Assembly: GCF_026011715.1 (NCBI RefSeq) | Contig: NZ_BRVM01000001.1 | Coordinates: 258,689-322,688 of the forward strand | DNA from: Cytobacillus sp. NCCP-133 | Lineage (GTDB): Bacteria > Bacillota > Bacilli > Bacillales > Cytobacillaceae | Length of the DNA stretch: 64,000 bases | Direction: 5' to 3' | Shown: piece by piece, positions 1-64,000 of the stretch | Layout: every line of letters starts with the position of its first letter | Position numbering within the stretch: position 1 is the stretch's first letter | Position numbers and translations under genes: made by a program | Notes under the pieces: model-generated | What the model saw: only the letters and a program-made list of their open reading frames with translations | Database searches by the model: none | Told to the model about the DNA's origin: nothing

Positions 1-586
1 TGCCGGCTGTCCGTAGTCTCCCAAGCACATTATGCAGCGCGCCCACATTTGGGGCGATCGACATTTCATTATCATTCAAAATGACAATCATGTTCTTCTT
101 TTCATGGCCAATATGGTTCAGTGCTTCTAAAGCCATACCGCCAGTTAGCGCCCCATCCCCTATGACCGGGATAACATAGCTATCTTCTTTTTTCAGGTCT
201 CTGGCGATGGCCATTCCCATTGCGGCAGATAAAGAAGTTGAACTATGTCCCGTTTCCCAAACATCATGTTCGCTTTCAATCATCTTCGGGAACCCGCAAA
301 GACCTTTGTATTGCCTTAATGTATCAAATTGGGACGCACGGCCAGTCAATATTTTATGTACATAGGATTGATGGCCGACATCCCAAATGATTTTATCTTT
401 GGGGCTATCGAAGCATTTATGAAGTGCTACTGTCAATTCCACGACTCCCAGGTTAGGGCCGATATGGCCGCCAGTACCCGAAAGCTTTTCAATGAGGAAT
501 TTGCGAATTTCCTGGCTTAGATTTTCAAGTTCTTTATTAGAAAGCCCCTTCAAAAAGGAAGGGTCTTTAATTGTTAACAGATCCAT
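1..586 (-). CDS. dxs: 1-deoxy-D-xylulose-5-phosphate synthase, N-terminal part (cut by window edge)
   Basis: Condenses pyruvate and glyceraldehyde-3-phosphate to DXP, the first step of the MEP isoprenoid pathway; cytoplasmic, thiamine-diphosphate dependent. About 195 N-terminal residues are present and the frame is open to base 1. The frame shows [20 protein letters not shown] at the start, then [29 protein letters not shown] and the ThDP motif [18 protein letters not shown] followed by [12 protein letters not shown]. The ATG at 586 gives the usual N-terminus of Bacillus Dxs, although the Shine-Dalgarno (GAGTGG) is weak. It lies 12 bp after the DUF21 membrane protein gene and is probably co-transcribed with it. 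Confidence 0.95.
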
Positions 587-598
587 TCTGCGGACCAC

Positions 599-1216
599 TC
601 ACTTTCGTTTCTTATTCGTCCGTTTTTTTAATTTCGTTCTTTTCTTGTCTTTTATTATAACAATATGGAATTTATCCTCAAGAAATTGCAGAACTTTCCC
701 TACCTGGAAGATAATATCTTTAGAGTACCTTATAGCAAGAGATTTTCCAAATGCTTTTCCTCCAACAGTCATTGCAGCTATAATGCTTGTTATAATAACG
801 GAAGAAGCATATTCGAATACGCTGCTGTGATCCATTTGAAATGAGACTGTCAGCTGTACAATTACTATGGCTGCAGCCGCACCGCTAATAATCCCTGAAA
901 TATCGCCGATTACATCATTGCAAAAACTGGCAAACCGATCTGCATTTCTAACGATGCGAATCGAATACCTGGCTCCATATACCTTATTGGAAGCCATGGA
1001 ATGAAAAGGCACTTCATCAGCCGCTGTGGCGGCAATTCCTATCATATCAAAAAAAATGCCAATTAAAACAATAATGGATACAACAATTAGACCGGTTCCC
1101 CATGAAACACCATTCAATATGGAGTTGGAGATAATTGAAAAAAGAGCCGCTAGCACAAAAGTGATAACGGCAATACTGAAGCTCCATTTAATCGAATTCC
1201 GCAGCAACTCTTTCAT
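599..1216 (-). CDS. oapA: OapA-like OLE-RNA-associated membrane protein (DUF21-type)
   Basis: A 205-residue integral membrane protein. Hydrophobic segments lie at about residues 13-35, 40-65, 105-125 and 137-155. Between them is a soluble patch with a DUF21/CNNM flavour (IGIAATAADEVPFHSMASNKVYGARY) and an Arg-rich stretch RYSIRIVRNADRFASF. The C-terminus is very basic (KDKKRTKLKKRTNKKRK). DUF21 is the transmembrane domain of CorB/CNNM magnesium transporters, but the CBS domains of those proteins are absent. In bacteria carrying OLE RNA, a protein of this size and family (OapA, the BH2780 type) is encoded directly downstream of the RNA and between ispA and dxs, as here. The ATG at 1216 follows AAGGAAGT. 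The family call is from memory of the motif and the context; the OapA assignment is an inference but a strong one. Confidence 0.8.
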   Translation of the reverse strand: MKELLRNSIKWSFSIAVITFVLAALFSIISNSILNGVSWGTGLIVVSIIVLIGIFFDMIGIAATAADEVPFHSMASNKVYGARYSIRIVRNADRFASFCNDVIGDISGIISGAAAAIVIVQLTVSFQMDHSSVFEYASSVIITSIIAAMTVGGKAFGKSLAIRYSKDIIFQVGKVLQFLEDKFHIVIIKDKKRTKLKKRTNKKRK

Positions 1217-1251
1217 TTCTGTAAATACTTCCTTTTGAATTAAGAATGAAT

Positions 1252-1323
1252 AAGAGGCGGGGCTCGCCGGTTTTTCGCGAAATCAAGTTCGCCTGTTCAG
1301 CTTCAGCAAGAGCTTCGCCTCTT
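1252..1323 (-). repeat. Imperfect inverted repeat between OLE RNA and oapA
   Basis: AAGAGGCG at 1252-1259 pairs with CGCCTCTT at 1316-1323, and the pairing continues inward (GCTC with GAGC) after a two-base mismatch. This encloses about 50 bases that contain further short GC stems. It lies after the end of the recognisable OLE RNA and 36 bp before the oapA start. It is not followed by a T-run on the minus strand, so it is not an ordinary terminator. It may be a 3' extension of the RNA, a processing or attenuation hairpin, or a small intergenic repeat. Confidence 0.4.
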
Positions 1324-1334
1324 TCTTTGTGATT

Positions 1335-2020
1335 ATTAAGCTTTAACCGCTATGGCAAGCTGCCCATATAGGACAATTTATGTATGAGGGGCAAACCCCT
1401 CAAAAATTTCTGGTAAATAGGATGGCCATACAAAGGGTTAAGATTGCGGCTTAGGTCCAGTAGGTTTTCCCAAGCGAATACCGGATGTCGCCATACCGGC
1501 GGTTTCCCTTTAAATCCGCCTTAGCTGTGTCGCCATCAGCTAGACTGGATTGCCACTTAGTCCGCACTATAATCCCCTTTATATGTCATTGGAACAGTCT
1601 AGGAGATTTCCTCGGCAGCCTTTAACCATTTCCCTAGCCTCTTTTGCAAAGAAGATTTCATACAGGCGAAAAAGCATATATCAATGGCCAACTGATGTAT
1701 GCCCTTATAACTGTAATCCCCTCTATCCTCACTCAAGGCAGGCTACGCTGCTAGTGATCTCCCATGGAATCACATTGCAGGTTCATAACCCGAGATTTCA
1801 GCGCTTACGCTTTCGCTGCAGCACGGCCTTCGGGGCCTCCGCGGTGAAAGGGTCAACGCCCACATGCCTTTGCAGATCGCCCTTACACCTTACTCCCTGA
1901 ATCGACCCAAGGCTGGGCGCCTCAAGCCAAAACAAGGAACTTCATCGATGTGCCCTTTAGTGGATTTTTAGCCCCACCTTCAGGAATGGTAGGCCGACTA
2001 GAATACTGCACCATCCATAT
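1335..2020 (-). ncRNA. ole: OLE RNA (ornate, large, extremophilic)
   Basis: About 690 bases between ispA and the oapA-like gene carry no credible gene but are dense in GC-paired hairpins. Examples are GGCC/GGCC around CTTCG (1825-1837), a CAGCGC stem (about 1799-1818), GAGGGG/CCCCTC with a four-base loop (about 1385-1400) and TATGG/CCATA (about 1351-1368). A promoter with a consensus -10 sits immediately upstream (2027-2055). Known OLE RNAs are about 600-650 nt, fold into a large multi-stem structure, bind the membrane protein OapA, and sit upstream of oapA among isoprenoid genes. Order, orientation and size all match. The 3' end is approximate. The alternatives (group II intron, RNase P, tmRNA) do not fit the context. 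Confidence 0.85.
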
Positions 2021-2026
2021 ATCTCT

Positions 2027-2055
2027 ATTATAGCATAATTGCTGTTGTGCAACAA
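2027..2055 (-). promoter_or_regulatory. Sigma-A promoter of OLE RNA
   Basis: On the minus strand TTGTTG (2050-2055) is followed after 17 bp by a perfect TATAAT (2027-2032). Transcription would start near 2020, at the start of the structured region and 58 bp after the ispA stop. No terminator is visible between ispA and this promoter, so read-through from the ispA operon is also possible. Confidence 0.75.
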
Positions 2056-2077
2056 ACGGTCCTGGCACAGTGAGCTT

Positions 2078-2971
2078 CTAATGACTTCTCTGTGCAATCA
2101 AATCAGTAATCGATTCAAGAAGCCCTGTATTTAACCCTGTCTCAATTAGTTTTTCCTTGGCAGCTCTTATATGGTTACTGAGCGCTTTCTTAGCTCCCTC
2201 CATTGTGAGAAGGGAAGGATAGGTGCTTTTGTTTTTGGATTCATCACTGCCAATAGGCTTGCCTATCTCCTCCTCTGTGCCTTCAAGATCAAGAATGTCA
2301 TCCCTGATTTGAAAAGCCAGCCCAAGATGATAGGCAAAATCTGATAAAGCCTTGATTGTGTCCTCGCTGGCTTTGGCTAAAATTGCACCTGATATCACGC
2401 TGCACTCTAGAAGCCTTCCTGTTTTATGAAGGTGAATATACTCAAGTTCTTCCAAAGAAAGATGCTTCCCTTCCCCTTTAATGTCTGCAGCCTGTCCGCC
2501 AACCATTCCTTCGGCACCGGATGCTTTAGACAGCTCCATTATTAAGGCAAGCTTAACATCGGCTGAAGCATATTCTTGCGGAGTTTCAGTGATGGACTGG
2601 AAGCTATATGTAAGCAGTGCATCGCCAGCAAGAATAGCAAGTGCTTCTCCAAATACTTTGTGGTTCGTTGGCTTTCCCCGTCTTAAATCATCATCATCCA
2701 TGCTGGGAAGATCATCATGGATAAGGGAGTAGGTATGGACCATTTCAATGGCCGCTGCCGTCCATAAACCTTTTGCAGGATTCTCACCAAAGGCTGCCAT
2801 AGCTGCAAATAAAAGCAATGGTCTTATCCGCTTGCCTCCCGCCTCGAGAGAGTACAGCATTGATTGTTTTATCTCATCAGGGGAATTCAATTTGCTGATG
2901 TTATCCTTTAGCTGGTTTTCAAGCATTTGTTTGTAGTGTTCAGAAAAAGAATCCAGGGATTGGTGCAGCAA
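2078..2971 (-). CDS. ispA: Farnesyl diphosphate synthase (polyprenyl synthase family)
   Basis: Adds two isopentenyl diphosphate units to dimethylallyl diphosphate to give farnesyl diphosphate for quinone and undecaprenyl synthesis; cytoplasmic. 297 residues, normal for the family. The first aspartate-rich motif is DDLPSMDDDDLRRGKPTNH (about residue 90), and the second is FQIRDDILDLEG with the following KSTYPSL. The start is a TTG at 2971, 8 bases after GGAGG. The Shine-Dalgarno lies inside the last codons of xseB, which points to translational coupling in an xseA-xseB-ispA operon. Confidence 0.96.
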   Translation of the reverse strand: MLHQSLDSFSEHYKQMLENQLKDNISKLNSPDEIKQSMLYSLEAGGKRIRPLLLFAAMAAFGENPAKGLWTAAAIEMVHTYSLIHDDLPSMDDDDLRRGKPTNHKVFGEALAILAGDALLTYSFQSITETPQEYASADVKLALIMELSKASGAEGMVGGQAADIKGEGKHLSLEELEYIHLHKTGRLLECSVISGAILAKASEDTIKALSDFAYHLGLAFQIRDDILDLEGTEEEIGKPIGSDESKNKSTYPSLLTMEGAKKALSNHIRAAKEKLIETGLNTGLLESITDLIAQRSH

Positions 2972-2973
2972 TA

Positions 2974-3207
2974 TTATTCCTCCTCAGGGATGGAGAAATT
3001 TTCTTTGCTCCCATCCTCGGTCAGTATTTCGGTTAGTTGTGATTCAACATTTTTCAATTTATCATGGCATAGCTTTGAAAGCTCCATGCCCCTTTTATAA
3101 ATATTTATCGCTTCTTCAAGAGGCACATCGCCTTCCTCTAGCTTTTCTACTATTACCTCCAACTCTTCCATCGCTTCTTCAAATGAAAGTTTTCTATCCT
3201 CCGCCAT
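2974..3207 (-). CDS. xseB: Exodeoxyribonuclease VII small subunit
   Basis: Small subunit of exonuclease VII, which degrades single-stranded DNA to acid-soluble oligonucleotides. 77 residues with the typical pattern [20 protein letters not shown] followed by [15 protein letters not shown], predicted as a helical hairpin. The ATG at 3207 is preferred because GAGGAG lies 8 bases upstream; an in-frame GTG at 3216 would overlap the xseA stop. It directly follows xseA, its catalytic partner. Confidence 0.94.
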
Positions 3208-3212
3208 TCCAT

Positions 3213-4553
3213 TCACTCCTCAATTTCCGTTACACGGCAATTAATTGTTCCATCTGAAACCTTCACCTTTATATGATCATCTATGTGAATTTGAGCTACG
3301 GTTTTTATCAGTGTTTTTTTCTCGGTATACGCAAGACTATAGCCTCGGTCCATTATTTTAAGCGGGCTGAGCGCTTCCAATGTAGAAAGAACCCTCGCAA
3401 AATCTTTTTCTTTGTCCGTAACAATATTGCCTATTGATTTGTCAAGCCGTCTTTTTAGCCTGTCATGCTTATCCTTTGACTGATCGATCAGCTGTCTGGG
3501 ATGGCTCCGGGCTAAACGTATTTGCAAGGTCTCAGCATGCTCAGACTTTAAATCATGAAGCCGTTTGGATCCCCTCACAAGCTGTTCCGTCATTTTATCC
3601 AGCTGCTCCAATTTTTGTTCGTATAATTTTTGAGGATATCTGAACGCATATGACTTTTTGAGCCTTAGCAGCCTTTGATATTGAAAAACAACTTGTTCCT
3701 TCATAGCTCTGATCAGCCTCGATTGCCTATTGAAAAGCCTCTCCGTTAAATCGTCTATATGCGGGACTGCCAATTCGGCAGCGCCTGTCGGGGTTGGCGC
3801 TCTAAGGTCAGCCACAAAATCTGCGATGGTAAAATCCGTTTCATGCCCGACAGCAGAAATGATTGGAATCTCTGAATGAAAGATTGCCCTGGCCACCTGC
3901 TCTTCATTGAAAGCCCAAAGCTCTTCGATGGAGCCGCCTCCACGGCCAATGATCAAGACATCGGCTTCCATCATACTATTAGCCATTTTAATCGAACTTA
4001 CGATGGAAGCAGCAGCCTGGCTGCCTTGGACTAATGCTGGATAGATAAGAATATTCACAATCGGATAACGCCTTTTTATCGTGGTCAATACATCTCTTAC
4101 AGCAGCACCTGTTGGGGATGTGATTACCGCAACGGTTTTAGGATAGCGTGGTATAGGCCTTTTATCGCTTCGTGAAAATAATCCTTCTTTTTCTAGCTTT
4201 TCTTTCAGCTGTTCATATGCCAGATAAAGCTCCCCAATCCCATCCGGCTGCATTTCTTTAATATAAATTTGATATTGTCCGCTTGGCTCGTAAACCGAAA
4301 CTTCACCCCGGACCAAGACTTTCATGCCATTTTCAGGCCTGAATTTCATTGATTTTGCATTACCTGCAAACATCACAGCAAGGATGCGGGCTTTCTCATC
4401 CTTCAATGTAAAATACATATGGCCGCTGGAATGCTGCTTGAAGTTTGAAATTTCTCCCTTCACCGTAATATTCTGCAGATGGGGATCAGCATCAAATTTT
4501 CTTTTTATGTACTTTGTTAACGCGTTGACTGTTAGGTACTGATGTTCCTTCAT
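3213..4553 (-). CDS. xseA: Exodeoxyribonuclease VII large subunit
   Basis: Catalytic large subunit of exonuclease VII, 446 residues. The N-terminal OB fold (about residues 6-100) has [11 protein letters not shown] and [16 protein letters not shown]. The catalytic domain has [56 protein letters not shown] and TPTGAAEL. Then comes a long coiled-coil region (about 265-390) and a C-terminal segment ending GYSLAY. The start ATG follows AAGGAGATTGTT. The 200 bp between folD and this gene contain no obvious gene and may carry its own promoter. Confidence 0.97.
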
Positions 4554-4751
4554 AACAATCTCCTTTTATGCAAAAGACGCATTTCTTGAGCATCTAAAGC
4601 AAGAGCATTTAACCGCATATACAGCAAAAAACTGCCCTTCCAATGATATTTATTCTTTCGGCCTGCATGCATGGCATGCAAAACAAATTCCTAAATATAG
4701 CATAATGGAAATGGACAGATTTTGCATCTGTATTGGATTTTTGATATGCGT

Positions 4752-5609
4752 TTAGCCTTTCTTGCTTACTGACTTTGCAGCTTTTAATGTGTTTTCCATA
4801 AGCATTGTAATGGTCATCGGACCAACCCCGCCTGGCACTGGCGTTATATATCCCGCCTTTTCTTTAACTGCCTGGAAGTCAACATCGCCGCAAAGCTTGC
4901 CTTCCTGATTTCGGTTCATGCCCACGTCTATTACAATTGCACCGTCTTTCACATGGCTCTCTGTTATTAATCCGGCCTTTCCGACAGCTGCCACCAGAAT
5001 ATCTGCTCTTTTCGTATGTTCTATTAAATCAGCTGTTTTAGAGTGGCAATATGTTACCGTTGCATTTTTATTTAGAAAAAGCTGCCCAGAAGGTTTTCCC
5101 ACGATATTGCTCCTGCCCACAACAACCACATGCTTGCCGGAGACATCCGCCTCAATAGAATCAAGCATTTCCATTATCCCAAATGGCGTGCAGGGAATAA
5201 ATGCATCCTGACCTGTCATCACTCTGCCGACATTGATAGGATGGAACCCATCTACATCTTTTTCAGGCGAAATGGTTTCAATGATTACCTTCTCATTGAT
5301 ATGTGCTGGGAGCGGCAGCTGAACGAGGATTCCGTGTATTGCCGGATCCTCATTTAACTGGCCTATCCGGCTGATTAACTCAGCCTCACTGACGCTTTCA
5401 GGAAGTTCAACCAGCAAGGAATACATCCCAAGCTTCCTGCAGGTTTTCTGCTTGTTTGAAACATACGTTTTCGAAGCTGTATTATCTCCTGCTAAAATAA
5501 CTGCAAGGCCCGGTGTCATCCCTTCACCTTTCAGCTTTTGCACTTCTTTTCCGATGTGGTCCTGTTTCCTTCTTGCTATATCTTTGCCATCTATGATTTG
5601 TGCAGACAT
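4752..5609 (-). CDS. folD: Bifunctional methylenetetrahydrofolate dehydrogenase/methenyl-THF cyclohydrolase
   Basis: Interconverts 5,10-methylene-, 5,10-methenyl- and 10-formyl-THF with NADP, supplying one-carbon units for purines and formyl-Met. 285 residues from the ATG at 5609, which follows AGGGGGAT; the open frame extends 19 codons upstream, but those residues are not family-like. Visible motifs are [14 protein letters not shown] with the catalytic Lys, VQLPLPAHI, the nucleotide site [16 protein letters not shown] and [14 protein letters not shown]. It lies downstream of nusB, as in B. subtilis. Confidence 0.96.
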
Positions 5610-5711
5610 TTTTATCCCCCTATCAGGACAGCGGAAGCGCCTGTTGATAAGGAACACCGCCAGCATGTGGAGCAGGCTCCGGCAATCCCGTGCAAGTCCG
5701 AACTTATCATT

Positions 5712-6101
5712 TTAATGCTGTTCTTTTATTTTGGAAAGTACCCCATTAATAAACTTGCTTGACTGTTCATCACCGTATAGCTTTGCGATTTCTATTGCTT
5801 CATCCATGACAACATTGGCCGGGACATCCTCCCGATGGTAGATAAGCTCAAATGCGGATATTCGCAAAAGGTTGCGGTCTACTGTGGCAAGCCTTTCCAA
5901 TGTCCATTTTTCAAGATATTTTCTTATTTCCGCATCAATCATTTCCTTATTCTGCAAAACACCTGTTACCAGTTTGTTTAAAAATTCATCGGCTTTTTCT
6001 CCTTCAAGCACATGTTCAATGGCGGACTCAGGTTCAACCTGGCTAACATCGATCTGGAATAAAGCCTGCAATGCTTTTTCTCTGGCTGTTCTTCTCTTCA
6101 T
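5712..6101 (-). CDS. nusB: Transcription antitermination factor NusB
   Basis: RNA-binding component of the rRNA antitermination complex, acting with NusE (S10) at boxA. 129 all-helical residues, normal length: MKRRTAREKALQALFQIDVS at the N-terminus, then the conserved LERLATVDRNLLRISAFEL and VPANVVMDEAIEIAKLYG. The ATG follows AAAGGAGTT. 102 bp separate it from folD; that gap carries a GC-rich stretch resembling worn Bacillaceae intergenic repeats (GGCGCTTCCGCTGTCC on the minus strand). Confidence 0.96.
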   Translation of the reverse strand: MKRRTAREKALQALFQIDVSQVEPESAIEHVLEGEKADEFLNKLVTGVLQNKEMIDAEIRKYLEKWTLERLATVDRNLLRISAFELIYHREDVPANVVMDEAIEIAKLYGDEQSSKFINGVLSKIKEQH

Positions 6102-6177
6102 CGTTTTCTTTAACTCCTTTAAGCTAACGTTGTGTGTGAAAGTTCAAGTTAATAATTGACTGATAAAACGATTCTTG

Positions 6178-6232
6178 CTCCCTTTGGCCTCTGACTAGGA
6201 TAAGACCGCTAGGCAGGCACTAAGGGCTATTC
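6178..6232. repeat. Degenerate long hairpin in the nusB-yqhY gap
   Basis: The 430 bp between nusB and the yqhY terminator contain no gene that I can support. The one structured part is an imperfect hairpin: CCCTT, GCCT and CTAG on the left pair with CTAG, AGGC and AAGGG on the right. It resembles eroded members of GC-rich intergenic repeats common in this family. The rest of the gap is AT-rich and presumably holds the nusB promoter, which I could not place with confidence. Confidence 0.3.
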
Positions 6233-6531
6233 TAATTTTTGAGCATATACACGTCCAAAAATAACATAACAAGATAATAGCACAAGTATGGAATCTTCGC
6301 ACTAAACAATAGCAATTACCTTGCTGTATGGGTTAAAAAAGTGATCCTTCACACTCGGCTTCTGACCTCCGCTCAAGAACCCTGCCGGCAAGGTGTCAAA
6401 AAGCAAATCATTATTTATATAGCAAAGAAACGAATTCCTTTGTAAATGGCATTATATGACCTTTAATTATTTTTCCTTTAAAAAATTTCTTTATAACAGC
6501 CAAATAGAATGAAGAGAATATAGAGAAGAAA

Positions 6532-6561
6532 AGCCAAAGACTCTGAAAATTGTCTTTGGCT
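6532..6561 (-). terminator. Rho-independent terminator of accB-accC-yqhY
   Basis: A ten-base perfect stem (AGCCAAAGAC/GTCTTTGGCT) with a ten-base loop is followed on the minus strand by TTTCTTCTCT. It lies 12 bp after the yqhY stop. Confidence 0.85.
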
Positions 6562-6572
6562 CAGTGCTTTTT

Positions 6573-6980
6573 TTACACTTCCTGATCGTATTCAATCTCA
6601 TGTTTTTGATTTTCAAACATGATTCCTACTACATGAATGTTAACTTCCTGTGCATCCAGGGCAGTCATGTTCAGCAGCGCCTGCCGGATATTGTCCTGAA
6701 TTTTTTGGGCAACACTTGGAATGGATACACCAAACTTCATCAGGCAATATACATCAACCTTAATTCCATCCTCTATCAACTCAACTTTGACACCTTTGCC
6801 ATGGTTCTTTTTACCAAGCCTTTCAACTACACCTGTAGCAAAATTGCCGCGCATTTGCGCAACCCCTTCTACTTCAGAAGCAGCAATCCCCGCAATAACT
6901 TCAATTACTTCCGGAGCAATTTCAACCTTGCCGAGTCCTGAGTTTTCATGGCTCATTTCAAGAATGTTATTCTCACTCAT
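6573..6980 (-). CDS. yqhY: Asp23/Gls24-family protein YqhY
   Basis: 135-residue Asp23/Gls24 family protein: GKVEIAPEVIEVIAGIAASEVEGV near the N-terminus and VDVYCLMKFGVSIPSVAQKIQ in the centre. No signal peptide or membrane segment, so probably cytoplasmic. In B. subtilis yqhY forms an operon with accB and accC, and its loss selects for acetyl-CoA carboxylase mutations, suggesting a role in controlling malonyl-CoA formation. The same arrangement here (18 bp after accC) supports that role. The exact mechanism is not visible in the sequence. Confidence 0.93.
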   Translation of the reverse strand: MSENNILEMSHENSGLGKVEIAPEVIEVIAGIAASEVEGVAQMRGNFATGVVERLGKKNHGKGVKVELIEDGIKVDVYCLMKFGVSIPSVAQKIQDNIRQALLNMTALDAQEVNIHVVGIMFENQKHEIEYDQEV

Positions 6981-6998
6981 TATGGCACCTCCATCATC

Positions 6999-8351
6999 TT
7001 AAGAATTCATTACATCATGCAATTCCAGGAATTTCGTATTAAACTGCCCCTCAACAAATTTTTCATGGCTTAGTAGTTTGAGGTGAAACGGGATGGTCGT
7101 ATGTACACCCTCAACAACAAATTCACTAAGAGCCCTCTTCATTCGCGAAATGGCTTCTTCTCTAGTATTGCCGTAAGTAATCACTTTTGCAATCATGGAA
7201 TCATAATAAGGCGGAATCACATAGCCTGGGTAGGCCGCAGAATCAACTCTGACTCCTAACCCTCCTGGAGGCAGATACATATTGATTTTGCCTGCGGAAG
7301 GCATGAAATTCTTCTCCGGATTTTCCGCATTGATACGGCATTCAATCGACCACCCGTTAAAGATGACATCCTCCTGGCTGATATTAAGCTTTTCACCAGA
7401 AGCCACTTTAATTTGCTCTTTAATTAAGTCCACACCCGTAACCATTTCTGTAACTGGATGTTCAACCTGAATGCGGGTATTCATTTCCATAAAGTAAAAC
7501 TTACGATTTTGGTAATCGTAGATAAATTCTATTGTGCCAGCACCTGAATAATCAACCGCTTTGGCTGCTTTAACAGCTGCATTGCCCATTTCTTCACGCG
7601 TTTCTCCATCAAGGGCAGGCGAAGGCGTCTCTTCGAGTAGCTTTTGCAGCCTCCTCTGTATGGAGCAATCCCTTTCTCCAAGATGGATGGTATTTCCGTA
7701 ATTATCAGCAAGGATCTGAATCTCTACATGGCGGAAGTCTTGAATATATTTTTCTATATATACGCCTGGATTCCCGAATGCAGTTAAGGCCTCCTGCTGA
7801 GTAATGGTGATTCCTTTAATCAGTTCCTGCTCAGTCCGTGCAACACGAATTCCCTTGCCGCCTCCGCCTGCAGTTGCTTTAATAATCACGGGATATTCAA
7901 TTTCTTCAGCAAGCTGGATGGCCTGTTCAGCATCCTTAATAATTCCATTGGAGCCAGGAACGATCGGAACTCCTGCTTCTTTCATCGTTTCCCTGGCAAT
8001 ATCTTTTGTCCCCATTTTATTGATAGCTTCTGGTGTAGGGCCGACAAAAATGATATTGCATTCTCTGCACAGCTCGGCAAAGTCTGCATTTTCGGCAAGA
8101 AAACCGTAACCTGGATGAATTGCATCGCAGCCTGTTAGCTTTGCAACGCTAATAATATTAGTAAAATTCAAGTAGCTGTCTTTAGAGGCAGTCGGGCCAA
8201 TGCAATAAGCTTCATCCGCAAGCTGGACATGCAGGGCCTCCCTGTCTGCCTCTGAAAAAACGGCTACAGATTCTATTCCCATTTCGCGGGCTGCGCGGAT
8301 AATGCGAACAGCAATCTCTCCTCTGTTGGCAATCAAGAGTTTTTTTATCAT
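6999..8351 (-). CDS. accC: Acetyl-CoA carboxylase, biotin carboxylase subunit
   Basis: Carboxylates biotin on AccB using ATP and bicarbonate, the first half of malonyl-CoA synthesis. 450 residues. The N-terminal domain is [20 protein letters not shown]. The ATP-grasp has [52 protein letters not shown] and [18 protein letters not shown]. The C-terminal domain includes [16 protein letters not shown]. It is 14 bp downstream of accB. Confidence 0.97.
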
Positions 8352-8365
8352 TCTGTAACCGCTCC

Positions 8366-8869
8366 TTATTCAGGCTTTACTAAAAATAGTGGCTGGCCAT
8401 ACTCTACTAATTGGCCGTCCCTAACTAGCACTTCAACAATTTCGCCATTCACTTCAGCTTCAATTTCGTTGAATAGTTTCATTGCTTCAACTATGCAGAC
8501 AATCGAGTCTTTTGTAACCTTTGTACCGGCTTGTACATATGGATCAGCATCCGGAGAGGAAGACTTATAGAAAGTCCCAACCATTGGAGAAACAATTTTA
8601 TGCAGGTCTGTATCTGTAGCTTGCTCCTGTTTTGCAGGCTCCTGAACAGGCGCTGCAGCTATAGGTTCTTCCACTTTTACTGCAGCTGTCTGTACCGGCT
8701 GTGGAGCAGGTGCTGGCGCAGCAGATGGCTGAGCTTGCTGCACAACTACTTGTTCACTGCCTTTTTTCTTCATTTTAACTTTTGAACCTTCATGCTCATA
8801 AACGAATTCATCAATATTTGAATCATTAACAAGTTTGATCAATTCTCGTATTTCCTGTACTTTCAACAT
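8366..8869 (-). CDS. accB: Acetyl-CoA carboxylase, biotin carboxyl carrier protein
   Basis: Carries the biotin that shuttles CO2 between AccC and the AccAD carboxyltransferase. 167 residues from the ATG at 8869 ([20 protein letters not shown]), which follows GGGGTGCC; a longer in-frame extension to 8971 would overlap the promoter and is unlikely. A Pro/Ala/Gln-rich linker (about 45-90) joins the N-terminus to the biotinyl domain with the [13 protein letters not shown] motif, whose Lys is biotinylated. First gene of accB-accC-yqhY. Confidence 0.96.
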
Positions 8870-8978
8870 TATGGCACCCCTTGTTTTCTCACTGCTTTCC
8901 ATTCCCTCTTTCCCCATTTGAATCCTGCTATTAAGGAGAATAGAGAAAGAACGAACGGGAATGTTCCGCATGATTTAA

Positions 8979-9026
8979 TTACGACTAGATACTAATATCA
9001 TACGATAAGACCTTATAAAAATTCAA
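8979..9026 (-). promoter_or_regulatory. accBC promoter with a FapR-like operator at the start site
   Basis: On the minus strand TTGAAT (9021-9026), an 18-bp spacer and TATGAT (8997-9002) form a sigma-A promoter. Immediately downstream, at the expected start site (about 8978-8996), is ATTAGTATCTAGTCGTAAT. Recalled FapR operators are near-palindromes of the type TTAGTACCTGGTACTAA; 13 of 17 positions agree and the two outer half-sites (TTAGTA, TAA) are kept. The promoter reading is fairly firm. The FapR assignment is inference. Confidence 0.5.
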
Positions 9027-9344
9027 CATTGTATTAAGTACTATATAACTTTTTCTCCATTCAGTCTTTAAAACCATTTTAATATTTTTCGAAATTTTTG
9101 TGAAATGTTTTGAATAAATTTATCGATTAATAGAGCTGTTTTAACATTAAGAGGACTTTTGGACCAGATCGATATAACTGAATATTAAAACCTTTGATCT
9201 ATAGAAAAGGATGTACCATCCCGGCAGGAATTTTCTCATTACCGGAAACCTGTGCAAGATGAAAAGCTTGCAATATACCAAAAATAATGATGCAAAAAAA
9301 AAAGGATTAAAGCCCCTAAACATACTTCTGAAATAGGATAGAAA
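9027..9344. other. Gene-free AT-rich stretch upstream of the accBC promoter
   Basis: 318 bp between the accBC promoter and the spoIIIAH terminator. I see no reading frame with a ribosome-binding site and no strong hairpin. Confidence 0.5.
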
Positions 9345-9371
9345 GGGTGCCCGCTTGTTTTACGGGCACCC
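9345..9371 (-). terminator. Terminator of the spoIIIA operon
   Basis: A nine-base GC-rich perfect stem (GGGTGCCCG/CGGGCACCC) with a nine-base loop is followed on the minus strand by TTTCTATC. It lies 8 bp after the spoIIIAH stop. Confidence 0.9.
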
Positions 9372-9378
9372 TTCATTT

Positions 9379-9918
9379 TTACTTTGCAACTTGGAATTCA
9401 ACAGCAACTGCTTCTAGCTGGCCAATTTCATTTCTTACTTCCTGAATGATATTGTTTGCTGCAGCTGGAGAATGATCTTTAGCCTTTACAGTAATCTGGA
9501 CCTTTTTTCCATTAGCGCGAACAAGAACATCCTCATAATCCATTGCTCGGATTAACGTTTCAAGCATTGCTTCTTTTCGCGCAATCTCATTTAATTCATC
9601 AATCTGATCCTTTGCTTTCATTCTTTCTTCAGCAGGCAGGTCTGTTTGTCCCAAGACTGTCGTAAGATCTTCCTTCATGCGGCTGCGCTCGTCATCAAGC
9701 TGCAGACGAAGCGTTTCAAACATTTCATCGCTGGCTGTGTTTGTAATAATGGCATTGCCATCTTCACTCTCTACCGCTTCCATTTGTTCATTTGCCTTCT
9801 CTTCCATAGCAGCAAGATCATTCCCTTTTTGTTCCGGTGATGTAACATAATACACGGATAAGACAACCACCAAACTAAGCATTGTTAAAAGCCATACCGT
9901 TTGTTTCTTTAAAAGCAT
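9379..9918 (-). CDS. spoIIIAH: Stage III sporulation protein AH
   Basis: Mother-cell membrane protein of the SpoIIIA-SpoIIQ channel connecting mother cell and forespore; its extracellular domain binds forespore SpoIIQ. 179 residues, shorter than the roughly 218 of B. subtilis. One N-terminal transmembrane segment (TVWLLTMLSLVVVLSVYYV), a Glu-rich coiled linker (about 30-120), then a ring-building YscJ/FliF-type domain (EDVLVRANGKKVQITVKAK). Last gene of the operon, 3 bp after spoIIIAG. Confidence 0.94.
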   Translation of the reverse strand: MLLKKQTVWLLTMLSLVVVLSVYYVTSPEQKGNDLAAMEEKANEQMEAVESEDGNAIITNTASDEMFETLRLQLDDERSRMKEDLTTVLGQTDLPAEERMKAKDQIDELNEIARKEAMLETLIRAMDYEDVLVRANGKKVQITVKAKDHSPAAANNIIQEVRNEIGQLEAVAVEFQVAK

Positions 9919-9921
9919 CTA

Positions 9922-10590
9922 TTATTCCCCCTTAGTTTTTTTAGGCATTACAGAAACTCTGTGGCTTGGTACATCAAGCGCTCTTGTAACTGCCTCAATT
10001 ATCCATTTCTTTACTTGTATATTTTCAGCCCCTTTTGCCACAACCAGCACACCCCGGATTTCAGGCTTCTTGGTTTCTAATACAATCGGAACCTCTTTCT
10101 CTCCATTTCGGACAATCACCAGCTGTTCCTCCTGTGTCAGATCCTCAACCTTTCTCTTTCCGCCCTCCCGATCCGTTTCATCGGTTGTTTGGCTCTGGGT
10201 CGTCTTGTTTTTCTCCAGCACTTTCTTCTCGGTTGCATCTACATTGACAACAACTGTAGCATCCTCAACGCCGACAATTGCATCAAGAGCCTCTTTTATT
10301 TGTGCTTCATATGCTTTTTCATAATTGGCAATTTCATCATTTCCCCCGGATTGTTTTTGTCCAAATACCGGCACTTCTTCCTCCTGCTTAGTCTCTTCTC
10401 CGTTCTTGAAAACAGACATTTCTTCTGGCGTGGCATTCTCGCCGAACAGCGTATTGCTGACCAGCATAATCGCTGCGCCAAAGAGAATAACGAGAAGCAA
10501 ATATTGGTATTTACCGGCTTTCTTATCTGGCTGACCTTCTTTGGAGAGCAGTTTCTTTATCCATCTGAAAGGACCTTTTTCATTATTCAT
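9922..10590 (-). CDS. spoIIIAG: Stage III sporulation protein AG
   Basis: Large ring-forming component of the SpoIIIA-SpoIIQ channel in the mother-cell membrane. 222 residues. A cytoplasmic tail with WIKKLLSK is followed by a transmembrane segment (YQYLLLVILFGAAIMLVSN, about 28-46) and an extracellular ring-building domain (VGVEDATVVVNVDATEKKVL ... IRGVLVVAKGAENIQVKKWI). Its start ATG overlaps the spoIIIAF stop by 8 bases (ATGAATAA). Confidence 0.94.
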   Translation of the reverse strand: MNNEKGPFRWIKKLLSKEGQPDKKAGKYQYLLLVILFGAAIMLVSNTLFGENATPEEMSVFKNGEETKQEEEVPVFGQKQSGGNDEIANYEKAYEAQIKEALDAIVGVEDATVVVNVDATEKKVLEKNKTTQSQTTDETDREGGKRKVEDLTQEEQLVIVRNGEKEVPIVLETKKPEIRGVLVVAKGAENIQVKKWIIEAVTRALDVPSHRVSVMPKKTKGE

Positions 10591-11215
10591 CCCTATTCAT
10601 TTTCCCCCCTTCTACCAGTACTTCGACTGATTTTGCATCTACATTCCATTTTTGTGCGAGAAGAGAAGCAATTCTTTGTGCATCTTCATTTTCAGCCCTG
10701 CTGGATGGAAGAGGTTTCCCGGTACTAATTTCCACTGTTTTAACCACTTCTAAAGCTTCAGCTTCTGCATCCTTTGCTTTTAATTGGATCATGACCTTGT
10801 GCAGGTTTTCCGGGAAGGCTTGATCACTGCTTTCATCTACTAAAATATCAATGTTAGCAATTTCGAGACCGTACTGTTCCATCAACTCCTCTTCTGCGTC
10901 CTGTTTCATTTGGACAGCCATTTGTTCTAAAATATATGCATCACTTGAGGCTTGTATTTCTTTTTTCTTCATTTCTATTAAATTTTCCATATTTTTTTCG
11001 CCAGATGCCTCAAAAACCGGCACCGAAGCGATTGCTTCTTCAAAATCGCTGGAAAGGATCTTTAGAATCGGTGTTAGAATAATTGCGATCAGCAGAAGCC
11101 CTGTCACCATTTTTGTGTACTTTTGAAGCTTGGAGCTGGGAAGGAGCATATCGATGACAGCAGCTAGCAAGACGAATAGTATAATGTTTGTTATCCATTC
11201 CGTTATAAAATTCAC
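10583..11215 (-). CDS. spoIIIAF: Stage III sporulation protein AF
   Basis: Membrane protein of the SpoIIIA channel complex. 210 residues from a GTG at 11215 (MNFITEWITNIILFVLLAAV), which matches the family N-terminus and has GGGAG 8 bases upstream; an in-frame GTG at 11224 is less well placed. Two transmembrane segments (about 8-27 and 34-53) are followed by a soluble ring-building-motif domain. Confidence 0.92.
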   Translation of the reverse strand: MNFITEWITNIILFVLLAAVIDMLLPSSKLQKYTKMVTGLLLIAIILTPILKILSSDFEEAIASVPVFEASGEKNMENLIEMKKKEIQASSDAYILEQMAVQMKQDAEEELMEQYGLEIANIDILVDESSDQAFPENLHKVMIQLKAKDAEAEALEVVKTVEISTGKPLPSSRAENEDAQRIASLLAQKWNVDAKSVEVLVEGGKMNRDE

Positions 11216-11227
11216 TTCATACACTCC

Positions 11228-12427
11228 CTACCTGACCATCATGGTCAAATTTCCTGCTGCAATGATTACCGTAATACTAAGGAAAAACATCAAAGATACA
11301 ATGGCTAAAGCTGCAAAAACATATATGATGCTTTTGCTGATAATATCCAAACAGGAAATTATCGGACCTCCTCCCAGCGGCTGTAAAATGGCGGCCGCAA
11401 ACTTATATATAAACGCAATCATTAATATTTTGATTGCAGGAAAAGCAGCAATGATCAGAAGGATGGCAACTCCAGTTATACCAACTGTATTTTTTAAGAG
11501 AACCGAGGCGCTTATAACTGTATCTGTAGCATCCGTAAACATCCTGCCTATTACCGGTATGAAATTCCCCGTAATAAATTTTGCAGTACGTATGGTAATC
11601 CCATCCGTAATCGCTGCGGAAGCCCCCTGAACGGAAATAACACCTAAAAATACTGTCAGGAACATGCCCATGAGCCCAATACTCCAGTTGCGGAGCAAAT
11701 TAGCGAGCTGAGTCACCTTATAATGTTCAGATAACGTACTGACAATGCTTAATAAAGCGGATAGGAATAGTAGAGGGAGAATAACATATTGTATAAACAA
11801 TCCGCTGACATTCATTAAAAATAAGATCACCGGATGAAAAAAAGCAGCTGACACGACTCCTCCCGATGAAGCAATTAATGCAAGCAGCAGCGGAATCAGG
11901 GCCATTATGAAGGACACCATTGTTGAGATCGTTTCTTGCGTGTATTCAATCGCTACATGAAAACTATTCAAAGCTATGATGATTAAAACCATAAATACAA
12001 TGGAATATGCAGCTTTGCTGACTGAACTTTTTTCAAATGAATTCTGCAGCGACTGCAAGAACATGCTGAATACGGTAAGCAGAATTAATGTGCCAAGCAA
12101 TTTCCCATTTACAATGAATTCATGAAAAACAAACTTTAAAGCTCCTGAGGCCCATTCTTTTAAAGAGAATTTCTTTTCTCCTTTAATAAATTCATAGAGG
12201 CTCCCTTTTTGGCTTTCCGGCAAAAATCCTCCATACTCGGTTGTAATCTCCTCCCAAAAGTTTGTTAATTCATCTAAATCCAGGGATTCAACCTGCGATT
12301 CTACTAAATCATGTGGAGATAACACTTCATTTGCATCTGCGGTCTTGGGTGAGGCTTGTACTGCCGGTGCTAGTAAAAAAAATAGGAATAGGCTGGATAA
12401 TAAGATTTTCTGCATCCATTGCTTCAT
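11228..12427 (-). CDS. spoIIIAE: Stage III sporulation protein AE
   Basis: Polytopic membrane core of the SpoIIIA export apparatus. 399 residues from the ATG at 12427 (after AGAGGTG); the frame stays open 26 codons further but reads unlike the family. N-terminal signal peptide (WMQKILLSSLFLFFLLAPAVQA), a soluble segment to about residue 100, then several hydrophobic segments, for example LLGTLILLTVFSMFLQSL, ISTMVSFIMALIPLLLALIA and GIAGVAILL-like stretches. The stop lies 12 bp before the spoIIIAF start. Confidence 0.94.
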   Translation of the reverse strand: MKQWMQKILLSSLFLFFLLAPAVQASPKTADANEVLSPHDLVESQVESLDLDELTNFWEEITTEYGGFLPESQKGSLYEFIKGEKKFSLKEWASGALKFVFHEFIVNGKLLGTLILLTVFSMFLQSLQNSFEKSSVSKAAYSIVFMVLIIIALNSFHVAIEYTQETISTMVSFIMALIPLLLALIASSGGVVSAAFFHPVILFLMNVSGLFIQYVILPLLFLSALLSIVSTLSEHYKVTQLANLLRNWSIGLMGMFLTVFLGVISVQGASAAITDGITIRTAKFITGNFIPVIGRMFTDATDTVISASVLLKNTVGITGVAILLIIAAFPAIKILMIAFIYKFAAAILQPLGGGPIISCLDIISKSIIYVFAALAIVSLMFFLSITVIIAAGNLTMMVR

Positions 12428-12527
12428 CTTTACACCTCTTTTATAAGACCTAACAAGCGGTCTGCCATGGAAAGGAAGGCTTGTCCTGCATAACTTCTTA
12501 TCCAAATAAATAGCAGGCCTGCTTAAG

Positions 12528-12917
12528 CTAGCTTGGAATCATTTGAATGATGGTTTCAATTAATACAGTCAGAATCGGGATGGCCATCGCCAGAATCAGA
12601 ATTTTGCCGCCCATCTCGATCTTTGCCGCTATAGCGCCCTGTCCTGCGTCCTTCGTAATCTGGGCAGCAAATTCTGCAATATAAGCTATACCAATTATTT
12701 TTAAAATCGTTTCCACATAAACAAGGTTGACCTTTGCATTGATGGCAATCTTCTCAATCATGTGGATAATGGCGTATATTTGGTCTACTAAGAAAAGGAA
12801 AATGGCGCAGCCTACAAAAACAATCAGCAAAAAGGCAAAGTTGGGTTTTTGTTCTTTAACAATAAGGGCCAGGAACGTAGCAACCAGAGAGAAACCGACT
12901 ATTTGAAGAATTTCAAT
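12528..12917 (-). CDS. spoIIIAD: Stage III sporulation protein AD, apparent ATT start
   Basis: Small polytopic membrane protein of the SpoIIIA complex. Read from an ATT at 12915-12917 it has 129 residues and covers the conserved N-terminus (IEILQIVGFSLVATFLALIV). No ATG, GTG or TTG occurs in frame between the spoIIIAC stop and that region; the first such codon is a TTG at 12830 inside the second membrane segment, which would remove the first 29 residues. AAGGGGGG ends 7 bases before the ATT, an ideal Shine-Dalgarno distance. Conserved core NLVYVETILKIIGIAYIAEF and KDAGQGAIAAKIE. A sequencing error at the start cannot be excluded. Confidence 0.88.
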   Translation of the reverse strand: MEILQIVGFSLVATFLALIVKEQKPNFAFLLIVFVGCAIFLFLVDQIYAIIHMIEKIAINAKVNLVYVETILKIIGIAYIAEFAAQITKDAGQGAIAAKIEMGGKILILAMAIPILTVLIETIIQMIPS

Positions 12918-12932
12918 GGCTGAGCCCCCCTT

Positions 12933-13139
12933 TTATCCCTGAAATAAGAACACTGATTTTATTTTCTGGAATAAATTATCTACAATGGATGCAACCATAA
13001 ATAAAATATATATAAAGCCAAAAAGCGTAACCCATTGTGCATATTCCTTCTTGCCCACCTGATCCAAAATAGTATGCAAAAAGGCTACCACGATTCCGAC
13101 ACCCGCAATTTTGAATATGATATCAACCTCTAACCCCAT
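12933..13139 (-). CDS. spoIIIAC: Stage III sporulation protein AC
   Basis: 68-residue membrane protein of the SpoIIIA complex, same length as in B. subtilis: MGLEVDIIFKIAGVGIVVAF, then LDQVGKKEYAQWVTLFGF and a second membrane helix. The ATG at 13139 follows AGGAGGAGAAAAG. A longer frame from 13214 is not family-like. Confidence 0.95.
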   Translation of the reverse strand: MGLEVDIIFKIAGVGIVVAFLHTILDQVGKKEYAQWVTLFGFIYILFMVASIVDNLFQKIKSVFLFQG

Positions 13140-13227
13140 CTTTTCTCCTCCTAAGCTCTGTCCAATGTCCGGCAGCAAATAGCCGCCTCCCTGATTAGTC
13201 ATTATCAATTGCAACTTAAAGCAAAAC

Positions 13228-13743
13228 CTACATCAATAAAATGATAAGCAGCAATCCCGATAAAAAGCCAAGGCTTTTGACCATTTTTTCATATTTCACT
13301 TGTTTGTCATGTGCATCCGCTTCTTCTCGTTCCAGGTGGGAAAGAGTAAGCATGATTTGTTTTTGCTGAGAGAGCCGATCATGCCGCCCAAGTGTTTCTC
13401 CAAATTGCTTCATAATTTCAAATTCCCCCTGTTTTAAAGCGGTCATTTTCCAAATTTCCCTTAAGCTCTGTTCCCAGGCCTCTTTGACGGTTGTCTCCGA
13501 ATTCGTCAATCTTTTAGCGAAAGATTCAAAAAACCATGAAAGCGGTTTTGGAAGCTGGGCTGAAAGCCTTCTCGCTGCTTCGTGCAGTGGTGTATGACCG
13601 TACATAATTTCTGCCTCAAGAGACTGAAGGGCCGATTTCAGCTGGCGAAGCTGCCTTGGCCGTTCTGTTAAATGCCTTGATGCCTCAAACCCGGTCCAGG
13701 TGGTGGCAATAATAATAAAAACAGCTCCAATTAGCTTCATCAT
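13228..13743 (-). CDS. spoIIIAB: Stage III sporulation protein AB
   Basis: 171-residue protein with one transmembrane helix at each end (KLIGAVFIIIATTWTGF and KSLGFLSGLLLIILLM) and a helical cytoplasmic body resembling type II/IV secretion GspF domains. Family features include the conserved LRQLKSALQSLEAEIMYGHTPL and LGRHDRLSQQKQI. It begins directly after the spoIIIAA stop (TAAATGATG); either of the two ATGs could be used. Confidence 0.94.
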   Translation of the reverse strand: MMKLIGAVFIIIATTWTGFEASRHLTERPRQLRQLKSALQSLEAEIMYGHTPLHEAARRLSAQLPKPLSWFFESFAKRLTNSETTVKEAWEQSLREIWKMTALKQGEFEIMKQFGETLGRHDRLSQQKQIMLTLSHLEREEADAHDKQVKYEKMVKSLGFLSGLLLIILLM

Positions 13744-14667
13744 TTAAATCACTCTCACCTCTTCCGTGAGTTCCTTGCCGGCGACATCCCTGATGCAAGT
13801 AATACTGCCCGGTCCATCTCTCCTGCTTAGTTCAATAAATCGCTGGAATATATCCATCTCTAAAATGGCTTTTAGGGTAGGACGCTTTTTTATTTCTTCC
13901 AAGCTGTTTCCATGTGTGGTCATAATCAACTTGATTCCAGCATTCACAGCCTCCATTATGGCTTCCGCATCCTCACGCCTTCCAATTTCATCCACAACCA
14001 ATACCTCCGGGCTCATGGAACGAATCATCATCATCATGCCTTCAGCTTTTGGACACGCATCCAAGACATCGACCCTGTGTCCGAAAGTCATTTGCGGAAT
14101 CCCGTTTACGCAGCCTGCAATCTCAGATCGCTCATCAATGATTCCGACCTTATTTGCCTGAAAAGAACCTTTGCCATCCCCTGTAGAGATAATTCTTCCT
14201 ATGTCCCTCAGTAAAGTGGTTTTCCCTGTCTGAGGTGGGCCAATAATCATGGTATGCAGCCAGCCACCGTTATATATGTGTGGAATCAGCCTTTCAGCAA
14301 TTCCGATTTTCTCTTTGGCAATCCTAATATTAAAAGATGAAATATCCCTGATTGCCTTCACTTTTCCTTCTTCTAAAATCACTTTTCCCGCCAGTCCAAC
14401 CCGGTGGCCACCCTCAATGGTGATATAGCCCCTTTTTAATTCCTCTTCGAGAGTATAGATAGAAAAATGGCTTATTTTATTCAGCAAGTGCATCGCATCC
14501 TCAGAATCAACAATGTAAGGCAGGAAACGAGGGCTGCCTTTCATTGTCAATTCAAGAGGCCTGTTTATCCGGACTCTGATTTCCTCCAGATCCTTCAGAA
14601 TATGTGGAGGTATTTGCTTAAGCTTTTCAGAAATTTTTTTCGGCAAAAAGGCAGTAATGGTTTCCAT
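13744..14667 (-). CDS. spoIIIAA: Stage III sporulation protein AA (ATPase)
   Basis: Secretion-type ATPase predicted to power the SpoIIIA channel; cytoplasmic face of the mother-cell membrane. 307 residues. Walker A is IIGPPQTGKTTLLRDIGR (about 142-159), Walker B is PEVLVVDEIGRREDAEA, followed by MTTHGNSLEEI. First gene of the eight-gene spoIIIAA-AH operon, behind a sigma-E promoter about 50 bp upstream. Confidence 0.96.
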   Translation of the reverse strand: METITAFLPKKISEKLKQIPPHILKDLEEIRVRINRPLELTMKGSPRFLPYIVDSEDAMHLLNKISHFSIYTLEEELKRGYITIEGGHRVGLAGKVILEEGKVKAIRDISSFNIRIAKEKIGIAERLIPHIYNGGWLHTMIIGPPQTGKTTLLRDIGRIISTGDGKGSFQANKVGIIDERSEIAGCVNGIPQMTFGHRVDVLDACPKAEGMMMMIRSMSPEVLVVDEIGRREDAEAIMEAVNAGIKLIMTTHGNSLEEIKKRPTLKAILEMDIFQRFIELSRRDGPGSITCIRDVAGKELTEEVRVI

Positions 14668-14718
14668 ATTCTCTCCTCCATATTAAAGTTCTTTTCGGAC
14701 TAGCATCTCATTATTTAA

Positions 14719-14746
14719 AATGTATGCCTGCATCAAAACAATATGA
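14719..14746 (-). promoter_or_regulatory. Sigma-E promoter of the spoIIIA operon
   Basis: On the minus strand TCATATT (14740-14746) and CATACATT (14719-14726) are separated by 13 bp. The known sigma-E consensus is roughly KMATATT and CATACAMT with this spacing, so only one -10 base differs. The expected start is about 40 bp before the spoIIIAA ATG. Mother-cell-specific control of spoIIIA by sigma-E is established in B. subtilis. Confidence 0.8.
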
Positions 14747-14835
14747 CTTTGATTTACCGGCTTAGGCATTTTAATTTGGACAAACTTGAGTAAGACTCTT
14801 TCTTATTGATTGTTGTTTTGGCTTAAATCCAGTCC

Positions 14836-15015
14836 GTTGATTTAAGCAAGGGTCACTTGCTTTACGGAGGGAGGAACAGAGCTCCTCGGTTCGCCTGCGG
14901 GTTCTCCCGCTCCCTCACCTCAGGCAGGATATTGAATACGCTTCCTCAACTTGGCACCGAACGAAGGAAATGAGGCAGCATAATCGAGGATCAAGTGCCT
15001 ACAGCAAAAATCAAC
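14836..15015. repeat. Degenerate Bacillaceae intergenic repeat with inverted ends
   Basis: The ends GTTGATTT (14836-14843) and AAATCAAC (15008-15015) are inverted. Between them are the GC-rich blocks typical of a high-copy Bacillaceae intergenic element: GAGCTCCTCGGTTCGCCTGC, then GGGTTCTCCCGCTCCCTC, then AAGTGCCT near the far end. The blocks match the recalled element only partly, so this looks like an old, eroded copy. It fills most of the 464 bp between spoIIIAA and the divergent alkaline phosphatase gene. Confidence 0.5.
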
Positions 15016-15023
15016 TCAGCAAA

Positions 15024-15051
15024 TTAAACTGAGTTATTAAAAAGCAACAAA
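15024..15051 (+). promoter_or_regulatory. Possible PhoP box upstream of the alkaline phosphatase
   Basis: TTAAAC, TATTAA and AACAAA begin at 15024, 15035 and 15046, an exact 11-bp period. PhoP in Bacillus binds TTAACA-like hexamers repeated every 11 bp. The match to the hexamer is loose and the region is AT-rich, so this is a weak call supported mainly by the downstream gene. Confidence 0.25.
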
Positions 15052-15131
15052 CTTTAGGAAACAGCCTGAGTAAAAAGGACGCTTCTTCAAAAAATAAGCC
15101 TAAGAAACTTTAGTAAAGGCTGGTGTAAGCA

Positions 15132-16514
15132 ATGAAAGTGAAATTGATTTGCATAATACTTTTTATTTCCTGCATGATGTTTTCGGTATTTCATGCTGAT
15201 GGCAGTGCCCATCCTGCCTCCGAGGAGGGGCCCAAGAATGTTATTTTGATGATCGGTGATGGTATGGGAGTCGGACAAATTGAAATAGCGAGAAAGCTGC
15301 AATATGGAAAAAATGGGCATCTATTCCTCGAATCCCTTCCGCACACGGCATTCGTGCATACCGAATCAGCCAATAATCTGGTAACAGACTCTGCTGCAGG
15401 CGGGACTGCCCTTGCCATTGGCAAAAAGACGAACAATGGAAGTATTGGCGTAACTCCAGATGGAAAAGAAGCCGACAGCATACTAGATTTATTTAAAAAT
15501 AATGGAAAAAAAGCTGGAGTTATTTCAACAAATACAATTACGGACGCAACACCTGCAGCATTTACTGCAAGTGTTTCCAATAGATGGACCGGCCAGGAGG
15601 AAATTGCACGCCAGCAGCTGAGCAATCAGGTAGATGTGCTGATGGGCGGAGGCAGAGCCTACTTTACACCTAAAAAACAAAACGGGAGAGATTTAATTAA
15701 GGATGCCATCCATAAAGGCTATACCTATGCAAGCAATCGTGAAGAGCTGCTTCATGCAAAGGGCTCAAAGCTCCTTGGCTTGTTCAATGACGGCTATATG
15801 AACTTTAAATTGGACCGACCACTAACAGGAAGCAAAGAACCCAGCTTAAAAGAAATGACTAAAAAAGCAATCAGCGTGCTCTCAAAAGAAAAGAAAGGCT
15901 TTTTCCTGATGGCCGAAGGGGCAAGGATTGACCACGCATCCCATGCTGGCGATATTACGAGCATATGGAAAGAAACAATTGAATTTGATGAGGCTGTCAA
16001 GTATGCCGTTGAATGGGCAAAAAAGGATGGAAAAACACTTGTCATTGTGGCCGCAGACCATGAAACCATGGGGTTATCAGCCTCAGAACCGCTGGATATC
16101 AAGAATCTGAAGGAAATTAAGGCCACTCCCCAGTATATGGTCGGCCAATTCGTAAAGCACCAGAATATGAGATCCTACAGGACCGAAAGCATTAGATATG
16201 TTCTTAAGAAATACGCCCATATCGACCTGACTGATAAGGAAGCCGAGGAATTCAATAGCCATATGCTCAACGCAGACAGCAAAGTGTATCCGGAACACTT
16301 CGCTTCCTGGGAAATTGGAAGTCTGATTGCAGAAAAGCACTATGGGGGAATCATTACACCCAGAGTAAGAGCTTTAAGCTCTACCGGCGGGCATACAGGC
16401 AACATGGTTCCTTTATTTGCTTACGGCAAAGGAAGCGAAGCTTTCTCAGGAGTCATGGACAACACCGATATTCCAAAGAAAATTGCCTCATTGATGAACT
16501 ACCAGTGGAAATAA
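15132..16514 (+). CDS. Secreted alkaline phosphatase
   Basis: Hydrolyses phosphate monoesters outside the cell to release phosphate. 460 residues. N-terminal signal peptide (LICIILFISCMMFSVFHADG), then the metal site NVILMIGDGMGVGQ. The catalytic serine is in LVTDSAAGGTALAIG (about residue 83), and further metal ligands are in EGARIDHASHAGD, VAADHETMG and SSTGGHTGNMVPLFAYG. The family is the PhoA/PhoB type of B. subtilis. On the plus strand, divergent from spoIIIA; B. subtilis has no phosphatase at this locus. Phosphate-starvation control is plausible. Confidence 0.93.
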   Translation: MKVKLICIILFISCMMFSVFHADGSAHPASEEGPKNVILMIGDGMGVGQIEIARKLQYGKNGHLFLESLPHTAFVHTESANNLVTDSAAGGTALAIGKKTNNGSIGVTPDGKEADSILDLFKNNGKKAGVISTNTITDATPAAFTASVSNRWTGQEEIARQQLSNQVDVLMGGGRAYFTPKKQNGRDLIKDAIHKGYTYASNREELLHAKGSKLLGLFNDGYMNFKLDRPLTGSKEPSLKEMTKKAISVLSKEKKGFFLMAEGARIDHASHAGDITSIWKETIEFDEAVKYAVEWAKKDGKTLVIVAADHETMGLSASEPLDIKNLKEIKATPQYMVGQFVKHQNMRSYRTESIRYVLKKYAHIDLTDKEAEEFNSHMLNADSKVYPEHFASWEIGSLIAEKHYGGIITPRVRALSSTGGHTGNMVPLFAYGKGSEAFSGVMDNTDIPKKIASLMNYQWK

Positions 16515-16598
16515 ATTTTGCTGTTTTATGTGTATTTTCTGCCTCCCCCCGCAGTACATTCTATAGAAGCCTATTTATGAAAGCGGGGAGAGCATTCC

Positions 16599-17282
16599 AT
16601 GTATTATCAGCAGCCATTCGTTCGCCACTCAGTCCATAATAATGGAGGCTATACAAGGTCTAAGCAAAATCTCATGAGCGTTTCTGGCGAAGGCAAGATC
16701 GCTGGGCAGCCCAATCGGGCCAAAATCACACTTGGCGTTTCAACAGAGGATCAAGTCCTGCAGAAAGCACAGGAAAATAATTCAAAAGCCATCGCCAGTA
16801 TAAAAAACGCTTTAAATGGCATCGGCATAGCCGATAAGCACATTCAAACAGCTGACTATTCTATTTTTCCTCAATATGATTTCGTGGATGGCAGTCAAAT
16901 TTTTCGCGGTTATAAAGTGGAACATATTCTGAACATAACCGTAGACCAAATTGAAAATACCGGCCTTACTGCAGATACAGCTGCCCGCAGCGGTGCTAAT
17001 ATCGTGAGAGGAATTAATTTTGAGATTGAAAATGGATCCCTACTGTATCAGCAAGCCTTAACACTTGCTGTTGCAGATGCGTATAAAAAGGCAGAAACAA
17101 TCGCTGCTTCTTTAAATGTCCAGGTAATCAAGCCGCCGCTTTCTATCACTGAAGACAGCTTGGCTAAATCTGTAGCATTTCAGTCTTCCGCTTTTGTTAA
17201 AAGTGCGGAAAGCACACCTATCCAGCCAGGCACAATTATGATTGAGAGCCGCATTACTGCGGAATTCATGTACTATGGCTAA
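16599..17282 (+). CDS. SIMPL (DUF541) domain protein
   Basis: 227 residues, of which about 25-225 form a SIMPL/DUF541 domain: MSVSGEGKIAGQPNRAKITL, then ENNSKAIASIKNALNGIGI, QTADYSIFPQYDF and FEIENGSLLYQQALTLAVAD. Members bind or oligomerise in varied roles, and some are periplasmic. Here the N-terminus (MYYQQPFVRHSVHNNGGY) has no signal peptide, so it is probably cytoplasmic or spore-associated. ATG after GCGGGGAGAGC, 84 bp after the phosphatase gene. Specific role unknown. Confidence 0.8.
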   Translation: MYYQQPFVRHSVHNNGGYTRSKQNLMSVSGEGKIAGQPNRAKITLGVSTEDQVLQKAQENNSKAIASIKNALNGIGIADKHIQTADYSIFPQYDFVDGSQIFRGYKVEHILNITVDQIENTGLTADTAARSGANIVRGINFEIENGSLLYQQALTLAVADAYKKAETIAASLNVQVIKPPLSITEDSLAKSVAFQSSAFVKSAESTPIQPGTIMIESRITAEFMYYG

Positions 17283-17363
17283 TAATTCTCTTGAGTTAGC
17301 GGATACTAAAATTGAGCAGAAAGATATTAATAATAATAATGTGCAGAAGGAGAGGTGCTCATA

Positions 17364-17531
17364 TTGAATGAAAATTTAGGGGAATTCCTAAAAAACCAGA
17401 AAATGGGAGATAGGACTTATTTGGATGGAACGCAGGATAATAAAAAACCTCCGACGTCAGATCCAGATTATAATAACCGGAATGACACCGATATTTCACC
17501 TGGTGCTGAGGGAAGGAAATTTAAAGGATAA
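17364..17531 (+). CDS. Small hypothetical hydrophilic protein (55 aa)
   Basis: TTG start at 17364 preceded by AAGGAGAGGTGC, stop TAA at 17529-17531, followed at once by a terminator. The product begins MNENLGEFLKNQKMGDRTYL and is rich in Asp, Asn and Lys with no hydrophobic segment. Strong Shine-Dalgarno, adjacent terminator and position 81 bp after the SIMPL gene support a real gene. I do not recognise a family. It may be a small spore or stress protein, but nothing in the sequence proves that. Confidence 0.6.
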   Translation: MNENLGEFLKNQKMGDRTYLDGTQDNKKPPTSDPDYNNRNDTDISPGAEGRKFKG

Positions 17532-17535
17532 AAAA

Positions 17536-17556
17536 ATCCCGAGGTTTGCTCGGGAT
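17536..17556. terminator. Bidirectional terminator between the small ORF and efp
   Basis: The stem ATCCCGAG/CTCGGGAT has a five-base loop, with T-runs on both strands. It serves the plus-strand phosphatase-SIMPL group and minus-strand efp. Confidence 0.85.
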
Positions 17557-17567
17557 TTTTTCGTTTA

Positions 17568-18125
17568 TTATGCGCGTGATACATAAGAAGCGTCTGTAGT
17601 ATTGATGATCAGCTTATCCCCTTCATTAATGAAGAAAGGAACCTGAACAGTTAGGCCAGTTTCCAGAGTAGCTGGCTTCGTTCCGCCTGAAGCTGTATCT
17701 CCTTTGATTCCAGGCTCAGTTTCTGTTACAGTCAGCTCGACTGAGTTAGGAAGTTCAATTCCAAGTGAGTCACCTTGGTAAAGCATAATAGCAACTTCCA
17801 TATTTTCTTTTAAAAACTTTAATTCATACTCGATTGTAGATGCAGGCAGTTCAATCTGCTCGTAAGATTCGTTATCCATAAATACGTGCTGTTCTCCATT
17901 TGCATAGAGATATTGCATTTTACGGTTATCAATTTGAGCCTTGGCAACTTTTTCACCAGCACGGAAAGTTTTTTCCTGGATCGCACCAGTACGAAGATTA
18001 CGAAGCTTGGAGCGGACAAATGCCGCACCCTTTCCTGGTTTAACGTGCTGGAAATCCATTACACGCCAAATGCCGTTATCAACTTCAATCGTTAATCCCG
18101 TACGAAAATCATTTACTGAAATCAT
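17568..18125 (-). CDS. efp: Translation elongation factor P
   Basis: Binds the ribosomal E site and relieves stalling at polyproline. 185 residues, standard length: [20 protein letters not shown], then [20 protein letters not shown], whose loop carries the Lys32-type modification site of Bacillus EF-P (KPGKG). The end reads [22 protein letters not shown] after AGGAGGACATACC, 25 bp downstream of pepQ as in B. subtilis. Confidence 0.97.
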
Positions 18126-18150
18126 GGTATGTCCTCCTATAAGTGTTCAA

Positions 18151-19212
18151 TTAAAGAATAATTAATTCTTTTGTAGAATGAGTAAGCGTTTCATTGTGAT
18201 CCTTTGTAATTACTGTATCATCCTCAATACGGACTCCGCCAAGGCCAGGTATGTAAATGCCAGGCTCTACTGTTACAACCATGCCAGGTTCAAGAATAAC
18301 ATCAGACTTAAGTGACAATCCAGGGCCTTCATGCACTTCAAGCCCGATTCCATGACCAGTAGAGTGGCCAAAATATTCGCCATAGCCTTTCTCGGTTATG
18401 TAATCTCGTGTTAGGGCATCTGCCTCTTTGCCGCTTATTCCAGGTTTTATGCCTTCCATTCCCCGCTCCTGAGCCTCAAGCACGATATTATAAATGTCTT
18501 TCAGCTTGTCTTTCGGTTCCCCAACAGCTACTGTACGGGTGATATCTGAAACATATCCCTGGTAATAAGCGCCAAAGTCCAGAGTAACAAAATCGCCCTT
18601 ATCGATAATCTTATCGCTAGCCACTCCATGCGGAAGGGCAGAACGGTGTCCAGATGCCACGATAATATCAAACGATGATGAAACTGCACCCGCTTTTCTC
18701 ATAAAGAATTCTAATTCATTCGATACATCCAGTTCAGTAATCCCTGGACGAATGATATCCAGAATATGTTTGAATGCAGCATCCGCTATGTCAGCTGCCA
18801 CCTTTATTATCTTAATCTCTGATTCAGTCTTAATCAAGCGTAACTTTTCAATTGTGCCGGAAACAGGCACTAAGTCTGCTTCAACCGCTTTTTCATAGGC
18901 TTTATTAGCAGAGAATGTTAAATGATCTTCTTCAAAACCGAGCTTTTTAATCCCAAGCTGTTTTACCTGTTTTGCCACTTCCTCAGGGATCGCTCCAGTA
19001 TGCTTGACAATCTCATAACCTTGGCATTGCTTAGCAGCTTGCTCAGTGTAGCGGAAGTCTGTTATAAATAAGGCTTTTTCTGCACTTAGTAACACTACAC
19101 CTGCTGAACCAGTAAATCCAGTCATATAACGGCGGTTAAAACTGCTTGTGATCAGCATTCCATCTATACCTGATTGTTCAAAGCTTGCGCGAAGCTTTTG
19201 AATTTTTTCCAT
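18151..19212 (-). CDS. pepQ: Xaa-Pro aminopeptidase/prolidase-type M24 peptidase (YqhT)
   Basis: Cytoplasmic metallopeptidase cleaving X-Pro bonds. 353 residues. The N-terminal creatinase-like domain (about 1-130) has ITSSFNRRYMTGFTGSAG. The pita-bread catalytic domain has metal ligands in VTLDFGAYYQGYVSDITRT, GHSTGHGIGLEVHEGP, MVVTVEPGIYI and GGVRIEDDTVIT. Upstream of efp and downstream of aroQ, as in B. subtilis. The exact substrate range (prolidase or aminopeptidase P) is open. Confidence 0.92.
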   Translation of the reverse strand: MEKIQKLRASFEQSGIDGMLITSSFNRRYMTGFTGSAGVVLLSAEKALFITDFRYTEQAAKQCQGYEIVKHTGAIPEEVAKQVKQLGIKKLGFEEDHLTFSANKAYEKAVEADLVPVSGTIEKLRLIKTESEIKIIKVAADIADAAFKHILDIIRPGITELDVSNELEFFMRKAGAVSSSFDIIVASGHRSALPHGVASDKIIDKGDFVTLDFGAYYQGYVSDITRTVAVGEPKDKLKDIYNIVLEAQERGMEGIKPGISGKEADALTRDYITEKGYGEYFGHSTGHGIGLEVHEGPGLSLKSDVILEPGMVVTVEPGIYIPGLGGVRIEDDTVITKDHNETLTHSTKELIIL

Positions 19213-19353
19213 AGTACCCTCTCCCCTTAATAAAGTGAAACTTCAATCAGTTTGTGCCTACATCCCCCACTGATTATTAGTTGAAGCAATCTGGCCTTTA
19301 CGGGCTATTTGGACTCCCGCTTTTCCTCCTTCGATTCCGAGTCTTACTGCCCG

Positions 19354-19794
19354 TTAGACTGTGATAAGATCGATTAAAGCAAAGAAAGCCAGCTCATACC
19401 CTTTTAGTCCAAGTCCAACAATCTGTCCATGGGCAACAGGCGCAATGACAGAGGTATGCCGGAATTCTTCTCGGGCATGAACATTCGATATATGTACTTC
19501 GATCACAGGAACCTGGATTCCTGCTATAGCATCCCTTATAGCATAGCTATAATGTGTGAATGCTCCGGGATTAAAAATAATGCCTTTCGTATCATCTTCA
19601 TTGGCTAGATGAAGCCTGTCTATTAATTCGCCTTCATGGTTTGATTGGCAGCAGCACACTTCTGTATTATGAGCACTGCCCAATTCAATTATTTCAGCTT
19701 CCAAATGCTTAAGTGTTTTAGTCCCATAAACACCTGGTTCCCGCTTCCCAAGCAAGTTTAAATTTGGCCCATTTAACAGGAGTATTTTCCCCAT
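19354..19794 (-). CDS. aroQ: Type II 3-dehydroquinate dehydratase
   Basis: Dehydrates 3-dehydroquinate in the shikimate pathway. 146 residues from the ATG at 19794 (MGKILLLNGPNLNLLGKREP), which is 7 bases after AGAGGGG. The catalytic Tyr is in the N-terminal loop (REPGVYG). Other motifs are QSNHEGELIDRLH, NPGAFTHYSYAIRDAI and EVHISNVHAREEFRHTSV. The shikimate kinase aroK is separate, at 36 kb. Confidence 0.95.
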   Translation of the reverse strand: MGKILLLNGPNLNLLGKREPGVYGTKTLKHLEAEIIELGSAHNTEVCCCQSNHEGELIDRLHLANEDDTKGIIFNPGAFTHYSYAIRDAIAGIQVPVIEVHISNVHAREEFRHTSVIAPVAHGQIVGLGLKGYELAFFALIDLITV

Positions 19795-20183
19795 AATCAA
19801 CCCCTCTTTCTTTATTGCTAATGGGCTTCTTTTACCGAATTATCTTTCGATTCATTCCGTATTCCGGGAAAAAGAACGTCCACTAAGAACATTCTAACAT
19901 AAGTGCTAACTCTATACAGTTGAGATGTATTCACTTCTTTTTAATAGCTGGGCAAAGACTAGATAACGGCGGGAAGGCCAATGCCTATCCCCGGCTAGGC
20001 TTCTTAACATACCTAGAGACGGTTTGGCACACCTTACTAGTAACCTCATTTTTTGGAGAATCTTTAATGCCACTCTGCTTTGTAATGTGAGGCTGCTTCA
20101 TTTATGCTCTTTGACAATTCTTCGCTCTTCTAATATCGTGAAGCAGCATCAAATTTCCTCCATGACGCTGCATACTCATAAAA
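19795..20183. other. Gene-free gap with a long inverted repeat
   Basis: 389 bp between aroQ and yqhR. GCTGCTTCA near 20093 is complemented by TGAAGCAGC near 20140, enclosing about 40 bases, and a GC-rich patch lies near 19970-20010 (GGCCAATGCC, CCCCGGCTAGG). No T-run follows. No gene can be supported; the short frames here lack ribosome-binding sites. Confidence 0.4.
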
Positions 20184-20714
20184 CTAATGGAATTCCGGGT
20201 CGGTACGGGCCTTCTTTTCATCTTCACTCTTCCCGCGAATTTCATGGGCTTCATAGGATATGGAATACCCGACAAACACCCCATATAAAATATAGAAACA
20301 AATAGAGGTGATCATCGTATTCCGCTCAAGCTCCCAGAAAGGGCTTATCCCTGGAAAGATGGGATTAAGGATAAAAAATACAATCAAGAAAAGGGCAATG
20401 CCATAACCCGCTCCCACAAACATGCTTTGAAATTTTTTTAATGCTGCATAATAAATAAGGGCAGCAATTATTGATAAGCCTCCAATTAAGAGAATAGAAA
20501 TTACGGTTCCTAGCCAACCCTCTTTCCAGGCTCCTATTGTCCAAGGTTCAAGAATGACATTCGGGTGCACTTCCGTAAAATTGAACACATAGGCCAAATA
20601 GGCGAGCCCACTCCACAGGATGCCGCCAATCAAACCGGTAATCACCACCATAGCCATAAATGACATTGGTTTTTCTCTCTGATTTTGTTCCAAATGCTCT
20701 TTTTCTTCTGCCAT
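20184..20714 (-). CDS. yqhR: YqhR-family membrane protein
   Basis: 176 residues from the ATG at 20714, which follows GGAGGTGGCACAA. A charged N-terminal tail (MAEEKEHLEQNQREKPMS) is followed by four hydrophobic segments (about 20-45, 68-92, 100-125 and 135-155) and an acidic/basic C-terminal tail (EAHEIRGKSEDEKKARTD). Positional and length match to B. subtilis YqhR, a conserved membrane protein of unknown function next to aroQ. Confidence 0.85.
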   Translation of the reverse strand: MAEEKEHLEQNQREKPMSFMAMVVITGLIGGILWSGLAYLAYVFNFTEVHPNVILEPWTIGAWKEGWLGTVISILLIGGLSIIAALIYYAALKKFQSMFVGAGYGIALFLIVFFILNPIFPGISPFWELERNTMITSICFYILYGVFVGYSISYEAHEIRGKSEDEKKARTDPEFH

Positions 20715-20841
20715 TTGTGCCACCTCCATTTCTATTATGTCCACACGATATTATTCCTTTGCATCATAAAGAAAATTTTATGCAAATTGGCATTCCCCCT
20801 GGGGAGTTTGGAGATATTTTTTAACATATTTCCTATCTGAT

Positions 20842-20864
20842 GGAGGTTTTAGGGGGTTTTAGGG
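20842..20864 (+). repeat. G-rich run with two TTTTA spacers
   Basis: GGAGG, GGGGG and GGG tracts are separated by TTTTA in the 480-bp gap between yqhR and yqhP. The rest of that gap is AT-rich and must hold the divergent promoters, which I could not place. Confidence 0.3.
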
Positions 20865-21197
20865 CGAATAAAATTAGTATGTGAAAATAAATTTAAACTT
20901 TCAAGAAGATCGGACCATTTTCTCTAAAATGATGTACCGGGACTGGTAATTAAGGCATAAATTTAAGTAAGGAATATAACAGCAGCAGAAGAGTGCAAGC
21001 CCATTATTCCGCTTTAATATTAAAGAAAACTGCCTGTTAAACACCTTAAAGTTGTCACAGTTTCGTTTAAAATGTAAACAAATAGGAAAAGAAAAAAACT
21101 GAAGACTAATTTTAAAAAAGAAAATTATCGAAACTTTGGTATATATAGTTTAAAAGCTTATAAATTTGCTCATCATGCTTTTAGGGAGGTGGCTTTC

Positions 21198-21575
21198 TTG
21201 AAAAATCGGATTTCATTCTATATTGTCTCCGGGCTTGTTATTCTTGCTGCCCTTGGAGTCACCGTCAGCCTGATCTCAGATCCTGCCGGTTTTTTGCAGA
21301 GAATAGCTGTCATTGTCATCATAGGGGCTGCAATATACTTTTTATTCCAGCGATTCAATAGAGCTAATCCCTCTAAGCGAGACCAGCGGGCTTTCATACG
21401 GGCAGCCAAAAAATCAAAAAAACGCTTTAACCATAAAGAAGCAGGTTCAGCCAACGGAAAAAAGGCTTCCATCAGCTCACTTACTTCGATTAAAAAATCG
21501 AAGAAAAAGACTTCACCACATCTGACTGTCATAGAAGGAAAAAAAGGTAAAAAGAAAAATCGAGCATCCCTTTAA
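21198..21575 (+). CDS. yqhP: YqhP (SA1362-like) membrane protein
   Basis: 125 residues from a TTG at 21198 (MKNRISFYIVSGLVILAALG) after TTAGGGAGGTGG. Two N-terminal hydrophobic segments (about 6-25 and 33-52) and a strongly basic C-terminal half rich in KKSKKR, KKSKKKTS and KKGKKKNR, probably facing the cytoplasm or nucleic acid. In B. subtilis YqhP lies in the same neighbourhood; function unknown. Confidence 0.75.
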   Translation: MKNRISFYIVSGLVILAALGVTVSLISDPAGFLQRIAVIVIIGAAIYFLFQRFNRANPSKRDQRAFIRAAKKSKKRFNHKEAGSANGKKASISSLTSIKKSKKKTSPHLTVIEGKKGKKKNRASL

Positions 21576-21592
21576 AGGAGAGCTCGATTTTT
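21556..21592 (+). terminator. Terminator of yqhP
   Basis: The stem AAATCGAGC/GCTCGATTT overlaps the last codons of yqhP and is followed by TTTTCC on the plus strand. Confidence 0.75.
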
Positions 21593-21755
21593 TTCCTCAA
21601 AAAATAGGTAAGGTGAATTTTGAACTTAGATAACTGTCTACCTCCACTAAGAACGCTTCGACAGCTTAATCACACAACTGAAAGCGGCAGCTTTTGGGAG
21701 GATATAGCGTTCTTATTATGCGTTCCTTTTGGCAAGGCGCCCTGCGCTTTTTCCA

Positions 21756-22640
21756 TTAGTAACTCCATTTCCCAAAAAATTGTTCCGCACATTGCCTCCC
21801 ATGCTCAAGAAGATCCATTTTTTTTTGATCCGTCAGATTAAATTCTGCAGTCAATACTCCATCTGTTGGAATGAAAATGATATTTTGCGCATGTTTTCTT
21901 GAAATATATCGTGCATCATGTGCATCCTTCATTGTGGCAAAAAGCGCTTCATACATTTGTATGGCATTGGAAATCTTGTTTGGCGGCCGCTCACTAAGAT
22001 TATGACTCAGTTTCACTCCCAGGACCGGCCTCGTCTTTATCACATTTTCCTTATCAAAAAGCCACATTGGGAAATTGCTTAAAACTCCACCATCCACAAT
22101 TACACTTGAATGGCTGTGTGTCTGGAGTTTTACAGGTTCAAAAAAGTAGGGCAGGCTGCAGCTCATCCGTATTGCCCTGGACACTGGGAATGAGCAAGGA
22201 TCAATCCCATAATGTCCAAGGTCATCAGGCAAAACAACCAGCCTCCCGTTTGTCAGGTCAGATGCTATTACCCGTAATGATTGGGGAGGCAGGTCTGCAA
22301 ATGTATTTATCCCTCTTGAAGCAAGCTTTTCAGCCATCCAGTTTTCCAGCTCCAACCCTTTATATAGGCCCAAACGCCAATAGAGCAGCAGCCATTTTGT
22401 GACTGAGAATGGTATAAATGTTTTTCTTTCATCAAGAAACTTTTTTACATCCAATTCATTTACCAGCTGATATATTTCTTCACTTGTATATCTGGCGGCA
22501 ATTAATGCAGCAACGATGGATCCAGCACTCGTACCAGCTACCCGCTTGAATTGGAATCCCCGGTTTTGGACTGCTTCATAAGCTCCAATTAGCGCAAACC
22601 CCTTGATGCCTCCACCTGAAAAAACACCGTCTATATACAT
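21756..22640 (-). CDS. yqhO: Patatin-like phospholipase (YqhO)
   Basis: Predicted lipid acyl hydrolase with a Ser-Asp dyad. 294 residues from the ATG at 22640 (after AGGAGTGG). Oxyanion motif DGVFSGGGIKGFALIGAYEA, nucleophile elbow AGTSAGSIVAALIAA, catalytic Asp in VIVDGGVLSNFPMWLF. No signal peptide. Same position relative to yqhP as in B. subtilis. Substrate unknown. Confidence 0.9.
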   Translation of the reverse strand: MYIDGVFSGGGIKGFALIGAYEAVQNRGFQFKRVAGTSAGSIVAALIAARYTSEEIYQLVNELDVKKFLDERKTFIPFSVTKWLLLYWRLGLYKGLELENWMAEKLASRGINTFADLPPQSLRVIASDLTNGRLVVLPDDLGHYGIDPCSFPVSRAIRMSCSLPYFFEPVKLQTHSHSSVIVDGGVLSNFPMWLFDKENVIKTRPVLGVKLSHNLSERPPNKISNAIQMYEALFATMKDAHDARYISRKHAQNIIFIPTDGVLTAEFNLTDQKKMDLLEHGRQCAEQFFGKWSY

Positions 22641-22743
22641 GTAAGCCACTCCTATCGATGTACACGCTTAGAGGAACTCTTACTTATACATCTTTAATCA
22701 GGAGCTTTTTAAAATAGTACGGCTGACAAGCAAAATTTATTGT

Positions 22744-23769
22744 TCAGGTGAAATATTGCACTTCAGATTCAGGAAAATGGGAGTTAATATATTCTCTTAT
22801 TGTGGTCTCCAAGTCTTTTGCTTCTTCAGTCAGATACACATATTTACCGATTCCATATCTTCCCCATTTGTATTTGCGCTTCTCTTCATCCATTTCAAGC
22901 TTTGACTTAGGATAGCGTTTTTCAATTACCTTCTTGGCCGGCTTTGTAAATCTATGCTGAATTAATTCAAAGGTCAGTCCTTCGAGGTTAATTCCTTCAA
23001 GCGATTTGCTTAACCTTTGGAAAAGTTCATGATAGCCCTCACGCCATCCCTCATGCATATAAATCGGCGCAACAATAAATCCAAGCGGGTAACCGGCTTT
23101 CGCCACTTTCCGGGCGGCTTTAAGCCGATCATCAAAGGAAGAAGTCCCGGGTTCAAAGTTTTTAATAACATAGCGGGAATTGACACTAAAACGAAAACGG
23201 GTTTTCCCATTATGTTTAGCGTCGAGCAGATGGTCGACATGATGATACTTGGTTACAAAACGAAGCTGCCCATATTCAGTTTGTCCGATAAATTCAATGG
23301 TTTTCTTCAAAGAATGCGTTAAATGATCTATTCCGACTATATCAGATGTACATGCAGCCTCAAAACGCGTTAGCTCAGGCCTTCGCTCTTCCATATATTT
23401 TGAAGCCTGCTCAAAGATTTCTTCAAGGTTCACGTAGGTGCGAATATATGGTTTGCTGCCAAGTGTTGTTTGCAAATAGCAATAATGGCAATGGCCCATA
23501 CAGCCAGTTGCAAGCGGTATGGCGTATTCTGCTGAAGGTTTGGAAGTGTCAAACTTAAGTGTTCGCCGAATTCCTACAACTAATGTCGATTTTGCATTGC
23601 GATATTTCTGCACCTCATTATCGCCAGGAATATTTCTTACCTGATTATGCGAAGTGGTTTCCCTGATTTCAATATTCATTTTTTCAAACTTTTCTTTTAG
23701 CTCTCTTCCTAAAGGATATTCCAGTGCTTGTGGTTCTATATATACTAGCTGTGGGATAAAAGGCTTCAA
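22744..23769 (-). CDS. splB: Spore photoproduct lyase
   Basis: Radical-SAM enzyme that repairs 5-thyminyl-5,6-dihydrothymine in DNA of germinating spores. 341 residues, one fewer than in B. subtilis. The iron-sulfur motif is CMGHCHYC (about residue 90), the conserved H-donor cysteine is in AACTSDIVGIDHL, and the C-terminal is WGRYGIGKY. TTG start at 23769 after GAGGTTACACAA. On the minus strand CATACTA (23845-23851) is a perfect sigma-G -10 box, although no good -35 is visible. B. subtilis has splA in front; there is no splA here. Confidence 0.96.
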   Translation of the reverse strand: MKPFIPQLVYIEPQALEYPLGRELKEKFEKMNIEIRETTSHNQVRNIPGDNEVQKYRNAKSTLVVGIRRTLKFDTSKPSAEYAIPLATGCMGHCHYCYLQTTLGSKPYIRTYVNLEEIFEQASKYMEERRPELTRFEAACTSDIVGIDHLTHSLKKTIEFIGQTEYGQLRFVTKYHHVDHLLDAKHNGKTRFRFSVNSRYVIKNFEPGTSSFDDRLKAARKVAKAGYPLGFIVAPIYMHEGWREGYHELFQRLSKSLEGINLEGLTFELIQHRFTKPAKKVIEKRYPKSKLEMDEEKRKYKWGRYGIGKYVYLTEEAKDLETTIREYINSHFPESEVQYFT

Positions 23770-23876
23770 TTGTGTAACCTCGCTTTATAGTTAGTCGATT
23801 GCTTAGCCTTATGCTTTTGAACAATTGCCTATGCCTTATGACAGTAGTATGAGCCAAATCCCACAACAGCAAAAAA

Positions 23877-23907
23877 AAGAAGATGGAACAATTTCTTCCA
23901 TCTTCTT
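23877..23907 (-). terminator. Terminator of nrdJ
   Basis: A 12-base perfect stem (AAGAAGATGGAA/TTCCATCTTCTT) is followed on the minus strand by a T-run. It lies 100 bp after the nrdJ stop and separates nrdJ from splB. Confidence 0.85.
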
Positions 23908-24007
23908 GTTTAAACAATTTGTCATTAATAAATTCTATGCTTTAATCGATGCACTCGATCTCCTAATTAAAAAGCCGGCGCATTAGAAAAAGGATCGAAA
24001 GCCTAAT

Positions 24008-26569
24008 TTATAAGCCGCATTTTAGCTGTGCATTACAGTTTGTGCATGTATTGCATCCGCCGATTTCTTTGACTTTTCCTTTACGGCATACCGGGCATGT
24101 ATTGCCAACTTCTGAACCGATCGTTACATCTGTTGAACGCAGATCACTGATGGTATCAACCAGTACCACATGCTGCTTTGTTTTCTCTTTCTTAACCGTT
24201 TCGGCATCGTCAAAGCTATTTTCTTCCGCTTTCAGTGTCAATACTTGTGAATCGCGTGATCCGTCAACATAGACAGTTCCGCCCTTGGCACCTCCGCGGT
24301 AAAGTCGTTCATATACTTTTTCTACCTGTTCAACACTATAGCCCTTCGGTGCATTTACCGTCTTGCTTATCGAGCTGTCAATCCAGCGCTGAATCACACA
24401 TTGTACATCTGCATGTGCTTCAGGGGCCAAATCCATCGCTGCCACAAACCATTCAGGCAGATTATTTGGATCAGCATCCGGATTGCGGTCCAAATACTCT
24501 TGAACGATATCAGCTTTCACTTCAATAAACTTGCCTAAGCGGCCGCTTCTGTAGTAAGAGAATGAGAAGTAAGGCTCAAGGCCAGTAGAGACTCCAACCA
24601 TGGTACCTGTGGATCCAGTTGGAGCAACTGTTAATAGATGGGAATTTCGGATCCCGTTTTCTAAAATGGATTCACGAATATCTTCAGGCATTTTCTGCAT
24701 AAAGCCTGTTTCTGTAAAAGCTCTTCGCAATCGATTTGTCTCTTCTGCATTCTCTCCTGTAAAGAAAGGGAAGCTTCCTTTTTCCTTCGCAAGCTCAACA
24801 GAGGCTCTGTATGCTGTCGTTGCAATCGTTTCAAACACCTTATCAATCAGTTCATTTCCTTCTTCTGAACCGTACTCAGTTTCACAATAGATCAGCAAGT
24901 CATGAAGTCCCATAACGCCAAGTCCAACACGGCGCTCACCCAATGCCTGCTTTTTGTTCTCTTCAAGAAAATACGGTGTTGCATCTATTACATTATCCTG
25001 CATGCGAATGCCCACTTCAACAGTACGCTTAAGCTTATCAAAGTTTACTGTTTTATTTTCCTTGTCTGCCATTTCTGCCAGGTTTACTGCTGCAAGGTTA
25101 CAGACAGAATATGGTGCGAGAGGCTGTTCCCCACATGGGTTAGTTGCTACAACCTTTTGTCCATAAGCCTGTGCATTTGTCATGTCATTAGCATTATCGA
25201 TAAAGAAAATCCCAGGCTCTGCTGAGTATGTTGCACAGATATTAATCAGGTTCCAAAGTTCTTTCGCTTTAATTTTGCGGTGAACGCGAACTTTATAGCC
25301 AAGCTTTTCCCATTCTCTGACGTCGCCGACATTGTGCCATTCTTCATTATAAACCTTCATCATCTCGGCATCGTAAGATTCTACATCTGGGAAACGAAGC
25401 TCATACTCTGCATCATTTTCAACTGCATTCATAAATTCTTTTGTCAGGCAAACTGAAATGTTTGCGCCTGTCAGAAATTCAGAATTATGGACATTGTAAG
25501 TTCCGCCAGTTGCCAGCTTTTCTTCTGCATCTTTAATGATTTTCTCGCTGAATCCGCCGAAGCCTGGAATGCTCATGTAATTCACAATTCCCTGGTACAT
25601 GGCGATTTCCTGTTCAGTGAATGGAGTAAAATTTAATTTTTCTTTTGCATATTTTTTAATTGTTTCATCGTTTGTATTTTCAAGAAGGAATTTTAGGATT
25701 CTCGGATTTTGCATTTTCGAGATGATGAACTCGATAATGTCAGGATGCCAGTCAGATAGCATAATCATCTGGGCACCCCTGCGTGACCCTCCCTGCTCTA
25801 CAAGATGCGTCAGTTTCGCTATATCATCCAGCCAGGAAACCGAGCCGGAAGATTTTCCGTTGACCCCTTTCGCCAGTGTGTTGCGAGGTCTTAGCGTAGA
25901 ACCGTTTGTTCCAACTCCGCCTCCTCGGCTCATGATTTCCATTACCTGTTTGCGGTGTTCAGAGATTCCTTCGCGGGAATCCTGTACAAAAGGCATTACA
26001 TAGCAATTGAAATACGTTACATCTGTGTCTGCACCTGCTCCGTATAAAACACGGCCTGCTGGAATAAAGTTAAGGTTCTTTAATTCCTGATAGAATTTTT
26101 CAAACCATTCTTTTCTCTTTTCTTCTGTCTTTTCTACGGATGCAAGGCCTTGGGCATTACGCTTGGCAATTTGCTCGTAATAGATTTCAAGCGGTTTTTC
26201 GATAACATCCAGCGGCTTTGTAATGATTCCTGTCTTTGCTTCTTCGGGATCATTGAGGACTCCTCTGTAATCTTCTTCAATTAAAACTTTTGCTGTTTTG
26301 TTTTCCCAGTCAATATCCAGGATAAAGCCGAGACCGCGTGCAGGGAATTTCGGATCTTCTTTGATAGTGAGGACAACGAAATCACCGTTTGTCAGAGTAA
26401 CTTTCTCAGTATCTTTGAAAGTGTATCTGTCAAGCATGACTAAACGTGAAACACCTTTGTGGGTCATTTTCATATCCGGGGTTACAGGGTGAACCTGAGG
26501 GAATATACGGATGTCCTTGTTTAAACGATCAATGTTCAATTTCATTTTTTGTCCTAGCGCAACAGACAT
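24008..26569 (-). CDS. nrdJ: Vitamin B12-dependent (class II) ribonucleotide reductase
   Basis: Reduces ribonucleotides using adenosylcobalamin, with or without oxygen. 853 residues. Catalytic core motifs are NFIPAGRVLYGAGAD, SRGGGVGTNGSTLRPRN, TNPCGEQPLAPYSVCNLAAV (active-site Cys and Glu) and VAPTGSTGTMVGVSTGLEPY. The C-terminal zinc ribbon is CPVCRKGKVKEIGGCNTC followed by NCNAQLKC. The N-terminus (about 1-130) is an extra domain. ATG after AAGGAGTTG. It stands alone between splB and lipM, where B. subtilis has mntR. Two NrdR-box-like sites lie upstream; no cobalamin riboswitch was seen. Confidence 0.95.
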   Translation of the reverse strand: MSVALGQKMKLNIDRLNKDIRIFPQVHPVTPDMKMTHKGVSRLVMLDRYTFKDTEKVTLTNGDFVVLTIKEDPKFPARGLGFILDIDWENKTAKVLIEEDYRGVLNDPEEAKTGIITKPLDVIEKPLEIYYEQIAKRNAQGLASVEKTEEKRKEWFEKFYQELKNLNFIPAGRVLYGAGADTDVTYFNCYVMPFVQDSREGISEHRKQVMEIMSRGGGVGTNGSTLRPRNTLAKGVNGKSSGSVSWLDDIAKLTHLVEQGGSRRGAQMIMLSDWHPDIIEFIISKMQNPRILKFLLENTNDETIKKYAKEKLNFTPFTEQEIAMYQGIVNYMSIPGFGGFSEKIIKDAEEKLATGGTYNVHNSEFLTGANISVCLTKEFMNAVENDAEYELRFPDVESYDAEMMKVYNEEWHNVGDVREWEKLGYKVRVHRKIKAKELWNLINICATYSAEPGIFFIDNANDMTNAQAYGQKVVATNPCGEQPLAPYSVCNLAAVNLAEMADKENKTVNFDKLKRTVEVGIRMQDNVIDATPYFLEENKKQALGERRVGLGVMGLHDLLIYCETEYGSEEGNELIDKVFETIATTAYRASVELAKEKGSFPFFTGENAEETNRLRRAFTETGFMQKMPEDIRESILENGIRNSHLLTVAPTGSTGTMVGVSTGLEPYFSFSYYRSGRLGKFIEVKADIVQEYLDRNPDADPNNLPEWFVAAMDLAPEAHADVQCVIQRWIDSSISKTVNAPKGYSVEQVEKVYERLYRGGAKGGTVYVDGSRDSQVLTLKAEENSFDDAETVKKEKTKQHVVLVDTISDLRSTDVTIGSEVGNTCPVCRKGKVKEIGGCNTCTNCNAQLKCGL

Positions 26570-26693
26570 TGTTACAACTCCTTCGATTTAAATTCTTGCA
26601 ATAATTCTTTATGTTGTGTAATCACTTTTATAGATAGTTCAACTCTAGCTGTGTTTCAAGATTACCCTAAAGTTACCATACCTCAAACCCCAA

Positions 26694-26742
26694 AATCAAC
26701 ATATAGTGTTTAAATTATTTTCGACACCACTACATATTGTGG
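26694..26742 (-). promoter_or_regulatory. Paired NrdR-box-like sites upstream of nrdJ
   Basis: Two 16-bp sites, 26694-26709 and 26727-26742, resemble ACACWATATWTWGTGT at 13 of 16 positions each and are 33 bp apart start to start. The second is part of an imperfect palindrome ACCAC...GTGGT. NrdR boxes usually occur in pairs about three helical turns apart upstream of ribonucleotide reductase genes, so the arrangement fits. The spacing is one or two bases longer than usual. Confidence 0.5.
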
Positions 26743-26904
26743 TTGAAGTGAAGTGGATTTGTTTTTGTCAAACTTAAAAAATACTAGATTTTAAAGAAAA
26801 CAAGAGGGAATGACAGGTTTAAGACAAATAACGATAAATTTTCATAAATTTCGAGACTTGCACTTTTTGTATATTTAAATTGGCAAAATATTCATTATAA
26901 AAGA

Positions 26905-26926
26905 AAAAAGCGACAGGGCCGCTTTT
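26905..26926 (-). terminator. Terminator of lipM
   Basis: The stem AAAGCG/CGCTTT with a GC-rich loop overlaps the lipM stop and is followed by a T-run on the minus strand. Confidence 0.6.
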
Positions 26927-27761
26927 ATCTCTTATAATTCCAATCATCATTTTCATACCGCTCTTTAGCAATTTTTTCAACGTAATCCATTTCTTCAGCT
27001 GTCAGCTCATATGGTTCCAGTTCAATATTCAGGCCTTCTTCAAAACCTTTTTTGAATGCTTTCTTAGCTTGGGCTAGCGTAATTTTTTCAGTTGTCAGTT
27101 CATTCATGGCAACAGCTTTATTTTTAAACGCTTTCTGCATCCTCTCTTTTACTCTTTCGTTAGGATACTTAAATAAGCTAAAAAGCTTGTCTTCATCCAA
27201 ATCAAGCAAAATGGAGCCATGCTGCAGGATTACCCCTTTTTGCCTCGTTTGGGCACTTCCAGCTACCTTTCGCCCCTCTACAACAAGCTCATACCAGCTC
27301 GGGGCATCAAAACAAACAGCGGAGCGCGGATTTTTTAGAGAATCCCTTTCCTCAGCTGTTTTAGGAACAGCAAAATAAGCCTCCATTTCAAGGGCATGAA
27401 AACCTTTCAGTATTCCTTCTGAAATGACTCTGTAAGCCTCTGTTACCGTCTTCGGCATATTAGAGTGCGCTTCAGGAACAATTACACTGTATGTAAGTTC
27501 ATGTTCATGCAGAACACCCCTGCCTCCTGTAGGCCGGCGTACAAATCCCAAGCCATGCTTCTTTACAGCCTCCATATCTATTTCTTTCTCAACCTTTTGG
27601 AAGTAACCGATTGAAAGGGTAGCAGGATTCCAGCCATAAAATCGAATGACCGGAGGCATTTTGCCCTCACTGTTCCAATCGAGAAGGGCTTCATCCAAAG
27701 CCATATTAAAAGAGGGAGATCCCTCTCCTGAATCAATAAAACGCCAAACTTCTTTAGTCAT
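26925..27761 (-). CDS. lipM: Octanoyl-[acyl carrier protein]:protein octanoyltransferase LipM
   Basis: Transfers octanoyl from ACP to GcvH, the first step of lipoate assembly in Bacillus, from where LipL and LipA continue. 278 residues of the biotin/lipoate ligase fold: [48 protein letters not shown] and the catalytic Cys in [23 protein letters not shown] after GAGGGTTACAT. Being close to the glycine cleavage genes fits its acceptor GcvH. Confidence 0.94.
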
Positions 27762-27942
27762 ATGTAACCCTCATTTTCAGATTCTTTAACCACTTACATG
27801 CGGTTAATAGTCTACCAAAATTCATGCAAAATTCAAAGCAAGTTGAATTTCCAAAATAAATTTAACAGATTCCCTTTACTCCCATAACGAATGGCTTATA
27901 TAATAAAGTTGGCTTAGCTAAGTGTGAAAGGAGAAAGACATA

Positions 27943-28326
27943 TTGGAAACACTTTATTTCATTCTGATCATTTTAGGTGCAATTATTACCTATTCTGTCG
28001 TTACCTGGCTTTATCAGCGCAGGATTGTTAAAACGCTTACTGAAAACCAGTTTCGTGAAGGTTATAGAAAAGCACAATTAATTGATGTCCGTGAACCTAA
28101 TGAATTTGAAAACGGCCACATCCTAGGTGCGCGAAATATCCCGCTTTCACAAATGAAGATGCGCATGAAAGAACTGCGTTCGGACAAGCCTGTCTATATA
28201 TATTGCCAGAGCGGGATGAGAAGTGCGAGGGCTGCCCAGTTTTTGCATCGAAGAGGCTATAAAGACCTTTCACACCTGCAGGGCGGATTTAAAAAATGGT
28301 CCGGCAAAGTGAAAGCGAAAAAATAA
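27943..28326 (+). CDS. yqhL: Rhodanese-like membrane-anchored protein YqhL
   Basis: 127 residues: an N-terminal transmembrane helix (LYFILIILGAIITYSVVTWL) and a single rhodanese domain with IDVREPNEFENGHILGARNI and the catalytic Cys loop YCQSGMRSARAAQFL. A sulfur-transfer role is likely, partner unknown. TTG start at 27943 after AAAGGAGAAAGACATA. Divergent from lipM. Confidence 0.92.
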   Translation: METLYFILIILGAIITYSVVTWLYQRRIVKTLTENQFREGYRKAQLIDVREPNEFENGHILGARNIPLSQMKMRMKELRSDKPVYIYCQSGMRSARAAQFLHRRGYKDLSHLQGGFKKWSGKVKAKK

Positions 28327-28426
28327 TAGCAATATTTTAGGCCCTTCCACTCTTGGCAGGGTCTCTTGATTATTTAGAATCAAAAAAACTGCTGCAAAGG
28401 TCCTTTTTCCTTCATATTAGACATCT

Positions 28427-28546
28427 ATTCCCTCATTTTTCTGCTTATTTCCCCAATTTTTTCTATTCCCGAGTTTTTCGCGTTCATTCCCCAAATCCCC
28501 TACTTTAATCCCGAATCTTTTAATTTCTTCCCATAATTCATAATAA
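28427..28546. repeat. Degenerate tandem array of about 20-bp ATTCCC units
   Basis: Six imperfect units of 18-21 bp, each beginning near ATTCCC/AATCCC followed by an A/T-rich tail, for example ATTCCCGAGTTTTTCGCG. They occupy most of the gap between yqhL and the gcvPB terminator. No coding sense on either strand. Confidence 0.55.
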
Positions 28547-28562
28547 AGCGTTTAAGACACAA

Positions 28563-28590
28563 AAAAGAGTGCCCATTAGGACACTCTTTT
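28563..28590 (-). terminator. Terminator of the gcv operon
   Basis: The stem AAAAGAGTGCC/GGACACTCTTTT with a short loop is followed by a T-run on the minus strand. It lies just after the gcvPB stop. Confidence 0.85.
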
Positions 28591-28595
28591 ACATA

Positions 28596-30056
28596 TTATT
28601 GCCTTTGATAGCAAAGCACAGGCTTGCGTGCTGCCATTGTTTCGTCAAGGCGGCCGATTACTGTTGTATGAGGAGCTTCCTGCACGATTTCAGGGTTTTC
28701 CTCGGCTTCTTTTGCAATTTGGATCATGGCATCAACGAAGGCATCCAATGTTTCCTTTGATTCTGTCTCAGTCGGTTCGATCATGATACACTCTTCTACA
28801 TTTAGCGGGAAGTAGATGGTTGGCGGATGATAGCCAAAGTCAAGAAGACGTTTGGCAATATCGAGTGTACGGACACCCAGCTTCTTCTGGCGCTTTCCGC
28901 TCAAGACGAATTCATGCTTGCAATGTCTGTCAAATGGAAGGTCAAAGAATGGTGCAAGCCTTCTCATCATATAGTTTGCATTCAATACGGCATACTCTGT
29001 TACAGCCTTAAGTCCATCTGGGCCCATTGTGCGGATATATGTGTATGCACGCACATTGATACCAAAGTTTCCGTAATAAGGCTTCACACGGCCGATTGAT
29101 TGCGGACGGTCATAATCAAATTCATACTGATCACCTTTTTTAACTAACACAGGCTTTGGAAGGTATGGAATAAGATCTTCTTTAACACCTACAGGACCGG
29201 ATCCCGGTCCGCCTCCGCCATGCGGGCCTGTAAAGGTCTTATGAAGGTTAAGGTGAACGACGTCAAATCCCATATCTCCAGGTCGCGCTTTTGATAGTAC
29301 AGCATTCAGATTCGCACCGTCATAGTAAAGCTTACCTCCAGCACCGTGGACAATCTCAGCCATTTCAAGGATATTTTCTTCAAATAGGCCCAATGTATTC
29401 GGGTTTGTGAGCATAAGGGCAGCCGTATCTTCGCCAACCACTCTTCTAAGATCATCTATATCTACTAATCCATTTTCATTCGATTTAACTGTTACTGTTT
29501 CGAAGCCTGCAACCGTTGCAGACGCTGGGTTTGTTCCATGGGCAGAGTCAGGAACAATGACTTTCGTACGCTTAGTATCGCCATTTGCTTCATGGTAAGC
29601 ACGGATCATCATTAATCCAGTCCACTCTCCGTGAGCACCTGCAGCCGGCTGCAGCGTTACTTCATCCATCCCCGTAATTTCAATTAAATGCTCCTGCAAA
29701 TCATACAATAATTCCAATGCACCTTGGACAGAACTTTCATCCTGAAGAGGGTGGATATGAGCAAAACCGTTAAAGCGGGCAACATTCTCATTGATCTTAG
29801 GGTTGTACTTCATCGTACATGATCCTAATGGATAGAATCCGGAATCAACTCCATGGTTACGTTTAGAGAGAGCCGTATAGTGGCGCATGATATCAAGCTC
29901 GGATACTTCCGGCAGCTCAGGCTCTTTTTCTCTTAAGTAGCCTTCAGGAAGAAGCTCGCTTAAATCTGTTTCAGGAACATCCATTTCAGGCAGACTATAA
30001 CCGATACGGCCTTTCGTGCTTAATTCAAAGATGAGTGGCTGATCTTCCTTATGCAT
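28596..30056 (-). CDS. gcvPB: Glycine dehydrogenase (decarboxylating) subunit 2
   Basis: PLP-binding half of the glycine cleavage P-protein; decarboxylates glycine and passes aminomethyl to lipoyl-GcvH. 486 residues from the ATG at 30056, which overlaps the gcvPA stop by 8 bases and follows GGGGGATTACC. Motifs are [45 protein letters not shown] and the PLP lysine in [18 protein letters not shown]. Confidence 0.96.
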
Positions 30057-31395
30057 GGTAATCCCCCATTTCTTTAACAAATGCATCTATTTCTTCTTTT
30101 GTTCTTAACTCGGTTACAACAACAAGCATATGGTTTTCCAGATCAGCAAAATCTCTGCCCAAGTCATATCCGCCAATAATGTCTTTTTCAAGAAGGTTCT
30201 GGTTAACTTCTTTCACCGGCTTATTCAGCTTGATGACAAACTCATTGAAAGAAGGGCCTTCAAATGCAATTTCAAAACCATTTGCCTTAAATTGCTGTTT
30301 GGCATAATGGGCCTTTTGCACATTGGAAATGGCCATTTCCTTAACGCCTTTTTTTCCAAGAGCGGTCATGGCAACTGAGGCTGCAAGAGCATTTAATGCC
30401 TGATTGGAACAAATATTGGATGTTGCTTTATCACGGCGGATATGCTGTTCACGGGCTTGAAGCGTCAGAACAAAACCGCGGCGGCCCTGATCATCTACTG
30501 TTTGGCCAACTAGGCGGCCAGGCACTTTTCTCATCAATTTCGATGTTACAGCAAAATACCCGCAATGCGGACCGCCAAAAGCTGTCGGAATTCCGAAAGG
30601 CTGTGCATCTCCTACAACAATGTCTGCACCAAATTTCCCAGGAGGCGTTAAGGCACCTAGGGACAGCGGATTGCTTGAGACAACAAACATGGATTTATGA
30701 GCATGGACGATTTCTTCAAGCTCTTTTAAAGGTTCCACCCTTCCGAAAAAGTTAGGGTACTGGACAATTACAGCTGCTATATCATCGCCAATCATTTCTT
30801 TCAAAGCTTCAAGATCTGTTACACCATCTTTTTGAGATATTTCCACTACCTCGATGTATTGGCCCTTCGCGTAAGTTTTAACAACTTCCTTGGATTCAGG
30901 ATGAACCGCACTTGAGACCAGGACTTTCTTACGGCGTGTGCTCCCAGCACTAAGCATTGCAGCTTCAGCAAGAGCTGTTCCGCCATCATACATGGAGGAA
31001 TTGGCTACATCCATTCCCGTTAATTCACAGATCATCGTCTGGAATTCAAAGATCGCCTGAAGTTCCCCCTGTGAGATTTCAGGCTGATATGGGGTGTAGG
31101 CAGTATAAAATTCTGAACGGGACAATACATGATCAACAATGACAGGCATGTAATGATCATATACTCCTGCTCCAAGGAAAGATGTATTTGAACGCAGATC
31201 GGCATTTTTCTGAGCCATTCGAGTAAGCTCTTTCATTAGGGCTGTTTCAGATTTCGCCGGCTTAATTTTATATTCGCCTTTAAACCTTACGTTTTCAGGA
31301 ATATCACTGAAGAGTTCTTCAACAGAATTAACCCCGATTGTTTCCAGCATTGATTTCTGATCAGACTCTGTCATCGGTAAATAGCGATGTTTCAT
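30049..31395 (-). CDS. gcvPA: Glycine dehydrogenase (decarboxylating) subunit 1
   Basis: Partner half of the split P-protein. 448 residues from the ATG at 31395 ([20 protein letters not shown]) after GGGGGGAGAAAACG. Conserved segments are [60 protein letters not shown] and [15 protein letters not shown]. It follows gcvT by 16 bp. Confidence 0.95.
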
Positions 31396-31411
31396 CGTTT
31401 TCTCCCCCCGC

Positions 31412-32518
31412 TTAATTTTTTTCTTTTTTATAGAAAGGTGTTGCTGCAATACTAGCTTTTAAACGTTTGCCGCGGATTTCCACTTCCACTTCTGCACCAA
31501 GCTCAGCATGTTCTTTTTTAAGCAGTGCAAGGCCAATATTTTTCTTTAATGTTGGAGATTGGGTGCCTGTCGTCACTTCCCCGATAAGCTCTTCTCCTTT
31601 ATAAACAGGGTAGCCATGACGCGGAATTCCACGGTCAATCATTTCAATGCCTACCAGTTTTCGAGGTACGCCATTTTCCTTTTGCTGCTTCAGCACTTCT
31701 TTGCCAATAAAATCAGCTTCTTTATTCACTTTGACAGCAAACCCGACTCCTGCTTCAAGCGGTGAAATATCAGGGGATAATTCCTGGCCATATAGAGCAA
31801 GATTTGCTTCAAATCGAAGTGTATCCCTGGAGCCAAGACCGCATGGAAGTACACCATCTTCTTTGCCGGCTTCAAGAATTCCCTTCCACAATGCCACTGC
31901 ATCCTTGGCATCACAATATACTTCAAAGCCATCTTCTCCCGTATAGCCTGTTCTGGAAACAAGGGCATTCTTGCCGTTCAGCTCAACATTCTGCTGGAAT
32001 TTGAAGAAGCCGATTTCCGCCAGGTCTATGCTTTTAGCAAGTTTTTGAAGCACCTTTTCTGCAAGCGGACCCTGAAGGGCAAGCTGTGCCATATCTTCAG
32101 ATAGATTTTTTAATTCTACATTGCCTTTAACATGATCTTGAAGCCAGTTGAAGTCCTTTTCAATATTGGATGCATTTACAACCAGCAGGTAATGGTCATC
32201 TTCTATTTTATAGACAAGTAAATCATCAACAGTTCCGCCATTTTCATAACACATGGCTGTGTATTGAGCACCTGAGCTCTTTAATTTTGAAACATCATTT
32301 GTCATCATTTTTTGAAGGTAAGCAAGGCTGTCTGTCCCTTTCACTTCGATTTCCCCCATATGGGATACATCAAAAAGGCCAGCTTTCGTACGGACTGCTT
32401 CATGTTCTTCTTTGATGCTTGAAAAATGTACAGGAAGGTCCCAGCCTCCAAAATCGATGGTTTTTGCTCCATAATCTTTGTACACCTCATATAAAGGTGT
32501 GCGTTTTAACTGTGACAT
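31412..32518 (-). CDS. gcvT: Aminomethyltransferase (glycine cleavage T-protein)
   Basis: Releases ammonia from aminomethyl-GcvH and forms 5,10-methylene-THF. 368 residues: [69 protein letters not shown] and a C-terminal barrel starting near [11 protein letters not shown] after AAGGGGGACGAG. First gene of gcvT-gcvPA-gcvPB, behind a glycine riboswitch. Confidence 0.97.
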
Positions 32519-32561
32519 TTACTCGTCCCCCTTATATTCTTTTTAATTGGTCTAGGAACAT

Positions 32562-32605
32562 AAAAAAGGACAGAGTTCTCCTCGTTTTTGAGAAGATCTC
32601 TGTCC
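32562..32605 (-). terminator. Riboswitch-controlled terminator before gcvT
   Basis: On the minus strand GGACAGAG (32598-32605 complement) pairs with CTCTGTCC (32568-32575 complement) around a second inner stem, then comes a T-run. The 5' arm directly abuts the 3' strand of the second glycine aptamer, as expected of an expression platform in which glycine prevents termination. Confidence 0.8.
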
Positions 32606-32757
32606 TTGCACCTGAAAGTTTACCGAAACCGGCTTTCCCCTTGGGTGGCTCCACTAGTGAGCACTCTCCAGAGCTGCGTCAAACAAGAGTTCTTTTGCCT
32701 GAGAGATTCACAGGTTTTGCTTGCTCCTTCGGCGCTACAAATGTAGTCTCTCCCCTT
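32606..32757 (-). ncRNA. Tandem glycine riboswitch
   Basis: Two consecutive aptamers on the minus strand. The first has GGGGAGAG, GCGCCGAAGGAGCAAG and AATCTCTCAGGCAAAAGAAC. The second has CTGGAGAG, CACCCAAGGGGAAAGCC and AAACTTTCAGGTGCAAGGAC. These are the signature blocks of the tandem gcvT riboswitch of B. subtilis, which turns on gcvT-gcvPA-gcvPB when glycine is abundant. The promoter should lie near 32760-32820; a TATAAA is present at about 32775 but its -35 is unclear. Confidence 0.95.
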
Positions 32758-32943
32758 GTAATCATTCGCATTTATAAAATTTTCCAAGTTGGTCATACTT
32801 ATACCAAACAGAAAATAGTGACTCCATTATTTCGGTTAACTAAATGTAATGTGTTAACTTTCTAAACTTTCAAAGCTATTATCATCCTACCACCTAAACC
32901 CGGTTTGGGCAATATCTTTATATAGATAAAAGGAGCTGTTTTT

Positions 32944-34632
32944 ATGACGGTGCATATTGACTTTGATTCTTCCTGGCAGGATGAATTTTTAAAGAGAATA
33001 GAAGATGATGGTCCCTGGGGAAATTGGGAGCTTTATAAATTGGCTCTTGAGGTGGAAAATCATACAATCATTCCTGAGTTTGAAGGTCTGCAGGCTCCAA
33101 AACACCTGCCTAATCTTACTCCGCTCCCCCATCAGCTTGAAGTAGCCAAACAGGTGGTTGAAAGCATGAACGGAAAAGCTATCCTGGCTGATGAGGTTGG
33201 TCTTGGAAAGACTATTGAGGCAGGATTAATATTAAAAGAATATATGATCAGAGGCTTGGTAAAGAAAGTTCTGATTCTAGTGCCGGCTTCTCTTGTATCT
33301 CAATGGGCCATGGAGCTGAACAGCAAATTTTTCATTCCTGCTGTCGCCCAGCGGAAAAGTTATGTTTGGGAGCAATGTGACGTTGTCGTTTCATCCATTG
33401 ATACCGCCAAACGCAATCCCCATCGCGACATTATCTACAGCCTGGATTACGACTTAATCATTATTGATGAAGCTCACAAGCTTAAAAATAATAAAACAAA
33501 AAACTATGAGTTTGTGCAAAATTTAAAAAAGAAATTTTGCCTATTGCTGACGGCAACCCCTATCCAAAACCGGATCAGTGAGATATTCAATCTGGTGTCT
33601 CTGCTTAAACCTGGACATCTTGGCAATGAGACAGCTTTTTATGAAAGCTATAAAAAAGATTCGCGCTCATTGAATGGTGACGAACATTTAAAGGAGCTCG
33701 TCAATAAAGTGATGATTCGGAACCGCAGGGCAGACACAGGAATTGAGTGGACCAAAAGACATGTGGATACAATTCCAATTGAATTTTCACAGGCTGAGCG
33801 GGAGTTATATGAAGCTGTAACTGAATTGCGTGGAGAAGGCGATTGGGTGAGTTCCAGCCAGTTTTCAGTGATGACTCTGCAGAGGGAAGCCTGCAGCAGC
33901 AGGGAAGCTGTTTACTTTACCCTGCAGAACATGCTCAAGAGAAAGGAAGAGCCTTCTCAAGCTTTCAAGGAGCAAATCCAATACCTTGTTTCAAAGGTAG
34001 AAGCCGTTCAGCAAAATTCAAAAGCACAAAAAGCGCTTGAGTTAATTCAAAAAATAAATGATAAAGTTATTATTTTTACAGAATACCGCGCAACCCAAAT
34101 GTATCTGCAATGGTTTTTAAAACAGCATAGCATCACCTCTGTTCCTTTTAGAGGCGGATTTAAACGCGGCAAGAAAGATTGGATGAGAGAGCTTTTCCAA
34201 AAGAATGCACAGGTTCTCATAGCAACAGAAGCAGGCGGGGAGGGAATAAACCTCCAATTTTGCAATCATATCATTAATTTTGACCTACCATGGAACCCAA
34301 TGCGACTCGAGCAAAGGATCGGCCGTATCCATCGTCTCGGCCAGGAAAAGGATGTCATGATTTATAATTTCGCCACGAAAGATACAGTCGAAGAGCATGT
34401 TTTAAAACTCCTATATGAAAAAATTCACCTTTTTGAGAAAGTGATTGGGGATTTAGATGATATTTTAACAAGGCTTGAATTTGGCAGCATTGACGATCAC
34501 CTGGTGGACATTTTCGGAAAATCTTCATCAGAAGGCGAAATGAGAATTAAAATGGAAAATTTAACAAGTATGATTCAATTTGCAGAGGATATGAAAGAGG
34601 GTGGACTGAATGCAGCAACAGGAAATTCATAA
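32944..34632 (+). CDS. yqhH: SNF2-family DEAD/DEAH helicase-like ATPase YqhH
   Basis: 562-residue superfamily-2 ATPase of the RapA/SNF2 type. Motif I is ILADEVGLGKTIEAGLIL (about 83-100), motif II IIIDEAHKLKNN, motif III LLLTATPIQNR, motif V VLIATEAGGEGINLQ and motif VI RLEQRIGRIHRLGQEKDV. Probably a nucleic-acid translocase or transcription-recycling factor; the substrate is unknown. ATG after AAAAGGAGCTG. Divergent from gcvT and overlapping yqhG by 23 bp. Confidence 0.92.
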   Translation: MTVHIDFDSSWQDEFLKRIEDDGPWGNWELYKLALEVENHTIIPEFEGLQAPKHLPNLTPLPHQLEVAKQVVESMNGKAILADEVGLGKTIEAGLILKEYMIRGLVKKVLILVPASLVSQWAMELNSKFFIPAVAQRKSYVWEQCDVVVSSIDTAKRNPHRDIIYSLDYDLIIIDEAHKLKNNKTKNYEFVQNLKKKFCLLLTATPIQNRISEIFNLVSLLKPGHLGNETAFYESYKKDSRSLNGDEHLKELVNKVMIRNRRADTGIEWTKRHVDTIPIEFSQAERELYEAVTELRGEGDWVSSSQFSVMTLQREACSSREAVYFTLQNMLKRKEEPSQAFKEQIQYLVSKVEAVQQNSKAQKALELIQKINDKVIIFTEYRATQMYLQWFLKQHSITSVPFRGGFKRGKKDWMRELFQKNAQVLIATEAGGEGINLQFCNHIINFDLPWNPMRLEQRIGRIHRLGQEKDVMIYNFATKDTVEEHVLKLLYEKIHLFEKVIGDLDDILTRLEFGSIDDHLVDIFGKSSSEGEMRIKMENLTSMIQFAEDMKEGGLNAATGNS

Positions 34633-35404
34633 GTTTCTTGAGAGATATTTTCACGCAAATGGATGCGAAATTGTCGATAAAGGCTCTGGATATATGACAG
34701 TCCAGCTTACAATTGAACTGGACAAGGAGCTCATGAACCGGCCATTTTATTGGCATTATCTTGAGAAGACAGGCGGCATCCCCAACCCTATGCAGCTGAC
34801 TCTTATTACCAATCAGCAAGCAGCGCCTGACCATATTAAAGGAGAAGTCATTCATTTCGGCTCCCCTCGCCTGCATCAGATATTCGAGTCGGCCCGAAAT
34901 CTTGCTGGATATATCAGACTTTACGAGAATCACTCTAGTCCTCGCGGCCAGCAAACGCCATTGAGGCCTTGGCTGGGAATGAATGTCCGCATTTCATACC
35001 AATGCGACCGGAAAAGGGATGTTTTCAAATCGATTGGCCTGCAATTAATCAACGGGCAAATGGTGGAAGACTTCCATGACAAGCTCCTTGGAATGAATTT
35101 AACACCTAAGATTCCTGATTATTCATTTACACTGTCTCCGCTTATTATGCCGAAAAGCGGAGTATCAAGAGTAGCGAATATATTAAAGATGGGGATTGAG
35201 CAAGAAGAGCACACGTGGGCTGATGATGCCCGTATGCGCTGGCAAAAAGATCTTAATTTGCTGGAGCATTTTTATGAGGATGCTGAAGAGAAAGGCGAAA
35301 GCTATGAAACGGAAAAAACTGCCCTTAAAGAGCAGTATGAACCTAAAATAAATATTTCCATTATAAATGGCGGCCTCTTTTATCTCACTGATAGCGCTGT
35401 CTAA
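34610..35404 (+). CDS. yqhG: YqhG-family protein
   Basis: 264 residues, no signal peptide or membrane segment. Conserved-looking parts are FLERYFHANGCEIVDKGSGY, TIELDKELMNRPFYWHYLEK and GGIPNPMQLTLITN. The central portion is rich in aromatic and charged residues. It always follows the SNF2 gene yqhH in Bacillus as far as I recall, and here the two are translationally coupled, so it may assist that ATPase. Function unknown. Confidence 0.88.
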   Translation: MQQQEIHKFLERYFHANGCEIVDKGSGYMTVQLTIELDKELMNRPFYWHYLEKTGGIPNPMQLTLITNQQAAPDHIKGEVIHFGSPRLHQIFESARNLAGYIRLYENHSSPRGQQTPLRPWLGMNVRISYQCDRKRDVFKSIGLQLINGQMVEDFHDKLLGMNLTPKIPDYSFTLSPLIMPKSGVSRVANILKMGIEQEEHTWADDARMRWQKDLNLLEHFYEDAEEKGESYETEKTALKEQYEPKINISIINGGLFYLTDSAV

Positions 35405-35412
35405 TAGAAGGC

Positions 35413-35441
35413 AAAAAACCGGTGTTCTCTGCCGGTTTTTT
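35413..35441. terminator. Bidirectional terminator between yqhG and yqzE
   Basis: A ten-base perfect stem (AAAAAACCGG/CCGGTTTTTT) with T-runs on both strands, between converging genes. Confidence 0.9.
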
Positions 35442-35442
35442 G

Positions 35443-35628
35443 CTATTTATGCTTTTTATTTCTCAGCCCAAAGTAAAAAATGTAAGGAAGGACGCCAAAC
35501 CACCTGAATAAAAAAGGCCCTTTCAAGTCTTTTTTCTCCATCCGGTGCCTTTTTCTTTCATCCTTAGGCTGATCAATGTATTTAACTACTGTCTGTGTAA
35601 TATATTTTATATATTCATTCGATTTCAT
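35443..35628 (-). CDS. yqzE: YqzE-family small protein
   Basis: 61 residues, basic: MKSNEYIKYITQTVVKYIDQ then PKDERKRHRMEKKDLKGPF and a short hydrophobic C-terminal (FRWFGVLPYIFYFGLRNKK). YqzE lies just downstream of comGG in B. subtilis; here aroK intervenes. Function unknown. Confidence 0.85.
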   Translation of the reverse strand: MKSNEYIKYITQTVVKYIDQPKDERKRHRMEKKDLKGPFLFRWFGVLPYIFYFGLRNKKHK

Positions 35629-35705
35629 CTAGACACACCTGCCTTTTTCCGCTGGGTCCTCAATGTGTATGATGACCTTTCTTTTACAAGTATGTCCAGG
35701 CGAAA

Positions 35706-36203
35706 TTAATCTAAACATTTAATAATTTCTTTAATAATGTCTGTGTTTTCCTTATTTGTCGTATCGATCATCACGTTCGCTGCCTCTCTGTATAAAGGCA
35801 TTCGATCATTATAAAGCTCATGGATAAGCGTCATCTTATCGCCTTCCAACAATGGCCTGGATCGGTCATTTTCCAGCCGCTTAAATATTTCCTCAGGCGT
35901 TGCATATAGAAAAAACACATTCCCATTTTCTTTTAGGGCTTCCCTGTTTTCAGACTTAACCACAATCCCGCCCCCTGTTGTAATAATTGCATCCCTTTCA
36001 CTTAGGTCTCGCAGCATCTTTGTTTCGAGCCTTCTGAAATATTCTTCGCCTTGTTCGGCAAAAATGTCATTAATGCTCTTATTCTCCTGTTTAACGATTT
36101 CCTCATCCGTATCAATTACTTCCTTATTCAAAAAAGCTGCCAGTTCCCTGCCTATCGTGGTCTTTCCTGCACCCATGAAGCCGATTAAGTAAATTGATTT
36201 CAT
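35706..36203 (-). CDS. aroK: Shikimate kinase
   Basis: Phosphorylates shikimate at O3. 165 residues from the ATG at 36203 (MKSIYLIGFMGAGKTTIGRE), 7 bases after GGGGAAA. Walker A GFMGAGKTT, shikimate-binding DTDEEIVKQENKSINDIFAE, GEEYFRRLETKML, TTGGGIVV and the lid Arg in RSRPLLEG. It follows comGG closely and is likely read with the comG operon. Confidence 0.94.
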   Translation of the reverse strand: MKSIYLIGFMGAGKTTIGRELAAFLNKEVIDTDEEIVKQENKSINDIFAEQGEEYFRRLETKMLRDLSERDAIITTGGGIVVKSENREALKENGNVFFLYATPEEIFKRLENDRSRPLLEGDKMTLIHELYNDRMPLYREAANVMIDTTNKENTDIIKEIIKCLD

Positions 36204-36216
36204 TTTATTTCCCCAA

Positions 36217-36600
36217 TCAGTTTTTTTCAATCCATTTTATCACTTTTTTCAAATCGGTGTCATAGTAAGCATAAGCAGTGATTACGGAATTAGAGCCGAT
36301 CTTCGCTTTAAAAGTGATTTGATATAAAGTTGTCGCCAGAGGCGATGTACTGTATGAAACATGCCCATGTTTGTAATAATAGGACCCAGAAATATCATAT
36401 TCTTTCTGCTTGTTTAAGACGTTTTCTGTTTTCTTGACTGAGCTTAACAAGTAATATTCCTGCTTCAAGATTGTTTCTGCTTCACCGAACAGTCTTTTTT
36501 CAGAAAGATATTGTTCAAGTTGAATTGTCAGCAAAAATAAAACAGCAAGAATGATAATAAAAGTAAGGGGATAGACAAAACCATTTTCGTTACGGCACAT
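36217..36600 (-). CDS. comGG: Competence protein ComGG
   Basis: Minor pseudopilin-like component of the DNA-uptake pseudopilus. 127 residues from the ATG at 36600 (MCRNENGFVYPLTFIIILAV), overlapping comGF by 11 bp. A short positively charged leader and one hydrophobic N-terminal helix, with no classic Glu+5. Weakly conserved family; the call rests on position and topology. Confidence 0.85.
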   Translation of the reverse strand: MCRNENGFVYPLTFIIILAVLFLLTIQLEQYLSEKRLFGEAETILKQEYYLLSSVKKTENVLNKQKEYDISGSYYYKHGHVSYSTSPLATTLYQITFKAKIGSNSVITAYAYYDTDLKKVIKWIEKN

Positions 36601-37069
36601 CTGAAATGTCCCAATCCGCATAGTGATAAAGGGAAGCGGAATATTCCTCCCCAAATATATCTTTCACAACCATTTTCAAACCTCCGTTTATTCTAGTAAA
36701 AGAGACAGAATCAATCTTCTGCAAAACAACTTCATGGCCTTTCAAATCCACTCGCCTGCGTAAATTAGAACCATATTTTTCATAGGAAACATTCTGCCCT
36801 GCGACTTTCAATGTGACTCTGCTTTCGAAAACTTCAGCGTCATCAGCAAGCCTGACTTCTTTTTTCATCTGATTGATAAACACAGCCCACTCAAGTCGCT
36901 GGGTTCTCTCATCCAAACCCCAATCATGGAAGAGAAAGCGGAAACTTAGCGGCAAAAAAGATGCTAGGATTAAAAAGATTGAAAAAGCAAAAAGCATCTC
37001 AAGCATGGTAAAACCTTTGTTATTGAAGAACATCACATTTTTCTTTGGCTTTATGAAGAACATCTTCAT
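36590..37069 (-). CDS. comGF: Competence protein ComGF
   Basis: Minor pseudopilin, 159 residues from the ATG at 37069, or 147 from the ATG at 37033 (MFFNNKGFTMLEMLFAFSIF); neither has an ideal ribosome-binding site. The processing site is KGFTMLE, followed by a hydrophobic helix. The C-terminal ComGF domain has RTQRLEWAVFINQMKKEV and YEKYGSNLRRRVDLKGHEV. It overlaps comGE. Confidence 0.88.
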   Translation of the reverse strand: MKMFFIKPKKNVMFFNNKGFTMLEMLFAFSIFLILASFLPLSFRFLFHDWGLDERTQRLEWAVFINQMKKEVRLADDAEVFESRVTLKVAGQNVSYEKYGSNLRRRVDLKGHEVVLQKIDSVSFTRINGGLKMVVKDIFGEEYSASLYHYADWDISDVP

Positions 37070-37349
37070 ACCTTACACAAACCTCCGTCATTCCTGAGCC
37101 TTCTTTTATTATCAGCTGATATTCAGATTTATTTATCTCCACATTTTTAGCCGTAGAGATGGGTTCGCTGACCACAGATTGCTGTAGGGTTTCATAGAGA
37201 AGCTGCGTGCTTTCAAAATCCTGTTTTATCTCTAAAGAGTGCATAATTGCACCTAAAATAAGGGGAAAAAAGACCCCCGCTACAATCAGCCAGGCTGATA
37301 ATGAAAGCAGCAGTTCAGCCATAAAGAAACCATCATTCCTTCGCCACAT
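37020..37349 (-). CDS. comGE: Competence protein ComGE
   Basis: Minor pseudopilin, 109 residues from the ATG at 37349 (MWRRNDGFFMAELLLSLSAW) after AGGGGAGATTTT. The leader ends in a degenerate processing site (DGFFMAE, Glu at +5) and is followed by a hydrophobic helix. It overlaps both comGD and comGF. Confidence 0.86.
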   Translation of the reverse strand: MWRRNDGFFMAELLLSLSAWLIVAGVFFPLILGAIMHSLEIKQDFESTQLLYETLQQSVVSEPISTAKNVEINKSEYQLIIKEGSGMTEVCVRYEDVLHKAKEKCDVLQ

Positions 37350-37773
37350 AAAATCTCCCCTGCCCAATTAAAAAAGTAATCTGATACCGCTCCTCCCCAG
37401 CACTGATATAGAAGCTGCCGAATTTATTCGTATTACCCCCTGGCCCGTACTGAAAATACAAAGGCATTGTTCCTTTCTTGACCTCAAATATTTTCGAGTA
37501 TTCGCGGATAACAACCGGACGGGAACCTATCTTTGTATGTGCGCTATACATTTGCTGGTCTGGTGCAAATTGGACAATCACTTCTGTCTGATGGGTAATG
37601 GCATACTGTTGGGCAAATAAAAGGTCAGCTTTTAATTGTGTAAAGAACATCTGTTTTTCAAAGTAGATGAAATGAGGTTTGATCAAAACAGCTGTAATAG
37701 TGGCAATGATGAGGAATATGCTGAGGACAAAAAGGGATTCAAGAAGGGTAAAGCCTTTTTGGTTTTTTATCAT
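37333..37773 (-). CDS. comGD: Competence protein ComGD
   Basis: Minor pseudopilin, 146 residues. Prepilin motif KGFTLLESLFVLSIFLIIAT directly after a six-residue leader, processed by ComC. It overlaps comGC by 4 bp (ATGA). Confidence 0.93.
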   Translation of the reverse strand: MIKNQKGFTLLESLFVLSIFLIIATITAVLIKPHFIYFEKQMFFTQLKADLLFAQQYAITHQTEVIVQFAPDQQMYSAHTKIGSRPVVIREYSKIFEVKKGTMPLYFQYGPGGNTNKFGSFYISAGEERYQITFLIGQGRFYVAKE

Positions 37774-38123
37774 GATTCTAGCGATTCTGTTATTGGATTA
37801 ACAGCAGAAGCTGCAAGATCTACTTTTCCGTCTCTAATCTTAATTTCATCCCCATTCGGACATGAGGTGGCATCAGAATTAAGGTATTCCTCTTCAACTA
37901 ACTGCTGTATAGTGGTCGGATGCTCTTTTTTATCAATTTCATAAGCCTGCACCTGTGCTTGGACCATTTGCATAAAAGCCTCACAGCCCTTGCTGTTAAT
38001 TTTCGAATTATGCTTGGTCACATTAGGTATCGTTATGATTAAAAGCACCGAAATAACCAGCAGTACAATCATCATTTCGATTAGCGTAAACCCTTTTTCA
38101 TTCTTGATTTTTTTTATTTTCAT
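37770..38123 (-). CDS. comGC: Competence major pseudopilin ComGC
   Basis: Major subunit of the competence pseudopilus that pulls DNA through the wall. 117 residues. Leader KIKKIKNEKG, then FTLIEMMIVLLVISVLLII and a globular domain with two cysteines (KGCEAFMQM, ATSCPNGDE), which form the intramolecular disulfide known for ComGC. Its stop is adjacent to the comGB end. Confidence 0.96.
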   Translation of the reverse strand: MKIKKIKNEKGFTLIEMMIVLLVISVLLIITIPNVTKHNSKINSKGCEAFMQMVQAQVQAYEIDKKEHPTTIQQLVEEEYLNSDATSCPNGDEIKIRDGKVDLAASAVNPITESLES

Positions 38124-39160
38124 TAAAATCCCTCCAATAGATGAAACATGGGCAGCAATACTGCCAAATACATAGAAACTATTAAAAAGCCAATAAACAA
38201 GTACAAAAGCGGCTGAATCACTTTGAGGAGTTTCTCTGTTTTTTCCTCAAGCAGGCTAAGGCAATGCCGGCTAAAAAAGATTAACTCCTGATCAAGCCGT
38301 CCATTTTTCTGGCCATGCCGGATGATGTTCGGTAATTCTTTTTCAAAAAATGGAAAATCCCTTAAAATGTCTTCCAGCTTATCTCCCTTGCGCAAATGAA
38401 TCTTAATGACTTGTCCTATTCCTTTGTAGAATGGCTGTTTATCATTTTGTTCAAATAAACTTAAAGATTCATAAACAGAGAGTCCGCCGGATAATAGGTA
38501 GCTAAGCTGGACAGCAAAAAAATGAGTATAATACAAACGAAAATAAGGGCCAGCTATAGGGATTCCGACAATTTTCCGCTTCTGGTCAAGATGTGACTGC
38601 TGTCGAAACCTGAAAATATAGTAAACCAGGAGAACCATGATAATCAAAAAAATTACCATGATAAAGATAGGGAGAATGTCACCAAAAAGGTAAACCATTC
38701 TTGTAAAGAAGTTAGGCTGCAGTTTCATGGAAACAAATAATGAAGAAAAACGGGGCAATAATATATGATCCACAAAGAGAAAAAGCAAAGAAGTAATCAT
38801 CATCAGGAAGAGAGGGTACGCCATCATCTTTTTCAGCTTTTCTGCATCTCTCCCTCTTTTTAAAATCATTTCACTCCCTTCAAGGAAGGCGGAAGCCAGA
38901 CCTCCATGCTGCTCTGCAAAAAACACATATCCTATTAGGCTTTTATTAAAATTCATGTTAGAAAGAATTTGATAAAATGGGTAGCCCTCTTTCAACTCGG
39001 AAAGGCATCGGGCTATCTCTTGTTTTCTCTTGCTGGGGAGCTGGTGCACCAGAGATTCCAGTGCTTCCGAAAGAGGATATCCCCTAGACAGCAATTCTCC
39101 GGTTTTTTTCAAAAAGCAGCCTTGTTCCTGGATTGTCCATTTAGATTGATTCATGGTCAT
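38123..39160 (-). CDS. comGB: Competence protein ComGB
   Basis: Polytopic inner-membrane platform of the pseudopilus, GspF/PilC family. 345 residues from the ATG at 39160 (after GGTGGGTAC), overlapping comGA by 20 bp. Two GspF repeats: GELLSRGYPLSEALESL and LSYLLSGGLSVYESLSLF. Three transmembrane segments, including LFLMMITSLLFLFVDHILL and FIMVIFLIIMVLLVYYIF. Confidence 0.94.
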   Translation of the reverse strand: MTMNQSKWTIQEQGCFLKKTGELLSRGYPLSEALESLVHQLPSKRKQEIARCLSELKEGYPFYQILSNMNFNKSLIGYVFFAEQHGGLASAFLEGSEMILKRGRDAEKLKKMMAYPLFLMMITSLLFLFVDHILLPRFSSLFVSMKLQPNFFTRMVYLFGDILPIFIMVIFLIIMVLLVYYIFRFRQQSHLDQKRKIVGIPIAGPYFRLYYTHFFAVQLSYLLSGGLSVYESLSLFEQNDKQPFYKGIGQVIKIHLRKGDKLEDILRDFPFFEKELPNIIRHGQKNGRLDQELIFFSRHCLSLLEEKTEKLLKVIQPLLYLFIGFLIVSMYLAVLLPMFHLLEGF

Positions 39161-40211
39161 GTACCCACCTGCTGTATTCCGATTCCTTAATATAGCCAAG
39201 TGCAATTCCCTTTGTGATAACTTCTTTTAAAGTTCGGTATTTAACATCGCACATCTCTCCCCTCGCTTCTTTTATCGAAGCATTCAGGGCACGCCCAGCC
39301 AGGAGTTCAAATACACTTGCCCTTTTCCACCTCCCATACCCGTAACAATATGGCGAACATTCCCCCTTGCAGTATGGACAATTCAGTTCAACCAGCCGCT
39401 GGGCAGTAACGGCTACAAGCGTCTGCTCAATCTCCAGCATATTAACCCCAAACTCTGCCAATCGGTACACAGCCCCTTTCGCATCTCTTGTATGCATAGT
39501 ACTCAATACAAGGTGGCCTGTCAGAGCAGCCCTTACAGCGATCTTCGCAGTTTCTGCATCTCGGATTTCTCCAACCATAATGATATCTGGGTCATGACGC
39601 AAGATTGCCTTTAAACCAGCAGCATACGATACACCTGCTTTCTCATTTACTTGAACTTGAAGCACCATGTCATTTTCTTTTTCGATTGGATCTTCGAGTG
39701 TAATTACATTTCTATGAAACATGTGGGAGGTTTCATTTAATAAGGAATATAAAGTTGTCGTTTTACCGCTGCCTGTCGGTCCGGTGAATATAATTAGACC
39801 ATGAGCGTGTTTTAGCAGCGCCAGCATTTTTCTGGTCATATTTGGAAATAGACTGATTTGAAAGAAAGGAATTTGTTCCTGCTGGGGGAGGATTCGAATT
39901 ACAAGGCTTTCATTGTGGGTGGATGGGAGAGTGGAAAAACGCAGTCCTATCAATTGCCCATCGACTTCAAGAGAATATGCTCCGCTTTGCGGCCGCCTCT
40001 TTTCTCCAATATCCATTGATGCCGAAAACTTAAAATGGGATATGAGCCTGTCACATTCTTCTTTGGGAAGATAAAGTCTCGGGATCAGTTTGCTGCCAAA
40101 CCTTAATTGGATGAGCGTGTCTTTCTTGCGAGGAGTAATATGAATGTCTGAGGCATGGCTCCTAACGGCATCTTTAATGATCCGCTCTGCCATTCTTTCT
40201 ATTGTGCTCAA
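39141..40211 (-). CDS. comGA: Competence ATPase ComGA
   Basis: Traffic ATPase powering pseudopilus assembly for DNA uptake, GspE/PilB type. 356 residues from a TTG at 40211 (MSTIERMAERIIKDAVRSHA), which aligns with the B. subtilis N-terminus and has AGGTGG upstream. Walker A IFTGPTGSGKTTTLYSLL, Asp box LEDPIEKEND, Walker B IIMVGEIRDAETAKIAVR, and a tetracysteine zinc site CPYCKGECSPYC. First gene of comGA-GG. The upstream DNA is AT-rich, but I could not define ComK boxes. Confidence 0.96.
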   Translation of the reverse strand: MSTIERMAERIIKDAVRSHASDIHITPRKKDTLIQLRFGSKLIPRLYLPKEECDRLISHFKFSASMDIGEKRRPQSGAYSLEVDGQLIGLRFSTLPSTHNESLVIRILPQQEQIPFFQISLFPNMTRKMLALLKHAHGLIIFTGPTGSGKTTTLYSLLNETSHMFHRNVITLEDPIEKENDMVLQVQVNEKAGVSYAAGLKAILRHDPDIIMVGEIRDAETAKIAVRAALTGHLVLSTMHTRDAKGAVYRLAEFGVNMLEIEQTLVAVTAQRLVELNCPYCKGECSPYCYGYGRWKRASVFELLAGRALNASIKEARGEMCDVKYRTLKEVITKGIALGYIKESEYSRWVHDHESI

Positions 40212-40372
40212 TAATTTTAACACCACCTTTTTTTAGTTAAGGATAAAATTCGGCAATTTTTTCGGTTTTCCTGCATATTGCTGCAAAAAAATTTGACGAA
40301 TTTGTGAATAAAAATGATCATGCTTACTAAAAATATTTACCGTAACAAGCAGAAAACCAAATATTTGCTCGA

Positions 40373-40444
40373 TGGGCTATAGCCAAGCGGTAAGGCAACG
40401 GACTTTGACTCCGTCATGCGTAGGTTCGAATCCTGCTAGCCCAG
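40373..40444 (+). tRNA. trnQ: tRNA-Gln (anticodon TTG)
   Basis: 72-nt cloverleaf: acceptor stem TGGGCTA/TAGCCCA, D-arm GCCAAGCGGTAAGGC, anticodon arm ACGGA-CTTTGAC-TCCGT with anticodon TTG in the loop, T-arm with GGTTCGAATCC. CCA is not encoded. It stands alone on the plus strand, divergent from comG. Confidence 0.96.
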
Positions 40445-40455
40445 TTATTTTGCTG

Positions 40456-40480
40456 AGAGGGAGCCGATTTTGCTCCCTCT
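40456..40480 (+). terminator. Terminator of tRNA-Gln
   Basis: The stem AGAGGGAGC/GCTCCCTCT is followed by TTTTTTATTT, directly after the tRNA. Confidence 0.9.
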
Positions 40481-40866
40481 TTTTTATTTCGTCTGCATTC
40501 GCTTCTCTTTTCTGCTCATACATTGAAGGCATCGGCATCTCTTTTCTGCAGTTGGCTCATCTCTTTCAACTCACAATGATTTATTCATTACAAGTAATAT
40601 ATATTATATGTATAATAATTGCACAGTTATAAACTATATTCGCTAAAACATTAAATGTGAACATTTTCTAAACTTATAGTGATTACAGTGTTAACCTGCT
40701 TCGCCTGTATTATAATGGGAGAAAGTGAACAGCCAAACACAAATCAGGATTTTAGCTGATATTAGCGAGAGCTTCCGTTAATGCCCTTTATGAATTGACA
40801 AATCTTTAAAAATAGGGAAGCTTCTTTCAAGACAGCATTAAAAATACCTTTTGGGGTGACAATAAA
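40481..40866 (+). other. Gap with promoter-like -10 before the HTH regulator
   Basis: 386 bp, very AT-rich. A perfect TATAAT lies at 40711-40716 with a weak TGTTAA 16 bp upstream. No gene seen. This probably contains the promoter of the downstream regulator. Confidence 0.35.
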
Positions 40867-41565
40867 ATGGAACAGACATTAAAAATTACAAATGTGTTAT
40901 CCGATCCAACCCGCTATTATATTTATCAATACATTACAAAAAGGCATCAAGATGTTACGGTTCAGGAAATCGCAGATAACTTCAGCATCCATCCCAACGT
41001 TGCAAGACTGCATTTGTCTAAGCTGGAAGATGTAAATATGCTCGTTTCTCAAACAAAAAAGACTGGCAAGGGCGGAAGGCCAAGCCGGCTTTATCGTTTA
41101 TCTGATGATGTAGTCCAGCTGCATTTTCCTTATAGGGATTATCAGCTTCTTGCCAAAATTGCAATGGAAACCATGCTCGAATTAGGAGAAGAAGGCAGAA
41201 AGGCCCTATATGCTACAGGCAAAAAGTTTGGCAGTGAGTTGATCGACCAGGAGCTCAAAAGATTTTCCGGCTGTGAAGAACTTACCTTTGACCAGAAATT
41301 AAATATTTTAAAACATGCTGCCAACATGTCCGGCTTTCACCCGGAATTTGACACAAACGAAGAAAAAACGAAAGTTTATTTCCAAATTTACAACTGTCCA
41401 TTCAAAGAGATAGCTACCAAACATGCAGAATCAGTCTGCACTATGCATTTCGAATTTTTACAGGGAATGTTTGAAAGTCTGTTTGATTCCATTCAGCTTG
41501 TGGAAAAACAAAATATGCTGACAGGCTGCGACGCATGCTCCTACCAGGCAATTGTTGGAAATTAA
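40867..41565 (+). CDS. HTH transcriptional regulator with C-terminal cysteines (SufR-like)
   Basis: 232 residues. N-terminal winged helix (about 1-75): LSDPTRYYIYQYI, VQEIADNFSIHPNVARLHLSKLEDVNML and the basic wing KGGRPSRLYRLS. The C-terminal part is a sensor-like domain with cysteines in YNCPFKEIA, SVCTMHFEF and TGCDAC. The layout, an ArsR/DeoR-like HTH plus four spaced cysteines, resembles SufR-type iron-sulfur or redox regulators. Ligand and targets are unknown. ATG after GGGGTGACAATAAA. B. subtilis lacks it at this position. Confidence 0.75.
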   Translation: MEQTLKITNVLSDPTRYYIYQYITKRHQDVTVQEIADNFSIHPNVARLHLSKLEDVNMLVSQTKKTGKGGRPSRLYRLSDDVVQLHFPYRDYQLLAKIAMETMLELGEEGRKALYATGKKFGSELIDQELKRFSGCEELTFDQKLNILKHAANMSGFHPEFDTNEEKTKVYFQIYNCPFKEIATKHAESVCTMHFEFLQGMFESLFDSIQLVEKQNMLTGCDACSYQAIVGN

Positions 41566-41731
41566 ATGGCGATCTGGACATAAATGCCGGGAAAATGTAA
41601 GCAAATCATAGCATGGGCTTGCTTTTCCCAGCTCTTTTCAACACTATTTAGAAACCATTATTTACTTTTCACAAGCATTTACTTTATAATATTGTAGTGA
41701 TGGACTTGTAAGGGTAAAAGGAGGGATACAT

Positions 41732-41977
41732 ATGGATCGTATGTACAGAGTATTAGGATTCTGGACGGGAATTTTCGCCGTCATGCTTTATCTAGGCGAC
41801 ATGTATACAACGTCCCTAATTTTCTTCGGTCAAACAGGATTTTTCCTGCTTTTAAGCTACTTAAAGCTTTCCGAACGTATGTATATTTATGTTTTTGGAG
41901 CGTACTTAACAGTTTTCTTCGTAGGCTTCACTTACTGGTCAACTTTTATGATGACACCAGGCGCGGGCGGCCACTAA
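41732..41977 (+). CDS. yqgY: DUF2626 membrane protein YqgY
   Basis: 81 residues with three short hydrophobic helices: RVLGFWTGIFAVMLYLGDMY, TSLIFFGQTGFFLLLSYL and YVFGAYLTVFFVGFTYWST, ending TPGAGGH. ATG after AAAAGGAGGGATACAT. Conserved in Bacillaceae, function unknown. Confidence 0.88.
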   Translation: MDRMYRVLGFWTGIFAVMLYLGDMYTTSLIFFGQTGFFLLLSYLKLSERMYIYVFGAYLTVFFVGFTYWSTFMMTPGAGGH

Positions 41978-42016
41978 TAGCTCACGTACAATAAGCATCA
42001 ATACAAAATACAAAAT

Positions 42017-42046
42017 AAAAAAGCGATGAATTTTCATCGCTTTTTT
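42017..42046. terminator. Bidirectional terminator between yqgY and the DUF185 gene
   Basis: The stem AAAAAAGCGATGAA/TTCATCGCTTTTTT has a tiny loop and lies between converging genes. Confidence 0.9.
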
Positions 42047-43115
42047 ATTTTGCATTCATTCTTTTATATTGTAGGGCGATATGAAATGCCGAACTGATTC
42101 CGGAAGGCATAATAAGGCTTCTGATTGCCCTGTTTCTTTTACTTTTCTCTGAAAATGGATTAGGGTCATTATGGCTTTCTAAATCTTCCAGTATACCTGC
42201 AGAAAGCAAGAACTCATCCTGCCTCATTTTAAAAACGTATTGCAGGCCATGTTTCTCACCTATTCGGATTAATGAGTCAAAATGGATATGGCTGGTAATG
42301 TCCATTTCCCCCGGACGCTCCAGAATATTATTGAATTGCATATGCCTGTAGTATCCTCTGAGGCTTCCATCTCTTCTGGCTGGCTCTCCCCACTCTTCAT
42401 TGGTATATCCATAATCCACTGTTAACACCATGCCTTGGTCCAGTGTATCAGCTATATCTTTGATCATTGGTTCCATATTCAGGGGAATTTCAATTCTTTG
42501 CCTGCCGCTTAACACTAAGCCGCTCTCTTCAAGATATAACTTAATAGCCTTATCTTTTAAAGGCACAGCAATTTCTGTCAGCTGTCCCTCATTAATAGTT
42601 ACCATTATCTCAGACAATCCTTCCCTCGTCTTTTCAATCACATGTACAGGAAGGGCATCAAATAATTCATTTAAGAAAATCATTCCTTTAAACGGGGATA
42701 TTTTATTCAAGCTTTCAATTTGCCTAATATTTTCAGAAAATGAAATCTGCTCCCTCTGGAGCTGGCGGTGATAAGGGCTTGTTTCTAAAATGTAATAATG
42801 CAGCTTATCGCTTGATATCAAGTTCCACTCTTCAATAAACGCCTTCGCAAAGCGGCCGTTCCCCCCCCCTATTTCACAGACCTGATATGGAAGACGATGG
42901 TTTAAGGCTTCCTTGTAGAACCATTTTGCCACGGTCCTTCCATAAATATCTGAAATATTGCTTGAAGTGATAAAATCTCCTTCAGGGCCGATTTTCGTTT
43001 TATTTTTCTTATAGTATCCATATTCGGGATGGTAAAGGGCCTGCTCCATATACTCTGCATAGCTAATCATTTTTAAGGGAGCATTCTTTATATAATCAAT
43101 TAAAAAATCCAGCAT
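42045..43115 (-). CDS. SAM-dependent methyltransferase, DUF185/MidA family
   Basis: 356 residues from the ATG at 43115 (5 bases after GGAG). MISYAEYMEQALYHPEYGYY at the N-terminus, SAM-binding loop VCEIGGGNGRFAKAFIEEW, FLNELFDALPVHVIEK and LTVDYGYTNEEWGEPARRDG with the family's YGYT. Mitochondrial relatives (NDUFAF7) methylate an arginine of complex I; the bacterial substrate is unknown. B. subtilis lacks this gene between yqgY and yqgX. Confidence 0.88.
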   Translation of the reverse strand: MLDFLIDYIKNAPLKMISYAEYMEQALYHPEYGYYKKNKTKIGPEGDFITSSNISDIYGRTVAKWFYKEALNHRLPYQVCEIGGGNGRFAKAFIEEWNLISSDKLHYYILETSPYHRQLQREQISFSENIRQIESLNKISPFKGMIFLNELFDALPVHVIEKTREGLSEIMVTINEGQLTEIAVPLKDKAIKLYLEESGLVLSGRQRIEIPLNMEPMIKDIADTLDQGMVLTVDYGYTNEEWGEPARRDGSLRGYYRHMQFNNILERPGEMDITSHIHFDSLIRIGEKHGLQYVFKMRQDEFLLSAGILEDLESHNDPNPFSEKSKRNRAIRSLIMPSGISSAFHIALQYKRMNAK

Positions 43116-43192
43116 ACTCACTCCTTTTTCCCTGTGGTAATATGTAAAAAATATACTGCTGTTAAAGTCTAAGTTTTATCCTCTTTCCACTA

Positions 43193-43310
43193 TTGACATA
43201 GTGTTTTCGGTATTATATTGTTAAAGCAGTAGCTTACTATATTCCCTCCCATTATATGAATAAAACATCCCCTTAGAAAAGCCCTTCTCACTTTCGAGAA
43301 GGGCTTTTCT
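43193..43310 (+). ncRNA. Candidate small RNA: orphan promoter and terminator
   Basis: TTGACA at 43193-43198 is followed by TATATT at 43214 (15-bp spacer) or TATTGT at 43216 (17 bp). About 55-90 bp on is a very strong hairpin, AGAAAAGCCCTTCTC/GAGAAGGGCTTTTCT (43275-43289 and 43296-43310), with ATATATTTTTT after it. No reading frame of note lies between. Either a short RNA is made, or the hairpin merely ends yqgX transcription from the other strand, 140 bp past its stop. Confidence 0.35.
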
Positions 43311-43450
43311 ATATATTTTTTAATTTATTTTTCCTCCCTTGATTTCCGCAAAAAAACAGGTGTTTCAAACTTTCGTAGCAGGCAGTGTTTCAGGTATTTG
43401 AATAAGCATGAAATAGCCAAATATTCTTTTGAGGAATCCCTCACATCTTC

Positions 43451-44086
43451 TTAAAAGCCATTTAGAAATGGATTCGAGTCCATCTCCTGGCCAATGGTCG
43501 TAGGAGGTCCATGTCCAGGCAGTACAATCGTTTCTTCAGGCAAAGCAAGAAGCTTGCTGTGGATGCTATCCAGAAGCTGCTGATGGTTCCCGCCCGGCAA
43601 GTCAGTACGGCCAATGCTGCCATTAAATAAGGCATCACCTGCAAATGCCAGCTCTGCTTCTCTAAAATAAAGAGAGATGCTCCCTGGAGAGTGTCCTGGT
43701 GTTTCAAAAACCGAAAATGTAAATTCACCGATGCTCAACTCTTGTTCCGCTGTTATAATATGATCGGCAGGCTTGGCTTTTATCAGCTTGCCGATCCTGA
43801 AAAGATGCGATCCGTTCAAAGCTGGATCTGTAAGCCAGGATGCCTCTTTTTCATGTATGTATACAGGGATGCTGAATTCCCCTCTAATATCGTCTACCGC
43901 CCCAATATGGTCAAAGTGGGCATGTGTTAGAATTACAGCAAGAGGCTTTAACCCCTTTTGTCTGATAAAACTGCTTAGCTTCGTGCTTTCTTCACCTGGA
44001 TCAAAAATTAAGCATGCTTTATTTTCATTCGATAGTACATAACAGTTCGTTTGCAACGGGCCTATCGGAATTTGATTCCATTCCAT
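43451..44086 (-). CDS. yqgX: MBL-fold hydrolase YqgX
   Basis: 211 residues, glyoxalase II-like metallo-beta-lactamase fold: LTHAHFDHIGAVDDI (zinc ligands), FETPGHSPGSISLYF, AFAGDALFNGSIGRTDLPGG and LPGHGPPTTIG. In B. subtilis YqgX acts as a bacillithiol-dependent hydrolase in methylglyoxal detoxification. ATG after ACGGAGGTGGCAGG. Confidence 0.9.
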   Translation of the reverse strand: MEWNQIPIGPLQTNCYVLSNENKACLIFDPGEESTKLSSFIRQKGLKPLAVILTHAHFDHIGAVDDIRGEFSIPVYIHEKEASWLTDPALNGSHLFRIGKLIKAKPADHIITAEQELSIGEFTFSVFETPGHSPGSISLYFREAELAFAGDALFNGSIGRTDLPGGNHQQLLDSIHSKLLALPEETIVLPGHGPPTTIGQEMDSNPFLNGF

Positions 44087-44186
44087 CCTGCCACCTCCGT
44101 TTGATGAATGAGTTCCCTTTTATTCTACACTAACATAGATATAAAATTAAATGGAATGATTATACCTTTGATAAAGGAGAAAAAAA

Positions 44187-44663
44187 ATGAAAGTTTTTGG
44201 AGTAGAAGCAAACCATATTATTGAAGAATTACCGGAGTTCATTGAATTCATAAAAAATGAAACCCGCTTGTCCGAATTGCAAAAAAACATTTTTTTATTC
44301 GAGAAAAAAGAGGATGCCCAATTTGCCCAAAGCGCTCTAATGGATGCTGCGTTATTTGAAGATTTTTCATTGCTTTATTACATAATAAATGGAGAAAAGG
44401 GAGAAACTTTTGATGACTTCGGGATAGAATCTAAAAGCGGATTCTATTTGTTCTCAGAACTGCTTTGCGCCTTCGTGATCTCTGGCGGAGTAAAAGAAAA
44501 TATTCAAATGGCCAAATATCAGTTCCAGGAACATTTAGTTTTTACAGGAAAGGAAGACAATGTAAAGCCTATGTATTTTGCAGAACTTCACCTAAAGGAA
44601 TTGATTATTGGCATAGCAAATGCATATGACATACAAGTGTCATTTTTAGACCTCGACAAATAG
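44187..44663 (+). CDS. Hypothetical protein (158 aa)
   Basis: I do not recognise a family. Soluble and acidic, no signal peptide or membrane helix. It begins MKVFGVEANHIIEELPEFIE and has a central FGIESKSGFYLFSELLCAFV with the single cysteine. ATG after AAGGAGAAAAAAA. It lies divergent from yqgX and before yqgW. Confidence 0.75.
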   Translation: MKVFGVEANHIIEELPEFIEFIKNETRLSELQKNIFLFEKKEDAQFAQSALMDAALFEDFSLLYYIINGEKGETFDDFGIESKSGFYLFSELLCAFVISGGVKENIQMAKYQFQEHLVFTGKEDNVKPMYFAELHLKELIIGIANAYDIQVSFLDLDK

Positions 44664-44786
44664 AAAAAAAAAATATAAAATAAGTATGAATGTATACTTG
44701 TGCATTACATACAGGGTATATAACCTAAAAAATGATTTTTGATTTGGCGTTTGCCTGCTGATCACGAAATAAAGGGGGCTATATGA

Positions 44787-44960
44787 ATGGGACTACCTAT
44801 CATCTTTGCATTAGTCGCAGTTCTAGCAGCATTTGGTGCAGTTAGTGCACTTAAAAACAAGAACTTCCTAGGTTTGGTTTTTGCTGTAGGAACACTAGCT
44901 GTCTTCGGATGGTTCTCTGTAATGACTTTAATCAATAGCGGATATCCAGCTGTCCATTAA
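44787..44960 (+). CDS. yqgW: DUF2759 small membrane protein YqgW
   Basis: 57 residues, two hydrophobic helices: LPIIFALVAVLAAFGAVSAL and GLVFAVGTLAVFGWFSVMTL joined by a KNKN turn. ATG after AAGGGGGCTATATGA; stop at 44958-44960. Family and position match B. subtilis YqgW; function unknown. Confidence 0.85.
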   Translation: MGLPIIFALVAVLAAFGAVSALKNKNFLGLVFAVGTLAVFGWFSVMTLINSGYPAVH

Positions 44961-45002
44961 AAAATAAAAGGGCTCCCTTCACGGGCAGCCCTTTTATTTT
45001 TT
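44961..45002. terminator. Bidirectional terminator between yqgW and yqgV
   Basis: A long stem formed by AAAATAAAAGGGCT and AGCCCTTTTATTTT around a CCCTTCACGGGC hairpin, between converging genes. It touches the yqgV stop. Confidence 0.9.
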
Positions 45003-45315
45003 AGCTATTTAGATAGGTTTCAACGCTTTGAACTTTTTCTTCCATTTTTCTTTTTACATCCCGCCTATCATCAATTCGGATGTTCGTTGCCACTCTCATT
45101 AGCCCATTTTCAAATGGGACTTCATGCATCGCTTGAATCACTTCAAATAAAACAGGAAGTTCTCCTTCAATAATCGTGTTCATGGGTGTTAATTGAAAAC
45201 GGATTTTTCCGCTTTCTTCATATTTCTTTAGTACTCGCTGTATATCAGCAACATGACTGCTGACACTTGGCGTTTTTGTTCCTATTGGGATCACTGTCAC
45301 ATCTGCGATTGCCAT
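45001..45315 (-). CDS. yqgV: MTH1187-family thiamine-binding protein YqgV
   Basis: 104-residue ferredoxin-like protein: MAIADVTVIPIGTKTPSVSS, LTPMNTIIEGELPVLFEVIQ and VATNIRIDDRRD. Family members bind thiamine or related pyrimidines; the physiological role is unclear. ATG after AAAGGAGTCTGAAT. Confidence 0.9.
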   Translation of the reverse strand: MAIADVTVIPIGTKTPSVSSHVADIQRVLKKYEESGKIRFQLTPMNTIIEGELPVLFEVIQAMHEVPFENGLMRVATNIRIDDRRDVKRKMEEKVQSVETYLNS

Positions 45316-45339
45316 ATTCAGACTCCTTTTTGAGTTTTG

Positions 45340-46488
45340 TTAAATTTGTTCATTTTCCAAAAGCGGTACCTTGTCTTTGCTATCAAGCATGATGACTTCC
45401 TCCAGATAAAAACCTGCCAGGCATGTTTTTCCATTTGGGGAGCAGCTAATGGGGGTATTTTCCATTCCCTCTATCAAGATATCCTTAACCCCTTCATTCG
45501 TATTGAAGGAAATAAGCTGAAAGTCTCCTGCATACGTATCACTGTCAGCACTATAAAGAGGCTGAAATGTGATGAATTGATCTCCTGCCCAGTCATAATA
45601 AGGGACAAGCCAATCAGAGAATCTTGTTAAATGCGGCACAGCCAAAACCGATTGCTTTTGAAAGCGATTATCCATAAATGTATAGACAGCCTGGTCCGGT
45701 TCATCTGAGGAAACGGTTATAGTCATTACTCTATTTTTTTCAGAATCAAATTGGAAAATATTCTCCAGGATCTCTGTTTCATTATCTCCACTAATCTGCC
45801 GCTTTATCATAGGCGCGAATAAAGACGGATTATCACTGTCCCATGCAAGATATAATAAATTGTTTTCATCCGCCCATTTGGCAAATGGCTCCTTTATTTC
45901 AATTTCTTCAAGATTGCCTGTCTTGATATCCAAATGGTAGGACGTAAAATCCCAATCCTCTGTAAAGGAGGAAACAAAAAGGGATTCTTCTTTATACGGA
46001 TTCCATTCAACTGCAAGATCAAATGCAGAAAGACTTTTATCTAAGACAGCTTCTCCATTCTCTTTAACAACGGTCAAATTACTTTCGTATGTCCCTGGGG
46101 ATGAACGGATCAGCACATATTTTCCATTTGGGCTGACTGTAACCGCTACGATAGGAGCAGATGATTTATAAAAGAGGCTTTGGCTTCCAGAAAACAGGTC
46201 ATATATATACACACTTGATCCGGTGCCCGCATTTACAGTGTAAACAATCTTTTCATTGCTGAGCCATCCATTTGCTCCCTGAAACTCCCCATTAATATCT
46301 TTGATAGGCACTAGCATGGCTTTCTGGTCATCGGCAGGAGGTGCGGACTCATCAGGGCTTGGCTGCTCCTGTTTTGATTCCCGAAGAATCTCGGTCTTTT
46401 CTGTTTGTTCACAGGCTGTGATCACTACGATGAATAACAGGAACCAAAAAAGAAACCTGCATTTATATGTAATTTTTAAATTTTTCAA
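45340..46488 (-). CDS. yqgU: YqgU-like lipoprotein, beta-propeller
   Basis: 382 residues. Lipoprotein signal peptide FLFWFLLFIVVITAC with Cys at about residue 26 and an acidic linker, then repeated blade-like segments such as VYIYDLFSGSQSLFYKS and VTVSPNGKYVLIRSSPG, consistent with a six-bladed propeller. Displayed on the outer face of the membrane. TTG start at 46488 after GGAGGTGCGGAT. Function unknown. Confidence 0.85.
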   Translation of the reverse strand: MKNLKITYKCRFLFWFLLFIVVITACEQTEKTEILRESKQEQPSPDESAPPADDQKAMLVPIKDINGEFQGANGWLSNEKIVYTVNAGTGSSVYIYDLFSGSQSLFYKSSAPIVAVTVSPNGKYVLIRSSPGTYESNLTVVKENGEAVLDKSLSAFDLAVEWNPYKEESLFVSSFTEDWDFTSYHLDIKTGNLEEIEIKEPFAKWADENNLLYLAWDSDNPSLFAPMIKRQISGDNETEILENIFQFDSEKNRVMTITVSSDEPDQAVYTFMDNRFQKQSVLAVPHLTRFSDWLVPYYDWAGDQFITFQPLYSADSDTYAGDFQLISFNTNEGVKDILIEGMENTPISCSPNGKTCLAGFYLEEVIMLDSKDKVPLLENEQI

Positions 46489-46572
46489 ATCCGCACCTCC
46501 TTCTCTACCTATATATGAGTACGTAAATAACGTAAAAACGTTTCAAATATAAACGATTTTTTAATAGGAAAA

Positions 46573-46605
46573 AGCCGTTTTTCCGGCATCAGCTGGAAAA
46601 CGGCT
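46573..46605 (-). terminator. Terminator of yqgT
   Basis: The stem AGCCGTTTTTCC/GGAAAACGGCT is followed by TTTTTCC on the minus strand. It lies 90 bp after the yqgT stop. Confidence 0.8.
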
Positions 46606-46693
46606 GAACTTCATGCGCTAATAATATGATAGTTATTTTAATCTCTAAGAAATTAAATTACAATACAGAAGCTGGCATCCTGGTAAATATATT

Positions 46694-47881
46694 TTACATA
46701 TAGAGCGAAGCCAGGAAAATACCAAGGACCTCTTCATATATTTCATCATACTGGGATAAAGGCAATGGGTTGATTCCTCTTCCCAATTCGATCGTGAACC
46801 CCGGCTTTCTGAACTCCTGTATAAACCAATCCTTATAGCCGGCAAAACTGTCTATATACTGTACTGCTCTATAGCCGCTGACCCGTTCGAATTCAGCAGC
46901 AATCACTTGCGATTCTGGGGGCTCCATTCCCTCATAACCCCAATAGAACTCAGATCCCTGTGTATGGAATGCAAGCATTCTATCGAATTGGCTGGTTCTT
47001 GCAAGGTCAGCCATAGCGATTGCTTCCGCTTCTGTTAACGGCGCCTCCCCAAGGTAGTCTCTAGGCGCAGGAGCATCTTGTTCAGACCTTTCTTTTTCAA
47101 AGTCCCATTTGGCAGGGAATTGGTTATTTAAATCAACCCCTCTAATGTTTGCCTTCCAGCCGGAAAAATCAGTGCTGCCCCGATTAATTTCAATAACCTG
47201 TTCCCTTGCTTCTGGGGGTGGCCCATTTATAACAAGATCAACGCCATCCGGGTTAACCATTGGCACAATGGAAAGATCGACAGAATTATATTGAGGCATC
47301 GTTGCCAAGCCTCTAATTGGCCTTTCATTGGTCAGGGATAAAAGGAAGCTATTTAATAAAGCCATTAAAATTGGTGTAGTAATCCACTCGTTTGCATGGA
47401 AGGAAGCATTTATATGAACTTTTTTACTTCCCCTTCCCAGCCGAACTTCCTGAATCGGCTTCCCAAGAACACTGTTACCAATCGGATTTAACTTTATAAA
47501 AGGATAGATATCAGCCAAAGCGGATAGATCAGCTGTTAAATCCTGATAGTCATAATCTCTCCTGCCTTCCACAATCGGTGAAATGACCCGCTTTGGAAGC
47601 TTTGCAACTGTCCCTACAGTAAGACGATCTGGATTAAGGGTTTGATTAATCAGCAGAAGAGCATCTATGGACAGGTTTCTGGAAGAGCTTAGCTTCCAAA
47701 GAGTATCTCCCTTTTTTACTGTATAGTTTTTCAGGGTGAAGCCAGGAATGTTAACCTCCTGTCCAATCTGCAGCGATGAGGGATTTACACTTGGATTTGA
47801 ATCAACTATAAGGCTAATCGGTATCATGAAGAGCTGGCTGTAATACCATAACGAATCTCCGGACCGGACTTTGACTTTCAT
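46694..47881 (-). CDS. yqgT: Gamma-D-glutamyl-L-diamino acid endopeptidase I-like (YqgT)
   Basis: Cleaves the D-Glu to diamino-acid bond in wall peptides. 395 residues from the ATG at 47881 (after AGGGGGAGAAAG). Two LysM repeats (about 2-45: VRSGDSLWYYSQLFMIP; 52-95: YTVKKGDTLWKLSSSRNLSI). The M14 zinc carboxypeptidase domain has HINASFHANEWITTP (zinc His and Glu), VPMVNPDGVDLV, LAFHTQGSEFYWGYEG and the catalytic Glu in GFTIELGRGINPLP. No signal peptide, as in the family. Confidence 0.92.
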   Translation of the reverse strand: MKVKVRSGDSLWYYSQLFMIPISLIVDSNPSVNPSSLQIGQEVNIPGFTLKNYTVKKGDTLWKLSSSRNLSIDALLLINQTLNPDRLTVGTVAKLPKRVISPIVEGRRDYDYQDLTADLSALADIYPFIKLNPIGNSVLGKPIQEVRLGRGSKKVHINASFHANEWITTPILMALLNSFLLSLTNERPIRGLATMPQYNSVDLSIVPMVNPDGVDLVINGPPPEAREQVIEINRGSTDFSGWKANIRGVDLNNQFPAKWDFEKERSEQDAPAPRDYLGEAPLTEAEAIAMADLARTSQFDRMLAFHTQGSEFYWGYEGMEPPESQVIAAEFERVSGYRAVQYIDSFAGYKDWFIQEFRKPGFTIELGRGINPLPLSQYDEIYEEVLGIFLASLYM

Positions 47882-47950
47882 CTTTCTCCCCCTTTCCATC
47901 GTTTCAATCTTATGAAATAATTGAGAAAAGATGACTGTTTTTCCGCAGAA

Positions 47951-47974
47951 AAAGCCTGCAAAACCGCAGGCTTT
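47951..47974 (-). terminator. Terminator of yqgS
   Basis: The stem AAAGCCTGC/GCAGGCTTT is followed by TTTTCTG on the minus strand, directly after the yqgS stop. Confidence 0.85.
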
Positions 47975-47978
47975 CAGG

Positions 47979-49859
47979 CTATTGGCTATTATCCATTGCA
48001 GATTTCGGATCTGCTCCTTCATAGAACCTCAGCAAATCTCCATAGATAATTTTATCTGAATATTCAAGCTCATTCTTTGCCTTCTCCATATAGGGTTCAC
48101 ATAAAGATTTATCTGCAGACTGTCCTGTATCTTTTTCATAACAGATCCCTTTTGTATAAACATGATTTTTCGTTATAAAGCTTCCGTCACGCAATACTGC
48201 TAGATCCATTTTATTTTTGGCAAATAAGTCGGTGCCAAATTCAATAGATCCTTTTGTATCCACTCCTAAAAGGTGTAGAATCGTTGGTTTAAGGTCGATT
48301 TGACCGGAAACATTGGAAATCGTTTTCCCTTTGTGCCCCGGGATATGAATGATTAACGGCACTTTTTGAAGCTGAGCACTGACAAACGGCGTTACGTCTT
48401 TCCCGAGAAGCTCTCCCATCGCTTCATTATGGTTTTCGGAAATTCCATAATGGTCTCCGTATAGAATGATAATTGAACCTTCGTATAAATCTTCTTCTTT
48501 TAACCGCTCGATAAAAATTTTTAGTGCTTCATCCTGATATCGAACTGTGGGAATATAATTATTTACTGTTTTGTCTGCAGAATGATATGGCTCAATAAAC
48601 TGATCGTCTTCCCCTAATTCAAAGGGAAAGTGATTAGTCAGGGTAATGAATTTTGCATAAAAAGGCTTTGGCATTTCTCTTAAATGCTTAACAGATTGCT
48701 CAAAGAAGTGGATGTCCTTTAAGCCCCAGCCGACTGAATTTTCATTGTTTACCTGATAATCCGGCAATGAATAAAAACGATCATATCCAAAACCTTTATA
48801 CATAAGATCCCTATTCCAAAAACTTTTGTTATTTGCATGAAGGGATGCTGCGAAATACCCTTTATCTTTTAGAATTTCCGGTGTGGCATGGTATTCGTTC
48901 CCTGAATGGGTGAAGAAAACAGCACCACGGCTTAGCGGATACAGCGAATTATCCAGGAGAAATTCGGAGTCTGACGTTTTTCCCTGAGCAGTCTGATGAT
49001 AAAAATTGTCAAAATAATAGCTTTCCTTTATAAAATCATTCAAAAATGGGGTAATTTCCTGTTCATTTACCATTTCATTGATGACAAAATTCTGGGTAGA
49101 TTCCATGGATATCAGGATTACGTTTTTTCCTTCCGCAATTCCAAACATCTTTTCATCCGGCTTTTTATATTTGGTTGATACATAATTTTTTATGTCAGCA
49201 AGTTCACTTCCATCTGCAAATGCCCTTTGGGCTGATGACTTAGTTTGAAGGAAAAGATCATAGATATGATAATTATAGGTTCCAATGTTCTTAACAAGCA
49301 TTTCTCTGTCAAATGTTCTTGTCAGCAGCTGAGGACGTTCGGTTTCCGCTAAGGCAAGATTAAAGAACCCAATGGCGATTGCAGCTAAAAAGTATACCCT
49401 CTGATATATTTTGGATGCAGGCCGATAAGGAGCCAACCGAGGTTTTAAGGAAATCAGTAAAACCAGGACTGCAAAGTCAGTAAAATATAGAAAATCATTC
49501 CAATTTAAAAGTTCGCTTACACTGCTTCCCAAATCACTCATATTGCTCGCCTGGAAAAGCACTGGAATCGTTAAAAAGTCATTAAAAAATCTGTAAAAAA
49601 CCACATTGGCAAATAACACTGCGGAAATAATAAAACTGGAAATCAAGATATATCGTCTTTGCTTATTTTTTTTCATAAACAACCCTAATCCAAGGGTTAG
49701 CAGTATAAAGCTTAACGGATTAAGAAGCAAAATGAATTCCTGTTTCCAATTTTCAATCTTGATTTCAAAGCTTGTTTTATAGACAATATATGTTTTAAGC
49801 CAAAGCAGTACTGTCGCAATGATAATCAGTGAGAGGTTTGGCCATTTCTTTTTCCTCAT
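47979..49859 (-). CDS. yqgS: LTA synthase family protein YqgS
   Basis: Glycerol-phosphate transferase that builds or primes lipoteichoic acid at the outer membrane face. 626 residues: five N-terminal transmembrane segments (to about residue 180), then an extracellular sulfatase-type domain. Metal and catalytic motifs are [36 protein letters not shown] (Thr nucleophile), [12 protein letters not shown] and [22 protein letters not shown] after GGGAGGTAGAAATCA. B. subtilis has four such paralogues; this is the YqgS position. Confidence 0.94.
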
Positions 49860-50112
49860 GATTGATTTCTACCTCCCTAATCTTTTGGAAGAAAAACAAA
49901 GCAATCAGCCATTTTTTCATATAATAAGTAAAATATATTTCACCTCTAAAACCTTAATACTTGATAATCTGAATTTTATTAGTATTAGCTACTCGAAATG
50001 CAATATACAGAGGGGGTGATCTGTGTTTACCCTCATTATTAAACGTTTTAAACATCATTTGGTGACTGATTTTTTAAATTCATAAACAACAGATATCCAC
50101 ACACATGAAAAA

Positions 50113-50135
50113 AACACCTGCTCTTACAGGTGCTT
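50113..50135 (-). terminator. Terminator of glcK
   Basis: The stem AACACCTG/CAGGTGCTT with a six-base loop is followed by a T-run on the minus strand. Confidence 0.85.
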
Positions 50136-50143
50136 TCAAAGCG

Positions 50144-51106
50144 TTATTTGTTTTTAGCCAACCAGGCTGCTCCAATCACTCCAGCATCATTTCCTAAAGT
50201 AGCAATATCAATTACAGTAGATTCCTTCACTCTTGAGAAAGCAAATTTGCCAAAGTTTTCAACAACTGGTTTTAATAATATATCTCCAGCTTTAGATACT
50301 CCGCCGCCCAGCACAATTTTTTCCGGGTTTAGCGTGTTTGCAATATTAGCCAAAGCCACTCCTAAATGCAATGCGGTTTCGCTAATGACTAAAAGTGAAG
50401 TTTCATCTCCAGCCCTTGCTGTATCGAATACATCCTTTGCTGTGATATGGCCCTTCTCGTTATATAACCCAGCCAGGTCACCTGTTGTACCCATTTGGAG
50501 CCTATCAAAAGCTTGACGTACAATACCGGTAGCGGATGCGATTGTTTCAAGGCAGCCAATCTTGCCGCAATTGCAAGGTGCTCCTCCTGAAGCTAACGAA
50601 GTAATGTGTCCAATTTCACCTGCTGCCCCGCTTGTTCCCTGGACAATATCTCCGTTAGCAATAACGCCGCCGCCGACACCTGTTCCTAGTGTAACGCACA
50701 CAAGATCTTTTGCCCCGTTACCGGCTCCCTTCCACATTTCGCCAAGAGCAGCACAGTTTGCATCATTATTGATGATCACTGGAAGAGAGGTTTCCACTTC
50801 AAGCAAATCTTTTAATGGGTAGTTATCTTTCCACCCCAGATTCACTGTATTATACACCACACCAGTAGCCAAATTAACTGGTCCTGGCGCTCCCATGCCA
50901 ATACCTATGATCTTATCCTTCGTCAAATCAAGCTCTTCAAGCTTTCTGTCTATCGCTTTCGCAATATTAGTTGTTATATTTTTTCCTTCTTCTGTGTTAT
51001 CAGTTGGGATCTCCCATTTGTAAAGTATTTCCCCATAGTAATTGATAAATGCAAGTTTGGTTGTTGTTCCGCCTAAATCTACTCCAATTAGCCACTTCTC
51101 TGCCAA
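50144..51106 (-). CDS. glcK: ROK-family glucokinase
   Basis: Phosphorylates glucose with ATP. 320 residues from a TTG at 51106 (after AAAGGTGATCAAT). [20 protein letters not shown] (phosphate 1), [36 protein letters not shown], and the ROK zinc motif with [19 protein letters not shown]. It lies just downstream of yqgQ, as in B. subtilis. Confidence 0.96.
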
Positions 51107-51122
51107 ATTGATCACCTTTTCT

Positions 51123-51323
51123 CTACTTTTTCTCCCTTAAACGCTGAAGTTCAGTTCGCAGGATCAACGCTGCACTTTGGTAGTCTTTCACCTCAATAAG
51201 CTGGGAATCATAAAGCTCTTTTATCTCAGATGCCATCAACTCCAAATCAGCTACCCTATCCCCTATGTAAATAATCGTCCCAAATTTCTTCAAAAACTGC
51301 TGTATGTCATAAATGGTTTTCAT
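51123..51323 (-). CDS. yqgQ: YqgQ-family protein
   Basis: 66-residue helical protein: [40 protein letters not shown] and a basic C-terminus. A structure is known for the family (DUF910), but no function; possible nucleic-acid binding. ATG after GAGGTAAAGA, 16 bp before glcK. Confidence 0.9.
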
Positions 51324-51445
51324 TCTTTACCTCGACCTTATTCATAAGTTTTTGCCACATTTAAGTATAATCTAACTTCCCCACCTCCTCAAGAGGGAGG
51401 GGCATCCATCCTCATAATCCCATCACAGTTGTTAATATATGAAAA

Positions 51446-51476
51446 GAAACCCTCCCAGAACACAGGGAAGGTTTCC
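51446..51476 (-). terminator. Terminator of the spoVAF-like gene
   Basis: The stem GAAACCCTCCC/GGGAAGGTTTC with one mismatch is followed by TTTTC on the minus strand, just after the stop codon. Confidence 0.8.
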
Positions 51477-51484
51477 AAAATAGT

Positions 51485-52945
51485 CTAACGATCGGGATCT
51501 TTTGGATGCAGGAAGCGTGGACGCCTATTTTTTAGCGGGATAGGGGATCGGATCAATACATCCCTGAATGCCCTCAGATTAAAAGGAATAAAAGGCCACA
51601 AGTACGGCACCCCAAAAGACTTCATCCTTGCCAGCATAATAATGAGCAGCACGATTCCGATTACATATCCGTATGTATGGAAAATACTTGTTGCAATCAG
51701 CAAACCTATTCTTATCAGACGATTGGCAAGGCTCATTTCGTAACTAGGCGTCGAAAATGTCCCGATGGCTGCTATTGCCAAATATAAAATCACTTCATTA
51801 ATGAATAAACCAACTTCAACTGCAACCTGGCCAATCATCAAGGCTGCCACCAGCCCTAGAGCCGTGGCAAGAGCGGTTGGGGTATGGATTGCAGCCATCC
51901 TCAGCATGTCCAGCCCTACTTCTATGATTAAAAATTGTACTACTAATGGAAGCTGGCCGGTTTCATTTGGGCCGACGTATGATAAAGCATCTGGCAGCAA
52001 TTGTTGATCAACCGCAAATAGATACCACAATGGCAATAGAAATATTGAAGCCCAAACTGCCAAAAACCGGACAAACCGCAAATAGGCACCTACAAGGGGT
52101 TTATTCCTGTATTCCTCTGCATGTTGCAGATGATGCCAAAATGTAGTTGGGGTAATGATTACACTAGGCGACCCATCCACGATGATGCACACATGCCCTT
52201 CATAAAGGTGTGTTGCTGCTGTATCCGGCCTTTCTGTATATCTGACCATCGGATAGGGGTTCCAGTGCCGGCCTGAGATAAATTCCTCAATGGATTTTTC
52301 AGCCATGGGCAGTCCATCCGTATCAATCTTGGAAAGGGATTCTTTAATTTTCTCTACCATATGCGGATCCGCTATGTCTTCAATATAGCTGACAACAATA
52401 TCTGTTTTGGAACGCCGGCCTACTTGCATATATTCCATGCGAAGAGTCCTGTCCCTTATCCTTCTCCGGGTTAAAGCTGTATTAAAAACGAGCGTTTCAA
52501 CAAAACCATCCCTTGAACCGCGGACAACCCTCTCAATATCCGGTTCCTGAGGGCCTCTAACAGGATAGGTTCGTGCATCAATCAGAATAGCTTTATCCAC
52601 TCCGTCTACAATCAGGGCAGTCGGTCCAGCGAGTACCATATCCACTACATTATTTAGATCATCACTTGTTTCTACCTCAACATAAGGAATATATGTTTTT
52701 ATAAGCCTGGATAGGGTGTCCCCTTCCAGCTGATCTTTGTCCAGGCCAGCCAGCATTTTCATCAAGTAGTGTAGTATATCATCTTTTACAAAACCGTCTA
52801 CCAAATAGAGAGCCATTTCCCTCTCTGCATATTCCACGTCAAGCTGAATAACATCAAAGCTTTTATCTACACCAAGAGCTTCCCTTAGGTAGGCTATATT
52901 TTCTTTCAGCGATACCTTTACAGGTTCCCGTTTTACCTTCTCCAA
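51485..52945 (-). CDS. SpoVAF/GerA-family spore germination protein
   Basis: 486 residues from a TTG at 52945 (MEKVKREPVKVSLKENIAYL), which has GAGGTGGGG just upstream; the frame extends to an ATG at 53008, but that region lies against the gluP terminator. Soluble N-terminal domain (SFDVIQLDVEYAEREMALYL; LVFNTALTRRRIRDRTLRM), then about five membrane helices (VRFLAVWASIFLLPLWYLFA onward) with HTPTALATALGLVAALMIGQ. SpoVAF of B. subtilis lies in the spoVA operon and works with FigP in germination; here it stands alone. Confidence 0.85.
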   Translation of the reverse strand: MEKVKREPVKVSLKENIAYLREALGVDKSFDVIQLDVEYAEREMALYLVDGFVKDDILHYLMKMLAGLDKDQLEGDTLSRLIKTYIPYVEVETSDDLNNVVDMVLAGPTALIVDGVDKAILIDARTYPVRGPQEPDIERVVRGSRDGFVETLVFNTALTRRRIRDRTLRMEYMQVGRRSKTDIVVSYIEDIADPHMVEKIKESLSKIDTDGLPMAEKSIEEFISGRHWNPYPMVRYTERPDTAATHLYEGHVCIIVDGSPSVIITPTTFWHHLQHAEEYRNKPLVGAYLRFVRFLAVWASIFLLPLWYLFAVDQQLLPDALSYVGPNETGQLPLVVQFLIIEVGLDMLRMAAIHTPTALATALGLVAALMIGQVAVEVGLFINEVILYLAIAAIGTFSTPSYEMSLANRLIRIGLLIATSIFHTYGYVIGIVLLIIMLARMKSFGVPYLWPFIPFNLRAFRDVLIRSPIPLKNRRPRFLHPKDPDR

Positions 52946-53010
52946 AATCCCCACCTCAGCATTTCTGTTCCATTCTTTTCCTTGCATACTATTCATCAGC
53001 ATAGACATGC

Positions 53011-53043
53011 AAAAAAAAAATCATACCACCGAGTGGCATGATT
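53011..53043 (-). terminator. Terminator of gluP
   Basis: An eleven-base stem (AATCATACCAC/GTGGCATGATT with one mismatch) is followed by a ten-base T-run on the minus strand. Confidence 0.9.
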
Positions 53044-53114
53044 CTTAATAATTGCAGTTAAGCACGTATTTTTCCTGGGTTTAAAGATAAGAGGAAACAA
53101 ATGGCAATGGTGCA

Positions 53115-54659
53115 CTATTGCCGGACTGATGTTTCCCTCTCTAATATTTGCTCCAATAGCTGCTGATATTCCTGCTGTTCCGGGCTTAAATCGACAGCCT
53201 TTTGTGCATGCTGCTTGGCTTTGGCTGCATTTTCTTCATCTAAATATAAAAGTGCTAGATTATAGTGCGCTTCATGGAAGGCAGCGTTATCTTTAATCAC
53301 ATGCTCGAGATGTTCCTTCGCTTCCTGAAGACGCCCCTCCTTTACTTCAGCATAGGAAAGCAGAAAATATAGTTCAGAAGGGGCTTCCTCCTCTTGAATA
53401 AAATCGATAAGCAATAAACGTGCTTTTTCATACTCCTCTGTTTTTATATATTCTTGCGCCATTATCATGGCAGTTTGGTCATTAATCATCTTTCCAGGTT
53501 CATTAAAACCATATTTTAATAATCCGGCAATCAAGCCGGCTGTAAAAACTAAAAACAGCATCTGAAGCCATGATTTCCTTTTCTTTGGAAAATGAACAAT
53601 CCCAGTGGCAAGAAAGCCTCCAATCAGCCCGCCGATGTGCCCGGCATTATCAATGCCGGGCACAGTAAACCCAAAAGCCAGGTTTATGCCCAGCACAATA
53701 AGGATATTGAATCCCATTGTTCGAAAGAAGAGCTTAGGATAAATTAGGCCAAAATACAAAAGTGCACCGAAACAGCCAAAAATAGCTCCACTCGCACCTG
53801 CTGATAAGGTTGGGCTAAATATAAAACTGGCCAAAGTACCGCAAAAGCCTGCTGAAAGATAGATAAATACAAACCTGACATTCCCATATACTCTTTCCAC
53901 TGCAGAACCCAGATAATAAAGAGCAAGTGTGTTCATTAATAAATGCAGAAGGCCGATATGAAGCACAATGGGCGTAAAAAATCGCCACCATTCACCATCT
54001 AATATAAGGGGGTTGAACTTAGCACCATATTTAATTAACGCAGCAGTATCTGTACTGCCTCCCTTCCATTCCAAAAACAAAAACATACCTAGTTGAATAA
54101 ATACAAAAATATAGGTGAAGAATGGTTTTCCGAAATGAAATAGTGCCTTTTCTTTCTTCGCCTTATTTACAGCATTTGATAAAGCTGACTGTTTGAGTTC
54201 ATCAGCATCTGTTTCCGTATACTCTCCGCCAGGGAAAGTAAATGGATCATGAAAGACTGATTCCATTTGTTTTATACTCCCAGGATTGCTGGATTCAATT
54301 AACATCGTTTGCACAGATGCTTTCCCATTTTCAGGAAGATATGGTTCAGTAATACGGAATTCATAGTCATCAACAGGCGGATAGGCGGTAACATATATAT
54401 TTAAGGCTGGCAGATTCTTTCTGCCCAGCTGCCTTCTAATGGATTCCGCTTTTAGGGCAGTTTCTTGAATGTCGCGCTGCATCCAGCTGCTCCAATCCAG
54501 ATTATATCTGAGCAGCCGTATAACCTTCGCTTCTTTGTGTTCAAGCTTTTCAAGCCAAAGTTCATCCTGCTCTTTAGATAGCTGAATTATTCTGTACTCT
54601 TGGACAGCAATAAAATAATGTGCCAGACTCCAAAATGTATAATCCTCTTGAAAGCCCAC
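53115..54659 (-). CDS. gluP: Rhomboid intramembrane serine protease GluP (YqgP)
   Basis: 514 residues from a GTG at 54659 (5 bases after GGGGG). Cytosolic N-terminal domain (to about 180), rhomboid core with six to seven helices: LHIGLLHLLMNTLALYYLGS, the catalytic Ser in SAGASGAIFGCFGALLYFG and His in GIDNAGHIGGLIGGF. The C-terminal half is a TPR-like helical domain (PSELYFLLSYAEVKEGRLQE; AAFHEAHYNLALLYLDEENA). In B. subtilis it takes part in membrane-protein quality control with FtsH, including the magnesium transporter MgtE. Confidence 0.94.
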   Translation of the reverse strand: MGFQEDYTFWSLAHYFIAVQEYRIIQLSKEQDELWLEKLEHKEAKVIRLLRYNLDWSSWMQRDIQETALKAESIRRQLGRKNLPALNIYVTAYPPVDDYEFRITEPYLPENGKASVQTMLIESSNPGSIKQMESVFHDPFTFPGGEYTETDADELKQSALSNAVNKAKKEKALFHFGKPFFTYIFVFIQLGMFLFLEWKGGSTDTAALIKYGAKFNPLILDGEWWRFFTPIVLHIGLLHLLMNTLALYYLGSAVERVYGNVRFVFIYLSAGFCGTLASFIFSPTLSAGASGAIFGCFGALLYFGLIYPKLFFRTMGFNILIVLGINLAFGFTVPGIDNAGHIGGLIGGFLATGIVHFPKKRKSWLQMLFLVFTAGLIAGLLKYGFNEPGKMINDQTAMIMAQEYIKTEEYEKARLLLIDFIQEEEAPSELYFLLSYAEVKEGRLQEAKEHLEHVIKDNAAFHEAHYNLALLYLDEENAAKAKQHAQKAVDLSPEQQEYQQLLEQILERETSVRQ

Positions 54660-54771
54660 TTTTTCCCCCACTCTCTATTAATGAACCATCAAATTCTGTA
54701 ATATGTTTAATTAACTATAGGCAAAAAAACTGCCATTTGTAAAAGAAAAAGACTCTATGAAAAAGCAAAAT

Positions 54772-54795
54772 AAAAAGACCTATTACGGTCTTTTT
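54772..54795. terminator. Terminator after the 66-aa gene
   Basis: The stem AAAAAGACC/GGTCTTTTT has a six-base loop and T-runs on both strands. Confidence 0.8.
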
Positions 54796-54799
54796 ACTC

Positions 54800-55000
54800 C
54801 TATTGCCGCCCATCCGAAGTACCCGATGAAAAAACAGAGCTCATCATCCGGTCCCGGATACCAGGGAAATTCATAACAGAGCTGACAACCACTCTGCGCA
54901 GTATGGCATTGCCGAAGAGGACATTTAGTAACCGGTAGCGGTTCTGATAAGCAAAGTATCCGCCAAGTCCAATCATGAATATAGAAAATAATCGAGACAT
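54800..55000 (-). CDS. Small hypothetical protein (YqgO position)
   Basis: 66 residues. One hydrophobic N-terminal helix (LFSIFMIGLGGYFAY), then a basic region (RLLNVLFGNAILRRVVVSS). ATG after GGAGGGATTTTAA and a terminator directly downstream. B. subtilis has yqgO between yqgP and yqgN; I cannot confirm homology by sequence. Confidence 0.7.
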   Translation of the reverse strand: MSRLFSIFMIGLGGYFAYQNRYRLLNVLFGNAILRRVVVSSVMNFPGIRDRMMSSVFSSGTSDGRQ

Positions 55001-55087
55001 TTAAAATCCCTCCTCTTTATATTTTGAGAAGAGGGATTCACTTTTATCCACATTGGATATATGTCAAATTTAACATTTTTTGCAATT

Positions 55088-55510
<423 letters not shown>

Positions 55511-55550
55511 TTATGGGATGGCTATTGAAATGTTAATCCTTCATTTCTTA

Positions 55551-56336
55551 TCACAGTAATATATACAGAAGCATACCCAAAGCTGCTGAAGCCAAACCCG
55601 AAAAAAAGTTGACAAAGTCATTGTCCGCGAAATGTTTGCCTTTAGCTAAATTTGTCTTTTGTCCGCAATGAATCAATTTTTCCACCGCTGCACCGCAAAC
55701 ATTGCATTTATACTTTGCCTGCAAAAAAGCTCCCAAAACAGAATCGATGGCATTGCCGGCAAATCCAAAAATGAAGATGAAGAAGGCATCAAAAAATGTT
55801 ATTTTAAATAAAAACAGAGACAAAAGCGCAATGGCTGATGAACCCAAAAAAGCAGCAAATGTTCCTAATGTGCTTATAGCTCCTGAAGTTCCTGTCTCAA
55901 TTGGCTTAAAAGTGCGAATGGATATGGGAGGCTTTTTGCTCAGCGAACCAATCTCTGATGCCCATGTGTCCGAATTGGCAGATGCCAGACTGATTAGGAA
56001 TCCCATCAGCCAAATCTCGGATGGATAGGCAAGGTAAAAAAAACTTGCAAAGCAAGCCAAGCCACCATTAGCCGCTACCTGCCTCCAATCCCGTCTTGAG
56101 CCCTTTTCATGCTTGTCTGCAACTTTCAATTTTTGTGTGCTTTTATATTTGGACCAGAGACTGGAACTGGCAAAAAAGAATCCTAATACAAGCAGTCCTT
56201 GAACCCCAAAGCCATAGCCTACAGCAAGGCCAATGACAAATGAAGCCAGGCTGCCTGAAAATGACAGCAAATTGAGATAAACACCCGCCATAGCAGTGAT
56301 CAAAACAAAAATGAAGATGAACGTGTACTCAAGCAT
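55551..56336 (-). CDS. DUF92 membrane protein
   Basis: 261 residues from the ATG at 56336, overlapping the fthC stop by 8 bases. Six or more hydrophobic helices with FSGSLASFVIGLAVGYGFGV, ANGGLACFASFFYLAYPSEI, SANSDTWASEIGSLSKKPP and FAGNAIDSVLGAFLQAKYKC followed by a CNVCG pair. DUF92/TMEM19 family; relatives are linked to phytyl-phosphate or other prenyl metabolism in plants and cyanobacteria. Role in Bacillaceae unknown. Confidence 0.88.
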   Translation of the reverse strand: MLEYTFIFIFVLITAMAGVYLNLLSFSGSLASFVIGLAVGYGFGVQGLLVLGFFFASSSLWSKYKSTQKLKVADKHEKGSRRDWRQVAANGGLACFASFFYLAYPSEIWLMGFLISLASANSDTWASEIGSLSKKPPISIRTFKPIETGTSGAISTLGTFAAFLGSSAIALLSLFLFKITFFDAFFIFIFGFAGNAIDSVLGAFLQAKYKCNVCGAAVEKLIHCGQKTNLAKGKHFADNDFVNFFSGLASAALGMLLYILL

Positions 56337-56904
56337 TGTTTGTTTTCCATACCTGATCATCTGTAATGATGAAGTCGACGGGACGGTCGTGTTGTTCAAT
56401 CGGAAGGCTTTCGATTACTTGAAAAGAAAAAGCCAAAGATACTGTCCTGCCTTTGTAATTCTTAAGAAAACGATCATAATACCCTCCTCCGAATCCTAAG
56501 CGATAGCCGCATTTCATGTAAGCAAGCCCAGGCACTATCAAAAGATCAATTTCTTCTCCTGACACTTCGGCTGTCTTTGCCTCAATTGGCTCCCATAATC
56601 CATAGTATACGGACTCAAGATGACTGAAGCATTCCAAATCCCTGAACACCATTTGCTTTGTGCTGGGAACGCACTTAGGGACAACTACTCTCTTTCCTTC
56701 TTCCCATGCTTTTCTGATAATCTGCCAGGTCTCAGGCTCGGGCGGATTTGACACAGTCATCCCTATCGTCTTGGCATGAAGCCAAAAAGGGGTTTGATAA
56801 AGGCTGCGGGCTATATCATATGATCGCTGTTCATACTCCGGCTTGTTCAATTCTTTTAATTTCGCGAGCATTTCTTTTCGTATCATTTTCTTTTCTGCTT
56901 CCAT
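56329..56904 (-). CDS. fthC: 5-formyltetrahydrofolate cyclo-ligase (YqgN)
   Basis: Converts 5-formyl-THF to 5,10-methenyl-THF with ATP. 191 residues: MEAEKKMIRKEMLAKLKELN, TVSNPPEPETWQIIRKAWEE, VVVPKCVPSTKQMVFRDL, IDLLIVPGLAYMKCGYRLGF followed by GGGYYDRFL. ATG after TGGAGGCAGGTAAA. Confidence 0.92.
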   Translation of the reverse strand: MEAEKKMIRKEMLAKLKELNKPEYEQRSYDIARSLYQTPFWLHAKTIGMTVSNPPEPETWQIIRKAWEEGKRVVVPKCVPSTKQMVFRDLECFSHLESVYYGLWEPIEAKTAEVSGEEIDLLIVPGLAYMKCGYRLGFGGGYYDRFLKNYKGRTVSLAFSFQVIESLPIEQHDRPVDFIITDDQVWKTNNA

Positions 56905-56992
56905 TTTACCTGCCTCCAGCGGAAAAAATTTATGTACAATTTCGCACTATTTACCCATTTAAGGGAAGTATATCCATGAAAAACACAACAAA

Positions 56993-57021
56993 AAAAGCAG
57001 TAGGAATCATCCTACCGCTTA
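56993..57021 (-). terminator. Terminator of rpmGA
   Basis: The stem AAGCAGTAGGA/TCCTACCGCTT with one G-T pair overlaps the rpmGA stop codon and is followed by a T-run on the minus strand. Confidence 0.8.
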
Positions 57022-57168
57022 TTTTGTTTCGCGATGTGTAGTCGAACGCTTATCTCTTGGGCAATATTTTTTAAGCTCAAGACGATCTGGATTATTTCGT
57101 TTATTTTTTTTAGAAATATAGTTACGATCTCCACATTCTGTGCAAGCTAATGTAATGTTTACACGCAT
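57019..57168 (-). CDS. rpmGA: 50S ribosomal protein L33
   Basis: 49 residues: [20 protein letters not shown] then [17 protein letters not shown]. Start ATG at 57168 after GGAGGGAAATAAC. The first CxxC is present (CTEC); the second half has a single Cys (YCPRD), as in the RpmGA form of B. subtilis, which occupies the same place next to yqgN. Confidence 0.96.
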
Positions 57169-57232
57169 GTTATTTCCCTCCAAACTATGTTCATACTAGT
57201 TCGTTCATACGACTTTTCTATAATATCATTAT

Positions 57233-57862
57233 TTAAATCGAAATGCTAGTACGTTTTTTTAAAAGTAACTGGTTATACTGAAGAAGTTCTGTTTTGCTAT
57301 CTCCGCTGATGATCCATGATTCAGCTTCGGCCGTTTCTTTACCTCCAAACCCAATACTGAAAGCGTAAATGCTTAATGCATTCCCCTTGGCCATCGGGTG
57401 GTATTTTAGTATACCTTTGTTTCTGCATTTCCAAATTTGATCACTGTATAAGTTCCAATAAGGCTGAATGGAGCATTCTGTCATTTTCTTGCCATCCATC
57501 TGGCCGTTCACCAAAAATACTTTTGAATCTGCCATATGAAAAATGACATTTTCTGCCGGAGAAATAAAGGAGAGGTGCTCACGGGAAGAATATTCATGCT
57601 TATGCTGGATTAATAGCTTTACTTTGCGCGGCTTATCCTCATGGTTAGTGATAAAACATTTAAAAAAAGAGATTTTTGAATGAATGTTCTCCTCTTTTAT
57701 ATAGACAGAAAGTTTGTCCTCCGGAAATAGCTCTTTAAAGCCATTTTTCATCCAGTAGGTTTTGCCGTCTATCCATAAACCCGGAATCATTCTCAGTTTG
57801 CCTTTGGCTGCATTCTCCATCTCATCATATATATCAGACCGAATCCAGTTTAAAGTGTTCAT
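57233..57862 (-). CDS. Hypothetical protein (209 aa)
   Basis: I do not recognise a domain. It opens MNTLNWIRSDIYDEMENAAK and continues with a beta-rich pattern (VKLLIQHKHEYSSREHLSFI; VIFHMADSKVFLVNGQ). No signal peptide or membrane segment. ATG after AAAAGGTGCAAAGAG. Downstream of the glycosyltransferase yqgM, 95 bp apart. Confidence 0.75.
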   Translation of the reverse strand: MNTLNWIRSDIYDEMENAAKGKLRMIPGLWIDGKTYWMKNGFKELFPEDKLSVYIKEENIHSKISFFKCFITNHEDKPRKVKLLIQHKHEYSSREHLSFISPAENVIFHMADSKVFLVNGQMDGKKMTECSIQPYWNLYSDQIWKCRNKGILKYHPMAKGNALSIYAFSIGFGGKETAEAESWIISGDSKTELLQYNQLLLKKRTSISI

Positions 57863-57957
57863 CTCTTTGCACCTTTTCTTTTAGTTTTTTTGAAGTCCGT
57901 CATTTATCACAATGGCTAGTCAGCATCCAATTAGAAATGGCTTTAAACCAATAAATT

Positions 57958-59196
57958 TTAAAACAGGTCTTCTAGTTTCTGGCTGATCAATGTCTCTTCA
58001 AATACTCTCTTGGTTTCCTCTGCTATGCGGCTCCAGCTGAACAAACTCTCAGCCACCTTTTTTCCATTTAATCCAATTGTACGTCCGAAATCAGTGTTTC
58101 CAAGCAAATAAGACGCTTGCTCAGCAAAACTGTCTGAATTCCCCGGAATCATGAACAGCCCAGAAAATCCATGCTTCACGATCCCTTTCAATCCGCCAGT
58201 ATTAGAGACAATTGCAGGTTTTCCTGATATCATTGCTTCCAGCGCAACAATGCCAAAAGGCTCGTAATAGCTTGGGAAAACAGCAAATGTACATTTATTA
58301 AAAAGAGCAGAACGCTGCATATCATTGATAAAACCCGGGAAATAAATAAAATCATCCAAATTCAACTCTTTAATTCTCTTTCTGTATGCCTCAAGCATCG
58401 GCCCTTTCCCGGCTATAATAAAATAGACATCCGGAAAATTCTCTTTGATCTTAGGTACAGAATCAATCAAAGTATCAAAGCCTTTTTCTTTTACCATGCG
58501 GCCAATAGAAAATATAAGTCTGCCGCTCCTCCTTACAGGAAGACCTGCAAGAACACGATCTTGATTCTCCATTGGTATTTCTTTGTTTATCCCATTCGCA
58601 ATTACAGCCAGTTTTTCATCACTGACCCCAAATTGGTGCATTACTTCCTCTTTCATATATTCGCTGCAAACAATCACACGGTCTGAACCCTTAACGAGCT
58701 GATTTTCTTTTTCATGTATAAATTTTTGAAGTTCTGTGTAAATCCCATTGTTTCTGCCATGTTCTGTAGCATGAATGGTTGTAACCAGCGGAACCTTAAG
58801 GCTCTCCTTTAAAGTTAAACCACAGGGGCCCACCAGCCAGTCATGGGCATGAACAAGCTCAAAAACATGGCTGGAAGCCAACTCCCTTGCTCTTTGCTCC
58901 ATGGAAAGATTAAGCCCCAGTATCCAGTGCAAAAAGTTACGGTCATGCTCTTTAAGCGGCCGTACACGATGGATGTGAATTCCCTCGTCACTTTCATAGG
59001 CAGGGAGATGGCCGGGATTTGCCGTCAAAACATGAACTTCATAAAGCATTTGGCTTAATCCGCCTGCAATTCCGTGCACATGCCTTGACAGTCCCCCTAC
59101 AACATTTGGAGGGTATTCCCATGTTAGAAGAAGAATTTTCTTAATTCTATTATTCTGCAATTTCATTTTCGGTTCTGCAGTGATTGGCTCATGCAT
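57958..59196 (-). CDS. yqgM: Glycosyltransferase family 4 protein (YqgM)
   Basis: 412-residue GT-B fold retaining glycosyltransferase, starch-synthase-like: ILLLTWEYPPNVVGGLSRHV at the N-terminus, HAHDWLVGPCGLTL, HATEHGRNNGIY, VIANGINKE, IGRMVKEKGFDTLIDSV and the EX7E segment YYEPFGIVALEAMISGKPAI. Activated-sugar donor and acceptor are unknown. ATG overlaps the end region of the DUF4912 gene (4-bp gap), so the two are translationally linked. Confidence 0.9.
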   Translation of the reverse strand: MHEPITAEPKMKLQNNRIKKILLLTWEYPPNVVGGLSRHVHGIAGGLSQMLYEVHVLTANPGHLPAYESDEGIHIHRVRPLKEHDRNFLHWILGLNLSMEQRARELASSHVFELVHAHDWLVGPCGLTLKESLKVPLVTTIHATEHGRNNGIYTELQKFIHEKENQLVKGSDRVIVCSEYMKEEVMHQFGVSDEKLAVIANGINKEIPMENQDRVLAGLPVRRSGRLIFSIGRMVKEKGFDTLIDSVPKIKENFPDVYFIIAGKGPMLEAYRKRIKELNLDDFIYFPGFINDMQRSALFNKCTFAVFPSYYEPFGIVALEAMISGKPAIVSNTGGLKGIVKHGFSGLFMIPGNSDSFAEQASYLLGNTDFGRTIGLNGKKVAESLFSWSRIAEETKRVFEETLISQKLEDLF

Positions 59197-59199
59197 CCA

Positions 59200-59841
59200 T
59201 TAGTCCTCTCCTTCATCAATATTTTCATAATAAGTATAGGTACTCACATTTTCAGACCATTCTGCAGCCTTTTGAATCCCCTCTTTTGGAGGAGGAAACT
59301 TTTCAATTGCTGCATCAGATGAATGTAAAGCACTTGAACGAAGCAAAGGAAAGAATTGATCCTCTTCAAGCTTTATGCCAAGCTCTATACAATAGACTCT
59401 TCCAGGTTTCAGGCCTTTAAAGGTCCATTCTTTATCTCGCTCAGATAGAGCCACCTCGTGATCGCTTTGTGCATTTTCTCCGTTAAAAATAACACCAGTC
59501 ACATCATAGATTCTTAATGCCTTTCTCCAAGAGTCAATAGGCCTGTCAAAAAACTGAGCGGCCATATTTTCTTTATAGACCGATAGCTTCCATCCAGCTA
59601 TGACTTTATCATTTGACACTGGGGTCAAAGTGATTTTATCTTCCTCTGCATAAGCTGCTTCTTTATCTGTTTTCTGAACAGGTATAATCTTTTGAGAGGG
59701 CTCTTCGATGCTCCGCTTCGCTTTATTCTGGATTAGCTTTGTCCATTGATATTGCACTTTGCCGACCGTAGTATCAAGTTCTCTGGCAATTTTGCGGAAT
59801 GAAAGCCCTCTTCTGCGCAGCTTAATAATATCATCAATCAT
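59200..59841 (-). CDS. DUF4912 protein with N-terminal HTH
   Basis: 213 residues. The first 35 form a helix-turn-helix-like segment (IIKLRRRGLSFRKIARELDT). After a charged linker, a DUF4912 domain has GWKLSVYKENMAAQFFDRPI, SWRKALRIYDVTGVIFNGEN and GLKPGRVYCIELGIKLEEDQ. ATG after AGAGGTGCCGTT. Forms a two-gene unit with yqgM; DUF4912 genes often sit next to glycosyltransferases or carbohydrate enzymes, but the function is unknown. Confidence 0.85.
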   Translation of the reverse strand: MIDDIIKLRRRGLSFRKIARELDTTVGKVQYQWTKLIQNKAKRSIEEPSQKIIPVQKTDKEAAYAEEDKITLTPVSNDKVIAGWKLSVYKENMAAQFFDRPIDSWRKALRIYDVTGVIFNGENAQSDHEVALSERDKEWTFKGLKPGRVYCIELGIKLEEDQFFPLLRSSALHSSDAAIEKFPPPKEGIQKAAEWSENVSTYTYYENIDEGED

Positions 59842-59979
59842 AACGGCACCTCTTATTATTAAATTTTAAATGCGATGCAAACTTCCAAAAGTTTGATATA
59901 TATGGTCAATATCAAAATTTTATGACTATTTTTATAACTTAATGTTAGCATTGAAACAGTTGAGCTACAATGAACGGAA

Positions 59980-60138
59980 TTTGTCGCTTATTGCGATAGC
60001 TGTACTGGCAGGCATATAGGATAGGAAATTTTTTTCATGTGTGATTTAAGGCTGGCTTTCGACAAAAACAAAGCATGATTCACGACAAAAAAATTTAATT
60101 TTTATATGATTTTGGAGGAACAATCGAAATTTGTCGCC
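59980..60138. promoter_or_regulatory. Cluster of Spo0A-box-like motifs
   Basis: Four copies of the 0A-box core lie in the 343-bp gap between two divergent gene pairs: TTTGTCGC (59980-59987), TTCGACAAA (60058-60066, a perfect complement of TTTGTCGAA), CACGACAAA (60081-60089) and TTTGTCGCC (60130-60138). ATAGGAAAT at 60021-60029 also matches a sigma-H -35 on the plus strand, but the -10 is imperfect. Binding is inferred from motif density. Confidence 0.45.
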
Positions 60139-60184
60139 AATAATGATAAAATGTTTCTGTTCTAGTGAAGAAGAGGTGACAATT

Positions 60185-60577
60185 TTGGAATATATTGTGC
60201 TTGTATTATTGGGTTTTTCCTTTGCTTTATTCATTTTTTCTCTATTTTTAAAGGACCCTTATAAAGAGATTCGGGAAGAAATAGACCAAATGTCGATTCA
60301 GCACATTCAGGAAATGTACCAAATTAAGAAAAAACTCAAGGTCCTTGAAGAGGAGCTGCTAATAGGGGAAGATAGCCTGGTGCCGCCATTATCTTTTAAA
60401 AGTTCTTCACCGGCGATAGAAAAAAAAGATATTCATGAAATCATTAAAAATCAGGTTATTCTGCTTACCCAGCAAGGTCTAACCATAGACCAAATTGCAA
60501 GGCAATCCTCCCTCGCCCCTGAGGAGGTTAATGCAATCCAAACGGAAATGAATTTAAGAGGCCAAGACTATGAATAA
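60185..60577 (+). CDS. Membrane-anchored coiled-coil protein with C-terminal HTH-like segment
   Basis: 130 residues from a TTG at 60185 after AGAGGTGACAAT. N-terminal transmembrane helix (YIVLVLLGFSFALFIFSLFL), a coiled-coil (about 28-60: IREEIDQMSIQHIQEMYQIK), then a C-terminal segment resembling an HTH (GLTIDQIARQSSLAPEEVNA). Family not recognised. The stop overlaps the next start (ATGAATAA). Confidence 0.75.
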   Translation: MEYIVLVLLGFSFALFIFSLFLKDPYKEIREEIDQMSIQHIQEMYQIKKKLKVLEEELLIGEDSLVPPLSFKSSSPAIEKKDIHEIIKNQVILLTQQGLTIDQIARQSSLAPEEVNAIQTEMNLRGQDYE

Positions 60578-61043
60578 GAGAAACACAAGGGCATTTTCTT
60601 TTGGGATTCTTATAACGGTTTTGATTATGGGCACCGTCTATTTCTTTGATAGAGATGATGCTTCTCCGAATATGCAAAAGGGGGTTGAGGCTGCAAAACA
60701 GCTTGTCATTCAGGAAGGATATATGGTTTTGACACAAGAAGAGTATGCAAATCTCCAAGAGAAGATTAAAAATGCCTCTAAACCTGAGACCGCACAGAAA
60801 GAACAGAAAACCGGAAAAGCGCAGGAAGAACCTTCTTCCTCCTATCAACTTGAAATTGTGAGCGGCATGACACCGGGAGAAATAGCAGAACAACTAAAAA
60901 ACAAAAATATTGTAAATGATGCTGAAGAGTTTGGAAGGTACCTGGAGGAATACGGCTACAGCAAAAAAATTCAGTTGGGTACATTTGAATTAAGCAGCCA
61001 AATGAGCTATCAGGATATTGCCAAACTCATTACAAAAAGCTAA
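60570..61043 (+). CDS. Membrane-anchored MltG/YceG-like LysM-type fragment protein
   Basis: 157 residues. One N-terminal transmembrane helix (FSFGILITVLIMGTVYFF), a charged Lys/Glu linker (about 60-95), then an extracellular domain, VSGMTPGEIAEQLKNKNIVN ... FELSSQMSYQDIAKLI, which resembles the small N-terminal domain of MltG endolytic transglycosylases without the catalytic part. Probably wall-associated. B. subtilis YqzC near pst may be the counterpart; not certain. Confidence 0.7.
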   Translation: MNKRNTRAFSFGILITVLIMGTVYFFDRDDASPNMQKGVEAAKQLVIQEGYMVLTQEEYANLQEKIKNASKPETAQKEQKTGKAQEEPSSSYQLEIVSGMTPGEIAEQLKNKNIVNDAEEFGRYLEEYGYSKKIQLGTFELSSQMSYQDIAKLITKS

Positions 61044-61065
61044 AAGGTATGCTCCTTTTAGCTTT
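61040..61065 (+). terminator. Terminator of the two-gene membrane unit
   Basis: The stem AGCTAAAAGG/CCTTTTAGCT is followed by TTTTTTG on the plus strand, overlapping the stop codon of the preceding gene and facing phoU. Confidence 0.85.
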
Positions 61066-61071
61066 TTTTGT

Positions 61072-61731
61072 TCAATTATTCAAATCATATTGACGTCCTT
61101 TAACCAGATAAAAGATATGTTCAGAAATATTAGTTACGTGGTCGGCAGCCCGTTCTAAATAGCGGCAGACAAATGAAAGCTGAGTAATCTGCGGCAAAAA
61201 CTCAGGCTTTTGCAAATTGATCTGCAGTAGCTCCTTGATTGTCTCGCCATATAAATCATCAACTTGATCATCCATATCCGCCACTTTTTTCGCTTTTGTT
61301 ATATCTTCATCATTAAATGCTTCTAATGACATCCGAAGCATTTCTGTAGATATTTGATGCATTTTCTTTATATGTTCAATGGGCTTAATTAGCGGTTCAG
61401 AGCCTATCCTGATTGTTGACTTTGCCACATTAACGGCAAAATCCGCAATTCTTTCAATATCCGTCGCAATTTTAATTGCAACAATGATGCGGCGGAGGTC
61501 AATCGCCACCGGCTGCTGTTTGGCAATCAAAAGAATCGCCATGTCATTAATCTCCTCATAAAGAAGATCTGCCTTGGAATCGTCATCCATAATCTCCAGC
61601 GCTAACTCAATATTTTGCGTTTCAAGCGCCTCAATCGCTTTATGCAATGCTTCTTCTGCAAAATTGCCGATTTCAAGGAGCCTCTTTTGAAGCTCCTGCA
61701 AATCATATTCAAATCTTTCGCGTCCTGCCAT
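61072..61731 (-). CDS. phoU: Phosphate signalling/transport regulator PhoU
   Basis: 219 residues with two three-helix PhoU repeats: ALETQNIELALEIMDDDSKADLLYEEI and FNDEDITKAKKVADMDDQVDDLYGETI carry the repeated metal-binding D/E patterns. Peripheral membrane protein that restrains the Pst transporter and Pho signalling. ATG after GAAGGGGGAC. Last gene of pstC-pstA-pstB-phoU. Confidence 0.95.
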   Translation of the reverse strand: MAGRERFEYDLQELQKRLLEIGNFAEEALHKAIEALETQNIELALEIMDDDSKADLLYEEINDMAILLIAKQQPVAIDLRRIIVAIKIATDIERIADFAVNVAKSTIRIGSEPLIKPIEHIKKMHQISTEMLRMSLEAFNDEDITKAKKVADMDDQVDDLYGETIKELLQINLQKPEFLPQITQLSFVCRYLERAADHVTNISEHIFYLVKGRQYDLNN

Positions 61732-61795
61732 GATTTTTGTCCCCCTTCAAATCTTCTTCCTTTAAATTAAGCTTTGAAAATTTCGTTCCTCAACA

Positions 61796-62620
61796 TTAGC
61801 CAAAACGCCCAGTAATATAATCTTCAGTTCGCTTATCTGAAGGGGTTGAGAAAATCTTATCTGTTTCAGCAAATTCCACCACTTCACCATTTAAAAAGAA
61901 CGCCGTCTTGTCAGAGATGCGGGCTGCCTGCTGCATATTGTGAGTAACGATGATAATGCTGAATTCTTCTTTAAGTTCCTGTACCAGTTCCTCAACCTTT
62001 AATGTAGAGATTGGGTCCAGGGCTGACGTCGGCTCATCCATTAAAATAACATCAGGTTCAATTGCCAGGCAGCGTGCGATGCAAAGGCGCTGCTGCTGAC
62101 CGCCAGATAGGCCGTATGCATTCTGATTTAACCGGTCCTTTACTTCATCCCAGATGGCCGCTCCCCTTAAGCTCTTCTCAACAATTTCATCAAGGATTTT
62201 CTTAGCGCGGATCCCATGAATTTTAGGTCCATAAGCTACATTTTCATAAATCGACTTTGGAAAAGGATTTGGTTTTTGGAAAACCATGCCGACTTTTGTA
62301 CGCAACTCTTCTACACCATAAGACTTGTCAAAGATATTTCTGCCGCGGTATGCTATTTCACCAGATGTTTTTACTCCTGGAACTAACTCAATCATTCTGT
62401 TTAACGTTTTAATATAAGTTGACTTACCGCAGCCTGAAGGTCCAATAATAGCAGTTACTTCTTTTTCATAAATATCCAAATCAATGTTCTTCAGTGCCTG
62501 AATTTCTCCATACCAAAGATTGAGCTCACTTGTTTTATAGACAATATCTTTTGGCTGTTTTGAGCTTTTGTTATCCCCTTGTTTTTCAAGTACTTTTTGC
62601 TTTTCAATTGTGGCAGTCAT
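61796..62620 (-). CDS. pstB: Phosphate ABC transporter ATP-binding protein
   Basis: 274 residues. Walker [22 protein letters not shown]-loop [20 protein letters not shown], signature [19 protein letters not shown], Walker [15 protein letters not shown]-loop [10 protein letters not shown]. An N-terminal extension of about 25 polar residues precedes the domain. ATG after GGAGGGGTC. Confidence 0.97.
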
Positions 62621-62658
62621 AAAAAGACCCCTCCTTCATCCTATTGAAACCTTAGCTC

Positions 62659-63537
62659 CTAGTATCTTTTTTGAAACTTATTTCGAATAAAAACTGCAAT
62701 TGAGTTCATAAAAATCAGCAAAATGAGCAGAACAATTATTCCAGCAGCTGCCAACGCGTGAAATTCCTCTTGAGGCCTGCCCGTCCAGTTATATATTTGC
62801 ATGGGCAAAACGGTAAACATATCAAATACTGATTTTGGCAAGAATGCAAGAAATAAAGGTAATCCAAGAACGACCAGAGGAGCTGTTTCACCGATTGCAC
62901 GTGATAATGCAAGGATTCCGCCTGTTAATATTCCGGGGATGGCTGCAGGCATAACAACCCGAAGAATTGTTTGCCATTTTGTCGCACCCATCCCAAAAGA
63001 GGCTTGTCTAAGGTCATTGGGTACTGATCTGATGGCTTCCTGAGAAGCTACGATGATAATTGGCAGTACCAGCAAGCTCATCGTTAACCCAGCTGCCAAT
63101 ACACTCGTGCCTAGTGCAAGGGCACGTACAAATACAGTCAATCCCAACAATCCAAATACAATAGATGGAACACCTGCCAAATTGGAAATATTTATTTGAA
63201 TGAAATTCGTAAATTGATTCTTCCTTGCATACTCTTCTAAATAAATTGCTGTTCCAACACCTAGTAGCAGGGATACAGGAGCCACTACGACCATAAGCCA
63301 AATTGTACCGATTAATGCTGTTTTAACTCCCGCCATTTCAGGTTTACGAGAAGGCAGGCTTTGTAAAAATTGCAAATCCAGATATCCAATTCCTTGAGTG
63401 AGTATCCGATATAATAAAATTCCTAAAACAAGTAACCCAAACATAGTTGCCGCAAAGAAAACACCTTTAAAAAAGATATTCTTAAGAATCCTGGGTTTCA
63501 TATTGTTAACAACTTTTGCATGATCAATTAATCTCAT
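62659..63537 (-). CDS. pstA: Phosphate ABC transporter permease PstA
   Basis: 292 residues with six hydrophobic segments, starting FFAATMFGLLVLGILLYRIL. The ABC-permease EAA loop is QEAIRSVPNDLRQASFGMG with ATKWQTILRVVMPAAIPGIL. The start overlaps the pstC stop (TAATG), so the two are translationally coupled. Confidence 0.95.
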   Translation of the reverse strand: MRLIDHAKVVNNMKPRILKNIFFKGVFFAATMFGLLVLGILLYRILTQGIGYLDLQFLQSLPSRKPEMAGVKTALIGTIWLMVVVAPVSLLLGVGTAIYLEEYARKNQFTNFIQINISNLAGVPSIVFGLLGLTVFVRALALGTSVLAAGLTMSLLVLPIIIVASQEAIRSVPNDLRQASFGMGATKWQTILRVVMPAAIPGILTGGILALSRAIGETAPLVVLGLPLFLAFLPKSVFDMFTVLPMQIYNWTGRPQEEFHALAAAGIIVLLILLIFMNSIAVFIRNKFQKRY

Positions 63538-64000
63538 TAGTATTCCTCCCTAAAACGGCGGGCAATAAACTGCGCTAGCAGATTCATTATTAGAGTAAAC
63601 ACAAATAGGGTGAAGCCTACAGCGTAGATACTGTAGTAAATAGTTGTTCCATATCCCGCATCACCTTGGCTAACCTGAACAATATATGCTGTCATTGTCT
63701 GTATTGAACTGGTTATATCCCAATTTAGGTTAGGTGTAGATCCGCCCGCAACGGCAACGATCATTGTTTCCCCGATGGCCCTGGAGATGGCTAATACAAT
63801 TGATGCCACTACTCCGGATACTGCCGCAGGAAGGACTACTTTTAAAGAAACTTCAAATTTAGTTGATCCTAATGCAAGAGCACCTTCACGCATCGAGTTT
63901 GGTACAGAAGACATAGAATCTTCTGATAAGGAAGCAATCATAGGCGTGATCATGATCCCAATGACAATACCTGGACTTAAAGCATTAAATATTTCAAGGG
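63537..64000 (-). CDS. pstC: Phosphate ABC transporter permease PstC, C-terminal part (cut by window edge)
   Basis: The C-terminal 154 residues or so are present; the frame is open through base 64000 (reading LEIFNALSPGIVIGIMITPM at the edge). EAA loop DSMSSVPNSMREGALALGST with FEVSLKVVLPAAVSGVV, then ISRAIGETMIVAVAGG and a final transmembrane helix. Partner of PstA. Confidence 0.95.
   Translation of the reverse strand, partial: LEIFNALSPGIVIGIMITPMIASLSEDSMSSVPNSMREGALALGSTKFEVSLKVVLPAAVSGVVASIVLAISRAIGETMIVAVAGGSTPNLNWDITSSIQTMTAYIVQVSQGDAGYGTTIYYSIYAVGFTLFVFTLIMNLLAQFIARRFREEY

Follow-up and report, generated by a model that had tools for sequence, protein, structure and literature searches.

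A conserved terminator-like element inside oapA at the OLE RNA locus of Cytobacillus sp. NCCP-133

The OLE RNA locus of Cytobacillus sp. NCCP-133 was confirmed as real, and what appears to be its new part is a conserved terminator-like signal hidden in codons 16–27 of oapA. Sequence comparison makes it probable that OLE transcripts would mostly stop inside oapA, that the RNA would exceed OapA, and that the promoter-terminator unit would outlive OLE itself. As such, the OLE locus is a new member, in Cytobacillus, of a known family.

The DNA analysed, referred to as the window, comprised 64,000 nt (assembly GCF_026011715.1, contig NZ_BRVM01000001.1, positions 258,689–322,688, forward strand). 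Its minus strand carries xseA, xseB, ispA, OLE, oapA and dxs in this order (Table 1). An earlier note on this DNA had proposed the OLE locus; it lacked two points, namely the hairpin with U-tract in oapA and the status of OLE as a relict in the family of the host.

Table 1. Features of the OLE locus and its neighbours, in window coordinates
Feature	Position	Strand	Basis
dxs, 5' part (rest beyond window)	1..586	-	ATG 586-584; full length 630 aa from genome
oapA, OLE-associated protein A, 205 aa	599..1216	-	OLE upstream in 38/39 relatives
Candidate dxs promoter in oapA 3' end: TTGAGG, 16 nt, TG-extended TATAAT	654..681	-	plain scan
Weak promoter candidate in oapA: TTGGAA, 17 nt, TACTCT	722..750	-	by eye only
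Terminator-like hairpin (1171-1146) plus U-tract, oapA codons 16-27	1137..1171	-	covariance model R1, 64.3 bits
OLE–oapA spacer, containing hairpins	1217..1405	-	MFE -53.1, z -2.37
OLE RNA, full length (RF01071 1-616 of 616)	1406..2030	-	cmscan 499.9 bits, E 1.2e-143
ole promoter: TTGTTG, 17 nt, TG-extended TATAAT	2027..2055	-	read from sequence
ispA, farnesyl diphosphate synthase	2078..2971	-	NF045485, 436.9 bits (cut-off 275)

OLE RNA, its promoter and OapA

The search of the interval with the Rfam OLE covariance model, set beforehand as the test, gave a match of 499.9 bits at 1406–2030 (-), the gathering cut-off of RF01071 being 50 bits. OLE was present once in the whole 4.3 Mb genome and in none of 14 control genomes. 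The order ispA, RNA, oapA, dxs, claimed as the OLE context, was found as such on the minus strand. The gene-free stretch was likewise found, its length being 861 bp without an annotated gene (1217–2077) and not the approximately 690 bp given before. Excerpts of PMC9723947 describe OLE in the model species as abundant, with its own promoter and presumably processed, and an excerpt of PMC11332333 states that, nearly 20 years after OLE RNA became known, its mechanism is still lacking.

A promoter of its own, as had been proposed for the RNA, was supported by the TG-extended TATAAT. A script crediting extended -10 boxes detected a promoter (score at least 11) at a near-constant distance from OLE in 44 of 45 OLE loci (49 given, four without an anchor, a few being the same genome twice). 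The description as near-consensus did not hold at the -35 box, where three of six letters fit, and for this reason the site was unlisted by the plain scan. Promoter-like sites found by that scan in the window were not in excess over shuffles, including those resembling the dxs promoter candidate at 654–681 (9 observed versus 9.8), and terminator-like sites were in slight excess (8 versus 5.3, sd 1.9). By eye, a site resembling the 654–681 candidate precedes dxs in several OLE-less gaps, and the 722–750 candidate sits in an oapA piece retained by OLE-less Cytobacillus. Elsewhere in the window, a glycine riboswitch aptamer (32677–32765, -, 72.7 bits) and a single tRNA, tRNA-Gln (ttg) at 40373–40444 (+), were observed.

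The identification of the 205-aa protein with a basic tail as OapA was borne out by a tail rich in K/R and by its relatives. Among 39 relatives fetched from named genomes, 38 had OLE upstream on the same strand. The exception, L039, was the least similar (26%); it lies about 140 nt after ispA, with no OLE match, and is either some other protein or an OapA lacking OLE. The four nearest relatives were 93–96% identical, two of them labelled Cytobacillus oceanisediminis. A record labelled Pseudomonas sp. ISL-84 (JAGGRA010000014.1) contained a Cytobacillus-type ispA-OLE-oapA-dxs locus with an OapA 94% identical, and is probably a mislabelled genome. Residues 48–179 of OapA aligned with Pfam CNNM, formerly DUF21, at 19.6 bits (E 7.7e-4), under the cut-off of 28.4; no NCBIfam model matched.

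Compared with the four other OLE-bearing Cytobacillus, OLE was 94–95% identical and the adjoining spacer (1217–1405, -) 77–81%, and oapA gave dN/dS of 0.05–0.06. Because of these values the complete OLE locus is, as judged from sequence, under purifying selection and being kept. The dS of oapA was 0.37–0.58, lower than the 0.93–1.33 of ispA, xseA and dxs, and hidden signals or recombination could be the cause. A GAGGCG...CGCCTC hairpin was noted in the spacer; the spacer is similar in the same four Cytobacillus, and its likeness to that of Mesobacillus harenae is 20%. A genome-wide repeat was rejected for this hairpin, which is single-copy in the genome.

The element in codons 16–27 of oapA

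The hairpin starts 45 nt past the first base of oapA. It is closed by G-C pairs, has a four-base loop and is followed by a run of U, the DNA form being GCCGTTATCAC-NNNN-GTGTTAGCGGC and then a run of T. The window copy has a folding energy of -14.3 kcal/mol, the U-tract following directly, and covariance model R1, whose 45 sequences include this copy, scored 64.3 bits at the element versus 11.9 for the next best site in the window. The stem is imperfect (one G-U, one U-U), and the element was unlisted by the plain terminator scan.

Codon choice was compared in 43 unique oapA genes from 44 loci, with L103 omitted as incomplete. One non-dominant codon was used in at least 95% of the genes in only six of 90 testable columns, all within codons 16–27 (codons 16, 17, 18, 21, 23 and 27, with usage of those codons between 0.18 and 0.39). 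The element was absent only in L106 among these loci. The count is not circular, because the loci were collected by searching for OLE or OapA and not for the element. When 40 genes were shuffled synonymously, 5 of 2400 shuffles matched the native hairpin-plus-U score; three further genes, with a shorter U-tract, were unscored by the rule, and L106 scores through another hairpin.

In the aligned set, chosen at up to three mismatches, the stem letters were invariant and the U-tract was retained alongside. Wobble-wobble stem pairs, free to change synonymously, also stayed fixed, which is more than a plain hairpin needs. Covariation was rejected as proof of the stem, being uninformative in both sets: the 45 element sequences hardly vary and gave no support, and among diverged copies two pairs changed on both sides, with 12 of 500 shuffles as high and other measures no better.

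In the literature searched, seen partly as excerpts, no description of an element inside oapA was found; the founding OLE papers of 2006 and 2012 lay outside its scope, and an earlier description is possible. Searching with the letters of the element returned unrelated papers only, the subject of terminators inside genes general papers only, and ispA-dxs nothing. The terminator treated with OLE RNA and oapA in an excerpt of PMC10898510 is another one.

OLE and the element across the order and the host family

An even sample of the order comprised 397 genomes, of which 225 contained OLE and 271 the element (pattern with up to two mismatches), once each except for two copies in G501. A reversed control pattern occurred once in the 397 genomes. 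OLE and element were found together in 214 genomes, OLE only in 11, the element only in 57 and neither in 115, so that the element was present in 214 of 225 OLE genomes versus 57 of 172 OLE-less genomes. Both OLE surveys, of the order and of the family, were run with stricter filters.

From the 57 genomes, 20 OLE-less loci were fetched; having been picked for the element, they inform on place and not on frequency. In 19 the element lay between ispA and dxs. The exception, L250, from the same genome as L233, has it elsewhere, and this copy is probably unrelated to the ispA-dxs element. A search of 16 of the 20 loci for known RNA families at E up to 1 gave no OLE and a weak microRNA-like match in L242 only. 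In L236–L239, the stretch from promoter to element was seen by eye to share a family-level leader that includes a small hairpin, ACTACTATGT...GTAGTGCATAGGTTT.

Of 32 OLE-less gaps, 28 had an OLE-like promoter, mostly with extended -10, ahead of the element, compared with 20 of 640 shuffles. The -10 box of L194 ends just 2 nt upstream of the hairpin, too near for a normal start, and both L187 and L194 have an altered stem with the hairpin retained. Among copies selected at up to three mismatches, the protein-keeping loop N[TC]TN was present in 43/43 oapA loci versus 15/30 OLE-less gaps (Fisher p 1e-7, the rows being related). In the latter the stem was retained while the loop letters departed from the coding pattern; on this alignment the stem is evidently kept for its own sake.

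A DNA profile of oapA from 15 OLE loci detected pieces near codons 9–32 in OLE-less gaps of other genera at up to 40 bits, the best of 20 shuffles per gap reaching 0.7 bits. Decayed oapA was rejected as a general finding for OLE-less genomes of other families: once the element had been masked, only two of their 19 gaps (L253 and L255) retained a second piece. As 17 gaps showed no second piece, oapA loss there rests on distribution and not on wreckage.

The more distant OLE loci L016–L040 and L106 had no element at E below 1, and more distant OLE loci, clostridial ones included, keep the order ispA, OLE, oapA, dxs without it. We therefore infer from these loci that OLE between ispA and dxs predates the element and that the element was born within oapA in this order.

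Of the 193 genomes from the family of the host, six contained OLE: five of the 36 Cytobacillus genomes and a single genome from a different genus. A tree built by quick search from xseA, xseB, ispA and dxs (69 rows, with SH-aLRT as the sole support measure) united the five Cytobacillus with OLE and 15 without it in one clade (100), within which the 15 formed a subclade (100); OLE presence on this tree needs at least three changes. Collinear oapA pieces were found between ispA and dxs in all 15 OLE-less sister gaps, where the codon 153–170 piece alone scored 11.3–26.4 bits (shuffles up to 0.7). These sisters are read, from their sequences, as having lost OLE once.

In 13 of the 15 gaps (two with inserted stretches were omitted), three islands were 0.90–0.99 identical, versus 0.72 at ispA four-fold sites, with poor conservation between them. 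The first island is a hairpin with weak likeness to the oapA element (2.2 bits at best); the other two correspond to oapA near codons 48–63 (second island) and 153–170 (third island). Judged by conservation the islands are probably functional, possibly as dxs promoters. The codon 153–170 remnant was 0.91–0.99 identical in the gaps of L158 and 12 other OLE-less Cytobacillus and, by eye, contains a short open frame that is not in register with oapA. In a further ten gaps of OLE-less Cytobacillus, the matches lay on the side of the 3' end of oapA and the dxs leader.

Across 54 OLE-less gaps of the family (all 31 of Cytobacillus and 23 of other genera), the covariance model detected the element in 18 at E 0.0031 or better and in one more at 0.15; none of the 31 Cytobacillus gaps was among the element-positive ones. 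A profile of OLE plus spacer gave nothing significant in the 54 gaps (best E 0.18).

The genome search for OapB and OapC that the earlier note had called for yielded a candidate for each, encoded elsewhere in the genome: OapB of 116 aa (matching OLE-associated protein B, whose structure is solved, at E 4.2e-32) and OapC of 82 aa, YbxF/L7Ae-like (nearest YbxF-type chains at E 5e-28 to 7e-28). Their presence across OLE RNPs is common, not universal. OapB was rejected as a tracker of OLE, since all 15 OLE-less sisters gave a match at E 8e-56 or better, ten without an internal stop and five with one TAA and a slightly shorter frame. OapB matches were observed in 55 of 193 family genomes, many outside the clade of the host having internal stops. 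Such stops suggest oapB decay too; the ends of shorter proteins could look alike.

Besides OapA, the host genome encodes three CNNM-CBS-CorC_HlyC (MpfA-type) proteins, and so departs from the published tendency to few or no MpfA paralogs beside OLE. Some published OLE genomes carry MpfA too, according to an excerpt of PMC11332333. Each of the 193 family genomes had at least one CNNM match above cut-off, and a cell retaining MpfA could presumably afford the loss of OLE. The family offers natural OLE losses, some with the oapA wreck in place, in genomes retaining CNNM proteins, on which the published proposal of MpfA as a substitute for the OLE complex can be examined in nature.

Proposed mechanism, alternatives and known systems

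In the explanation considered probable, polymerase would start just past ispA, transcribe OLE RNA and enter oapA, where most transcripts would halt at the putative intrinsic terminator. Trimming of the 3' end would then yield mature OLE RNA. Full oapA mRNA would arise from read-through only, and OLE RNA would therefore be in surplus over the membrane protein. Because the hairpin starts so close to the first oapA base, a translating ribosome could mask it, tying OapA synthesis to read-through. An excerpt of PMC13323073 reports that in Bacilli polymerase outruns ribosomes; a terminator inside a gene could thus act, and some stopping would be expected anyway. Relatives without OLE and oapA would retain promoter and hairpin, which together would form a small transcription unit ahead of dxs, OLE having presumably been lost also in OLE-less genomes of other families. 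The imperfect stem, the covariation result, the fixed wobble-wobble pairs, the spacing in L194 and the 11 of 225 OLE genomes without the pattern speak against this explanation.

The fixity of the stem letters, wobble-wobble pairs included, in the set chosen at up to three mismatches would also suit a regulated attenuator or binding site, at which a protein or partner RNA reads the exact stem and controls whether transcription continues into oapA and dxs. The element is also single in 270 of the 271 genomes and adjoins dxs where examined, except in L250. The conserved U-tract, as in a terminator, and the altered stems with retained hairpin in L187 and L194 argue the other way, and we rate this reading as rather unlikely. 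A broader proposal is tentative and less likely than not: in many Bacillales, promoter and sequence-specific hairpin, with one copy in each genome, located between ispA and dxs, may work independently of OLE and act on the isoprenoid gene dxs as an attenuator or a small RNA, which OLE-bearing species would have written into the oapA coding sequence. That protein sequence alone is conserved, the hairpin being a by-product of coding A-V-I-T-x-V-L-A-A, agrees with the good conservation of this peptide in the order. As a full account it is refuted by the codon fixity, synonymous positions being fixed nowhere else in oapA, and by the persistence of the element in genomes without oapA; we give it hardly any credence.

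The rarity of OLE in the family could also mean that the ole-oapA cassette was gained from outside by the Cytobacillus clade and not kept amid losses, and recombination could give such dS values as those of oapA beside its three flanking genes. This is improbable in view of the 15 OLE-less Cytobacillus, the subclade beside the five OLE-bearing ones, in which collinear remnants of oapA occupy the corresponding place, the codon 153–170 piece in every one and well above shuffles; the ispA-OLE-dxs placement is moreover seen in other families and clostridial loci. If termination inside oapA is true, a stop signal in the partner gene explains much RNA and little OapA, ole-oapA constructs carry the signal too, and synonymous changes are a clean way to shift the OLE:OapA ratio.

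The locus agrees with the OLE RNP of Halalkalibacterium halodurans in its full-length model match, in oapA just downstream, in ispA and dxs as neighbours and in the OapB and OapC candidates encoded in the genome. It differs in the three MpfA-type proteins of the Cytobacillus host and in the terminator-like element in oapA, which is absent from the published descriptions searched, as excerpted. A relation of OapA to the MpfA/CorC (CNNM) transporters is a candidate one: its residues 48–179 align to the CNNM membrane domain with a score below the Pfam cut-off, and no CBS or CorC_HlyC domain is reported for it, in contrast to the three MpfA-type proteins of the genome. Like intrinsic terminators and attenuators, the element has a G-C-closed hairpin, a four-base loop and a U run; unlike them, it is part of an open reading frame and shows letter-by-letter conservation throughout the order.
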